A DNA stretch of 64,000 bases from NCBI GenBank assembly GCA_963921825.1, contig OY997591.1, positions 18,967,515 to 19,031,514 on the forward strand, in the 5' to 3' direction. Under the pieces are notes generated by a model. The model did not search any database. It worked only from the letters and a program-made list of their open reading frames with translations, and was not told where the DNA came from. The number at the start of each line of letters is the position of its first letter. Position 1 is the stretch's first letter. The stretch comes from Erodium maritimum. Its lineage: Eukaryota > Streptophyta > Magnoliopsida > Geraniales > Geraniaceae. Positions 1 through 64,000 of this stretch are shown one piece after another. Position numbers and translations under genes: made by a program.

Positions 1-104
1 AATAGAAAGGCATGTGACACTTAGTAGTGTCGTAGGATAAGTGAGCTTATCGAACAATAGAAATACTGGGAGCATTTGGTTGTGCCCGGAGGTTGATTGA
101 ATTG

Positions 105-660
105 TTTGTGGTTGTGGGTGGCCATGAGTGCCCGTGGGGAGTTGAACCCGTATTTTACCGTTGTGTGTCTTGGGTGGACATGAGTGCCCATGGGGAGTTG
201 AATTCGTATTTTACCGTTGCGTGTCTTGGGTGGCCATGAGTGCCCGTGGGGAGTTGAACCCGTATATTACCGTTGCGTGTCTTGGGTGGTCAGGTGTGCC
301 TTTGGGGTGTTGCACACGTGTTTTTACTGTTTGTGTGTCATAGGTGGTCAGGTGTGCCTTTGGGGTGTTGAACCCGTGTGTTACTGTTGGTGTGTCGTGG
401 GTGGCCATGTGTGCCTTTGGGGTGTTGACCCGTGTGTTACTGTTGGTGTGTCGTGGGTGGCCATGTGTGCCTTTGGGGTGTTTACCCGTGTATTACTGTT
501 GGTGTGTCGTGGGTGGCCATGAGTGCCTTTGGGGTGTTGACCCGTGTACTACTTTTGGTGTGTCGTGGGTGGCCATGTGTGCCTTGGGGGTGTTGACCCG
601 TGTATTATTGTTGGTGTGTCGTGGGTGGCCATGAGTGCCTTTAGGGTGTTGATTGTGATT
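105..660 (+). repeat. Minisatellite, unit about 57 bp, inside the LTR
   Basis: About nine head-to-tail units share the core GTGGCCATGTGTGCC and a conserved GTGTTACTGTTGGTGTG part. Related but differently sized arrays lie at the same place in the other LTR copies. The unit length leaves several frames open by chance, so the short open frames here are not genes. Confidence 0.9.
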
Positions 661-668
661 GCCTGAGG

Positions 669-877
669 TTGGGGGCCCGCCTGACAATAAAGGGGTCATG
701 TGTTCGCACGCGTGGGGGTTACCTAGCCTTCCGACTAACCATCAGTAAAGTTGTGCATTCTTCTGCGACAAGGTTGGGGGCCCGCCTGACAATAAAGGGG
801 TTCTGTGGTCGCGCGCGTGGGGGTTGGCTAGCCTTCCGACTAACCATCGGTAAAGTTGTGCATTCTTCGGTGATGGA
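669..877 (+). repeat. Tandem duplication of about 104 bp inside the LTR
   Basis: Two adjacent copies start with GGGGGCCCGCCTGACAATAA (near 670 and 777) and end in AAAGTTGTGCATTCTTC. They differ by scattered substitutions. The other LTR copies have related but shorter versions near the same place. Confidence 0.85.
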
Positions 878-1293
878 GGGCGGCTCCCGTTCCGACTTGC
901 TATCGGAGAAGTATTGCGGAATATATCGCTAACAGGTCGACCGCCTGGCCCGACTGCGTTCGGGGAAAGTTGCGTGGGGCGGGCTCGAGCCCAGCCGGTT
1001 AGCAACCGGCACTGAGCAGCTGGAGTGCGATCCTTTGTGATCTTGTTTGTCGTGTGCGATCCTTTGTGATCTTGGGTGTTGCGTGGTTATTTTTCGCGTT
1101 TTGGGTTGAGGTCGTAACCGCTGTGTCGTGTCTACATTACGTGTTCGGGTTTTAGTTGGTTGGGGAAAGTAACAGTTTTCGTGTGATAGTCGGGTTACTT
1201 GAGTTGGGGATAGTAGTCCCCGGTGTTTGGTTTGTTGTTGGTGTTTCCGGCATTTTCTGCTAATATGCTGTAGTCAGTCTGGTATCCGTGGTG

Positions 1294-1336
1294 GTGAGTG
1301 AACGCTCACCCCTAGCTGCTTTTCCTACAGGTACTG
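1294..1336 (+). other. Conserved LTR hairpin block
   Basis: A 16-base near-palindrome GTGAGTGAACGCTCAC is followed by CCCCTAGCTGCTTTTCCTAC and AGGTACTG. The same block occurs at 4826-4869 (-), 47654-47696 (+), 59123-59164 (-) and 62427-62468 (+), making it the best conserved part of the family. Its function is unknown. The pyrimidine tract before CAG resembles a 3' splice site, and the stem could be an RNA structure. Confidence 0.75.
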
Positions 1337-2072
1337 GTCGCGAGACGGACTAGGGGAACTCTCGAAGCTTGAAGAGCTGGGAGCGGGAGTCCGGGTTTCT
1401 TTTTGGGAGTCTAGCGACGTACATGTTTATTTTGTCCGCTTGTTTTGGACGTACTTTTAAGTTGTAAAATATTGTTTTGATTAACTAAATGGTGATTTTA
1501 AGCGGTTTACTTAAAAGGGTTTGAAAATTGTTTTATTGTTTCACCGTTCGCGTTCCGGGTTCGGTTCTACCGAATTTGGGGCGTGACAATGTTTTTCTAT
1601 TATGTATAGTTGTTAGTGTTGATATTTTAAACAAACTATAGTGTATGATTTTGTAATCAACTTTATAATTTTAGATATGGCTATTATATGTCACCGTAGA
1701 ATAGGGTATCAATTCGTAAATGAATTATCCATACAACATTACATGATATACTAGAGAATATAAGGTAAAAACTATGTATTTTTACTCGTGTTACCCATAC
1801 AATAGGGTAAGAATTTGGAAAAATGATGCTAAATGTAACATTATCACTATATGTTAAATATAAGTTAAAATAGTATATTTATTTGTTTTAAACATAGAGA
1901 AGGGTATAAAACTGTAAAATACTTGTCCATTCGTATACAAAGTTTGTAACTTTTATATATAAGGTAAAAAATAATATGTATAGATCATACCCATATAATA
2001 AGGTATTAGATTGTATAATTAAGCTTCTTATAACAGTTGTAGTAAAAATTAAAAGTAAGGTTATAAAATGTT

Positions 2073-2934
2073 CTTGGCTGCGTAGAGAGAACCCTAACTC
2101 TCTCTGCGCGCAGCCCCTTCCCCCACCTCCTCCTTCATGGCAGCCACCATTCTCCACCTTTGAAGCCCATGATCCAAAGCTCTCCACTACCTTCCGGGAT
2201 CCAATCGAAGCCCCTGCTTCCAAAGCTCTCCACACAACCTCCATGAGGTTCCATTCTACCGTCGCGATTCTATTGATCGGAGCCGATTTTATTTTTCTTT
2301 GTTTTTGTCTTGTTTTGCAGCCGGTCTACCCCCACAGGTCGATGCCCATCGTTCAAGCTGCTCCACGGTCTCCCCCTCGACTCGCGCTACCGTTCCTGCA
2401 TTGCCGGACCGGCCCCGCCTTCGAGCCAGTGGCCACCGTGGCCCCCCTGCCGTTCATTGGATTACGGGCTTCACACGCCGTATCCCATCTGCAGCGGCAT
2501 ATCGCCCTAGGGTCACCCCTCGCCGGCATGGGTCCGCCCCCTCGGTGGATCTGGGATCCGGGAGGAGGGACGGTCGGCTGGGGCCTATTTCAACGACATC
2601 CGGATTCGGGACTCTCAACCCCGACCAAGCTTTTACAGTAGAGAGATCTCGGGAATTCTGCACTAAAGTCAAATTCTCCAGTAGGTTTCACTGCTTTAGT
2701 TCGAATAATCATGTGGCTCAATAAGTTTAGGCATTTGGTTTATTATTTTTTTGTAACGTTGGATCAAAGAATTCCTAAGTTCGAATCCGCGAATCAAAGC
2801 ATACTATTTGTATGGAACCATGTGTGCCCGATGGGCCACGGCCGATCGGGACAAAAACTGGTATCCGGGACTGTTAGGTCCCAAATTGTAAGCACAATCA
2901 TATCGTAATACTACTTCTTTCCCGTTTCAAAAAA
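2073..2934 (+). mobile_element. Short LINE copy with poly(A), 862 bp
   Basis: The copy is flanked by AAGGTTATAAAATGTT (2057-2072) and AAGGTTATATAATGTT (2935-2950), a 16-bp target duplication with one difference. It ends in CCCGTTTCAAAAAAAA. Its last ~190 bp match the 3' end of the minus-strand LINE at 34163-35545, so both belong to one family. The left part is GC-rich leader-like sequence. There is no reverse transcriptase and no convincing ORF1, so this is an internally deleted, non-autonomous copy. It landed inside the ~99-bp array. Confidence 0.85.
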
Positions 2935-3218
2935 AAGGTTATATAATGTTTGTATTCTTTATAATCATTGAATAGTGTTAGAATTTGAAAACATATGCTT
3001 CATATAACAGTGTTAGTAACTGTTAAATATATGGTTTTTAAAATTGTTTACTAAATGTAATAATAGAAGAGGCTATATATTCAAAACTACACACTTCTTA
3101 ACATATTTAATAACCAAAACATTTATTTCAAAAAAAAAATAACCAAAACTTATTTAATGTGAAGTAAAATATGTTCTTATACACCATACAAATAGAATAT
3201 GGTATGAATTTTATTAAA

Positions 3219-4089
3219 GGGAAAACGTTGGTTCCAAACATTTCTGAACGTTTCATTATCATGTCCTAACCCAGACCAACGTTTCGTTGCAATTCCATAC
3301 TTCAAATGTTTGGTTTTTTTTGCAGAAAGTATAAAAAACTGTCAAAGTTAACAACACCGTTAGACATCAGAATATGTGCATGTCACGTGTACTGTTTCAA
3401 ATTTAAATATGACCATTTCGCCCTCGGCCTTTGTTACACATCCTAACCTTCTCCCTCTACCTTTGTTACACATCCTAACATTCGCCCTCAACCTTTGTTA
3501 AACATCCTAACTCTGACTATGTAATATTTCACACAAACCATCAAAATCACATTCACAACTCAATAGTTCTTAATTCTTTATGGGTTCTAGCTTCTTTTCA
3601 TGAATTTGCTATGGGTTCTAGCTTCTTTTCATGAATTTCGACGTTTAATCCTCTATGGGTTTGAGCTTATCTTCATTAATTTGCTATTGGGTGTTTGGAT
3701 AGAGAAAAGGAAAGAAAAGCAGTAAATATGAGAAACATAAAAAAAATGATTTTTAATCTTTAATGGGGTTTGAGCTTTTTTTCATGAATTCGCTTCTGGG
3801 TGTTTGGATAGCGAGAAAACGAAAGAAAATGTGAAGCATTTTGACCTAACATCCATAGAAGCTTCAAGGTCTGAAAATAGAGTATAAAAGACAGTGAGGG
3901 AGGTTGAAGAAAAGGGCTTGAGGGCATAAAACGCAGCTAAAACTAACATCATCCACCATTTTAACAGTTTTTTTTTTTTACTTTTTGTAAAAAACCAAAC
4001 CTTTTAAGTATGGAATTGCAACGAAACATTGGTCTGGGTTAGGACGTGATAACGAAACGTTCAGAAAGGTTTGGAATCAGCGTTTTCCC
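3219..4089. mobile_element. Mutator-type MITE (MULE), 871 bp
   Basis: Terminal inverted repeats of about 110 bp begin GGGAAAACG at the left and end CGTTTTCCC at the right. The 9-bp duplication TTTATTAAA lies exactly outside both ends (3210-3218 and 4090-4098). Long TIRs with a 9-bp duplication are the mark of Mutator-like elements. The interior has short direct repeats (ATGGGTTCTAGCTTC twice; GGGTGTTTGGATAG twice) and no transposase, so it is non-autonomous. Left and right arms differ at a modest number of sites. Confidence 0.93.
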
Positions 4090-4578
4090 TTTATTAAATG
4101 AATGATTAACTGTTTTAGTACACGTTAAATTTATGGTTAAATAGTTTTTGATAGTCATTGTAATAATAATATATTTTATGCATGCGTAAATACTTTAGTA
4201 TATGGTAAATTTTTGAATAATTGTTTCATATAGAATGTATATACAACATTATTCGATATTCATAAATCATAAGTATATCAAAACGCTACTTCAATTTGAT
4301 TTTTTGTTTAAAACAATTAAATGCTGGAATTCTAAAAATTATTAAACATTGTATTATAAATTCATAAATTATTTACTGGCAACAATAAAAAATTAAGACG
4401 AGAAACTAAATCATTAAGATATACTGTTCTTCTTCAAATGGCAAGTCCTTGAATCATGTGTATCCATTTTCTAGCATGTATGGCATAACCTCAGAGCTTT
4501 CTTTGGTTGAGCACGAGCCTTATGTACTATCGACTGTAGTCTTTTGCTTTTTGGTGGACGTCCTCCCTTGGTATTAGT

Positions 4579-7500
4579 TGTCACGCCCCAATTTCAGTAA
4601 ACCGAACTCGGGACGCAAACATTTAAAATGATAAAACATTTGAAACCCGTTTTGAATCAACACTTTAAAATCGTCATTTAATCAATCAAAATAATATTTA
4701 CAACTCAAAAACGTCCCAACAATTGGACAAAGTACATGGTATCCGTCACTAGACTCAAAAGGTAAAACCCGGACTCCGCTCCTATCTCCTCAAGCTTCGA
4801 GAGCTCACCTAGTCCGTCCTGTGATCAGTACCTGTAGGAAAAGCAGCTAGGGGTGAGCGTTCGCTCACCACCACGGATAACCGACTGACTACGACATACT
4901 TAGCAGACAATGCCGGTAACACCAAAACCAAACCTAACACCGGGAATACAATCCCCAAACTCAAGTACTCAACTGACACACAACCCGTTACCTTCCTCAA
5001 CAGACTCAACACTCGGACTCGTAATGTAAACCCGACACAACTATCGACGACCTCCTCCAAAGACACGACAGAATACTACGCAACACCAAACAAGATCACC
5101 AAGGATCGCACACCAAACAAGATCACAAAGGATCGCATTCCTGTCAGCTGCTCAGTGCCGGTTGCTAACCGGCTGGGCTCGAGCCTGCCCCGCGCGCTTT
5201 ACCTATCATTGTCAAACTCCAGGCGGTCGACCTGTTGGCGATAAACCGAGCTACTTTTCCGATAGCTAGTCGGAAGGGGAGCTGCCCTCTCATCGCCTAA
5301 AAACGCTCACAACCTGCCGAGACTCGAACACGGATCAGGCTAGCCAAAGAATGCTCGCAACTTACCGAGACTCGAACTCGTAAGCCAGCCAAATTCCACA
5401 CCACTTCCCGACACAAAGTCAGGTCACTAACCTCGGGCAAACATAATCACAATCACAAGCAAAGTTCGACAACAGCAACAACACAGGTTCAACACTCCAC
5501 AGGCACCCATGGCCACCCAAGACACCACAGTAAAACACGGACTCAACAACCCCACGGGCACTCACGGCCTCCCAAGACACACCAACAGTAACTCACGGGC
5601 TCAACAACCCCACGAGCACTCACGGCCTCCCAAGACTCACCGACAATAACTCACGGGCTCAACAACCCCACGGGCACTCACGGCCTCCCAAGACACACCA
5701 ACAGTAACTCACGGGCTCAACAACCCCACAGGCACTCACGGCCACCCAAAACACACCAACAGTAACTCACGGGCTCTCATGGCCACCCAAGACATAACAG
5801 TAACACGGGCTCTCATGGCCACCCAAGACACAACAGTAACACGGGCTCTCATGGCCACCCAAGACACAACAGTAAAACGGGCTCTCATGGCCACCCAAGA
5901 CACAACAGTAACACGGGCTCTCATGGCCACCCAAGACACAACAGTAACACGGGCTCTCATGGCCACCCAAGACACAATAGTAACACGAGCTCTCATGGCC
6001 ACCCAAGACACAACAGTAACACGGGCCATCATGGCCACCCAAGACACAACAGTAACACGAGCTCTCATGGCCACCCAAGACACGACTTACACAAACAACC
6101 TCTGGGCATAACCAATGCCTCTAACAGTTCTAATATCAACAGTTTCACAATCAACCTCCGGGCATGTTCATATGCCTCCAGTACTTCTAATATCGATAAG
6201 TTCTCTACCCCTACGACACTACTAAGTGTCACATGCAATTCTAATGTTCGATACGTTCCTGAATCATACGACACTACCCGATATCGCCTACCTTTCTAGT
6301 ATTCGATAAACCTACTTAACCCACGACACCCTAGTGTCACATGCATTTCTACTGTTAACTTTCCCTAGTCAGGGCCGAGATCCGGCTACTTTTCCCTACC
6401 TCGTATGCTTTCTCCAAAAGCGCACAATTAAGCTCCGGCGTGATCTCCGTCACTCGCCTAGCTTTCCCTTTCCTCGGTCTGCAGCACGATCTAACAAGAA
6501 CACAGTTTTAAAATCTTTTTAGCTTGCAGGCATAAACTGAATTTTAATAAACCCGACGCCCAAAAGTAACCCCGACAATGTCGATCACTCCCAAACTCCC
6601 CAATTACTCGACATTGTCGATATTGGACCCGGAAAGGCCCGATTCGCCCGACATGGTGAATCTGCCCGGGTTTTGGAAACGCCCTTCCGGGGCTCCGAAA
6701 ATTCCCGTTTTCGTTTCTACGGTCTTAGAATAATTCAAGGGTTCCTAGGCACTCGACGGAATCGAATTACGACTTCCGAGTCATTTAATTTGCATTTCAA
6801 GTTTCTAAAACCCGTTAATTACCACTTTTCCAATTTAATTCCAAATTTCGATCCGGTTGTGGATAAATGATCCGGGGAACGTTCTAAACCAACCGATCAC
6901 CCGAGCACGTGGGCCCCACACGGCCAAGCTTGGCCGTGGGTGACTAGGGCTCTTTGGGGCCCGGCCCACCATGGTGGTGGCCGACCCTAGCTCCGGCCAG
7001 CCACCCCACATGGTGGTCGGCCACCCCTCTATGGTGGCCGGAGCTCCTCCCGAGCTCCCGGTCACCGGAAAACGTTCCCCTTCACCCCAAAACGTCTCTA
7101 AAACATCTCCAACGATCCCCCAACCTCAATACAACCCTAAACTAATAGTTTTACTCAAACCCTAACTTTCATAATTAAACAAAACGAAGATCGGTTTGGT
7201 GATTACCGTAGAGGAAGACGATGTGAGTTCGATTCCCTTAACTTTGAGACGATCCAAAGGTGGGAAGCTCGTGAATAGTAACCTCCAAACCCTAGCTCTC
7301 TTCTTCTTCTCTCCCTTTCTTCTCTCTTCTTTCTCTTTCTAAAAACTAACACTTTTCTCTTCTTTTTTTCTTTTTTTTTCAAGTGTTGGCCGAACCCCCC
7401 CTTGTAGCATCATCTTTATTTTCCCCCCAAAACTAACACCACCACTTGTTGGACAAGTGGCAAGGTGGGTCCCACACCTTTCGGAAAATATCTACTAGAT

Positions 7501-7884
7501 ATTTTCCAATCAGATTCGCAAAAATCGGACGTTTCGGGCCCCAAACGGGCACTTTTTCCAAGAAATTACGAAACTTTGCGGGCTACAAGGAAACGGCTCA
7601 ACTAAGACCGCTGCGACGACGACTAAGCTTTTTGGATCCAAAACGGTCCTTGAATGGACCAAAACGTCGCTCGGTTGACTTTTCCAGCGAAAAGTCAACA
7701 TTTCCCAAACTGATAAGAAAGTTGCCCTGAGTCCCCCGGAACTCACTTTGGTCGATAGCGGGGTCAACTTAAGTCCGGTATGCCATCGGGTCAAATTTAG
7801 GTTCTTTTAAGTGTCTGTCCAAAAATTTTAAATTTTCCTGTTGTTCGCAGGTTTGACTGGCGTTGACCGGGAGTGGTTATTACA
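4579..7884 (-). mobile_element. Solo LTR, 3.3 kb, in the FAR1-type gene
   Basis: Read on the minus strand it runs from TGTAATAACC to GGGGCGTGACA. It is flanked by TTAGT (4574-4578) and TTAGC (7885-7889), a 5-bp target duplication with one difference. There is no internal retrotransposon sequence and only one LTR, so it is a solo LTR left by LTR-LTR recombination. The FAR1-type frame reads AIAN before it and TKGGRPPKSKR after it, which fixes the insertion point within the last exon. It shares the whole LTR layout with 56811-62714. Confidence 0.92.
5490..6090 (-). repeat. Two adjoining minisatellites in the solo LTR
   Basis: From 5490 to about 5765 the units are about 57 bp (CCCACGGGCACTCACGGCC core). 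From 5767 to 6090 there are about nine units of exactly 36 bp (ACGGGCTCTCATGGCCACCC core). Both derive from the GGTGGCCATGAG motif seen in every LTR of this family. The 36-bp period keeps frames open on both strands and gives a false 12-residue repeat protein. Confidence 0.9.
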
Positions 7885-10276
7885 TTAGCAATAGCAGGTG
7901 ACATGACTTCCACTAGTTCAGGCAAAGTTATACCAGTAACCGATGCAATATAACTTGTCATGTTCAGACGTGATTCGGCAACAACGTCGTGGACTGTCTT
8001 GACACTATATTTATTCAACATATCATACAAACCCCGTAGACTATTGTTGTCAACATCAAGTGTATCTACCAATTCTTGAATTCTTGTTTTAATACCTGTA
8101 ATGAGCTCATCATCTTATATATATTCATCTTTGGACATTGCATCATCATCACACATAACACATAACAGAAGACATATTTGATTCCTTACACCATCTTTTA
8201 ATTATCAAACCTCGAGGTATTGTCTTCAATTCAGTTGTTTTCAGTACAAAATATATGTGAGCACATATTAACCCGCATGTACTAACACGTCTGCAAGCAC
8301 AACTGTATTCCTCAGTGCTAATTGTTCTCATAACTATATACACCTTTGCTGGTGTTAATCTTTTATCCAGTATCTTATATGTTCTCAAGTCACCTTCGTC
8401 ACTCATATTATCCAAGCTACATCGATCTTGATAGTACAGAAGATCATCTTGTATGTCATTGAAAACTGGACGTGTATACATTCTCCATGCATCAATTTCT
8501 ATGTGAAGATTTGTCTTTAATTTAGGCATAGCAGTATAACTTTGTATCATCAACCTATAGTGCTCGTGTCTCTGATTTTCTATAACCCCGTCACAACTCC
8601 ACACTAACTGAACAAGATGGTAATAATTGTTAGTAAAATGAGAGAACGTACTGTTCATAGACTCTGATCTTGATGTAGTCCTCATTATAAGACCCATTTC
8701 CTTGTTTCTGAAGTAAGCTGGTATCCAACTTGTGCGTATCTCGTATATGCTCTTTAACCACTTGTTCTCTTGAACTCCATGCTCATTTAAGATCTTGCTC
8801 CATCGATTTTCAAACTCATCTGGTTCGATGTAATCGTTGAAAACTATTTTTTTAAATTTATCGTAGAACGGAGTTTCTTTAACTGCAGCACAAACAACCT
8901 GTCATCAAATAAAACCTCATTATAGTTGTTATATTATTAAATACGGATCGACATATATTTTCTAATTGATTGCTTACAGAGTGTCACAAACCTACATATA
9001 TGTAGCTCTATTTATAGCAAAATATACCAGTACTTTGTATACAGTATAATGGTTAAATTTTTATACAATAATTTCTAAATAGATTGTACATAGTTTACGT
9101 AAATGAACTTCATACGATGTATTACCTTGGTATGTATCTTCTCCATAATGTGCCACATACAAAGCTTGTGTGTTGCTTGTGGCATTGTTCTCGGCACTGC
9201 AACCTTCATCGCAGGATCTTGATCAATAATTATGAATTTTGGTTGTTTCATATTCATAGCCTTCAAGAAAGCGTTGAACATCCATTCGTAGGATTCTATG
9301 TTTTCTTTTGTCACCAAGCCCAACCCGAATGTAACATTATTTCTGTAATTGTCAACACCAGTAAATGGACAGAAAGGCATAGAGTACCTGTGTAGTTTAA
9401 AATTAGTACGAATCATGACTATATAAATAAAGTTTTAATAATAATATGAAACAAAAATGTTGAATGAAACTTACTTATTTGTCGAGTACGTGCTATCAAA
9501 ACTGACATAATCACCATACAGCTCGTAGTTTTTAACTGCAATCTCATCGCACCAAAATAAATTTGTCTATCTTCCTTCAGAGTCAATAGAGTAATCATAT
9601 TGAAACCTTGTATTTGCTTCTTTCTTTATTCGAAACTTATCTAGTATGACATGAACATAACTATTTCCAATATATGCTTTCAAATCACGTTGATAGTTCA
9701 TGAAATCCATTTCAGTAGCCCCTACTTTTTCTACTCCACCACATTCTTGGCTCAAAATCATATGAGGACCTGCAGGCCCTACACCAACATTTGCACAATG
9801 ATCCAACCATGATACATGGTTTTCTGCCATTACCCTTTTCCCCTTTAATGTATGAACCCGTTTCTTACCAACCTGTGTCCTGCAATGAATTTGGTGACTT
9901 TATACCCAAGTTTTACGTTTATAAACTTCATACCAATCATTGCTCCACAACAAGTCCTTATGAGCAAAGTCTTACGCTTCTTTCCTGAATTTCTAAGTAT
10001 CTGTTCAGATGTTTGGGGTCTAAATCCTTCTTTTGAACACGTGATGTACTTCATTACCACATGTCCTTCTTTATCTTTAATTTGCGTATTCAACCTGGTA
10101 TCAAATCCAGCAAGCAGTCCATATCTTTTGTAAAACAATATGCCATGATCCAAAGTTGGGAAAAACTGTCCACAATATGGTGTTCGCCCGTTGTTGCAAT
10201 TTGGTATATATGTTTTTCCACCTGTTGGACCTACTACAACTGTGGCTGAGGATTCATTTTCCATATTATTTTCCAT

Positions 10277-11234
10277 ACCTGAAAGATAATTTATTAAAAA
10301 CAAATATACGTAAAACTAAATAATATTATTAAATAAATGAACAAAACTCTCAGGGTGTTCCGAATAATACTGCAAATGACCAATACGAATGACAGCTTTT
10401 GTATCCTATGTTTTACCTAGTTGAGTACATTTTAAAAAAACTCAACACAAGAACAATAAAACAAAACAAAATATGGTCTTATTTAAATTTTCAAAATTCA
10501 TACCACAAACTTCACTTTACTACCTTATTGTTTACAAATACATTATTATGTATATGTTATAGTTTTTTAAAATTTAATTCAATCATTTCTTAACTAATAT
10601 ATCTAACTATGATAAGATTTGTTGATTCAATTCAAATAATTTACATTTGTATACAATAACATTACAATTCTTTTGTTTTGCAGATTACTACCTTGTGAAA
10701 TACAGTTAAATACTTTGATAGAGACTACAGAAACAAATCAAAATACCAATGTATCTTTAACTTTTGTTTACCAAATGAATATAACATAATGCATACAATT
10801 CATAATTTAATAATTTTTCAAGCATTATAATGACTGTAAAAAACTTACCTTCAAATTTTCGGCCTTTTCGAATTTCTTGTAAATTTGATGTTCGATTCTT
10901 CTGCAGAAGTATTCTCGAATTTAATGTTCTATTGTTAATGGAGTTTTTTATTATAATTTAAGCACTATATTAGGTAGTTATATCATGATACATATCAAAC
11001 ATGTATTTTGATTCTTTTTCCCTTTATTATAGGAACGTTTCCTTAATAAACTATAACTACCTATTATCTTATACCACTTTTACCCTTTTAATTGTGTTTT
11101 GTGTTTCAATTGTACTTCTAAACGCGTTTACTGCAGCAAAATTGCATCCAAAATTTGGCCATTAGATGCGATCCATCTAATGGATATGCTGCATTCGTAT
11201 TTCTTATATTCAATCTTATTTGTAACCGAAAACC

Positions 11235-11236
<2 letters not shown>
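10277..11236. other. 5' UTR intron and upstream AT-rich DNA of the FAR1-type gene
   Basis: A minus-strand acceptor (CTTTCAG before the exon at 10278) and a donor (GTAAGT at about 10850) suggest a leader intron of about 570 bp. Upstream of 10920 the DNA is AT-rich and leads to a (TA)n run. No promoter motif was clear enough to call. Confidence 0.5.

Positions 11237-11267
<31 letters not shown>
11237..11267. repeat. (TA)n microsatellite
   Basis: About fourteen uninterrupted TA units. Confidence 0.95.
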
Positions 11268-11271
<4 letters not shown>

Positions 11272-11289
11272 AGTTCCGCAAATTAAGAT

Positions 11290-11445
11290 TGAGCAAACAT
11301 ATCCGACAAGCATAAAAAATCTCTACAGATTTGGAACCAAATCTCTAAAAAATCTTTGTAGATTTGGAACCAAAAATCTATCCAGATTTGGAACCAAAGC
11401 TCTAAAAAATCTCAATAGATTTGGAACCAAAGCCCCTAGAATTTT
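11290..11445. repeat. Short tandem repeat around AGATTTGGAACCAAA
   Basis: The motif AGATTTGGAACCAAA and close variants recur four times at about 30-bp spacing. Units are imperfect. The stretch from 11446 to 12068 is AT-rich with no gene that I can support. Confidence 0.8.
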
Positions 11446-12076
11446 AGCAGATTTCGACCTTCAAAGAGCTTGGTGCAGATCTAGAATGAAAGGAGACACC
11501 AAAGACGAGACCTAACACGTGTTCTTCACTTTGGCACGAGAATGGAGCCCCATTCAGTTGGATCTGATTCCTCCTAGACAAACCCATAGCCATCCTTAGA
11601 GATTAGCCCACGACCTCACTAGAGAAGACGATGGATTTCACCATAGAAAGACCTCCTCATGGTTTGCCGCCGTTGCAAGCTTTGCAATTGTGGCCCATTG
11701 AAAAAAAAACCCTCGCCAAAGGAGATCGGTGGCCGCCTGTTTTGAGAAGTACACGAGGAGATTTCGGGTTATGAACCGAACAAGAGATTATGTGGAAACT
11801 TTTTATATACTTTAAAATAAAAACAAAAATTAGTGAAAATTTTGGAAAATAACATGTGAAAATTTGGATTTAAAAAAAATTGTAAATAAAAACTAGAATT
11901 TGCATATTTTTAAATATTATTATATGATTAATATATATATTTTTATAAATAAAACTATGTATTTAAAATAAAATTTGGATTTCAAATAAAATTAAAATTT
12001 GATTTTAATAAAATAAAATCAATTTTTTCTAAATAAAAACTTAATTTCCAAAATAATTGTTTTCATTAATTATTTT

Positions 12077-14145
12077 AGGGGTGGGCAAATCAATCGCGGG
12101 TTTGGGCCCGCCCGCAGTTCCGCCCGACCCGAGAACCGACGGATTACGGATCGGATATGGGCTGAAAATTGTTAAAACCGCATAAATTCGGGTGGGTTTC
12201 GGATCGAGTACGAGTTACACGCGGGTTAACCGACCCGTCCGAGGTATGTGTTATTATTTAATATATCATATATTGATTTGCTGTGAGCCATTGATCAAAA
12301 TCAGATTTTTTGAATGTAAGGTCAAGATTGTAGATACGTGGTTCAAGGAGAATCACTCCTTTTTTCTTTTTTGATCTCTCTACACCTTATCCTCTCTATC
12401 TCAGATTCTAACCCTAACTTCTCATCTCTTTCTCTCTCAACTCCTTCTCTCACAATTCTCTCTCTCTCTCTCTCAAAAATCTCACCACCAGGTCTATCCT
12501 CGTGTTCTTGAGTTCCTGAGTTCCTTAACTCATGTTCTTATTGTTACTCATGACATATTATGGGTTTTCGTTTTCTTTTTTTGCTTTATTTGTATAATCT
12601 TAGTTTTTTTTTACTTAAATCTAACGTTTGCCTCGTTGGATTCGCAGGGTCATCTCGGTTGTATCAGAAATCTCACCACCAAAGACCCTCTCCTCGTGTT
12701 CATGAGTTCCTTCACTCATGTTCTCACTCTTACTCATGGCAGCGGAGGAAGAAAATTAGTCTCAGGTTTGACCCAAAACCCTTAATACATTATGGGTTTT
12801 CGTTTTTTTGATTTATTTGTATAATCTTAGTTTTTTTTTACTTATATCTAACTTATACCACGTTAGATTCGCAGGGTCATCTCGTTGATATTGTGGACGG
12901 TTAGTTCAAAAGGAATTTAAACTCAATACAACCTAAAGGTATAAATTTTCCTCACAAGTGTTATGAGTTCATGCTTGATATTGTTTCTCTGTTGAAACTG
13001 ATATTGTTGTTGTGTATGTGTCTTTTGGTATAATATGTTTAATTGATTTTGTGTTAGAGTGTATTTAAATTACATTATGTTTGATTTTTGACAGCAAGTG
13101 GTAGCATTCATCTAGTAGTGTTTGTATACTGTAAAAGAAAATGATTGTGCTCTGCTCATAGTTATATAATGCTATGTATATTTTAAGGTTTGTATTTGTC
13201 TAAATATGTATAAAGATGTGGGAACTGGACATATGTTTCACTATATGTTTCATAAATACCTGTAAGTTGTAGTAGTCATTGTAAAGAAAAATATTTGTAT
13301 GGATATATGTTGTTCATTGTTATTAATTAGAATTAAATTTGTGTTCATATGTTTATAACTGTGTTGTAAAATGGGTTTGGGTTTATTCATTATTTTTGTG
13401 TTGAAACGCTGATTTTTATGATTTTTAAAGTGTTGATTACTTACTGTTAAGATGCTTATTACTTACTATTAAAGTGCTGATTTTTAAAGTGATGATTTCT
13501 AAAGCTGATATTTAAAAGTGTTGATTTTTAAGAGTTCTTATTGATTATTCGCTTATTGATTTGTACTTATGTTCTTGGGTTTAAATAGTTCATTAATCTT
13601 TAATGTGTTAAGTTGCGTAATGGAAGGAGGTCAGCAGACTAAAGGTCCTGGAAATCGAGATTGGAGTAGTAGAAGTTGTTGCTGGAAGAGTTGAAGTTGC
13701 TGCTGCTGGAGTAGTTGAAATGGAGATAGTGTTGCCGGTTAACTATTGATGCATTCGTGTAGTTTGGTAGTCATCAAGAATCAAGATGATATTTTGTAGT
13801 TGTACTGTTACAGGACTGTTTTTCCATGAGTTGGTAAATTCGTGTATAGGAATGATGTAAGTTGTGGACTCAAAAAAAATGTTCGGATATGATATAGTGA
13901 GTAAATATTTTGTATTTGTGTTTATACGGATTGGGCTTGGGCTTGTATGTGAAAGCCCAACAATTTTTTTTTTCCGGATATTGCGGTTTTTGACCCGACC
14001 CACCCGCAAACCGAGTGGGCGGGTGTATTTCCAAATTCGCGGATGTGTGGGCGGGTTATAGATCATGTTCATCCGATCCGCATATATGCGGGCGGGTTGA
14101 AATTTATGCGGGTCGGGCCGGATATCCGCCCATGCCCACCCCTAA
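12077..14145. mobile_element. Non-autonomous hAT element, about 2.07 kb
   Basis: The ends are inverted (AGGGGTGGGCA at the left, TGCCCACCCCT at the right), and the 8-bp ATTATTTT occurs on both sides (12069-12076 and 14146-14153). An 8-bp duplication with this TIR type marks hAT elements. Subterminal regions of about 170 bp (GGGCGGGT-rich left and right) are also complementary. No hAT transposase is visible. The interior holds a diverged tandem duplication (12478-12669 and 12670-12900) with exon-like and intron-like composition (GATTCGCAGGGTCATCTC in both), perhaps captured host sequence. Confidence 0.85.
12478..12900 (+). repeat. Direct duplication of about 200 bp inside the hAT element
   Basis: Both halves contain TCTCACCACCA, ATTATGGGTTTTCGTTTT, TTTGTATAATCTTAG and GATTCGCAGGGTCATCTC in the same order. 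The second half has an extra ~40 bp. The mix resembles short exons with T-rich introns and acceptors, but no frame is sustained. Confidence 0.75.
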
Positions 14146-14194
14146 ATTATTTTATTAGTATACCACAACAACTAGCCAAGATTTCAATAGTAAC

Positions 14195-14556
14195 CAAGGT
14201 TCTAAAAGTCGCTAGGCGCTAGTCGGCGGCTAGGTCCTTCAGGGATTAATCGGGGACTAGAAAGGGATTAATCGGGGATTAATCGGATTTGTATTTTTTT
14301 ATTTTTAATAGATGTATTATTATATATAGAAATAAATATGAATTTCATTACATTAAAAACGGTAACTAATATCTAAAATACCTAAAAAAATAACACCAAA
14401 CAATTCAGAAGCACAAACTCTAATATCACCAACATCATAACCATCTAATTATTTTAACTGAGTCAGTATACTACGTAAAATTGTAGGAATCGCCTACACG
14501 ACTAGGCGGGTCGGCTAGGCGTAGGCGGGCGCCCAATCGGAATTTTTGGAACAGTG
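14195..14556. mobile_element. hAT-type MITE, 362 bp
   Basis: It starts CAAGGTTCTAAAA and ends TTTTTGGAACAGTG, imperfect inverted ends. The flanks are ATAGTAAC (14187-14194) and ATGGTAAC (14557-14564), an 8-bp duplication with one difference. Subterminal CTAGGCG motifs occur on both arms. It has no coding sequence. Confidence 0.85.
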
Positions 14557-14632
14557 ATGGTAACCACATGAATGTTGCTTAAGGTCTAGATTGGAATAAT
14601 GAAGAACACCATTAGCAAGGTCAAGTACTGCG

Positions 14633-15004
14633 ATGTCTATGGGTCACGGTTCTAGAGGAGGATTTCCAAGTTATGTGCTGGTTGTGGATCATCTCGCCTG
14701 TGTGAAGGATGGAATATTGGTTGCATTTGAAAAAGTGAGTTCAGGCCAGAAGAATCGAGCTAGCAAGGGAGTAGCTTCCGTGGTTGTGGACGTGAAATTG
14801 CATAAGCGTTGTTGTGAAAGATTGGAATCAGTGATTTCGAATCCCTCATATCAGCGTCGTGTTCAGTTGTATGGTTCTTCTACTAGTGTTAAAACTCTAG
14901 GTGATCAGCAAGCGAGTACTGCATCAGGCCCTGCACCTACGAGTTTAGCAATAGAAACAGAGCAGCCTATTTCGCATTCTCACAGTTGGCTTCGTCCTCC
15001 ATGA
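14633..15004 (+). pseudogene. LINE ORF1, upstream part
   Basis: An open frame of 123 codons precedes and overlaps the RRM frame in a different phase. No known domain is recognised in it (Ser/Gly-rich with VVDVKLHKRCCERLES in the middle). Its position directly before the RRM suggests that it is the N-terminal part of ORF1 and that one frameshift near 14990 separates the two. Confidence 0.45.
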
Positions 15005-15270
15005 GAACTTCAAGTACTAAAATTTTCGTCTACAATTTGTCGTATTATGCTTCGAACGATTGGATTCGGAATACTTTTGGAGATTTTAGAGAAATCTTTT
15101 CAGCTATTGTTCTGAAAAGACCGAATAGAAAAGGTCGTTTTTTTTGTTTTGTGGATTTTCAGTCGACATTTTCAGCCCAGAAAGCTGTTGATGTCTTTGA
15201 TGGTTTCATGTTCAATGGTTTCAAGTTGTTTGTGTCGTTTGCTCGCCTAAGAAAGAGCCATTTCATGTAA
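14986..15270 (+). pseudogene. LINE ORF1 fragment: RNA recognition motif
   Basis: The translation shows a single RRM: RNP2 as KIFVYNL and RNP1 as GRFFCFVDF, about 30 residues apart, followed by AQKAVDVFDGFMFNGFKLFV, the usual RRM second half. The frame ends in LRKSHFM and stop. In LINEs an ORF1 RRM binds the element's own RNA. An RRM in 94 codons could also be a fragment of a host RNA-binding gene. The LINE tail 850 bp downstream favours the LINE reading. Confidence 0.75.
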
Positions 15271-15419
15271 AAGGTTCTGTTGCCACAAAATAGAGCATCG
15301 ACAGTAGAGTTGGATCAAAACAAAGCTTGACTGCGACCTCTGTGGTTTTGTAGGAGGAGGGATCTACGGGGCAAGAAGGTGGGATCTCACCTATTCAGAA
15401 CGCTGTTTTGTAGCTCCCG

Positions 15420-15839
15420 TTGAATGTTGATCGGAGCACGTTCACGATGGTTGATTATTCGTCGGAATGGATTCAGTTAGAGATTGTAGATCGCCGATTT
15501 CTTCGTGATACACTTGCAATTTTGAATGGTTTCTGTTTCGATTCTATTGAGTCGTGTGTTCTGGAAGTTAAGAACTTGAATCATGACATTGTTGAAGCCC
15601 ATTCGGATGTTGATTCGTGTTGCACTAAGTTACTTGACGATAAAGTAATCCAATTGTATTTGCCTAGTCCAGCGCAACTGGTTGAGCCTGTTCAGGAGTT
15701 TAATAATGTAGAGGTTGAGGCAGTAGCAAAATTAGTTGCTTCGGAAGGTCAAGTAGTTGTTCAATTGGACATTGAAATTCCGGTATCAGAGGATCCGATT
15801 AGCCAGTTGGGTTTAAAGATGAAGGAGAACAGTCTGTAG
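15420..15839 (+). pseudogene. LINE ORF1, probable downstream part
   Basis: An open frame of 139 codons begins NVDRSTFTMVDYSSEWIQLE and ends QLGLKMKENSL. It is acidic and has no domain I recognise. It lies between the RRM and the LINE 3' tail in the same orientation, so it is most simply the C-terminal part of the same broken ORF1. Confidence 0.4.
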
Positions 15840-16129
15840 AAGGACGTCCTTCTCTAACCTTCACCGCGTCAGAGTCGACCCTCCTGTTTCGATTTTTTGG
15901 AAATCGCCGGCTTCCAAGAAACTAGCGGCCTAGATTGACGGTTCTTGTTTTTTCGATAGTTTGTTCCCACGTTTTATTTCGTTTTTTGTTCTTTGGATAA
16001 GGTTAGACTTTACAGCTTCCCTTTGGTGGAGTTCCGTTGTAAGCGTGTTACTAGCCTTTTGACCTTTTGTCTCATTTCTCCTTGAAATGAGTCCGCTTCT
16101 AATAAAAAAACTGAGCTTATATAAACATT

Positions 16130-17976
16130 ATTTTAATAATTCCGATTTTAAAAATTTAAATTTAATAATTCTGATTTTCATAAACAAGAGTGTTTGGGGC
16201 ATTTCTGAAGAAAAAAAATGAATAGTAAAATTGATGGAAAATTGGACGGAATGGGTAAGTCGTTAAACGTGGAACAATGAGGGTATGTATTAGTTTAAAA
16301 ATATGAGGGTATGCATCAAATAATCGTGCCAACTTGAGGGTAAGTAATTGTTGGACAAAAGTGAGTTTAGACAAATGGAAATGGTCAACTTGACGCTCAA
16401 TTATATATAGGATCGGCTCACCCTAAAACTATGGACAGATAAGTTTCGTGTTCTAGGAAGTGAGGCCTTTCCAACGAGATATTATGAGGTCTAAACGGAC
16501 AAGAGGTGAATGAGAAATTAAAGCTCAAAGATCACCCATTGAACTTAGTTGTTGAGAAAATTGCAAACGAACAATGCATCATTCTTGTGTTGTCCCAGCT
16601 CGAAAGATTGTCAAACTTTCATTTGGTTTATATAGCGTTGCCTTCCTAGCATGTTTGAATTGCTTGGATGAAAGACTGTGTGCGGGACGCGAATGCTGTA
16701 GCGGATTTGGGCTCGTAGCGCCAGCTCCGTTTTGCTTCGGCCCGCATTAAAATATCAACAATTAATTTCCAATTTTCATAATATGCAAATTAAGGAAATC
16801 CGAGATTGATATCTATTTCAGTTTTGAAAATTTATATGCAATTAAGGAAATTTCCAAATTTTATATTATTTCGAATCTTAATATAATTCCGAAAATATTT
16901 TTAGTTTCCGGATTTTATTAATTTCGAAATTAATATTTAATTACCAAAATTTGATATTTCCGAAAGTTGTTGTTTCCAAAAACTCGCTCCCAACTCTCTT
17001 CTTTTCCTTTATAATCTCTGTTCTAGTTCATTATTCGTAGTGAAAAATTAGACACGTAGTAGAGAGGAATTAGATACGAAATCTACCTACACAATTTCTC
17101 TCCTTCTCCAAGAACAGAGCAACTGATTTCTTTCTACTCGGTGCTACTTCTCATACACGGTTTCGACTTCGTTTATGTTGTCGTTGTATCTTGGGAGACT
17201 TGCTCAGACAGGGCAATAAAAAGTCTTAAGGAAATTGGTTCGCAGGCCTCGACATACCAGTACCCTCTTCGAGTATCGATTGAGGTTACTATATCGATTA
17301 CGTATCGTGTTTAAATTATTGCTTTTACATTATTGTTACTTATGTGATTCTACTGTTCATTAATATATTGGATTCAGTTTTATCTGTTTATTATCGTTTA
17401 TGGACTAACACGTCTAACACTAACTGTAATTATCCCTTTTTTATAAAAGAAACTATACATTAAAAAAATTATTAATGGTATAAATAAAAAATACACATAA
17501 ATGGGAGACATAATGAAATCGTGAAGTTCAAACGGATTGAATCTTTCACTTATGAGAAACATGTATGCTCGATTAGTAAAGACCTTAAAAAACATAAAAT
17601 TGTATGTTACTAGTTGTTTCGCGATAAAGAAAAGTTTAATGAAACGCTTGTAATAACACTAATTCTTGTCTCACATCTCTACATATGAGAGAGTTGTGCT
17701 TGGTGTATTATAACAAACATGAAATGTGTTTCTTAAGAACTTAAAATTATTAGACAAGTTGACCTATAGTTTATGTTTTCAAGTCATATCTTAAAAGCTC
17801 TTGACTTTCACGTTAATAGAACAAGTTTTTTTTTTGAGAAAAGTCTGGGTCGAGTTTGCATTCCACAAGTGTTTTTTTAATTGAACAGAAGTCTAAGTTT
17901 AGGCCATTAGTCTCCAAATTAAATATAAAATATAGAGGCGCAATTTTATTGGTTGATTACAGTTTTAAGTACAATT
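16130..17976. other. AT-rich intergenic DNA with an LTR-like stretch
   Basis: No gene is supported. Between about 16640 and 17400 the layout resembles a worn LTR: AT-rich DNA, a CTTTATAATC TATA-like site near 17007, a transcribed-looking pyrimidine stretch, and GGGCAATAAAAAG near 17211. I found no terminal TG/CA pair or duplication. Confidence 0.35.
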
Positions 17977-18363
17977 ATTCATCGTCAGTTATATTAACTA
18001 GAGATGGGGATGCTCTTAGAGCATGTACAACAGAACGGTCCTGCGTGAGGCCCTGACCCTGAGGCTCTTGTGCTGACTGGACAAAAGTCAGGGAGTGGGA
18101 GTGCAGAAAAGTGGGTGTTCTACAACAGAAAGGACCCCTGAGGCCCTGGGAGTGCAGAACAGTGCTGACTGGATTATTATTTGATATTTTCCTGTTTTAT
18201 TTAATTCGTTATCAGAAACCGTTTAAATTGTTTATAATTTAAACAATTTTGGAAATAAATAATTAAGGACAATCAATAATACATAAATAAATTTAACACG
18301 AATATAAATGAACTTCTAATTTTATTCAACCCCTTTTAATACAACCCAAAACAAAATACAAGT

Positions 18364-19900
18364 TCAAGAATCATCGTCTGTTGGGCCGACATCTAATGGT
18401 GGGGGTTGTCGTCGAAGTTCTTCGATTTGGGCTTTAAGGGTGGCTATGAGTTGTCGCAGTTCGGACTTGAAAAACTTATGGTCTGCCATAGCCTCTTCGT
18501 CGTAGGAAGATGTATCCGCCCCCAGAACCTCCTTGTAGGTGACGAGGTTTGATTCCCACTGTTGGGTTAATGTCTGTATCAGGCGATGCCTTTCTACATG
18601 TTGTTCGCCACGTGAACGTTCACCATCCACCCGTGAACGTTCCAGCTCGACGAAGGCAGACATTTGGGCCGTGAGGACGGTCCCCTTCTTTGCGGCCTTC
18701 GCTGCCTTCTTCCCTTGCGGTCGGCGAGGGGGACTTGGGTCGGCCTCAGGGGATGGCGGTGTGTCGCTGAGAGGGACTTGAGTCCCCTCGTAGTTCTCGT
18801 TTCCTCCCCATTCTGGTTGTTGGGACTCACCACTGATATGTGTGCCCTCCTCCCCTGTGCTTGTGGGTGGGGTTGAGCTGTAAGCCCCAACCTCATCCAA
18901 CCGCTGTCGTTGTTGGCGTACTTGACGGCGGACATTTCCCGTTGTGCCCTCGTGGGCAGTGAACTTCGAGATGCCCTCGAGCCTCTCCACCCAATGATCC
19001 AGGTCGAACTTTAGTGGGTGGTCCTTAATCACTTTCCATGCACCCTCCCACAGTTCCTTCGCACGTTTCATGTGCTCTGCCTGGTTGGCGCCGCTCGGTT
19101 TCTCCTCCTTGGACTTCTTCAAATAGCCGAGGAACCTCCTTGTCTTAGAGGAACCTCTGCCCCAACGTTTCTTGATAGCTTCCCACCGTCGCACTGGGAA
19201 ACCTCCCTTCGAGTTGTATTTCTTTGTAACTTCGCACCAGAATGTGGTGCCGGTTTGGGAGTTGCCCTTGATGGCGTCTTTCGAAGAACTCAACCAGCAA
19301 GTAATGAGGTGGTGGTCCTCCTGCTTGCTGAATGTCCGGCCATCCGGTTCTGGTTCTTGGGGTTGGCCTCGGGGTTGGGCTCGGGCAGCAGGGGCTCGGG
19401 CTCGTCGTTGGGAAGGTCCGGCAGAGGATGGTTGGGAGGTTTGTACGTCGGGTAGTGGATGACCCTCGTAGTTGTAGAATTGGGTTCCCATCCCCCATTG
19501 TGGTTGTGGTTGGTACGGTGGCATCTGGAAACCTTGTGGGGGCATGGTCCAATGTGATGGCACTTGGAACCCTGGCGCCATTTGATATTGTTGGGGACGG
19601 TATTGCCCTGATAAAAAAATTTAAAACAATAAATTAAGTGCTAAAAAATAAAATAATAAAATAAGTGCAAATAATTAATCAAAAAAATGAATGCAATGCA
19701 TTAATACAATAAAATAAGTACAAAAATTACGTTACATAAATAATAAGTTTGCACTAACCTGAACTCGACCCCGGGTTCGAGTTTGGGGAGACGAAGCGAT
19801 TGCCCGTTAGAATGTCTCTGAAACCTCGTGCCAGTTCGTCCTCCGTGAATCCTACTTCGTCTCCATCTGAATGTACACGAGACCCAGCTTCGCCTGACAT
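18364..19900 (-). CDS. Harbinger ORF1: Myb/SANT-like DNA-binding protein, two exons, 461 aa
   Basis: Exon 1 is 19900-19759 (starts MSGEAGSRVHSDGDE), with donor GTTAGT at 19758 and acceptor CAG at 19610-19608. Exon 2 is 19607-18364. The joined length of 1386 nt is 462 codons with no internal stop. After a Pro/Gln/Ala-rich N-terminal half comes a trihelix/SANT-like domain at about residues 138-206 (RTFSKQEDHHLITCWLSSS and RRWEAIKKRWGR), then a Lys/Glu-rich and Arg/Glu-rich C-terminal part. In plant PIF/Harbinger transposons such a protein cooperates with the transposase in TIR recognition. A TATA box lies about 107 bp upstream of the ATG. The frame looks intact, unlike the transposase next door. 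It may be annotated elsewhere as a NAM-like or trihelix protein. Confidence 0.88.
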
Positions 19901-20006
19901 TTTTCACGCGAATAATTGAAACGAGAGAGGAGAATTTGGGAAGATGAGAGTGAAATTGGAGAGTGAAAGTAGAGAGTGGTGTGGAAAAAATGAGAGTGAA
20001 GAGAGG

Positions 20007-20014
20007 TATTTATA
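20007..20014 (-). promoter_or_regulatory. TATA box of Harbinger ORF1
   Basis: TATAAATA on the minus strand, about 107 bp upstream of the ORF1 ATG (19900). The same site occurs at the matching place in unit 2. Confidence 0.7.
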
Positions 20015-20678
20015 GGGTTAGTTTTTATTGATTTTTGAATTAAAAAAAATGTAGCCGTTAGAAACCGACCGTTGCCAACGGTCGGCCCACGTGGCGCAGC
20101 CACAGGCTGCCACGGCAGCGAGGGCGCGCAGGGAGCGGGACCGGCCAGCGGGCAGCAGACGGGGCACACGGAACGCACAGAGGGGGGCGGGAGCGCGAAA
20201 ATGGGGAGCGGGCGCGCGTTTTTCGGCCTCCATAGCGGGTCGGCCCGCGTGCCGCGGTCCGGGCGCACGCGGAGTGGGGCGCGGGTGCGACCCGTTGTAC
20301 ATGCTCTTAGAGCATGTACAACAGAACGGCCCTGCGTGAGGCCCTGGCCCTGAGGCCCTTGTGCTGACTGGACAAAAATCAAGGAGTAGGAGTGCAGAAA
20401 AGTGGGTGTTCTACAACAGAAAGGACCTCTGAGGCCCTAGGAGTGCAGAACAGTGCTGACTGGATTATTATTTGATATTTTCCTGTTTTATTTAATTATT
20501 TATCAGAAACCGTTTAAATTTTTTATAATTTAAACAATTTTGGAACAAAAATAAGTATTGACAATCAATAATGAATAAATAAATTCAACACGAATATAAA
20601 TGAACTTCTAATTTTATTCAACCCCTTTTAATACAACACCAAAAAACCAGCTTCAAGAGCACAAACGACTACTCGTCG

Positions 20679-22064
20679 TCATGGAAACCAGCTCCATATA
20701 GACCCCATAAGATCTTGTTGTAGTTGATGGTGGATCTCAAGATCTATGACACTTTGTTGAGCATCCACAAGTCCTTGGTATTCCAATGGCCCTCCGTGGT
20801 GCCATCGTTCCGGTGGTGTCCAATTCGGCATTTCTGGAGGTTGCGCCCACAACAACTCCTCCTCCCCATACTCGTATCGGTCGCGCTCATCCTCTACAAT
20901 CATGTTGTGTAGAATTATGCAAGTGTGCATGATATCAGCCAAAAAGTCTGCGCTCCAAGACCGAGCGGGACGGGAAATGATGTGCCACCTTGCTTGAAGT
21001 ACTCCAAAAGCCCTTTCAATATCTTTTCGAGCACCTTCTTGACATTTAGCAAACAACTTCTCTTTGGGCTCGAAGGGATGCCGAATAGTCTTCACGAACC
21101 GTGCGTATGATGGGTAAATGCCGTCCACCAAGTAATAAGGTCAGTCGTACCGATACCCGTTGATCTCGTACTCCACAGCTAGATCATGGCCGTAGTAAGC
21201 GTCTAGGAATAGGTGGTTGTGGTTGAGGACGTTGATGTCGTTGTTCAATCCAGCCATCCCGAAAAATGCATGCGAAATCCATAAATCACGGGACGCTACA
21301 GCTTCAAGCAGAATCGTCTTGTCCCCGTGGTGATCTCCCCGTCCATGGGCTCCCTGCTCTTCGGTTGGGCAGTTCTTCCACTTCCAATGCATACAGTCAA
21401 GACTCCCCGCCATTCCGGGAAACCCTCGGCTGTACCCTTCTCAGAGTAAGCGGTCCATGTCTGCCGGTGTCGGTGTACGCTCGTACTCAGCTCCGAATAC
21501 CTGAATGACGGACTTGCAAAACTTACGTAAACATACAAGTATGGTGCTTACCCCAATGCGCAGAGTTTCGTCCAATGAATCGGCCGAGGACCCATACGCA
21601 AGCATCCGTATAGCGGCGGTGCACTTTTGCTCCGTTGATAAGCCCGTCCGTGAGGCAGCGTCGAGCCTCCATGGCATGAAGTAAGGGTCGTGAGCCTTCA
21701 CCGCGTTCATAATCCGTTGGAAAAGTGGTCTGCACATACGGAACCAAAGCCTGAACATTTCAGGGCCATATAGGGGTTGTTGGTCAAAATAGTTCGCCAT
21801 CAATTGGGTGTGGGCTTCCGCACGATTTCTGTCAATCTCTCGGCGCATTGGTTCCCCACGCATGGCCCTCTGGACCCTTGGCATTACTCTCTGCATCTGC
21901 CTCTCCATCATCCGCCGGAATCGTCGCTGAACTGGCCGCATTTGGGCTGCCATCTCCTCATATGTCGGCAGTTGGGCTGCCATCTCCGCATGCGTCGGCA
22001 TCCGGGGAGGCAGCTCCTCGTACGTCATCTCCTCAGCGTCGGACATAACCTCGTCGTCGGACAT
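20679..22064 (-). pseudogene. PIF/Harbinger DDE transposase, one frame with two TGA stops
   Basis: A single frame of 462 codons runs from ATG at 22064 to the stop at 20679. It has an N-terminal acidic, Met-rich part, a helical region (LWFRMCRPLFQRIMNAV), then the DDE_Tnp_4 catalytic domain (HARBI1 nuclease type). Catalytic residues are visible: D223 in GSLDCMHWKW, D276 in GLNNDINVL and E350 in DIERAFGVLQARW. TGA interrupts the frame at codons 208 and 308; each could come from one C-to-T change. No frameshift was seen. Both stops flank the catalytic centre, so the protein is presumably not made. It is the natural partner of the ORF1 in unit 1. Confidence 0.92.
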
Positions 22065-22142
22065 TTTCAAAAATAGCAAGTAGGAAGTGATTATGAAAGA
22101 GTGAAAGTATAGAGTGGTGTGAAAAAAATGAGAGTGAAGATG

Positions 22143-22150
22143 TGTATTTA
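22143..22150 (-). promoter_or_regulatory. TATA box of the Harbinger transposase
   Basis: TATAAATA on the minus strand, about 79 bp upstream of the ATG at 22064. It sits in the same shared context (CTATAAATA) as the one in unit 1. Confidence 0.7.
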
Positions 22151-22447
22151 TAGGGTTAGTTTTAGTTGATTTTTGAATTAAAAAAAATTAGCCGTTAGCA
22201 AAATGACTGTTGCCAACGGTCATTCCACGTGGCGCAACCACAGGCTGCCACGCCAGCGACGGCGCGCAGGGAGCGGGACCGGCTAGCGGGCAGCAGACGG
22301 GGCACGCGGCACGCACAGAGGGGGGCGGGGGCGCGAAAATGGGGAGCGGGCGCGCGTTTTTCGGCCTCCACAGCGGGTCGGCCCGCGTGCCGCGGTCCGG
22401 GCGCGCGCGGAGTGGGGCGCGGGTGCGACCCGTTGTACATGCTCTTA

Positions 22448-22882
22448 GAGCCAAGAAGTGAACTTCTAGTAAGTATAGAACGCCACGTCAGCTGCCATGT
22501 CAACTGTTAACTTTGCTATTATATATTATAAGATTAGCAAGTTGGGAAAAGTAGTAAAAAAAAGCTCTCGTCTACAATAGTCAGGGTTCAATCTACCCTA
22601 ACCAGGATCCAGCCGCCGCCACCATCACCACCACCGCCCTTCTCCGGCCTCCTCGCCCTCTTCGTCTCCGGCCTCCTCGCCCTCGTCGCCTCTGCACCGC
22701 AGCCGACTGCGCCTCGCTCGTCTCCTCCGCCTCGCCACCAAATCCCCTCGTCTCGATCTGTTCTCCGCCGCCCCCGACGGTTTCTCCCTGCTGCCTCTAC
22801 CCATTTCCGGCCAGCCAGCTCCGGATCTGTCGTTCCACGACCATTTCTCATCGGAAATGACATCAACCGGTCAGATCCTACC
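22448..22882 (+). mobile_element. LINE leader and first codons of ORF1
   Basis: This is the middle LINE fragment of the nest. It is CT-rich and GC-rich, then ATG at 22857 starts MTSTGQIL. The reading frame stops at the LTR insertion and resumes at 29271 with the same phase (PALDASQQHG). Five bases CTACC are duplicated at the break (22878-22882 and 29266-29270). Confidence 0.85.
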
Positions 22883-25462
22883 TATCACGCCCCAAATCCG
22901 GTTATTGCCCGGACCTGAGGCATGACTAGCAATAAATGAATAAAAGAGGATAAATCAACAGCTAGTTCCTGAAAATCTCCAATAATGAAAGCGAATCCGC
23001 AAAACTTAGTTCAAAACAAAGATAACCCTCCAGGGGTGTAATAATAATCCTCCACAAGGTTTGTTCAAAACATAAAAGTGATAAGAACGAAGTCTCTATA
23101 ATGCCCCCACACCGAGAAGCTCCCGAGCTTCTACTCCTCAATCAAGCCTGTAAACACAACAATAAACTCATAGGGGTGAGCTTGCGCTCAGTAGGGAAAA
23201 CACAAACGAAGTGGACCTTAAACTCAATAATTTCATCAGCAAAGTCAACATGTAACTCTTAACAATCACAGGCAATAGATAATCCGATCAATGCTGTGGT
23301 ACATGGAGTCACCACCCTCCGATCCACATATGATGTGTCCTCTCGGATTTTCCCTCCAATCCAAATGAGACGCATATCATTGAGACTATCGGAAACACCC
23401 TTCAGGGCACATATCGTCGGAAGTCTCAGAAACGTCTCCAAGGGATTTTATGTCCTCGGGAACCAAGGTATTACTCCCAGAGGAAGCATACACTTGGACA
23501 GTTCGATAATAATCAGTTAAATATTGAATAACGCACTCAACTGGAAACACGAAACCATACAATTCCAACAACCACCAATCCATTACCACACATAGCTCAC
23601 ACATCACCAGTTCACCACAACACACAGTACACGAATCACATAACCACAGCACACCAATCACACAATCCCAACTTACCGTTCACTTACCAGTTTTGAACCA
23701 ACGGAGCTTCGATCACCTGATTGCACCGCTCGGTACAACCAGTCATACTCGATGCTCCAAGCAACCATTTAAGCAATCAAGTAATCATTCGAATACAATC
23801 AACGATCAAGTACGAGTTTAATCAACCAATCATAAAAGCCTTCAAACGAGCATTCAAACATGCAATTCTACTAGTTCCATTAGACTCTTTAGCCTATCCA
23901 CTAAGCAACCAACAACCAAGCATGCGATCCTAACACGCAACTAATCCGAGGGCTTTGCCAAGGCTCCTCTACTAGACAAACAATTCCCAAGTATTGAAAG
24001 CGAATTACACTAGTGATTGGCATCCTAATCGTTCACAACTAGACACTTCCGGTTCTTAGTAATTGAAAGACGATTATGCTAGTTATTCGCATCCTATAGG
24101 CATTTCTAGGACCTTTCCGGTTTTATTAGCCTAACATGCATACTAAGCATCATAAACGAGAGGTTAAGGCTTTCCCTACCTCGAGGTCTTCCTCTCAACA
24201 CTCTGATGATAAGCCCGGTGGTCACCACTTCGTTCTTCACTCGGGTCCCGGCGTGATCTTTGCTCTTCTAGCTCGGGTCCAACATCTTCGCTCTCGGGCG
24301 AAGTCCCGTCTAGGTTGACACATAAAATGTCCAAATCAAAAAAGATAAAAGTCCAACGGTTCTCTGATTTATCCGAAATGTCCTTTAATTTCTCACCTTG
24401 AAAGGATTAGATCAGTTAATTAAATCTGATTTTAACAAAGTTCTCTTTAAACTGGTTTGACCCGGATCCGACCCAGACCCGGCCCAAACCCGGATCCGAG
24501 GCTGACCCGGCTCTGCTCCAGGCCAGAGCCCGAGTCTAAGCTGGACCCAAGCATGAGTCCAGCCCACTCTGTCCCGACCCAAGGCCACGTCCTTGGCCCA
24601 TGGGTCATCTCTTGGCCCACTTGACGAGGTCCTGGCCCAAGACCACACCGTCTGGCTCGTCTGAGCTGAGGCACTCCGGCGAGTCCAAGGTTTTCCGGTC
24701 GCCGTCGACGATGCCAACCACGCTCGAAACAGGGCAAATCGGGAGCGGCGAAGGTGTTGGGCGTCACTGCGAGGTCGTTGCCCTGACGATAGGGCTCCAG
24801 CGCGTGCCTCACTCGCCTTCGTCACGGACCTGACGAACCGGCACCCCATCGGTGGTGGTTCCGTCTGAAATGGTTCGAATCGAGCTCGAGGAGAGGGGAA
24901 AAGGTGTGATGGCGCACGAACCGAGCTTCCCTGTCGATGGAACACTCGATCTGAGCTCGAAGGTGAACGGCGTGACTGAAGAACCATCGATGGTTCGATT
25001 TAGGGCGAGGGGGGTGTCGTTGGTACTCCGAGAGGAAGAAGGAGCGAGGGATGGTGAGCTCGGTAGTGTGAGAGTGGCGAAGAAGAAGGATGAAGATGGT
25101 GGAAGAGGTGGCCGGAGCTGCAGACAGTGGCGGCCCTGGTTCACGCGAGGAGGAGTGAACGCGAGAAGGAAGAGAGAGAGAGGTCGGCTCCTCGGGTCGC
25201 GTGCACGTAAATGGCACTGGAACGACGCGTTTTCCCTTTTTGTTTGTTAGGGTTTCGCGAGACTGGGCTGGGACTTGCGTGTTGGGCCATAAGTCTCGGC
25301 CCAATCGCAAAAGAGGCTGACCCAAATCAATTCCCTTTCTTCTTTCTTCCTTTTTCTCTTTTTTTTTGATTTTTCCTTCTCAAAATTTAATTGTTACAAA
25401 AAATCATACCTCGACGTTTCAAATTGCACTTTACTACGCTTTTAAACGAAGCGGGTTTTACA
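22883..25462 (-). repeat. Left LTR of the retrotransposon, about 2.58 kb
   Basis: It runs from TGTAAAACCCGC (minus strand, 25462) to GGGGCGTGATA at 22883. It contains a GGGTGAGC...GCTCAGTA stem near 23175, comparable with the hairpin block of the solo LTR family. The frames seen on both strands between 24400 and 25330 lie in its GC-rich part and match no protein. Confidence 0.85.
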
Positions 25463-28400
25463 ATCTACCCCCCTTAAAGAAATTTCGTCCTCGAAATTTA
25501 ACATGAACGTTCTCCTCTTGTCCAAATCTTAGGGGACGTTCTATTACGACGCACCTGTGAGGGAGCCGCGGTGTACTTCCGTAGTTCGGAAACACGAGGG
25601 AGTTGCTAGACAACGGTTCTGGCTCTCTTTGAAGACCTCAAATGTACAAAAACTTGCGGGGCCAACGTGCCTCTAGCGTTGTCGATCCGCTAAGACTCCT
25701 TTTTGGGCTCACTCTCAAAAATATCTGATCCCGCGATGAAACTTAGTAGGCCCGAGCCTTTCGTCTGTGTAACTCTTCTGTAGGCTCTACTCGATCTTTA
25801 ACCGTTTTTCGCATTTACTTGACCTTTACCAACTCGTGCTTCGCTAGTTCACGCTAGTTACTCAAAAAGCCATACTTGGTGCTGAACTACAGCCTTTCTC
25901 CATAGTTCGCAGTTTTGACATGCAACCATAGTTCAAGAACCACTGATGTATCCAACATGTCAAAAACACTTAAACGCTAAGGACCACCAGATGCCGATAT
26001 AAGACATCCTATACCGGAATCCTGCCTTGGTATAGACGTCGCACTGAAGGACTCCATATCGGTCCAGGTATTCTATACCGGAGTCTCCCGTCGGTCATAG
26101 ATAACGTGTCGAAACACCTTGTAAGGCGAACTGAAGTAGGAACTTACACGTAGACATGACCGCTCTGTTTCCTTGTTAGTAACTCTTACAGGGACAACTT
26201 ACCCAGAAATCCAATGTTCGCCAAGTCAAGATCAACCACCAACGATCGCACGATCAAGTAACCCAACCACCATTTCCTCAAGACAAGGGATCTCATGATC
26301 ATTGCACGGTTCGAAACAAACCTCCGGCTTACCACATTCGGTGGACCAATAGGCGCAACTCAAAAAGGGTAATCGTACCCACCTCAGACACCGAGGAACG
26401 CCAGATAACAATCTTGGAAACCTATACAGACTCCAACGTTAGCGTAGACGGTGAATCGTTACCAACAACCTCGATGCTGATGCCTCTCATCAGAATCCTC
26501 AACGGTACCGATATCACGCCGGATAGAACGACTTCGGTTCTGACATGCCATACCGGGATCTTTCTTCGGTATGGGTGTCTTATCGGAAAATTCCGAAAAT
26601 CGGACTAGGACGGAGCCCTCCGAAGGTGTAACCCTTCAATTCCTCTTCAGTAACCGTCTCTCGAATAGTTCACACTAGAACGCCAAAAAGGGTCTTGTCA
26701 CGGCCTATCACACACAGGTCAAGCAACCGACACCCAAATGAAATCGTCCAATCAAAGGTTCTCATAGCCACTGCGCGTTTTGGAACAATTGTTCGTTTCA
26801 ACCCTTTCGTAGAAGGATAGACGTACCTCAATCAAGTAAACGGTACAACGTACCGGTATAGTCGAAACGCGGCATGCCTCAAAACATGACCTACTCAAAC
26901 CTCCCGTCATACCAAGCCTGGCATACAAGTGCCTCACACGACTAATTTCCAACGGAACTCGTAACCAACTCCTCAACTCAAAACCCCACCACACTCAAGA
27001 AGCATAAACAAACGAATTAACACCAACTGCAACCACATCACTTAACAGGTCATCAAACACAGGGTAAACAGTAAAACACGTACGCGTCTCGTACCAAGCC
27101 AACGACAAGCACAACTGTCACAACGGTTAAACCTTATCCCGAAGCTCAACCTGCACGTATCACAAACTTAACTCGCTGAAAGCCATCCACATCTCACTAT
27201 GATCAACCGAGAAGGTTATCCCACTCGCGATAGTTCTCTTGACAGCGATACCAGTTCTCAGCACTAATCAAACCACCTCATAAGGCATCTTACCCAAATC
27301 ATCAAAACACGAAACAATGGTTCTCAAAACCGGTGCATGGTTCAGTACTACCATGAACTCTACCGACACCTAGTCGGAAGCACGACGTACAACAACACGG
27401 ACCAATAGAACCCCTTACTGGTACTTGGTCGAAAGTAGGTGTCCTTCAAGATGCCACCATTGAACGTACGGTAGTTACACTCAACTACAAAAACACGATC
27501 CCAGATCGAATGCCAAAGGTCATCCCGACTGGCGGTATCCTTTATACCGTTCACGAGCTATCAATCAACCAACTTATAGTCAAATCCACCCAAGTTGCCC
27601 TTTAAGGGTTAAGAACCACGTAATGAGATCTTGAAAATCTTGAGTAGTTTAGAAACTCGCGCGGTTCCGTCATTCGCTACTTGACAAATTAAAACTCAAA
27701 ACGGTTAGCCCTTAATCTTTCCTGTGCTCACACGTGGCACGAAATCCGACCTATCATACAATTCCTCGTTCGGTGCCATCCTGTTACTGGCCTGAAAGCT
27801 TGTGGGAGTCATCCTCAGCTATTTGTAGTTGGATTTCAACGTGAGATGCCCTCTCTTATAGGATGCAACTTCAAGGTTGTGTTTCGTCCTCGCGAGACAT
27901 TAGCGTTCGCTTTTCTCCTGTTGGTGGAGATCTGCTTTGGTACTCAATTCGCGTTCTCCGCATTCTTCCCCGCTGGAAAGTCGTCCGATTAACTCTCAGC
28001 GTTAACCGTTTGTTCCGTGTGAACTGACGGCAAACCGATTAGTCCTTCCGAAAAGAACGTAAGAGACACATCTTGATTTAGTTTCTCACGTACGGCACCC
28101 ACTCGTGCAACCTTCGTTTGCTAACAAATATTTTGAACAACATCGCCTCAACGATTCGAATCTTTTAACTTAAGTCCTGTAGCGGGGTTAGAAGAAACTG
28201 TCGATTACGACTATCGTGGGTATGGGCCCACCACGCTTCCGCTGCACTACTCTGATCTTATTGTTGCTCGGTCATCTCCTGTGACCAGTCGGACCGTTTA
28301 CTGGTCAAGGCTGCGGCCTCTCACTGCTCGGCATTCGTCGCTGATGGCGCTCGATGAACGCTTGTCGTTCCAGCAATCGGTTCTTAAGATTCGATCCGCA

Positions 28401-29074
28401 CTAACGGAGAAGAAAAGAACCTTAAATCTGACTGAGTTTGTTACTCCACTTCCCAACTCCTACTGATGCTAGTCGGTACTACCATACCTCTAGTCGATGT
28501 GGTTAAAGTACCGGTGGGCTTAACAGTGTTAAACTCGCCTGATCAATACGTCATCACGAACCGATACACCAGTGTAAAGCTCAAGTGTCCGCTGACACGC
28601 AATCCAAAATGTAATCGGTAACAAGTACTTTACGCGATCTCAAGATCGGTATCAAGTCCTCGCTCGGGGCTCGGTAAGTGGGCACGCTAGGCCCTGCCAC
28701 ATCGGAGGTCCTCCTCTCGGTGGGATGAAGTAATTCACTACTATGGCCGCATGTTCTCTTGTCTACTATCGTAGATCGACCTGTGGGACAATTCGTAGAT
28801 CCGTCATTCAACTGCCTTCTCGGCCGAGACGTTCCAACTGTTCGCTCGAGGGCAAACTGTGCCCCCGGGGCAGGTCCAACGGACGCTACTTCTCCAACCC
28901 GTCGTGCCTCACCGGACTGGGTCTGTGAATTGAAGAATCCTTAGGTCCCCTGCCTCCATGGATTGCGACTCTCTGACGGCCTCAAGAAGTCTCTCGGTCT
29001 TGGCCTGGTCCTCCGCGCCTTGGAGGTCTCCCAACATGTCGCTCTAACGCTAGTGTTCGCTCCCAACAGGTCCA
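25463..29074 (-). other. Internal region of the retrotransposon, no recognisable genes
   Basis: About 3.6 kb with no frame over about 80 codons and no gag, reverse transcriptase or integrase motif that I could recognise. It is either far decayed or non-coding, as in LARD-type elements. The near-identical LTR ends argue for a non-coding interior at the time of insertion. Confidence 0.5.
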
Positions 29075-29265
29075 ACTTGCGTGTTGGGCCATAAGTTTCG
29101 GCCCAATCGCAAAAGAGGCTGACCCAAATCAATTCCCTTTCTTCTTTCTTCCTTTTTCTCTTTTTTTTTTTATTTTTCCTTCTCAAAATTTAATTCTTAC
29201 AAAAAATCATACCTCGACGTTTCAAATTGCACTTTACTACGCTTTTAAACGAAGCGGGTTTTACA
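29075..29265 (-). repeat. Partial right LTR
   Basis: About 190 bp matching 25273-25462, from ACTTGCGTGTTGGGCC to GCGGGTTTTACA, with only a few differences. The target duplication CTACC follows directly. Confidence 0.85.
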
Positions 29266-29270
29266 CTACC

Positions 29271-30732
29271 CGCTCTTGACGCGTCTCAGCAGCACGGTCC
29301 ACCTGACGTGCTAGGGCCTCTCGCCGGAGACCCCCTCGCGTCGTCGTCTGAGGCGCATCCCCCTTCCCTGCCAGACCCCCAGCAACAGACGGACCTCCTG
29401 GCTTTGAAGGATAAACCTGGCTCGAGCCAGGTTGAGTCCGGGGGCTCTGAAGTCCCGGCGAACGACATGGACCAGGGCGGACGTCACATGACAGCGTGTG
29501 AGAGTCCTCGGGTGCTGTTGTCCCTCTCCCAACCTCAAGTTCCGACGGAGGTGGACAGATTCCGCCATCCGATAGATCGGTAATCTAACGCGAACCCTCG
29601 GCCATCAGGCGGACGAGGGCCGACGGGCTGCCCAACGGAGGTCCAATCGACCCGTATCTCCCCGGTCCCAGACTGGGGGGACGATGATGACGAAGTAGTG
29701 GTCTCGGAGGAGGGGGTTCCAGTATTCACTAAGGGCACGTACCAGTTTTCCCTTGCAGCCAGGGTTGCAGGGGACCGAGTCCACAACCAGAACTCCGTCT
29801 GCGCAATGATGCTCCAGAAATGGAAAGTGACTGGCATCCAGGTGGAATTCATGTCCCCGGAAGTCACATGCTACCATTTCTTGTCCGCTGAGACGATGGA
29901 AAATGTCCGACACAGGGGTCCCTGGAGTTTCAAGGGCTTTCCCTTCCTGCTGGAGCCCTCAAGCAATTTGTTCGAGCCAATGATATTAGTTTCCATCACG
30001 TGTAGCTCGGGGTCCGGGCGCTCAACATATCGAGTAATGCCAGAATCGACTATGTTCGCAGCCTCATCGCTGCCAGCATTGGTACCCAGGTCCCGTCAGC
30101 CCCGATCCCGTTTGCTCGTCGGGAGGACATGTTTTTGTGGCTACGGGTCCGGATGAAGTTGCAACGACCTCTAAGGCGAAGACTTCGCCTCAGATTCCCA
30201 GGTACCACAACATCTATTGTGATTGATTTGAAATATGAAAGGATAGTAGATTTCTGTCGCAGGTGTGGAATGTTGACCCACAGAATTTTGGGTTGCACGA
30301 CTCAGCTGCCGGGGATTGGTCGGGAGGAGGTTCGGTACGACCGATCTATACTGGCCCTAAACCAGATGAACGTGGATAGGCTGCTGGGGACGGTCTGGAA
30401 TACCCCCCCCCCCCCCCCCCCCGGCGACACACCCGTCTATCATGTATCTTCTGAGTGATCTGTCCCTGAACCCGATGATTCGCTCCAGGGAGATCACTAT
30501 GGGTGAACATCTACCCGGCGCAGACCATACGAAGTCTGACAAACTGGCTAAGGTTACCCCAGGAGGGGCAACCAAAGACTTGCAAGAGGGAGGGCACCGA
30601 GTCTCTGGACCGCCACCGGGATTCACGAAGCCTGACAATCTGGCTAATGTCCACCCTGCTGCTGATGCTCTGGACCGAGCTGAATCCGCTGATGCTGAAA
30701 TGACCCGAGAGGGGAAGGAGAAAGATCCCTAG
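29271..30732 (+). pseudogene. LINE ORF1, main part: DUF4283-type domain and CCHC knuckle
   Basis: Continues ORF1 from 22857. The frame runs to a TAA at 29581 and stays in phase beyond it through VPVFTKGTYQFSL and HRGPWSFKGFPFLLE (DUF4283-like domain of plant L1 ORF1, about 29698-29960). It changes phase before RLRLRFPG and YERIVDFCRRCGMLTHRILGC, the zf-CCHC_4 knuckle (C-X2-C-X4-H-X4-C, about 30229-30297). The protein binds LINE RNA. Breaks seen: one stop, at least one frameshift between about 29990 and 30130, and a run of about 18 C at 30404-30422. No ORF2 follows. Confidence 0.85.
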
Positions 30733-31332
30733 GGGCAACAGAAAGATCCCCAGGCTGGATTGGGGAAAGGAGGGCCCAGCCGAGGAAAGGGTAAGATGCC
30801 CACCATGAAGACAAGAAGGGGGTCCTTGTATGTCGAGGAAGCTGCTGGATGATTCTCCTCCCCAACATCACATACCGGACCAGATCTACCAGAAGAAGGA
30901 GGGGGAAGATCAGTCGGAGGCACAAGTGTCTCCGATGCAGGAATGACCCGACCCAGCAGGGGTGGGTCGAGTCATCTTCAGACTATACCTACAGACTCGG
31001 GACAACCAATGCTGGGAGGTCCCTGGCAGCCTGCGCATTCAGCAAAGGTTATTTCCCTGTTTTCTGATTACCTACATTATGTTTGGAACACTTTATTTCT
31101 TGTTTGCTTTCAGGCTATTTCTTTTATGTCTCGTTGTATTGGGACGATGGTAAGGAGTTGTCTTGAGTTTGTGCCCACGATTTCAGGTGGGCTATTATTA
31201 TGGGTCCATGAGCGCCGGGCTTGCTACGGTCGGCCCGGACATACATCTGGAACCCGAGGCGGTCACGCCTCATCCTGTTTGATTACCTATTGGTATTAAT
31301 GAAAGTCTCCGGTTATCCGTTTCAAAAAAAAA
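30733..31332 (+). mobile_element. LINE 3' region and poly(A) tail
   Basis: About 600 bp lead from the end of ORF1 to GTTTCAAAAAAAAAA at 31332. Some codons resemble the tail region of the LINE at 34163-35545 (GWVESSSDYTYRLGT against GWEGSSGTYTHRPGT). There is no reverse transcriptase, so ORF2 is absent rather than displaced. Confidence 0.75.
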
Positions 31333-31348
31333 ATTCATCGTCAGTTAT

Positions 31349-32681
31349 GGAATAAAACATCATTTATAATGGGGGTTTTCAAGTTTTGGGGGCCTTCTTG
31401 AACCAGAGGACTTAAGCATTTGCTTACGACTTGAGCCGGTCTTGGAGCGAATGATTTAACCGCATTCTACTTAGGATAGTTAGATAAGTATGCATTTGTA
31501 CTATTCAGGGGTCATGTGTAAGATGAACTCTTCTGAGTATATTTATGAGAATATATGGCATGTATGAGTTACACTTGGTTTTAGCCCTTCTCACGTGACT
31601 AAGGCTCGAAGAGAAGTTCATTTTTTATTACTAAAATGGATGGTCATGACTGAGAGGCCTTTCTGCATGCGAGTTGGCGCAACCTCACACCCCATCTTTG
31701 AACACATTGCATATATTGGATTCCCACATGGTACCTAATATTCACGATCATCTTTCTCACATTTTTTGTGTTTTGAAAATAACCAAGCACACTTTCGTTC
31801 TAACCACATGACTCGACTAGTACAACATCGATGACATTCACATAATTTTCTCAAAAGTAAACATGCGTTAGTTATTGGCTCAATAATACATATGATTTTT
31901 GATACTCAGTCTGATACATCGTATGCCTCGAGTGCTACAATTAGGTGTTAATCAAACTCTGGTGAAGTCCCTGTAATATGAATAAACATCATTGAGTGAA
32001 AAAAATTAAGGATGATTTTCCATAGGAATACCAAGAATATAAGATAGTTGTAATAGTTACACACTTCTAGATCCACTAGGAGATTATTGAATCAATGCTC
32101 GATTAAATGCCTTATCTGACTAAAAGTGAACAATTCGCTTAAGAAGTTAAGAGAGACACCATTACTGAAATCTACAACAAAAGACCAAGTAATTAGTTGT
32201 ATCAGATGCAGCTAGTGAACTAGTTCGGACATAGAGCTTCATCACCGGATTGGACATAACGCCCGGTATATCGGATCCGATGAACTAGTTTTGCAATAAA
32301 AATGGAGCTATAGCACAAGTTAGGGAGCCTAGGGCTCACTAGAAGATCCGCACACATATTGAGATGTTTCATCTCATTTGACAATTCGTAGAGAGAGGAG
32401 ACGTCAAGATATATAGAGTAAACACATATGACAACATAAGTGGTCCTTTAATTAAGGCTCTTTCCCAACCTAAGCACGAAGGTCACGTTAAATCTATATG
32501 CATTACTTATAATGTAAACTAGGCCTAGTGCAAGTGGGAGTCTATTTGGTTTTATGCCTTATTTATGTTATTGACTCGACCCTACATAAAAGACCCAATA
32601 TCTACCGATTTTTGGCTCATTTGCGTGCGTTTGGTTAGATTAACTAGGATGATCTCGCGTCTATGTGTCCAAGTTTGATGA
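31349..32681. other. Intergenic DNA, nothing recognised
   Basis: AT-rich, no sustained frame, no repeat or terminal signature seen. Confidence 0.6.
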
Positions 32682-32697
32682 AAATAACGTCTTTTTT

Positions 32698-35565
32698 TTA
32701 TCGACAATGCATATTTAAATTAAAACCTCCTTAGAGGATAAAGAGGAGTACAACTTAATCTAGCTACAGATCAAGTACAAAAACCATCACATGAAAACCA
32801 ACATAACAAAAGGGTAATGAAATGAAACCCCATGAAACAGAACCAACACTGAAAGAGCTAATGAGGTAGGGCAAGAGCTAATAGAAACTACTGCAACAAC
32901 AGAAGAGGATGAAAGAACCCAGAAGATTAACTGCAGGTGATTAACATGAAGTCCCCAACTTGAACTGATATGGATTGTATATGTGGAGCTTACTTGACAC
33001 ACCAAAATGAGAAGCTCCAATGTCGGTATATGATACGAGTCCTTGAGAGCTTTCCTCTGGTCTTGAATGAAACCTACTTGAATTGAGATGAGTGTTGCTA
33101 GTAGAACCACATCAGTGCAGATGAAAAGCCCCGAGCCTCTGAAGCTTGCTTGAAAGATTGGGCTCTGGTGAAATGGATGAAGGAATGAAACAGATGAAAA
33201 GATCCAAAGTAGGGAGATGAGCTTGAGGCCAACATGATCTTGCTGAAGAAGAAAGAAAATCGAAAAACCAGCCGAGACAAAGGAAACCTAGAAACCCTAC
33301 CTAGAAGGATAAATATAATCAAACCCGAATTACCTTCTAACCCTAACTGGAGGCTTCTGAATGGGCAAACATGCTCTGAGACTCGCCGGCGGCCTACCCC
33401 TTGACCGACGAGATCAACCCTCACAAGGACGATATGAAACGAAGCCAACCAAAATAGAGAGAGAGAGAACGGGTAGGAGAGACACATCCAACCAGAATAG
33501 AGAGTCGAGCTTACCCAGGAGCAGATCTTCCTTCAGATCCTCAACATCAGAACATTAGCCCTGTCCTCCAGACGCTTCGGCCAACCCCAAAAACGCTCAC
33601 CGGAGGACGGTACTTCTACCGAGGGGTGTCCTGCGTCAAGATATGTCTGAACTGAAACCCTCTTCGACGGTTGGAGAGGGAGAAAATGGAGAGAGAAAGC
33701 GCCACCCCGCAACCACCACGAACAAGTAGAGATCTTCAAAGATCCGCTTCAATCCACCCCAAATCAGCATGGAAAAGAGTCCCATGACCGGAGATTGAAG
33801 ACCCACCGTCTATGGCGAACGACCGAGAACCACATACACAAGCCCGAGCCAAATCCACCACGATCTAAGCCGGAAAGGCTTGGAAACGCGTCCCACACAT
33901 GGATTTCGCATCGAACAGAGCCACCAGTAGTAAATCGGACGGCCAAGCAGCACCGAGAAGAAGAAGACGGAGAAGGGGTAAGGTAAAATTGAAAGAGGGT
34001 TAAGAGAGAGGGAGGGGAGGGGAAGAGAACCCCGCCGGCGACGCGCCTAGCCGTGGTCGGGGCCGCCACCGGCGAGAAGGGGACAGAGCTAGGGTTGGGA
34101 TGAACAGGGAGAGCGTTTTTTTAGAGAGAGAGTTGGGTTAGAGACTGAATGAGAGAGATGTTTTTTTTTGAAACGGGAAAGAAGTAGTATTACGATATCA
34201 TTGTGTTTACAATGTAGGACCTAACAGTCCCGAACACCAGTTTTTGTCCCGATCGGCCGTGGGCCATCGGGCGCATATGGTTCCATACAGATAGTCTGCT
34301 TTGTTTCGCAGATCCGAACTCAAGATTTCCTCGATCCACTGTTTCAAAAAATGCATAACTAATGGAATAAAAACTACCTAACCAAAGTCTTGTTTGTCCT
34401 AAAACAATCAACCTGAAAATAGAGAAGGCCTTTGTTGCGGATTCCCCAAGACTTCTCGGCTGTAGACGTCCCGGGTCTGTGGGTATAGGTCCCTGACGAT
34501 CCTTCCCACCCCCGCTCTGGAGGATCATTCATCCCCCGGGGGATTGTAGTCCCCCGGGCTAACATCCCGTTCTTGTATTTGGTCAGGAGAGGTTGGCAGC
34601 ATCTTGGACTCCGGCTTGTGGCCCGTCTTGATCACCCTGGGTCTTGGTCCAACGGTTATGGTAAATCGCAGGATCCCCCGTCGAGCCAATGTGCAGTTCA
34701 TCAAGTCACCCAATCGCGGATCGGGCCTCTTCCACTTGGCCCCGATCTTCAAGTGAGATTTAGGGATTGGGGTGTTCTTGTCTTGGCGCTTAGCTATCGT
34801 CGGGGATGGGACCAGCACCTTAACGGTAGTACTCCGAGCCTCCTAGTGAGCACGACTCCTGCTGGTCGCGAATCTCCTTGGGTTTACTGATCCCGTGTAG
34901 TAGGGAGCCCTACCCAGATGTCGGTCAATCCCCAATTGGTCATATCCAGGTTGGTAAGCCGAGGACCAGGAGAAAAAGTGCACCGGATCCCACTGGTAGG
35001 CCGGAGTCGCGGTGCGCTCCGGTGGGGGAATGGGAGCCAGGCCCTGAAACAGTGGCTCCTGGCGCCGGAAAGCCTGATCCCAGTCCGGTAGAGGACGTTG
35101 ATTGCCGGGGTTGGCTGCAAAAGGCCGGACGAACTCCGGTGTGGATCGATGCCAGGGAGACTAGTGCAACCACGTCGGATCGTGGTGCACATCGTGCATG
35201 GACCACCCTCGATTATGCAAGACCAAAATGGGATTGACTTGGTCGAGCATGGGGGGCGCGGGTGATCGGTCTCAGGGAGGCGAACATGAGGGAGATGGGT
35301 CGCCGACCATGGTGTCCGGGCGGGGTACCCATCGCGTTGGCAGTGGGAGAACGGCAAAACCATGGTGTGAGGGGGAGGAGGAGATCAACGACGAGATGGG
35401 GACTGTAACAGAAGAAGAAGGGACGGTGGACAAATGGAGAAGGGGCAGTAGACGACAGTGAAGGGACGACGACGGCGGCGGGTGCAACCCTATATAGGCT
35501 TTAGAGATGAACCTTAGAGAGGTTTTGTGGAGTGTTTTTCTGAAGGAGAGAGATGTTAAATCAAT
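32698..35565 (-). mobile_element. Poly(A) retroelement without recognised genes, split by a LINE
   Basis: AAATAACGTCTTTTTT occurs on both sides (32682-32697 and 35566-35581), a perfect 16-bp duplication. On the minus strand the element ends in an A-run at the left edge and begins near 35565 with a CT-rich leader. Its own sequence is 32698-34162 plus 35558-35565. It shares GGAAACGCGTCCCAC (33877; also 41409) and similar leader composition with the element at 40356-42763, so the two form a family. No frame resembles a known protein. It is probably a non-autonomous element moved by LINE machinery. Confidence 0.75.
34163..35545 (-). mobile_element. L1-type LINE, 1.38 kb, nested in the preceding element
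   Basis: GAGAGAGATGTT lies on both sides (34151-34162 and 35546-35557). The minus-strand 3' end is CCCGTTTCAAAAAAAAA and its last ~190 bp match the LINE at 2073-2934. Several broken frames on the minus strand between 34374 and 35363 resemble the C-terminal ORF1 region of the LINE at 29271-31332 (GWEGSSGTYTHRPGT). No reverse transcriptase is present. Confidence 0.8.
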
Positions 35566-35581
35566 AAATAACGTCTTTTTT

Positions 35582-35865
35582 ATATTACTAGAGAAGTCTA
35601 ACTAACAATCGAGGGACAAGAAACCAAGATTTTCATGAATAATCAATATCGTTTATGAGAATCTATATCCAAAAGTCTTGACCGTCAATTCCATTTTTTG
35701 TTTGGGTAAAGTATATATGGAAATAAGTATAGGTATGCAAATATGACAAGAGATTAAGCTACAAGGGTAAAAGCGTAAATTAGATTAATTTACGTTGACG
35801 GTCGCGATGCAATCAATCAGCCAGGTCAGGTCCTAGGTGTGCCCTAATTGTTGTCCCGTTTGCCC
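35582..35865. other. Region upstream of the snoRNA cluster
   Basis: AT-rich to about 35800, then more mixed sequence that leads into the TATA box. I see no Site II motif that I would call. Confidence 0.4.
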
Positions 35866-35873
35866 TATATAAA
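35866..35873 (+). promoter_or_regulatory. TATA box, probable promoter of the snoRNA cluster
   Basis: TATATAAA lies 210 bp upstream of the first snoRNA, followed by a CT-rich leader (CCTCCTCCTCCTTCTCC). A telo-box-like TTAGGGTTT lies at 35972-35980. Plant snoRNA genes often combine a TATA box with a telo-box. The pairing here is inference. Confidence 0.55.
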
Positions 35874-36082
35874 CACCATGAACCCTCTTAATTTTCAATT
35901 CACTGCCTCCTCCTCCTTCTCCTGCCGCAATTCAGTGTTTGGTCTTTACAATTGATGCATCTACTGCCACCTTAGGGTTTGTGCTTTCAATCTCCAATCT
36001 ATGGTAGCCTGATTTGATTCTCTATGCATCTCCTCTGAGTTGATCCATTGCTGTTCGTTAGTATATCTACATCCAAAAGCTT

Positions 36083-36146
36083 GCCTGTGATGGTTTTAAA
36101 TATACTTTGAGATATTTTTTCCGTGAAACAAACTTAAATCTGAGGC
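36083..36146 (+). ncRNA. Box C/D snoRNA 1, target not identified
   Basis: The terminal stem GCCT/AGGC encloses box C (TGATGG, one base from consensus) and box D (CTGA at 36140-36143), 64 nt in all. An internal TTGA may be box D'. The sequence before box D (ACAAACTTAAAT) did not match rRNA in memory. Support is from structure, and from its place in line with three others with the same stem layout. Confidence 0.65.
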
Positions 36147-36248
36147 ATATCTTTCCATGAAAATTTGCTCTTTTTTTCTTTTCTTTTCTGTACTCTTAGA
36201 ATTGGTTATGCAAGTGACGATAAAAAGACAGGGACATCAGAGCTCTTT

Positions 36249-36331
36249 GAAAGAGTATATTGTGATGATTTTGTCTTTGGGAATCTCTCTGATGCATCTT
36301 CCTTTTCCTTCCTTGGATGTCTGAGACTTTC
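36249..36331 (+). ncRNA. U14: Box C/D snoRNA U14
   Basis: A GAAAG/CTTTC stem encloses box C (TGATGA), an internal CTGATGC (D'/C') and box D (CTGA at 36321-36324). Directly upstream of box D is CCTTCCTTGGATGT (36307-36320). This is complementary over 14 bases to the conserved 18S rRNA stretch ACATCCAAGGAAGG and is the known U14 guide. By the box D plus five rule it points at the C of ACATCC, the site methylated by U14 in yeast and humans. U14 also takes part in early 18S processing. The gene is in polycistronic clusters in plants, as here. Confidence 0.88.
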
Positions 36332-36354
36332 TTTTGTTATTTATTTCATTTCAT

Positions 36355-36428
36355 GCCTGTGATGCACAATTGTTGTCGTGATTCATGCATGATTTTAGTC
36401 TTTGACAACGCTGGATAGTAACTGAGGC
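36355..36428 (+). ncRNA. Box C/D snoRNA 3, probable 25S rRNA guide
   Basis: A GCCT/AGGC stem, box C (TGATGC) and box D (CTGA at 36422-36425) give 74 nt. CGCTGGATAGTA (36409-36420), one base before box D, is complementary to TACTATCCAGCG. I recall that stretch from 25S/28S rRNA upstream of AAACCACAGCC. I cannot assign the family name with confidence. It starts only 23 bp after U14. Confidence 0.78.
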
Positions 36429-36459
36429 TTTAAAATAGTTTTATTTTTTTAATTGAAAT

Positions 36460-36545
36460 GGTATTATACCAATGATGGAATCAATTCACTTATTATCAGA
36501 TATAAGTATGATGATATGTGATTGTCACTACCTCTGAGGTTGTAC
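36460..36545 (+). ncRNA. Box C/D snoRNA 4, U16-like 18S guide
   Basis: GGTA/TACC external pairing, box C (AATGATGG), an internal ATCAGA (D'-like) and ATGATGAT (C'-like), and box D (CTGA at 36534-36537). The 13 bases before box D, ATTGTCACTACCT, are complementary to AGGTAGTGACAAT of 18S rRNA. The fifth position pairs with the A of GGTA, the site attributed to U16. It lies 31 bp after snoRNA 3. Confidence 0.82.
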
Positions 36546-38990
36546 CAATTCATCTTCGTTTGATTTTTATATTTATTTTATCTTGAACACATTTGTTTTT
36601 GTAGCGCTTTCAAGCCTGGTGATTGTTACCAAAGAACGGAGATTTGAATGGTGTTTTTGTTGTAGCCCGATTATGATATTGGGCTCCAAAAGCATTACAT
36701 GAAATAAACAGTTTCACAGGGTATATGAAGGCTTAGGACAATGTTATTTGTTTATTGTAGTGATAGGAATACATGTTATACTTGTAACTTGTACCTTGCA
36801 CAAATTTCAAGTTTGGTTTCATGAATGTTATTGTCGGATTTGAGCATATGTTTTTGAAGTTCCCTCCACGCTTTAGTGTTTGAGACACTAATCATGTTGG
36901 TTAGTAAAAGTAAGTGGGTTACTGGAAGGGAAGATGATGGGAATGGTTATATAAATGAAAAGGGAGAAGCTGGTGATGGTGGGAGGCTCATGGATGATTA
37001 AAACTTTTATGGATTGTTTTAGTTATGGTTTTGTTAACTCAAAAACAAATGAAGAACAAGAGAGAAAAGAACGAGAAATAAAAAAAATTGCATTTTGATT
37101 CTAAAGGGAAGTTTTTTTTTATTTTTTTCTTTATTCTCTTTCTTGTTGTTCATTTGTTTTTGAGTGCTCATCTTTTTAAGTGCAAACTTTCAACCACTAA
37201 GGCCATAAATAAGATGATTCATATGTGGGTTTGTAAGCTAGGGGAGTTTGCGATTGAGTTTCTCAACCTAATTTCGGTTCTAATCTTTATTTTTCTCTAT
37301 TTTTTTTTGTTATGTTTGAGTAGAATTTGGATTGGATGACCTTGGATTCCAATCTTTGGTCATGAGTATTGTGTATGTTAATTTCCTTTAAATTGATGCA
37401 TGAGTTTGTGGTTAATTTGAGTTGGTGATGTTTTTGGCATGATTTGGGATTTTTGAGCTTAATAGCATTCATTTGCTTGTATGAATGAGTATTTGTCTAT
37501 ATTTAAGTTAATCGATCTTCAAGCATGATTTTCTTGCTTTATATTCGAAATTGTCATGATTTTAAAATTCGATTTCATGTGCTAGATATTTCGTCTCTCA
37601 GGTGTATATTAAGTTTTAGGCTAAAGTTTATAAAATTGCAAAATTTAACCAATTATTGAAATTATTTAGGATTTCCGATCTCTGTATGTCTTGATTTCCT
37701 ATTAACGAGGTAGTAATATGCTAGATTGTATTTTCTTGATACTCTTGTGTGTTTCTAGTATGAGACAAGATGACTATTTTATAGGAATTGCTTATGTCTA
37801 TGTATTACCAGAGCATCATGATTCGATATTGAATGTAGTTTTGACTTGATTTTTGAACTCATCTTGATCGGTGTTGTTTGGTTTTCGAGAAGTGAACTAG
37901 GTGTACCTAAGTAGATTCGTTTACTGGTTTAGGATTTACTGAGCTTGTTTATTATCGGAGTCTTATAATTCGTTGATCTATTTTGTTGTCCTTTATGATC
38001 GAATTAGTTGTTAGTCCAGTTGATTGAACTATGTGTAACTAAGTTTTTGTAGTACCATAGTATCATGATTTGATAGTCTATTTAGTTTTACTTGATTTTC
38101 GGTGTCCGTCTTGTTGATGATGATTTGTTGAGTGGTGTATCTATTTCTACTTGTGGTAGTTTGTAGCGAGAGTGACATGCATCAGTTGTTATTACCTCTC
38201 GTTTGAGGACTGATCGAGCTTCGCTTGAGATCATGGACTTACACTATATTTTATTGCTCTCTGATGATTAGTGGTTCACATATCGGTCTTGACAATAGTC
38301 TTGTGCCATCTCCCGATGATTAGTATATATGAAAGTATATATGTCTCACAATGTGTTTCAAGATTGAATAAATAGCTACTGATTTCTTGATAGCAAGATT
38401 TTTCCCAAATCATCATTCGTTAAGATGATGAAAAAGGAAAAAGGGCTAGAAAATGTGAGACATTTGGTTTCATCTAAAAGAAGTAATATCCAAGCCAAAT
38501 ATTATCACCACATGAAAATCCGTTTAGCCCAAAAGAGTTGAAAAAAAGAATATGTAAAAGATAAGCCAGACGTGAGTTATGCAGTAGGTTATTTATTACA
38601 ACTAATCCGAATTGTCAATACCCACTTCTTTCACCTTTACCTTGTCATGCAACAAATTAAGGTTACAACTTTTAGTCTTAAAAAAAATCCTGAACTCTAA
38701 ATTTTTTTCATTCCAACTTATAAGAGTAACTCAATAATGTTTTCCATACCATTCAATGTGAAATATTGATTGAGGAAGCAGAATATATGGATAAAATTTA
38801 AATAATATGCACACAAAAACTTTTTAAAATTTGATACGATCTAAATAGATGTAAGCCCTTTTTATTCTTCCAAGCTTCTTCATCTTCTTCAAGCTGTCAA
38901 GAAAATAAGCAATATTCACAGGTAATAGAGATAATGACATAAAAATGTAAACTTTGATGTTCTTTGTAAAACAATCGTCGAACTTGCATT
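36546..38990. other. T-rich intergenic DNA downstream of the snoRNAs
   Basis: No protein frame is supported. A hairpin-like TAGCCCGATTATGATATTGG (near 36663) followed by GCATTACATGA could be half of an H/ACA RNA, but the second hairpin is not clear. From 37000 to 38400 the composition is intron-like with many T-runs. Confidence 0.4.
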
Positions 38991-38999
38991 TAAATTCTA

Positions 39000-39464
39000 G
39001 GATTAATTCCACCTCAATACAATACCTCCATCTTTCTCATATTTCATTTAGGATACTATAAATTTTTTTTTTGTCATCTCAGTATTTTAAATCTTTTATA
39101 TTTTATTTCAAGTAGTCTAAATCTTTTTTGTGTTATCTCAGTACTCTAAACTTTGATTAATTTCATTTAATTACCCTAAACTTTCAGTTTAGTACCCATC
39201 GTTAACTTTACCATAATTTTGGTTGTTGGTGAGGGGTAGTAGTATGGTCATTTTATTTGTTTTGAATGGAAAATCATATGTAAAGTTGACGGTGGGTACT
39301 AAAATGAAATTAATGAAAGTTTAGGGTATCGAGGTGACACAAAAAAGATTTAAGGTACTCTAAATGAATTAATGAATGTTTAGGGTACTGAGGTGACACA
39401 AAAAAGATTTAGGGTACTCTAAATGAAATATGAAAGATTTAATGTACTGAGGTGAAATTATCCC
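39000..39464. mobile_element. Mutator-type MITE, copy 1, 465 bp
   Basis: Inverted ends (GGATTAATTCCACCTC at the left, GAGGTGAAATTATCCC at the right) extend over most of the element, interleaved with a repeated AGGGTACTGAGGTGACAC unit. The flanks are TAAATTCTA and TAAAATCTA, a 9-bp duplication with one difference. It is a sister of 39610-40067. Confidence 0.83.
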
Positions 39465-39609
39465 TAAAATCTATACATAACATAAGTGGAATCTTATATC
39501 TCTCATATTAATTTTTGACAATACATGAAATGGTAACTATAAAAATACCAATTGTATGGCTAAAGTAACCCTAACCTACCAAGCAAGACAAATGTAATGA
39601 TTGTTTTTT

Positions 39610-40067
39610 GGGTTAATTTCACCTCAATACCCTAAATTTTTTATATAGAGTACCGTAAATCTTTTCTGTGTCATCTCTGTACCCTAAATCTTTCATGTTT
39701 CATTTAGAGTACCCTAAATCTTTTTTGTGTCACCTCAGTACGCTAAACTTTTATTCATTCCATTTTAGTACCCTAAACTTTCATTAATTTCATTTCAGTA
39801 CCCACCGTTAACTTTATAATAAATTTAGTTGTTGGTGAGGGGTAGTATGATCATTTTACCTGTTTTGGATGGAAAATCATATGTAAAGTTAACGGTGGGT
39901 ACTAAAATGGAATTAATGAAAGTTTAGGGTACCGAGGTGACACAAAAATGATTTAGGGTACTCTAAATAAATTAATGAAAGTTTAGGATACTGAGGTGAC
40001 ACAAAAAAGATTTAGGGTACTCTAAATTAAATATAAAAAATTTAGGGTACTGAGATAAAATTATCCC
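39610..40067. mobile_element. Mutator-type MITE, copy 2, 458 bp
   Basis: Ends are GGGTTAATTTCACCTC and GATAAAATTATCCC. The flanks are TTGTTTTTT (39601-39609) and TTATTTTTT (40068-40076), 9 bp with one difference. The inner order of repeats is the same as copy 1, including the GTTGGTGAGGGGTAGTA centre. It could fold into a long hairpin. Confidence 0.85.
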
Positions 40068-40355
40068 TTATTTTTTTGGCGTTTTGAATATATATGCTGC
40101 AATATGGTGAATAATGTTGATTTAGGCCCCTACTCAGTGTAGAAGCTCATAGCTAACTATGCAGCAAAATCAAACAATATTCACTTGATTTATGAGCAAA
40201 ATAACAGGAAAAAATGGAAACACACCCATGATCATTTTGTTATCATTGACGCGCCTCATGACCGTTTCGTAGGTAAAAAACTGGAAGCTGAGCATGAGTA
40301 TAGTAGCGACCAATTATTTTACCCTCCAACCGATGCATTGCATGCTTCGCATTAT

Positions 40356-42763
40356 TTTTTTTATCAGCGAAAACATATGATAAATTAACCACTCCTGAGG
40401 AAGAAAAACGTTACAAAAAAAAACAATATGTCTACAGATTGAAGGCAGAAGTCCTGAAATCAAAAGAAAAGCAATAAACAGGATAGGTACGCAGACCCAG
40501 GAGTGAAAGGGTACGCCTACCCTATAGTGAATGAGTACACAGACCCTGAGTGAATGGGTACGCGGACCCTGAGTGAATGGGTATGCATACCCTGAGTGAA
40601 TGAGTACGTAGACCCTGAGTGAATGGGTACGCAGACCTGGAGTCAATGGGTATGCCGACCCAGAGTGAATGTGAATGGGTACGCAGACCCTAAGGGAATG
40701 GGTATGCCGACCCTGAAAGAATGTGAAAGGGTACGCAGACCCTGATTGAATGGGTACGCAAACCCAGAGAGTAAAGGTACGCAGACCCTGAGAGCAAGTG
40801 TATGGGTGCGCAGACCCTGAGAGAATGGGTATGCAGACCTAGAGTGAAAGAGGGTACGTAGACCCTGAAGTGAATGGGTACGCAGACCCTGAAGAGCAAG
40901 GGTACGCAGACCCAAAAGAAAACGTACAAAAAAGGATACTCATACCCGAATAAAGCCACCATGAAGCACGAGCAGTAACTACCAACTACCACTCTTCCCT
41001 AAAATAAGAAGGAATGACATCTACTCCCTTGTCCACAAAAGCTCCGAAAACCAAACGAGGTAGGGAGATCTTGCAGTTGCCGGTGGCCAGGACCACAACA
41101 CGGCAGGGACAAAAACCAATCCCAAAAACTAAATAGTCGAAATCCCAGGGACAAAGCCCATGCTTTCACCGGAGGCCAACCCGAAGCCGGGGATTTAGTC
41201 CACAGAAGTGGACGGGGCACAGGATCTCAATCGAGGAGCCAAGGGATCGGAAGGGAGAAGAAAACCTAACTTAGATAGAGAGGAGGGGAGAAGGTATACC
41301 TGAACAAGACCACGAGCGCCAAAAGAGAGGAGTCCGAAGAACAACCAGCAGAGAAGACCAACCCAGCGGCAATGACGGAGACCCAGAACCACGACGATCC
41401 TTGTGAAGGAAACGCGTCCCACGACCAGCACCGGAGGTCGAAGCCAAAACCTGAAGGGTAGACCGTCCTTGAAGAAGCCAAGCGAGACACCAAACCAAGA
41501 CGAATCCCCACCACACTTCCTTAAAGGTAAAACAACGGAGTCGGGTAATCCGGAGGTCAACACCCAAACCGGGGCGATATCCTTGCAGCTGCTGAAAGAG
41601 CCGAAAAAATCCGGCAAACAACTCCGGCGAGGAAGCGAAGGGGAAAAACCGGGTCTGTTAGAAGTGCCCGACCCGAGGCAGACCCGAACCGGTCAGACCA
41701 GGCCACGAACTGGACAAACCTGACCCGCATCCGGATCCGAACCCGGCCAGACCAGAAACCGAACCACTACCGCGCCCGACCCGCGTAAGCACCCGACCTA
41801 GACGCCCGACCCACAGCCGCGCCTTACCCGCTCTTGGTCCGCACCGGAACCAGGCCTAAGAAGAAGACCAGGCCCTTGGCCCATCCCCCACACACAGGTC
41901 AGGCCCAGTCCAACAGCAGGCCCAACCAAGTAGAGGCACGAGCCCACAAAACGGACTGAGCCGTAAGACCGAGTCGGAGGCGAGACCCGTACCAGCCACA
42001 AGGAGCTCCGGCGACCGGCCTGCGAGCCCGGCGACTGACCTGCGAAACCCGGCGACCTGCGACCAGCAGAAACCAGCGACAACAACAAACCAGGGAGATG
42101 AGCTTCCTCCACCAGAACCAGATCAAACGAACCGGAGGAGATCTGCAGATCTGGCCAACGCGACTCCAAGAACCTTCTGCCGGTGAAGCCATACCCACTC
42201 AAGCTTGACAAGAAGCAGCAGAAGTAGGAAGAGGCGCAGTCGGACGAAGTCCGGCAACCGATCAAAACGACCAGATCTTCCTAGGTTCAGCCGAACAGAT
42301 CCAGGCCGGAGAGTAACCAGATCTGAACTCGTCCGAGCATCTCGCGAGACAAAACCGATCTAGACTCTGAATCTGCACGTTCTGAGGGGGGGTCCGAGCA
42401 GCAAGAGGACGACATGCTCCTCCAACGACTCCAGCCCACAACTCAGAGAGGCCCAAAGCCACACCAGATCTGACACGGAACTCAGGCGGATCTCCTGCAG
42501 ACGAACCCACGCGGTCAACACTCCCCAACAGATGATCGAAGAAAGCCGTCAGAGCATATGGTCGGAGAAGAAGAAGTGGAACAGAGAAGGGGAAAAGGAA
42601 GGACTGAAAGGGTAAGCCAAGCGTCCCCACCGGCAACGTCCTTGGCCGGAGCCAAGTCCTTCGCCGGTGGAAATGGAAGAGGTGGGTGGGTGGCGTCTAG
42701 GGTTGGAACGAAGGAGTTGAGAGCTTTATACTATTAGATTTAGAATCTAATATGTTTTTTTTA
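40356..42763 (-). mobile_element. Poly(A) retroelement without recognised genes, 2.4 kb
   Basis: ATGCTTCGCATTAT lies on both sides (40342-40355 and 42764-42777), a perfect 14-bp duplication. On the minus strand it starts with a CT-rich leader near 42720 (CAACCCTAGACGCC) and ends GCTGATAAAAAAAA at 40356. It shares GGAAACGCGTCCCAC with the element at 32698-35565. Long frames on both strands match nothing and reflect GC-rich composition. It holds a minisatellite near its 3' end. Confidence 0.8.
40490..40925 (-). repeat. Minisatellite, unit about 22-25 bp
   Basis: About nineteen units around GGGTACGCAGACCCTGA. Unit length varies slightly. The array is part of the retroelement's 3' region. The repeated peptide frames (RVCVPFHS and similar) come from the array. 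Confidence 0.9.
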
Positions 42764-42777
42764 ATGCTTCGCATTAT

Positions 42778-44577
42778 AGTTGTCATATATCACTACACAA
42801 TACAATATTCATGTGATAAGCAAAAATTATACCTTCGACCGAACCTTGATGATTTGGTACATGTATTCCTCAAATTTTATTCCATTATCTTAGCAAAATC
42901 ATCAATTAGAAGGTACTGCAAGTCACAAAAATATTTCAGGAAAAAGAATTATTAAATTATTACATGTTAATTAAGTGTTGAATTGCCTCCAGAAAAGTCA
43001 AATACCAAATCTAATGGTCGCATAATACATATCTTTATCCGAAACTATTAAAGGTGATCTAGTAAGAATTTCAAGTTAGATACCCAAATGAGGAATTGTT
43101 AGACCTCCTTCTCAGTTCATCCTAACAGTTTCCGGAAATAGCTACATTATTATTTAAGAAAAATAAAATAATAAACAAAAATAAGTATGACCCAAGAGCA
43201 TAACGATTTCCTAAATACAGACCATTTCACTAAAATCAATTCATGAACCCCTAGAAATAACAGGATTGGAATGTCCAGATATTCATCACCATTTTCATAT
43301 AATAGCAATAACACTTAAACCAGAAATGATGATATTCAATAACAGTTTGAATTTCATAGCACAATTAAGAGAATCTCCAATAAGTATGAAAAACTTACAA
43401 ACAAAGAATCTCCATTTAAGTGCTTTAATCGAGCAATGTGTAACTACATTAGGGTATTAGACTGCAATTAAAAACAAAGGTCAAAGCTCACCCCTCAGTA
43501 AAAAATAACAATTTAGATTTAAAAAATGTTCCATTTCATGACCAAATTGCACTTCTTTTATGAAAGGTATCCCCTTACGTAATCTTACTTTATTAACCAT
43601 CACAACATTCTTAGAAACCGAATAACCCACCAGGAAACTTTTCAAACAATTTAATTTTACTTAATGATACCCAACTCCGCTGACAAAGATACTATGATAG
43701 ATATGTAAATGATTATTTAGAGTTGTATACAATTTTTGACTTTTAGAGCCAATCCTCCCTACTCTTTGATCAAGTTATAGGTACTTTAAATTACTAAATT
43801 TCTACAACAAGATCATTTGGAAAACAATTTGCTGATAAGGATAACCTCCATCTACATTAGGCTATCATAAAAACTAAAACAAAAGAAAGTCATATCCTTT
43901 AAAAATAAAAATCATCATATCAAGCCAATTAGTGCAAAATATTTTTCTTTCATTTCATCTACAATTTCTTTCCTTTGTAAACTCTGTCAGCAACCAATTT
44001 CCTACCATGCTCATCACACAGTTTAAGAAACTGTACCTGTTATCTGTCAAAAAATGCTGATAGACTCAACCCTTGGGACAAGGTTATCATCTCAAATGCA
44101 TTCATAATCAGAGGATCCCCTCACTATTTGCTGACTGCTCTGCTACATACAGACCCTGCAATATTCCAAAACTCTCAAACATAAATTACGCATGAAAAAA
44201 CTGGACTTCCCAACCCAATAATTCTCAAATAAAAACACATGCAGTCACACATAAGACCCCAAAACCCAAAACGAGGAAGGCCATAACATTTTGCTAGTGC
44301 CACAACTAACTCTTTTCTATCTAAAAACAGGCTAAAAATGATACACATAACACTACTACTTCCACTCATATTTACACCAAGACACACTAAAATCAGGAAT
44401 TGCAGCCAAAAGAAAATTCAAGTTGGTCACCCACTAAGGCAAGAACACTCAAGTTGATGGCTTGTATTCTCAGCTTTAGAAATCAAACTCTAGAGTGTCT
44501 TGTTTGGTTGCATCTTCTAAGTAACTGACACAATATAATTAATTGATTGTTGCAACTCATAGCAGCAATCAATTAAT
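42778..44577. other. AT-rich intergenic DNA, nothing recognised
   Basis: No sustained frame, no terminal repeats. An imperfect inverted repeat TAATTAATTGATTGTTGC / GCAATCAATTAATTA lies at about 44537-44579, directly before the next target duplication. Confidence 0.55.
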
Positions 44578-46544
44578 TATCACAACACAACCGTCTAAGG
44601 AGGTTTCTTTGGACGGTGTGTCGACATGTTCGGTAATCGACGGTGTAAAGACCGAGAAAAACTTAACGTTTAAATTATTAAATAATAACGTCGAGGTTAG
44701 GAATGAGTTTGTTTTGTAAAAAAAAGAAAAAAAAAGAAGTGAGCTGGCTGGGCCGGTCAGGTCCAGGCCCAAATTAGCTAAAACCAAGCCCAAAGCCCAA
44801 CCATATAAACCCATTTTAGGGTTTCATTTCAGCAGATTGTTCTGCCTCTTCTCTCTCACCCACGCAGCCTCCCTCTTCTCTCTCACCCACGCCGACCTCC
44901 CTCCATCATCTCTCTCTCTCAACTCCGGTCGCCGGCGCCACAGTCCCGAGTCCGGCCACATCTCCCTCTCACCCTCGTCTCCACGCCGTCCCGACCTCCC
45001 TTTCCCCTTCGCCCCGTCTTCTCCTCTGTCCAACCACGACGGCCACCGCCCCCCGTCTTCTCCAGCTCACGTCGCCGCCGCCGCCGTTGGCCGAACCCCT
45101 CCCTCTCACCCGCGTCGGAATCGACATCTCCGACCTAAAGGGCCTCTCCCTTCCCTCTCCGTTCAGCCACCGCGCCACCACCAAGCCTGTCTCTTCCTCT
45201 CCCTCGATCGTCCACGCCGGTGCTGCCCCGCCACCGGAAAGACTTGCAGAACCGGGAGCGCCGTAGCTCCGTCGAGACCCCACCGTGCGTCCAGATCTGA
45301 CACGGGCGCGAAGCCGCCGTGTCCCGTCGTTCTTCGCCGACGCCACCGTCCCTTTCTCTACGGTTAGGTCCCGGCCGACGCCGCCCTCGCCGGCGGCCGA
45401 CCGGTTCGAAACCGAACCTTTATTTTCCCGTTGTCGATTTTCTGTTGAATCTGTGTTTTTGTTTTAAACGACAAGTTGTAATGTAATTTCAGTGAAGGAA
45501 ATAAAACGAGATTTGAAATAAAAAAATTCGATGTTTGTATTTCGGACAAAAAAAATGGTTATCGATCTGGACTGATTTGAAACAGAAATTTTTTGGATCT
45601 GGTGGGAATGGAATCAAAATCAAAGGATTTGAAAAGAAAGAGGTATTAAAATGAAAAATCAGTCTTAAGAAAAGGAAAAGAAAACGGTTTTAAATGGAAA
45701 GGTTAGGGTTTTAAAATGGAGAGAATTTAAAATCAATTTGGGTTTAAAAACGAGAATCAACTTTGGAAATAAAACGGTTTTAATCAAAAAGGAAAATGAA
45801 ACCAGAGTCAAGTCTATGGTTTTCTTGTTAAGGTTATTAGATCGAAACTGGATTGGGTTGGGAACCTGAACGTTTAAACTAGACGTTAAACGGATTTAAA
45901 ACGGAATTTGAGCAGTTGAACGAATCTGGAACTCTAGTTAAAATGGACTGCTAATTGGGTTTAAAAAGGAACAAAAGCGGACCGCTGAATCGGACCTCGT
46001 GCATTGGGACCGTGCCTCGCATGCACCGGTTTCGGTGCTCGGGTACTCAAACCCGATTCGCCGTGACCCCGCATTTATCCCGCTCGAGTTTAAAGGTTAA
46101 CTGTCGTGACCTTTAAATTAACCTAAGAACCGCCTCTAATTATGGCTTTCGTATTATCTTTAGCGTCTGGTTTCGATCGAAGTGAAGCCCGGAGGTAGCG
46201 AGCCAGAACGTCAGCAGCTAGGAAACGTAGCGGGTGCTCTTCAGTTGAGGTAGGGAAAAGTAGCCGGATCTCGGCCCTGACTAGGGAAAGTTAACAGTAG
46301 AAATGCATGTGACACTGGGGTGTCGTGGGTTGAGTAGGTTATCGAATATTAGCAATGCATGATATGGGATTGTAGCGTTTATGAGAAAAGCATGTGACAC
46401 TTAGTAGTGTCGTAGGATCAGAGGACTTAGCGATAATTGTTTACTGGAGGCATATGACCATGCCCGGAGGTTGTTTGTGAAACTAGCGATCTTAGGACTG
46501 TTGGAGGCATCGATTATGCCGGAGGTTGTTGTGCGTTATTTGTT

Positions 46545-46985
46545 GTTGAGTTTGGGTGGCCTTGAGAGCCCGTGTTAATTGTTGTTGAGTTTGGGTGGCC
46601 TTGAGAGCCGTGTTATTTGTTGTTGAGTTTGGGTGGCCTTGAGAGCCGTGTTATTTGTTGTTGAGTTTGGGTGGCCTTGAGAGCCCGTGTTATTTGTTGT
46701 TGAGTTTGGGTGGCCTTGAGGGCCCGTGTTGTTTATTGTCGAGTTTGGGTGGCCTTGAGAGCCGTGTTGATTATTGTTGAGTTTTGGGTGGCCTTGAGAG
46801 CCCGTATTGTCATTTTGGTGTTTTGGGTGGCAGTGAGTGCCCGTGGGGTTGTGAACCTGTGCCTTTACTGTTGGTGGTTTTGAGTGGCCGTGAGTGCCTG
46901 TGGGGCTGTTGAGTCCGTGTCTTACTGTCGGTGTGTCTTGGGAGGCCGTGAGTGCCTGTGGGGCTGTTGAGTCCGAATTTTACTG
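46545..46985 (+). repeat. Minisatellite in the solo LTR, unit about 40 bp then about 57 bp
   Basis: Six to seven units with GGGTGGCCTTGAGAGCCCGT, followed by three longer units with GTGAGTGCC. It occupies the same place as the arrays at 105-660 and 5490-6090. Confidence 0.9.
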
Positions 46986-47089
46986 TTGAGGTGTCTTGAG
47001 TGGCCTTTAGCGACTGGTTGTTGAACTTTCTTGTGTTTGTGGTTGTGTTTGCCCGAACCGACTGTGTGTCGGGGAGTGGTGTGGATTTT

Positions 47090-47310
47090 GGCAGGTTACG
47101 AGCATTCTTCGGCTGGCCTGATCAAACTCGAGCCTCGACAGGTTCTGAGCATTCTTCGGCTAGCCTGTTCCGTGTCCGGATCCCGAAAGGTTATGAGCAT
47201 TCTTCGGCTAGCCTGATCCGTGACCGGGTCAGGCAGGTTACGAGCATTCTTCGGCTGGCCTGATCCGTGTACGAGGCTCGGCAGGTTCTGAGCATTCTTC
47301 GGCTAGCCTG
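47090..47310 (+). repeat. Minisatellite, five units of about 45 bp
   Basis: Units share GAGCATTCTTCGGCTAGCCT. It lies between the larger array and the hairpin block of the solo LTR. Confidence 0.9.
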
Positions 47311-48372
47311 ATCCGGGTTCATGTCTTTGGGGAAGGTCATTGTTGGTGGTGTCGGTTCTACTTTACGAGTTTGAGGTTGAGTCTGGTGAGTGAGGTTACT
47401 GAGCAGCTGGTTTGCGATCCTTTGTGATCTTGTTTGGTGTTGTGTAGTTTCTTTCGAGTCCTTGGGAGAGGTCGTGATCGTCGTGTCGGGTCTACTTTAC
47501 GTGTCAAGGTGTTGAGTTGGTCATGGAAGGTAACGGGTTGTGTGTCCGTTAAGTTACTTGAGTTTGGGGATGGTATTCCCGATGTTGGGTTTAGTTTTGG
47601 TGTTACCGGCTTTGTCTGCTAATTATGCCGTAGTCAGTCTGTTATCTGTGGTGGTGAGTGAACGCTCACCCCTAGCTGCTTTTCCTACAGGTACTGTTCG
47701 TGGGACGGACTAGGTGAGCTCTCGAAGCTTGTGGAGCTAGGAGCGGAGTCCGGGTTTTGTCTTTTGAGTCTAGTGACGGATACCTTGTACTTTTGTCCAC
47801 TTGTTGGGACGTGTTTTAAACTGTAATTTTATTTTGTTGAACAAATGGTACTTTTAAAGCGTTTAATGAAAACAGGTTTCAAGTGTTTTCTTATTTTAAA
47901 AGGTTCGCGTCCTGAGTTCGGTTCGCTGAAATTGGGGCGTGACAGACGGGTCGGTGGTACCGGTGGAAGCGAAGGAGAAGGAGAGTAGTCCGTGGAAGGA
48001 CGCCTTCCTTCAATCTCGTCAGAGCCGACCATCTACTTATACTGTTGTTACTCGGTCGAGAAATCGTTCGTTGACTCGGGAACGTTCCATTAAGACAACG
48101 CCCCCTGTTTCGACTTTGTGGAGAGCGTCTCATAAGGCTCGGCAGAATCAGCTCGTTAGGCTTCTTTTTGTTGGGTCTGTTCGGTTTTCTTTGTTTTTGG
48201 GTTAAGGTCTGTGCTTAGGGTTCCCTCCTTACCAGAAGTCTCTTGTAAGCATGTTACTGGTCTTTTGACCTCCTTTGCTATGATTTTTGAATCAGGGTTT
48301 TTCTGAATCCTCCTATGGATTCGTTTTATAAAAAAATTCGAGCTTATCAGTTTTTTTTATCACAACACAACC

Positions 48373-48987
48373 AATAGTTTGATAACAAATACAATAAAGA
48401 TAAATTAACACATATTCGGATCATATACATACAGCAAAATAAGCACAAAAGACATCATATATATCAAAATAACAAATCAGTAGGTGTTTAGAAAGTGACA
48501 TGTTTTAAATCATAACATCATCAACTAGATTGTACTTAAGAATATTATAAATACCTTCAAATAAGTAATTCCCAAATCAGTTATGCAGGGAACTTATAAT
48601 GCTTTCAAGTTTGTAAGCCCTGCAATATAATAGTATAATTAACGCGTCGGAAAAGACAAACGTGTTGCAACAACTAACACAATGAAAAAAAGACATTTTA
48701 ACATGTTCAAGGTTCATGTGTTCAGATCAAAAAAAAAAAATGAAATTACACACACATTATGTACAAATCAATTAAGAATAAGAAAACCCCATACGTTAAC
48801 CCATATCATCACATTCAAAATACGGTAAAATATACATGAATTGAGGAAGTTGGTGTAGAAGAAAAACCTTGCTCATTGAGAAGCCTTTGTGTTTTCTGTT
48901 AATGACATAACAAAACCTTCAAGAGTTATATTAAACCAAGTATGAGTTACAGTCTACTGCATTTCGTGTTAATTCATAGTTCATAAT
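48373..48987. other. AT-rich intergenic DNA, nothing recognised
   Basis: No gene, no repeat ends. Confidence 0.6.
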
Positions 48988-49831
48988 TGTTGGAGAAATT
49001 TGACTTTTAAAGCCACACTTGTTTTTTTGCCTTTTGCTGGTGTCCCACATCGGAAGCAGATGGGAACACAAGTGTGTTAATAAAGCATCTCCTCCCTTCC
49101 TTGTTCATAACATGAACTGGGCTTGCCTATGCTTGCTGGGCTGGAGTGGGCCTCGTGCACGCCGTCGCCGCCTTCCGTGCGGGCCGGGCCGGGTTGGGCT
49201 TTGGTTCGGGTGGAGCCCCTGCGGGGCAGGCTGAAGCAGGAGATTTATTTCTTTTTGGACAAAAGTTTTACTGTTTTGTTTCAGCATACTTTTTCAAACA
49301 ATTTCAAATTATCTGATTTAGTCGTGACTGAGTGGTTCCGAAATTCAATGGGTTTGACCCATTTTAGAAATCGTTGGACTAGATTTATTTGGTAAATCAG
49401 TCGGTTTTTACGTTTCTACCCTCGCGTTTCAAAGGCTATAAAAGCAGCTCTGGTCTCTCTTGTTTCATTACGTTTTTACTCAAGTTTCCAGAGCCAAAAT
49501 ATACACGAATTCAGTCACTCTCCCAAACGTTTTCAATCACCCGTTCTGGTTACTGTCCTACTGTTTCCATGTCCGGCAGAGCGAGTGGACGTGCTGCTGG
49601 ATAAGAGCTGAGAGATCCTTGGGGAGCAATCGCTGCTGCTCGCCACCTCGGGCACGCCGGAACTTTTGCTTCAAAGTCAGTGGATTTCCGTGCCACGACT
49701 CAGCTGTTCCTCTTTGTTCTGCATGTCACACCGGTTGGTCATTCCAGTTTTTCGATTTCTATTGCATACTATTATTGTTTCTGCGTTTTGTTCTGCAAAT
49801 CATTTTCCAGTTTGCGAAATTAATTCCAACA
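48988..49831 (+). mobile_element. Solo LTR of a Ty1/Copia element, 844 bp
   Basis: The ends TGTTGGA and TCCAACA are perfect 7-bp inverted repeats. The motif TGTCCCACATCGGAAG (near 49041), typical of plant Copia LTRs, and a TATA box (TATAAAAG at 49437) are present. The flanks are ATAAT and AGAAT, 5 bp with one difference. No primer-binding site or coding region follows. Confidence 0.85.
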
Positions 49832-50896
49832 AGAATAACTATCATGTAGCTGTCATCTCTAATTCGACAGGTAGAATCATTCTCATACTATCGGTTAAGA
49901 TTAAAATGAGTGTTTAGATCAAAAGTAGAATAAAATGCATGTAATTAGAGAGAGAATGCACGGTCATGGATGCCAATTTTTGTTGGGATAAGCAAGGCGA
50001 CCCCAAACCGATATGACCTGAGGAGGCCGGGGACACCCAAAACGACCGAGAATAATAATAAGGTCGGTAAATCAACAACACGAAATAAGGGAAAACGGAA
50101 GAGAAGTACAATACCTGATGAAAGATGGAGGGCATCAGAAGAAGCAAATTTTGGGGAGACCAGTTGTAGGAATCGCAGTGTTGTGGGAGTGAAGCAAATC
50201 CGGACGTAGAAATAAAAGGGCGGGAGCGATCGTCCGTCTGCAATGCTGAGTAAATGCAGCTCTATGGAAACGTCTTAACGGCTGAAAGAGGAAACCGGAT
50301 CCAACATTGATGTCGATTAAATGTAGTGGAGGCCATCGATTTTCGAGGAAGACGAAGAGGGAGAAGTAGCCGAAGCTATTGCCGACCAATAACTAAGGCC
50401 TCCATCCATTAATTACCAACCAGTGCAAGAGAACAATCAGATGAGTAACGACAGAATATTAAGAAGAAAGAAATAGCCAGATAGATAGCAAAAGAGGAGC
50501 TTGAGAAACATAGAGAGAGATGAGGATAGAGGGATTTAGCTGAATTTAGTGTGCCACGTAGGTACCATACTGGTGGGAGTTCTCTTATTAGAGTCTTATA
50601 GATTCATTTTGTGACAATGTACCAAGTCTAATTCTCATTTTGGATGTGATTCACAATTATTAACTTATCATTTGTCAAATTAACTCCAATCCTTTTATAA
50701 ATACACATCTATAATACTATAATACACACCAGGCGCCATTTGCAACACAGGGAATATGACATCCAATAATAATGTTGTACATAATATTTCACACAGTTTG
50801 GAATGCTGTCCCATTTAGAACTAAAATCTTTATATTCGATGTTATCAAGCAACTTCCCTGAAACTAGGGTTTTGCGAAAGATTTCGAACGGCAACT
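49832..50896. other. Unassigned DNA between the Copia LTR and a LINE
   Basis: Mixed composition with short frames on both strands (for example minus 50243-49914) that match nothing. A minus-strand exon-like GC-rich stretch near 50000-50400 could be a gene-end or captured fragment. The LINE at 50897 may start somewhere in this stretch. Confidence 0.35.
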
Positions 50897-52426
50897 ATGC
50901 CTTCTCCAATGGAATCTGGTCATCAACACAACAAGAGTGAGGGCGAGCACAGTGGTGGTCGGCCGGTGTCCTCTCCCTCTCCCGATCGTGTTGTTTCCCT
51001 ATCCTGATCCGGATCGCCACAGGTGACGTCGGAGGAGGGAAGTGTCTGGTTTACCTCTCAGAGAGAGGAGGGGCAATCAGGGGTGGTCCGAGGGTCGGGC
51101 AGACGATCACAAGGACATATGATGGATTATCGCCGAGGGCTGCTATGGCGAACTACGACGGTGGGGCCTCAGTCATGGCCGCATCAAATTGATGTGGGGA
51201 AGGCAGCGGAGATTTCGCCAATGAGGGGATCTCCACCACTGGGATTCCGGTGGGGTACGACTATGACCGGTGTGATGGAGGCGGTGGAACAGGAAGTCGA
51301 AGTGGAGGGGAGTAGCTTCCCTCGTTTCCGGCCACCTGGTGCATATCTCCTCCAGCACGGAAAAGGAATCGGGCCAATAGGTGATGGTGCTTCCGAAACC
51401 TGAAACGACGACATAGAGAAGGAGGTCGGGCAAGGAACCGTTTAGGGTTTCGAAGGAGCGTGGGCTTGTTGGACCGGTGGGATCAGGCGTGCTGGCTGAT
51501 GAACGCCGGGCTTGGCATGGGCCTGCGGAGAGGGTCGGCCTAGGAATGGAGGGACAGAGGCCCAGAGAGAAGATGGCTTATCCACTCGGGCCAACAACTT
51601 GGGTATGGGTGGTAACCCACGACCCGACCTGGTAGCATATGCAGGTAAGTTCGGAACCCGTGATGGGTCGGGCCCATCGAGAAGGCGGGTCAAAGGGGCA
51701 GATCGGGCCGGGTCTCGGAATCGAGACCCATACGGGTTTATTCTAGACCCGATTCAAGGATTTCTGGGGCATAAAATTGGGTATGTCATGGGGGATCTCG
51801 ATGAGCAGCTGGGGTCCATGCATATTAAGGAGGTGATCGTCTCGCCATCAGAAATTGGAGGGAGGGGGCCGAATTTTGCTTCCGTCTTGGCAGCAAAGGT
51901 ACTTATCATGCGTACCTTATACTGGAGGATTATGGAAAATCGCATGGAGAATTTATGGGGCATGAGAAATGTGGAGGCGCGGCCGTTAGAGGATGGAGTC
52001 GTGACTTTCTTTTTCAGAACAACAAAGGAACGAACCAGAGAATTGACTGGGGAGCCGTGGGCGTTCTAGGACTCGTTGGTCGTCTTTACGGATCTCAGGG
52101 CCCACATGCGGCGGGGGGATATGGTATTTACTCACTTCTCAATCTGGGTGAGAGTATCCAACCTCCCGGTAGGGGCATGGAATAGGGAAGTGGTGTTTCG
52201 AGTGGGGAATGCTTTGGGAGTGTTTCAGGCTGTGGATACAAATGCAGACGACATGTGCTGGGGTGATTTTATGCGGATCCGAATCAAGGTCGATATTCCA
52301 GTACCCCTCCAACGTGAATTATGGTTCTGTGTGACGGAATCTCGGTTACGTACTCTACTGCACATATCATATAAACATCTGCTAGAACACTGCTTTGGAT
52401 GTAGTTGCGCGGGTCATCTATTTTAG
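50897..52426 (+). pseudogene. LINE ORF1: DUF4283-type domain and CCHC-like knuckle
   Basis: The best preserved part, 51512-52426, is one frame with a single TAG (after GEPWAF near 52067). It shows ENLWGMRNVEARPLEDGVV and FRTTKERTRELTGEPWAF of the DUF4283-type domain, then WVRVSNLPVGAWNREVVFRVGN, IRIKVDIPVPL, and the knuckle HCFGCSCAGH. Upstream of 51512 the frame is interrupted. The product is the RNA-binding ORF1 protein of plant L1 elements, from a different subfamily than 29271-30732. Confidence 0.8.
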
Positions 52427-53255
52427 GCGTTTCCAATAGGTGGGGGGAAGAAGGGACCATCTTTGAGATCTTCGGTAGATCCTCATACGACCTTGATGAA
52501 GGCAAAACATGAAAACGTCGTCTTGAGGACGAACTGGGTATATCTTGGGGGAGCGTCGGGGGTGTCGTCTTGACTTTTTGCCCTAGTGGCCCCGAGGAGG
52601 GGACCCAGGGGAGGTGACTGCTCGTCCGCGGGTGGTCCGATCCTTCTTTTGGCAGGAGCCGTTGGAGGGTCAGACAGACCAACAAAGAGAGCCTACATCA
52701 GTATCGGCAGGGGTAAAACGGTTGGTGAGGGACGACTCGGAGGAGGACTCATAGGTTTCTACTCGGTCGGATGAAGCTTCATATGCAACGACGGGGGGGG
52801 GGGGGGGGTGGGTCGGCCGGTTTCACCGCCTCTCTAGACGTATGGTGGCAGCGATACCACCAAGAACCGGAAAAGTACTTCTCTACCAGTTCAGAGGCCA
52901 GCAATCCCGCGTTTTGTAGCCCTAACACCATAACTCAAGGGAGGACGACGCACGCTGGAAACCTGGGGGAGTACTCTGTCCACCAGTATCTGTTAACGAT
53001 AAGGGGTCTGCTCTGTCCTAGCCTCCGCCAGTCTGGATTAATTAGCTGTATCGGTGTCAATAGATTCTACCACAATATCACTTTTCAGGCGCCTTCATGA
53101 GGTAGTCGATGACTTGAGCGTTTTAGTTTTCTGTCCGAATGTCATCCATTGCAGACTCATTTTATTTATGTTATTTATTTTCTAGTGTTTTAGTGCTTTA
53201 TTACGTTGTAAACACTTGCTATTTAATATAATACCAATCGTTCATTCTCAAAAAA
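50897..53255 (+). mobile_element. L1-type LINE, ORF1 only, about 2.36 kb or more
   Basis: ORF1 starts at ATG 50897 and the element ends in TTCATTCTCAAAAAAGAAAA at about 53255. ORF1 has a DUF4283-type domain and a knuckle. About 800 bp separate ORF1 from the tail, and there is no reverse transcriptase. The 5' boundary and target duplication were not found. A run of about 17 G lies at 52793-52808. Confidence 0.75.
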
Positions 53256-53673
53256 GAAAAGATTAAATCGCGTATTCCATTCGAAGTTGTAAAAATAACG
53301 CTGAATACCCTTAATTAAACTAATTAGTAATGATTTTCATGTGCCAATCTTCCTTTCATGGTACCTTATTCTACTTGATGTTATTAACTTTTTTGTAAGG
53401 CAAGCAGAAAAAGTCTAATACATCACGGTAATAATCATTTTCTGAAAATCTTACAAATTTTAAATTGTGTCGTAGGGGTGCTGTTAATTGACTATAACCC
53501 CAAGGCCCATCACTGGACATGAATAGCAGAGTCTGCGTTGGCATTGACTAAAAGTATTGTAGTCCGCGTTAGCATTGACTACTCTGATATCAGAAAATGA
53601 TCATGAATTTCGATCGACAAACACGTTTATCGGTTGGTTTTGAGCTTCTTGAATGGGCCACAATCAATTCCAA
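53256..53673. other. AT-rich intergenic DNA, nothing recognised
   Basis: No gene or repeat ends. GCATTGACTA occurs twice near 53540 and 53570. Confidence 0.55.
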
Positions 53674-54267
53674 CTAACTTAATCAGTTTTTTTATCAGCA
53701 AAACATAATTAAATTAGACTTCTTTTGAGATAACAGAGGGATTACAAAAGTTCTAACGATTCCAACCAAAAACCCAAAGGGCACTACCCAACTAAGAGCA
53801 TAAGGTGTTATGCCTACGAAGTTTGTAAACCAAGTAACATCATGTACCACAAAATCAAGCCTAGTACCCCAAAAAATTACTCAAACCAACAAAGCTTGCA
53901 CTCCATACAACAACAAACAACAAAGGAAGTTTGTGAAATCGAATTAAAACTCCCCCCAATGCAGAGAGGACAACACAGAACCTCCACAATATTGGCAATT
54001 GAGTCTTAATAAGGAATTGGCAATTGAATGTTGTGAATGATCAGGTGTTAGTAGAACCAGCTTCTTACTGGAAAGGTATGCCAAAATGTTTCCAATAGCT
54101 CAAATATAAATAGATGTTCCAGCTTCAGTTGTGATTACGCAGCAGCAAATTCCAGAGGTTATCCTACATCTTTAGGCTCAGCTCTAGTTAACAGAGTTCA
54201 CACAGTAGGAAGGAGCAGCAAAGACATCTGCAAGAGAAGAACACACTCAACCTGCATCTACCCTCAC

Positions 54268-56142
54268 CAGGGGCGGAACTAGAGCATGTGTAGGGTATTC
54301 CATGGAATACCCAAAACAAAAGAAAAATAGCTCGATGGTTAAAGGATTCTCAGACTTCATCCTCCACCTGGGTTCGATACCTCCTTGTGGAATACCCTTC
54401 TTTTTTTTTTTCCGATTTTTGATCTTGGAATACCCTTCTTTTTCCGCAACTTATATTATGTATTTTCCCACTTTCTTCATATGGGTAAAGGCAAAGACCA
54501 GTTGTTATGTTGGACTAAGACACAACTTGTATATGTGTCTCCTGTTTTTGGAGGTGTCTCCTGTCCGTATATGTGTAAATTATTATAATTAAATGGTCCT
54601 ATCAAAAGAGTAAAACTGACAATAAGTCAGAGTTCTTTTTAATATAACCATTTATTTTAAGTACTACCCCATTTACATACTAAAGTGCACAGTCTCATTT
54701 TGTTTGTGTTCGTATATCAATTAAATTTTATATTACTAAATTACTCATCTTTTATAACATAAATATAATTATATTATGCCCCATAAAATTATCAAATACA
54801 AGTATGAAATTACATACATTACTAAAATCAAGTTAATAATCAAAATCTTAAACATTGTATCGTAAATATATTTAAAAAAATATATAAATAATCATTTTTT
54901 AATCGTAAACGTTATTGAATAAATAACAAAACCTTAAAAAAAATTATGAGTACTAATAATGAAGAAGTTTTTATTAAATAAATAAAAACAACAAACCCCG
55001 TTATTACTCTCTCTGCTAGGGTTTCTGAACCCATAGCATAGGCGTCGCGTCTCTGTCTCTCCCAGCCAAAGTCTGGTCTTTCTCTGCCGTAATGACGCTG
55101 CTCTACCCCCAACCCTTACTCCCTTTTCCTACGCCCACATCCACCGCATCGATTCCTTCGTCATCACCCCCTAACCTCGATCATCGCCCCTACTGTCCCG
55201 ATCCCCTTCCTAGGTCCTAAGGGGAAGCCACTAGTATTGTCGCCCCCCTACTTAACACATGTCGCCTCTGAAGCCGGCGTCAGTATCTCCGCCCCCTTGG
55301 CCTTCGTCGAGACCTCCTCCTCGGTCTTTTATCGATTGGTTCTCGTTTACTTTATGTGTTATGTTCTTTTTTGCGAGGTTAATGATCAATGAGAGATGAT
55401 TCAGGGATTTTCTCCAAAGAGTCTGGGACTTTTACCGAGAGAAATCCCTGATGAAGTCATGCTCGGTTTTCAACCAGACTATATGGGTCCTCTATAGGTT
55501 TAGGGGACTAAGCGGCGATTTGGCCTAACCTTGAGCAGTCTTCATCAATTTCGCAATCAGTCTCGCCAAATAATCTGTAGATTAAGATTCATAAACTGCA
55601 TTGGGTTCAATTACTTATTAAAGACCGTCTTAGACGTTCTATTATGAAGAGAATATCGAACACTTGTGTTCTTTGTCTGTTCTTCGTGGTCAGGGATTTA
55701 TCCCTGATGCACTCAGATGTAGCAGAAATCTAAATTAATACAATTGCATCTTTTTTCTCAAAAAAGAATATTTATTTGTTTGGTTTTAAGTTCTCCCCTA
55801 ATATCATATATTATATCAATAATTAGGCATTGTAATTTTTTTATTTAATTTAATACCCTCGAATAAGTAATTTTGATTTACTATATGAATAAATATATTT
55901 GAAGGAGAGAAATAATCGAGACAACAATAGACATAAAGTTATGTGAAAATCAATTCACATTATAACAATTAATTTTTTTATATAATAAATGTCGTGTAAA
56001 TTACATATCAATCATCAAGATATACATAAGAATTATTGAATAAACAAAAATAATTATCTTATTAATATAATTTTAATTTTTTATAATATATTTAATAATT
56101 ATCGACGGAATACCCCAGATTATATTTCTGGTTCCGCCCCTG
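54268..56142. mobile_element. Non-autonomous hAT element, 1.88 kb
   Basis: It begins CAGGGGCGGAACTAGA and ends TCTGGTTCCGCCCCTG, and the 8-bp ACCCTCAC lies on both sides (54260-54267 and 56143-56150). Subterminal GGAATACCC motifs are repeated in both arms. There is no transposase. A LINE-like segment sits inside (about 54995-55770). Confidence 0.92.
54995..55770 (+). mobile_element. LINE-like insert in the hAT element
   Basis: It starts with a CT-rich leader (CTCTCTCTGCTAGGGTTTC) and ends TACAATTGCATCTTTTTTCTC then AAAAAAGA, like plant LINE tails. No frame is sustained. No clear target duplication, so the boundaries are approximate. Confidence 0.5.
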
Positions 56143-56603
56143 ACCCTCACACAAGAACTTGAAGAAGAAACACCCACACACCAAACAAGAGTAACCAGCA
56201 AAACCAGCAAAGAAAAAAGCAAGCCTTACTAAACTCACAACAGTAAACCCTTCCCACCCTAAACCCTTCCCAAACCCCAACCCAAACAGCTACAAACAAT
56301 TACCATTTTCTAAGACAAAAGGTCAGTCAATGTTGAGAATAGCCCCTTAAATTAGCAAAAGCAAACCAATCCAGCCACCTTGATACCTTTCCATCCCAGA
56401 GAGTGATTGACTTGTGCCCCAAGTAGCTAATTTAATCAGTTACACATGTATAACCAAAAATACAGAAGAAAAAAACACTTCTTTTCTGATGCCAAAAACT
56501 ATGGAAGGAGGATAAAAAATGAATTTAAAAACTATCATTTCATTACCCTTAGTGATGAAAAAATGATTACCAAAAACTAGAATTTAACATAAGAAATATA
56601 GGA

Positions 56604-56622
56604 ATATATATATATATATATA
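56604..56622. repeat. (TA)n microsatellite, left flank of MITE
   Basis: About nine TA units directly before the element at 56623. A matching run lies at 62789-62808. Confidence 0.9.
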
Positions 56623-58534
56623 GGATAAAAATCAGGTACAAACTTGTATCTTTCGTCAGAACGTAGAACTATCAATCTGGGCCCTTGGATCGTAGAATTA
56701 ATGGCCCAGATTTAATGCATATCTTTTAATATCTTTTTAATTAATGCATATCTTTTAATTGATTTCGTAATCAATCACCCCCCCCCCTGAATTTCGGTGG
56801 CCATTCGATCTGTAATAACCACTTCCGGTCAACGCCAGTCAAACCTGCGAAAAACAGGAAAATTTAAAAATTTTAAGACAGACACTTAACTTAACCTAAT
56901 TTGACCCCGAGGGTCTTACCGGACTTAAGATGACCCCGGTTTCGACAAAAATGAGTTCCGGGGGACTCAGGGCAACTTTCTGATCAATTTGGGAAAAGTT
57001 GACTTTTCGCTGTAAAAGTCAACCGAGCGACGTTTTGGTCCATTCGAGTACCGTTTTGGATCCAAAAAGCTTAGCCGTCGTCGCAGCGGTCTTAGTTGAG
57101 CCGTTTCCTTGTAGCCCGCCAAGTTTCGTATTTTCTTGGAAAAAGTGCCCGTTCGGGGCCCGAAACGTCCGATTTTCGCGAATCTGATTGGAAAATATCA
57201 AGTAGATATTTTCCAAAAGGTGTGGGACCCACCTTGCCACTTGGCCAACAAGTGGTGGTGTTTGTTTTGGGGTGAAAATAAGAAGAGAGGTATAGGGGGG
57301 GGGGGGTGTTCGGCCAAGCTTAATTCAAAAGGAAAAAAAATAGAAAGTAGAAGAGAAAAGTTAGAGAGAGAAGGAGAAGAGAGAAAAGGAGAAGAAGAAG
57401 AGAGCTAGGGTTTTGGGGCTACTATTCACGTCATCTCCACCATTTGATCATCTCAAAAGTTAGGGATTCAAGCTCACCTCATCCTCCTCTTGAGTAAACC
57501 GATTCCCGTTTTGTTGATTTTCAAATGTTAGGGTTTGGTTAAAAATGATGTGTTAGGGTTGTAGTGAGGTTAGGGGTTTGTTAGAGACGTTTTGGAGGTG
57601 GTTGGAGGAGAGATTGGACGTGTTCCGGTGACCGGAAGCTCGGGAGGAGCTTCGGCCACCGTGGGTGGTGGCCGGCCGGCCATGGGGTGGCTGGCCGGAG
57701 CTGGGACCAGCCCCCTCCATGGTGGCCGAGCCCCCATTGAAACCCTAGGGCCCACGGCCAAGTGGGTCGGGTGGGGCCCACGTGCTCGGGTGATCGGGTT
57801 TAGTGTTCGGGTGGTTTAAAACGTTCTCCGGACCATTTATCCTTAACCGAATCGAAATTTGGAATTAAATTGGAAAAGTTGTAATTAACGGGTTTTAGAA
57901 ACTTTAAACGTTAATTATTTGACTCAGAAGTCGGAATTCGTTTACGTCAAGTGCATTGGGGCCCTTGAATTATTCCAAGACCGTAGAAACAAAAACGGGA
58001 ATTTTTGGATCCCCGGAAGGGCATTTACAAAACCCGGGCAGATTCGCCATGTCGGGCGAATCGGGCCTTTACGGGTCCTTTATCGACAATGTCGAGTATT
58101 TGGGAAGTTTGGGAGTGATCAACATTGTTGGGGTTGCGTTTGGGCGTTAAGTTTATTAAATTCCGGTTTATTTCCTGCAAGTTAAAGTGCATTAAAAAAT
58201 GTGTTCTTTTAGATCGTACTGCGGACAGAGGCAAAGGGAAGCTCGGCGAGTGACTGGGATCACGTCGAGACTTAGTGGAGCACTTTTGGAGTTATATACG
58301 AGGTAGGGAAAAGTAGCCGGATCTCGGCCCTGACTAGGGAAAGTTAACAGTAGAATCGCATGTGACACCGGGGTGTCGTGGGTTAAGTAGGTTTATTGAA
58401 TATTAGAAAAGCATGATACGAGATTGTAGCGAATATGAGAAAAGCATGTGACACTTAGCAGTGTCGTAGGAGCAGAGAACTTAGCGATTTTAGAATTAGT
58501 GGAGGCATATGACCATGCCCGGAGGTTGATTGTT

Positions 58535-58815
58535 TAATTTATGTCTTGGGTGGCCATGAGAGCCCGTGTATTAGTGTTGGTGCCTTGGGTGGCCATGAGA
58601 GCCGTATTTGATTGTTGGTGTCTTGGGTGGCCATGAGAGCCCGTGTTATTTAAATTGGTGTCTTGGGTGGCCGTGAGAGCCCGTGTTTTACTGTCGGTGT
58701 TTTGGGGTTGCCGTGAGTGCCCGTGGGGTTGTTGAACCCGTGTTTTCACCGTTGGTGTTTTGGGTGACCGGGAGTGCCCGTGGGGTTGTTGAACCCGAGT
58801 CTTGACTGTTGAGGT
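58535..58815 (+). repeat. Minisatellite in solo LTR A
   Basis: About six units of 40-60 bp with GGGTGGCCATGAGAGCCCGT, homologous in position to the other arrays of the family. Confidence 0.85.
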
Positions 58816-58872
58816 GTCTTGAGTGGCCTTGAAAGCCTGTTTGTTGAACTTGTCTGTGATTGTGATTGTGGT

Positions 58873-61800
58873 TGTCACGCCCCAATTTCAGTAAACCGAA
58901 CTCGGGACGCGAACGTTTTAAAAACATAAAAACACTTGAAACCTGTTTTGGATAAACACTTTAAAATACCAGTTTAGTTCAACAAAATAATAATTACAAC
59001 TTAGGACACGTCCCAAGAAGTGGACAAAAAATATGGTATCCGTCGCTAGACTCAAAATACACCCAGAATCCCGCTCCTAGCTCTTCAAGCTTCAGAAGCT
59101 CACCTAGTCCAACCTGCGACCGGTACCTGTAGGAAAAGCAGCTAGGGGTGAGCGTTCGCTCACCACCACGGATAACAGACTGACTACGACATAATTAGCA
59201 GACAATGCCGGTAACACCAACAACCAACTCAACACCGGGGATCACTATCCCCAAACTCAAGTAACTTAACTGACACACAACCCGTTACTTCCTCAACAGA
59301 CTCAACACTTGGACTCATAATGTAGACCCATCCCAACTATCGACGACCTCCTCCAAGGAAACGACAGAAAGCTACGCAACACCAAACAAGATCACAAAGG
59401 ATCGCACACCAAACAAGATCACAAAGGATCGCAAACCAGCTGCTCAGTAACCTCCCTCACGCCCTTTACCGATCTCATCAGGTCAGGCGGTCGACCTGTT
59501 GCATTTCCTCGACACAAAGTCGGATCAGACTGTCAACCTATCACACTCACAACCCCGAACCACACACGCGCGGCCAGGACCCCTTTACTGACGGGCGGGC
59601 CCCCTACCCCATCTGAACATGCAGACGCGTGTGATCGAGGACCCCCGTTTAATGAAGCGGGCCCACAACCCCAGGTAACCACAAACACAATCACAAACAC
59701 AGTTCAACAAACAGCAACAACACAAGTTCAGCACTCCACATGCACTCATGGCCACCCAAGACACCAACCCTAAAACACGGACTCAACAACCCCACATGCA
59801 CTCACGGCCTCCCAAGATACACCAACAGTAACTCACGGCTCAACGACCCCACGGGCACTCACGGCCTCCCAAGACGCACCACCAACAACTCACGGGCTCA
59901 ACGACCCCACGGGTACTCATGGCCTCCCAAGACACCAATAGTAAGGACACGGGTTCACAACCCCACGGGCACTCACGGCCATCCAAAACACCAAAACGAC
60001 AACACGGGCTCTCATGGCCACCCAAGACTCAGCAATAGTAACACGGGCTCTCAAGGCCACCCAAAACTCAACAATAAACAACACGGCTCTCAAGGCCACC
60101 CAAACTCGACAATAAATAATACGGGCTCTCAAGGCCACCCACACTCAACAAGAATTAACACGGGCTCTCAAGGCCACCCAAACTCAACAACAAATAACGC
60201 ACAACAACCTCCGGCATAATCGATGCCTCCAACAGTCCTAAGATCGCGAGTTTCACAAACAACCTCCGGGCATGGTCATATGCCTCCAGTAAATCAATTA
60301 TCGCTAAGTTCTCTGCTCCTACGACACTACTAAGTGTCACATGCATTTCCAATATTCGCTACGTTCCCGTATCATGCTTTTCTAATATTCGATAACCTAA
60401 ACAACCCACGACACCCCGGTGTCACATGCAATTCTACAGTTAACTTTCCCTAGTCAGGGCCGAGATCCGGCTACTTTTCCCTACCTCAACCGAGAAGCAC
60501 CCGCTACGTCTCCTAGCTGCTGGCGTCCTGGCTCGCTACCTCCGGTCTTCTCTTCGAACGAAGCCGGACTCTAAATTTACACGAAGCCACAAATTAAACA
60601 CGGTTCCACCGTTAAGTTAAAGATTACGATTTGTCCAGTTTAAATCTGACATTTGTCTTTTAAACTCGAGCGGGCTAAAAGCGGGATCACGACGAATCGG
60701 GTTCGAGCCCCGAGCATAGAACTCGGTGCACGTTTCTCGAGGCATAGGTCCCGAGGCACGAATCCCGAGGTCCGATTTAGCGGTCCGCTTTTGTTCCGTT
60801 CTAAGTTCGATTTTAAACGTCCAGCTTAGTTGATTCACGCCCCCGTTCAACAATCCAAAAATTGTCTTAAAAACCAAATCGATTTCAATTTCTTTTCAAA
60901 TTAAAAGCCTTTCCACTTTAAATCCCTTTTTTCTTTTAAACAAAACTGATTTCTTTTTCCCCCTTTTTCCTTTAGAAAGATTGAGTCTCGATTCAATTAA
61001 AATTCCTTTTTCAAAATCTTTTGATCTTACAACCAACCATTTCAGATTCAAAATTACAAAACTAACTTTTAAATCAAAACTGTTTTATTACTTCCTTTTC
61101 TGGATTTACAGTAAGCTCGGACAATCAAAACAACAAAGGAAGAAACTTCTCGGGTTGAGAAAATCCGACCAACCACCACGTCGAAAAGCTCACCGTGGAG
61201 GGAAGGGCGGCTGGGCGGTGCATGGCGGCGATGACTTCGGACGGCGAAGAGGTGGCCGCGACCGTGGATTCCGCCTCAGATCTGAACGGGAACGGACGGT
61301 TCCGTCCCGGATCTGAGTGCGCGCTGGTGAGTCTGTCACGACCCTGGCCGTGTACGGCGACGGCGGGCTCGGCGACGCTCGAGCGTGGAGAGGAGGGACG
61401 GTGGCGTTGGTCTCGGACGGCACCGGATCGAGAAAGGGAGAGCTCGGTGGCGGCGGCGATATCTGTGAGAACCCTAGCACCGGATCGAATCGGCGGCGGG
61501 AACTCGGGAAAGAAGAGGAGGGGGAGGTCTGTACAGGGGCGGTGGCGGCGGCGTGCGATGACGGAGGAGAAGGCCACGGCGAACTCGGCCGTGGTTTCGC
61601 GTGGAGAAGGGAGACGGGAGGGTCGGTTAGGCTTGGGAGAGGCCGGGCGTTGCCGGAGCTGGTGAGAGGACGGCGAGCAGGAACGGACGGGATCGACGGG
61701 TCAGTGGATGGCTGTGCTTGGACGTGGGAGATGAAGGAACAATGGAGAGATGGAGAGAGAGGTGGCCGGGATTTGAGGTGAGGGGGAGAGATCTGGGGAG

Positions 61801-62006
61801 AGAGAGAGCTGTGGGGGTCGGCTGCGCAGGTACGAAGAAGAGGAGAAAGTGGGGATGTCGAACCCTAATTCGGCTATATAAAGCCCGGACTTGGGCCGGG
61901 TCGGCCCGGTACAGCCCATATTTTTTTAACCACTTGTTTCAAAAACCTACCCTAAGGTTTTCAGATTGCAATTTAATACTCTTTTAAAAGCGAAGCGGGT
62001 TTTACA
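58873..62006 (-). mobile_element. Solo LTR B, 3.13 kb, inside solo LTR A
   Basis: On the minus strand it runs from TGTAAAACCCGC (62006) to GGGGCGTGACA (58873). GTGGT is duplicated on both sides (58868-58872 and 62007-62011). Its first bases match the LTR start at 25462, and its right part matches the other solo LTRs, so it links the two groups. The 61195-61780 frames lie in its GC-rich part and match no protein. Confidence 0.92.
59735..60195 (-). repeat. Minisatellite in solo LTR B
   Basis: About ten units, 57 bp at first and about 40 bp later, with the GGTGGCC core in reverse. The two unit lengths meet in one array, as at 5490-6090. Confidence 0.9.
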
Positions 62007-62788
62007 GTGGTTACCTGAAGTTGTGAGTGTGATAGGTCGACAGCCTGATCCGACTTGGTGTCGATGAATTGCGATAGGTCGATAGCCTGATCCGACTTCG
62101 TGTCGAGGAATTGCGATAGGTCGATCCTTGACCTGATTGAGATTGATAACTGGGCATGAGGGAGGTTACTGAGCAGCTGGTGTGCGATCCTATGTGATCT
62201 TGTTTGGCGTTGCGTAGTCTTTCTGTCGTGTCCTTGGAGGAGGTCGTCGATAGTTGTGTCGGGTATACTTTACGTTATCGAGTGCTGAGTCGGTTGAGGA
62301 AAGTAATAGGTGGTGTGTCAGTTGAGTACTTGAGTTGGGGTTTGTAGTCTCGGTGTTGGGTTTGGTTTTGGGGTGTTACTGGCTTTGTTTGCTTTTTATG
62401 CCATAGTCAGTCTGTTATCTGTGGAGGTGAGCGAACGCTCACCCCTAGCTGCTTTTCCTACAGGTACTGATCACCGGACGGACTAGGTGAGCTCTTGAAG
62501 CTTGTGGAGCTAGGAGCGGAGTCTGGTCTTTATTTTGTTGAGTCTAGTGACGGATACTGTACCTTGTCCATTTGTTGGGACGTTTTTGTATTGTAAATAT
62601 TATTTTGATAACTAAATGGTAATTTCAAAGTATTTATTCAAAACAGGTTTCAAGTGTTTTATGTTTTTAAGTGTTTGCGTCCAGAGTTCGGTTTACTGAA
62701 ATTGGGGCGTGACACGATCTGAGTAATCAATGGCCCAGATTAGTTCTACGTTCTGACCCGAAATAAGGTTTGTACTTGATTGTTCCCC

Positions 62789-62808
62789 TATATATATATA
62801 TATATATA
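62789..62808. repeat. (TA)n microsatellite between two MITE-like elements
   Basis: About ten TA units. The Micron-like element ends at its left side and the foldback element starts at its right side. Confidence 0.9.
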
Positions 62809-63091
62809 AGAGCAATCAGGTGCGAACCATGAGTTATGGTGTGAACATGCGAACTCAACCAGATTGCGACATGTGTCGCGCTCAGAAAATGTCCCCCCTT
62901 TTTTATAATCAAGTTTATTAATTCGATTTTTCCCGTTTCGTTTCAGCTCTGATTTCATTTTTTCTTGCGCCAATATTCTTATTTTTTCAAGAGCTTTCTA
63001 ACAAGTAGTGGATTGCATATATTTTGATGTGTTTTTGAATAAGTGTGTGGATGTATGAATATGAGTGCGAAAAGTGTGATGTGTTTTGCAA

Positions 63092-63235
63092 ATTTAGTGT
63101 ATATGGTTTGCGGATTTAGTGTATATGGTTTGCGGATTTAGTGTATATGGTTTGCGGATTTAGTGTATATTATTTGCGAATTTAGTGTATATGGTTTGCG
63201 GATTTAGTGTATATGGTTTGCGAATTTAGTGTATT
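63092..63235 (+). repeat. 22-bp tandem repeat, left arm
   Basis: Seven units of ATTTAGTGTATATGGTTTGC plus two bases. The complement recurs five times at 63708-63810. Confidence 0.92.
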
Positions 63236-63255
63236 GCATACTTATGTACATATGA

Positions 63256-63498
63256 TATATATGGTTCAACTCCATGTTTGAATATAAGCTTACAAATATT
63301 AATGCCATTTAAACTTTCCTACCATATACAGTAAGTTGCTTATTCAAGATTTATCATTTAAACTTTCCTACCATATACAGTAAGTTGCATACTAAATAAT
63401 ATATATGGTTCAACTCCATGTTTGAATATAAGCTTACAAATATTAATGCCATTTAAACTTTCCTACCATATACAGTAAGTTGCTTATTCAAGATTTGT
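63256..63498 (+). repeat. Direct duplication of about 96 bp in the foldback centre
   Basis: The copies at 63256-63351 and 63402-63498 share TATGGTTCAACTCCATGTTT through TAAGTTGCTTATTCAAGATT. A shorter third piece (TTTAAACTTTCCTACCATAT) lies between them. Confidence 0.88.
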
Positions 63499-63707
63499 CA
63501 TCCTCAAATTAGATAATCTTCTAATAAACCAATAAGATTAACTCCAATTCCAGGTGTTAAAATTTTATGCAAGTTATGACTCCAACATTTATCATAAAGT
63601 TATTTAAAGTCTTAGTAGTATACATATACTTCCTCCATCCTACAATATTCTACAATGAGTGTCTCATTTATTTGACAAAGATTTAGTTTTAGTAAAATGT
63701 GAAAATT

Positions 63708-63810
63708 ACACTAAATTCGCAAACCATATACACTAAATTCGCAAACCATATACACTAAATCCGCAAACCATATACACTAAATCCGCAAACCATATACACT
63801 AAATTTGCAA
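63708..63810 (-). repeat. 22-bp tandem repeat, right arm
   Basis: Five units complementary to the left-arm array. Confidence 0.9.
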
Positions 63811-64000
63811 AACACATCACACTTTTTCGCACTCATATTCACACATCCACACACGTATTCAAAACCACATCAAAATATATGAAATCCACTACTTGTTAGA
63901 AAGCTCTTGAAAAAAATAAGAATATTGGCGCAAAAAAAAATTAAATCGGAGTTGAAACGAAGCGGGAAGAATTAAATTAATAAACTTGGTGGGGAAAAAA

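Follow-up and report, generated by a model that had tools for sequence, protein, structure and literature searches.

Two abutting DNA transposons in Erodium maritimum probably belong to a bipartite PIF/Harbinger family, whose units carry either ORF1 or the transposase and would supply the two products to each other in trans. The pair lies in the window, the whole stretch of 64,000 nt that was analysed (assembly GCA_963921825.1, contig OY997591.1, 18,967,515-19,031,514 forward), and the earlier note had described it as two units with their own 13-bp TIRs and a single TTA in common, a layout that was confirmed, with perfect TIRs at the coordinates claimed. Unit A, the ORF1-only element (18019..20306, 2288 bp), has TIRs at 18019-18031 and 20294-20306, and unit B, the transposase-only element (20310..22444, 2135 bp), at 20310-20322 and 22432-22444. 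The lone TTA between them (20307..20309) has fully complementary 13-bp arms on either side, and the outer TTA target sites stand to the left (18016..18018) and right (22445..22447) of the pair. The TIR, GAGCATGTACAAC, occurs in four exact copies, with no further exact copy within the window. The units, their genes and their transcription signals are on the minus strand, the target sites and shared ends being unstranded. One gene per unit was found, as had been reported, ORF1 in unit A and the DDE transposase in unit B, and between the gene parts of the two units no match is better than a 17-bp stretch.

The outer sequences of the units, said to be nearly the same over some 300 bp, are indeed 94% identical over about 350 bp at each side. 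The left (3′) end (unit A 18019..18369, unit B 20310..20658) is 93.9% identical and the right (5′, promoter) end (unit A 19960..20306, unit B 22098..22444) 93.6% identical, and both reach almost to the gene in either unit, so that both genes of the window pair have an identical TATA box (TATAAAT, index 292 from the right TIR; unit A 20008..20014, unit B 22146..22152) and the same AATAAA in the shared 3′ end (unit A 18321..18326, unit B 20613..20618). Judged by these sequence signals, with the TATA box on the right and the AATAAA on the left, each window unit would be a complete transcription unit. A 20-base end pattern matched nothing in viral contigs.

ORF1 is intact over 461 codons, as claimed, once a single 151-bp GT..AG intron (19608..19758) is removed from between exon 1 (19759..19900, ATG at 19898-19900) and exon 2 (18364..19607, including the stop codon). 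Exon 2 holds a Myb/SANT-like stretch, whose match to the Pfam family Myb_DNA-bind_5 is weak (E 7.5e-4; 19.8 bits, below the curated 21.7). Searches with the ORF1 protein gave no database match at E<=0.001 (7989 and 59 candidates), a fold model built from the single sequence was too poor for use (mean pLDDT 46), and solved structures held no sequence match to either protein. The transposase frame (20679..22064) is broken in unit B by two in-frame stops and by the loss of 11 bp close to its 3′ end, a deletion absent from all 31 other copies compared; the window pair is thus not a working pair. In an alignment of ten transposases, D223 and E350 are invariant and D276 nearly so, and these residues we take to be the DDE triad. 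Read through its stops, the transposase matched 3619 proteins at E<=0.001, the top match being 60% identical over 85%, and pieces of the frame matched PF04827 Plant_tran (E 2.3e-36 and 6e-41) and DDE_Tnp_4 (2.2e-6). As transposon superfamilies are defined by transposase sequence (PMC2836001), these matches place the family in PIF/Harbinger.

The window's own genome (763 Mb) was searched and the best 40 copies of each gene, dispersed through the genome, were scored: for ORF1, the best 40 of 1579 first-look candidates, all examined; for the transposase, the best 40 of 3037, full-length or near full-length, with 37 examined. Both TIRs at single-gene distance, together with identical 3-bp flanks, were found for 33 of the 40 ORF1 copies (the window, 9 others and 23 of a further 29), while one copy has both TIRs but unlike flanks and six are without one or both ends. 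None of the 34 copies with both TIRs has space for a transposase between them, and the transposase gene matched none of 58 flank pieces from the 29 further copies. Flank pieces of the six end-less copies were likewise without transposase, except at C3:71.99 Mb, where a transposase unit abuts; in these six, as in some transposase copies, the loss of ends means that the original borders are not visible. Identical 3-bp flanks also frame 22 of 23 transposase units outside arrays and 6 of ten more, taken from 13 further copies, in whose 20 flank pieces the ORF1 gene matched nothing, and among the 29 transposase loci L012-L040 ORF1 is also present in array L029 only. Both genes inside one TIR pair, the conventional arrangement, were found in none of the best 40 ORF1 copies or the 37 transposase copies examined. 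An older subfamily is split in the same way (L029, L037): its ORF1-only unit is known from one frameshifted copy, and its other units carry only the transposase. The searches proposed in the earlier note therefore returned many independent ORF1-only and transposase-only units, with TSDs of their own, and no two-gene unit among these best copies, which supports the bipartite family that it had suggested as far as separate insertion goes; the mutual need of the units would follow by analogy with the superfamily.

Short TIRs and a 3-bp TSD, usually TTA or TAA, are traits of PIF/Harbinger elements, and of 32 units of both kinds outside arrays, the 3-bp flanks are identical in 31 and read TTA/TAA in 28 of these. 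This set stands apart from the window, the arrays L029, L037, L039 and L041 and the lost-end units L015, L033 and L035; it retains L023, though its right flank begins like another TIR, and L006, a duplicate of L041, was dropped before counting. The superfamily's preference for an extended target, which in plants spans 9 bp around TTA (PMC2836001), is also seen, in a loose form: outer flanks start with G in 50 of 110 cases (27.5 expected), with GAG in 9 (1.7 expected) and with GAGCATG in 3 (0.01 expected under uniform bases), and the full motif is absent from most of the 32 unit targets. The rebuilt window target includes CTCTTAGAG. Since the TIRs start with GAG and end with CTC, an insertion rebuilds a CTC-TTA-GAG target at both borders, and a second unit can use the same TTA, so the abutment of units would reflect target choice. 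Abutting arrays recur at L029, L037, L039 and L041, and among 41 loci the window alone has two young TIRs meeting in a clean junction. The count of near pairs covered 40 ORF1 and 45 transposase places and leaves out L029, an array of ORF1 and transposase units in which the ORF1 is older and falls outside those 40. In the literature searched, the maize target motif was not found, and none of the papers listed for the TIR letters is about transposons by title.

The genome carries an ORF1 unit of about 2.3 kb and a transposase unit of about 2.1 kb, nearly identical at their ends, and each kind inserts separately between its own TIRs with a 3-bp TSD. PIF/Harbinger movement requires two proteins (PMC2836001), and on the bipartite reading ORF1 protein and transposase would by extension act jointly in trans on the ends that the two kinds have in common, each unit presumably needing the other's product. 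At the window, one unit of each kind may have inserted in turn at the same target, to which the motif and the repeated abutment point, and the ends of the two kinds would have stayed alike by exchange after the genes separated, as the trees discussed below suggest. Whether the family amounts to a stable multipartite DNA transposon, made of two mutually dependent elements (one for a DNA-binding protein, one for a nuclease) that spread as separate units in at least two subfamilies, their ends matched by exchange so that a single pair of proteins serves both, we regard as an even question; the likeness would be to multipartite viruses.

Both kinds might instead be passengers, non-autonomous and mobilised by a conventional Harbinger that has both genes and the same TIRs but is rare, has been lost or lies beyond the copies examined; each kind would then happen to carry its one gene as cargo. 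As the best 40 candidates per query were scored, such a rare parent may exist among lower-ranked copies, and non-autonomous derivatives outnumber coding elements in PIF/Harbinger families described in the accessible text of PMC2213677 and PMC6327408. Coding dN/dS among copies is also near neutral, with a mean of 0.82 among transposase copies (0.70 for the 12 intact ones), 0.58 among ORF1 copies (L005, L029 and L041 left out) and 0.67-0.91 between old and young transposases; amino-acid constraint is weak. We nevertheless consider this reading unlikely, if far from negligible, because each kind holds one complete gene, cut close to its start and stop codons, and none of the best 40 ORF1 copies (six with lost ends) has a transposase within its unit. 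Frames are uninterrupted in 12 of 32 transposase copies (2 of 34 hits, the truncated L041 and a deletion derivative in L037, being left out) and in 2 of 12 ORF1 copies, so the units do not appear to be MITE-like deletion derivatives, which have no intact coding capacity; the small number of open ORF1 frames, like the weak constraint, nevertheless counts against the bipartite reading. Across 25 transposase units, chosen without window unit B, lost-end units and arrays not selected for the comparison, 496 substitutions and 0 indels fall in the coding part, as against 453 substitutions and 69 indels in the shared ends; the ORF1 intron, though free of any frame, also has just 1 indel in ORF1 units, so a low indel number is by itself no proof of selection. 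Movement of the pair as one composite bounded by its outer TIRs, raised in the earlier note, would suit the match of those TIRs and of the outer TTAs, but it is very improbable: among 51 matches listed for the 4426-bp query, the window alone is covered end to end, so the complete tandem pair sought elsewhere is seen only there, and other abutting arrays are made up differently and are unlike it in age and orientation. That a normal two-gene element was rearranged once, at this locus, has nothing in its favour apart from the abutment, and it is ruled out for practical purposes by the dozens of single-gene units that lie scattered through the genome within TSDs of their own.

The origin of the matching ends is a separate matter. 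A two-gene family split by complementary deletions, perhaps repeatedly, with the young ends inherited from one parent, would be compatible with the bipartite reading, and it could account for the 95% identity of the two kinds of ends as family-majority sequences, for the equal divergence of the left and right ends of the window pair, and for the smaller left-end tree, without 24 later ORF1 copies, in which ORF1-unit and transposase-unit ends form two sister groups. In the larger trees, however, the 26 transposase-unit ends all group in a single clade (support 0.92 and 0.94) that lies within the ORF1-unit ends, and the old ORF1 and old transposase ends fall far outside, even though the transposase genes are 90-91% alike; precise deletions at the gene borders would moreover be required in both kinds. 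These larger trees leave out 5 of the 29 ORF1 copies, which have lost ends, and every end tree leaves out the lost-end units L015, L033, L035 and L041. A deletion origin is accordingly doubtful, and the single pair of complementary deletions from one parent envisaged in the earlier note is not supported. Given that the older subfamily is split too and that transposase-unit ends nest among ORF1-unit ends, an exchange of ends between kinds that were already separate, or repeated splitting, seems to fit the trees better.

If true, a lineage with its genes on separately inserting units would show a two-protein system persisting without linkage, and such a family would be overlooked by annotation that requires a single TIR pair to enclose both genes. 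It also raises, as testable questions, whether two genomic parasites can become obligate nuclear partners and how their ends are kept alike. In yeast, excision is more frequent for smaller Harbinger elements (PMC10288884), so splitting the genes could pay for itself.

Virtually all coding PIF/Harbinger elements characterised by 2010 have both genes, as summarised in PMC2836001, and in the open-licence literature searched, from which subscription papers are largely missing, no family was found that keeps ORF1 and transposase on different elements. The rice Ping/Pong/mPing system resembles the Erodium family in having a transposase of the plant Harbinger type, short TIRs and a 3-bp TSD; it requires two proteins, which yeast work supplied from separate plasmids (PMC10288884), but the coding PIF/Harbinger elements characterised hold both genes (PMC2836001), whereas in the Erodium family the two genes sit in separate TIR pairs, each with a copy of the same promoter end. 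PePIF1 of Phalaenopsis is PIF-like, with a TTA TSD and many copies, some without ORF1, but it includes 66 putative autonomous elements with both genes within two TIRs, and its one-gene copies are regarded as defective remnants in the available text of PMC6327408. In MtPH-E of Medicago, elements bear a transposase and no ORF1 was found, but these number three, and the accessible part of PMC2213677 reports no ORF1-only partner. Mammalian HAL1 (half-L1) likewise encodes ORF1p alone of a two-protein system, but it is a retrotransposon, described as a non-autonomous L1 derivative (PMC5753468). In spinach, the protein P0094, a single gene model, seemingly joins an ORF1-like part to a transposase.

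The two units lie head to tail in the window, unit A (18019–20306) carrying ORF1 only and unit B (20310–22444) the transposase only, each starting with GAGCATGTACAAC, ending with GTTGTACATGCTC and having its gene on the minus strand. With these coordinates, the terminal inverted repeats (TIRs) of each unit and TTA at three places, left of unit A, between the units and right of unit B, the earlier note was right to describe two abutting single-gene elements sharing one TTA. It had also seen that their outer ends are nearly the same: identity is 93.9% between the left ends (~350 bp) and 93.6% between the right ends (347 bp), and no likeness beyond one 17-bp stretch exists between the gene parts. 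Each gene runs leftward from the right end of its own unit, TATAAAT stands at index 292 from the right TIR in both, and AATAAA is present in both left ends. The right shared end is separated from the ATG by 59 bp in ORF1 and 33 bp in the transposase, while the left shared end extends to the ORF1 stop codon and leaves a gap of 20 bp to the transposase stop. These common signal positions, and shared ends that run almost to the gene borders, place ORF1 and transposase in the same kind of cassette.

The window's own genome (763 Mb, 40 contigs) was searched. The 4426-bp pair gave 51 matches (best 40 of 5135 candidates); the window alone was covered end to end among the matches listed, each other long match covering unit A or unit B, which leaves the suggested composite, moving from outer TIR to outer TIR, unsupported. 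With scoring confined to the best 40 candidates of each query, copy counts are lower bounds biased to copies resembling the window's: 40 full-length ORF1 copies at 90–100% identity (best 40 of 1579 candidates) and 40 full-length or near full-length transposase copies at 95–100% (best 40 of 3037). Of the 40 best ORF1 copies, 33 (the window, 9 others and 23 of 29 further copies) have two TIRs spaced for a single gene and bordered by identical 3-bp flanks. One more kept both TIRs between unlike flanks (CTA/TTA), and six had lost ends: among the 29 further copies, one TIR was lost in four and both in one, and the copy at C3:71.99 Mb had lost one. The 58 flank pieces of those 29 copies held no transposase sequence (0/58).

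Thirty-seven of the 40 best transposase copies were examined, 27 within their loci and 10 via flank pieces. Identical 3-bp flanks bordered 22 of 23 units outside arrays of adjoining units and 6 of the 10 further copies, the other four having no TIR on one side within the piece examined. The ORF1 gene was absent from the 20 flank pieces of these ten (0/20) and from transposase loci L012–L040, array L029 excepted. Besides the window, a single ORF1/transposase pair within 20 kb was found among 40 ORF1 and 45 transposase places, at C3:71.99 Mb, where the units abut in opposite orientation and the transposase unit has no outer end. Flanks differ from unit to unit, indicating independent insertions. 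The ORF1-only and transposase-only units that the earlier note proposed to seek are many and dispersed in this genome. At L004, L005, L013 and copy 27 (L094/L095) the flanks are identical without being TTA/TAA (TGA three times, GAA once).

A bipartite family, with ORF1 and transposase on separate units, is on this sequence evidence the best-supported reading of the locus and the dispersed copies, and this part of the earlier proposal is supported. It draws on two kinds of single-gene unit, which have common ends and their own flank duplications (TSDs), on open frames in some copies and, for the window pair, on signals for promoter and poly(A). In trans, the two proteins would serve the ends of either kind of unit, since both are described as required in characterised PIF/Harbinger members (PMC2836001) and, in yeast, ORF1 and transposase from separate plasmids mobilise elements (PMC10288884). 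Given that excision in yeast is reported to be commoner for smaller elements (PMC10288884), splitting the genes onto smaller units may have been a gain. Elements with a transposase and without ORF1 have already been described (PMC2213677, PMC6327408); no description of the two genes on separate elements was found in the open-licence literature searched.

The proposed origin by complementary deletions from one parent fared less well. The older units in array L029 are one with ORF1 only (gene 86% like the window's) and one with the transposase only (90%), and array L037 has another old transposase unit (91%); old and young right ends are 68–77% alike. Larger trees, with 60 young tips, were built for the left and the right ends and rooted on an old transposase end; in both, all 26 young ends from transposase units group into a single clade (support 0.92 and 0.94) that falls within the ORF1-unit ends. 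The smaller right-end tree has the same nesting; in the smaller left-end tree, ORF1 and transposase units are two sister groups. One complementary-deletion pair does not explain this nesting. Given the old single-gene units as well, the young transposase units appear to have acquired ORF1-type ends once single-gene units already existed, and more than one split of the genes is possible. A 1264-bp unit at L037:6240–7503, with its own TIR-like ends and a transposase gene reduced to its second half, adjoins a full transposase unit and is probably a deletion derivative.

ORF1 of unit A is, as had been noted, intact, being open across 461 codons in two exons given one 151-bp intron; its Myb/SANT match is weak. 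The transposase of unit B matches Plant_tran, and nine relatives align with it along its length; identity to the closest is 55% across the whole alignment and 60% within the matched portion. Its protein matches point to a plant host. The frame is interrupted by two in-frame stops, and 11 bp close to the 3' end, present in 31 of 31 other copies compared, are missing, so the window pair is not a working pair. Open frames remain in 2 of 12 ORF1 copies and, with start and stop, in 12 of 32 transposase copies; in the other 20 transposase copies the frame is interrupted, mostly through nonsense changes, and a frameshift is seen in the window's copy alone. Across 25 transposase units, the coding part has 496 substitutions and no indels, against 453 substitutions and 69 indels in the shared ends, part of these indels apparently being common to several copies and hence not independent. 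Ten ORF1 units have 238 substitutions and 1 indel in exons and 163 and 29 in the ends; their intron is also nearly indel-free (22 and 1), so that a scarcity of indels need not by itself reflect selection. The difference between coding parts and ends points to maintenance of transposase frames while the family spread, with weaker support from the amino-acid ratio; at dN/dS of 0.58 (ORF1) and 0.70–0.82 (transposase), many observed changes look like post-insertion decay. Nonsense codons recur at positions 64, 236, 359, 420 and 456 across transposase copies in L012–L040, as if broken copies had multiplied or hot spots been struck repeatedly. The N-terminal part of the window's transposase includes three imperfect 30-bp tandem repeats (21933–22022).

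The reconstructed empty site of the pair, GATGCTC-TTA-GAGCC, contains CTCTTAGAG, and sites of this type occur in the window three times only, at the three borders of the pair. As the TIRs start with GAG and end with CTC, insertion into CTC-TTA-GAG recreates that 9-bp sequence on either side of the new unit. Of the 110 outer flanks of 55 units, 50 have G as first base (27.5 expected, uniform bases assumed here and below), 9 open with GAG (1.7) and 3 with GAGCATG (0.01); judged from these flanks, the target preference of the family is loose. A 9-bp target preference is described for plant PIF/Harbinger elements (PMC2836001) and for mPIF/PIF (PMC6327408). Abutting arrays recur outside the window at L029 (ORF1, transposase and transposase units), L037 (three transposase-type units, one abutting end truncated), L039 (a short and a transposase unit) and L041 (an ORF1 and a transposase unit, one abutting end truncated); the exact junction of two young TIRs is found in the window alone among 41 loci examined. 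Flanks outside the TSD that start like a family TIR (GAGCAT), at L023 (right), copies 19 (L078/L079) and 26 (L092/L093) and L106/L107, hint at further abutting units.

Elsewhere in the window, long inverted repeats (6532–7780 versus 56917–58171) have pieces 74–92% complementary, ~49–51 kb apart, and short-period tandem arrays lie near 5.5, 46.5 and 59.8 kb. A 250-aa open frame on the minus strand (8149–8901) has a weak SWIM zinc-finger match under the curated cut-off and may resemble Mutator-like transposases. Two C/D-box snoRNA genes, snoZ267 (36078–36151) and snoR44_J54 (36207–36298), are neighbours on the plus strand, together occupying 36078–36298.
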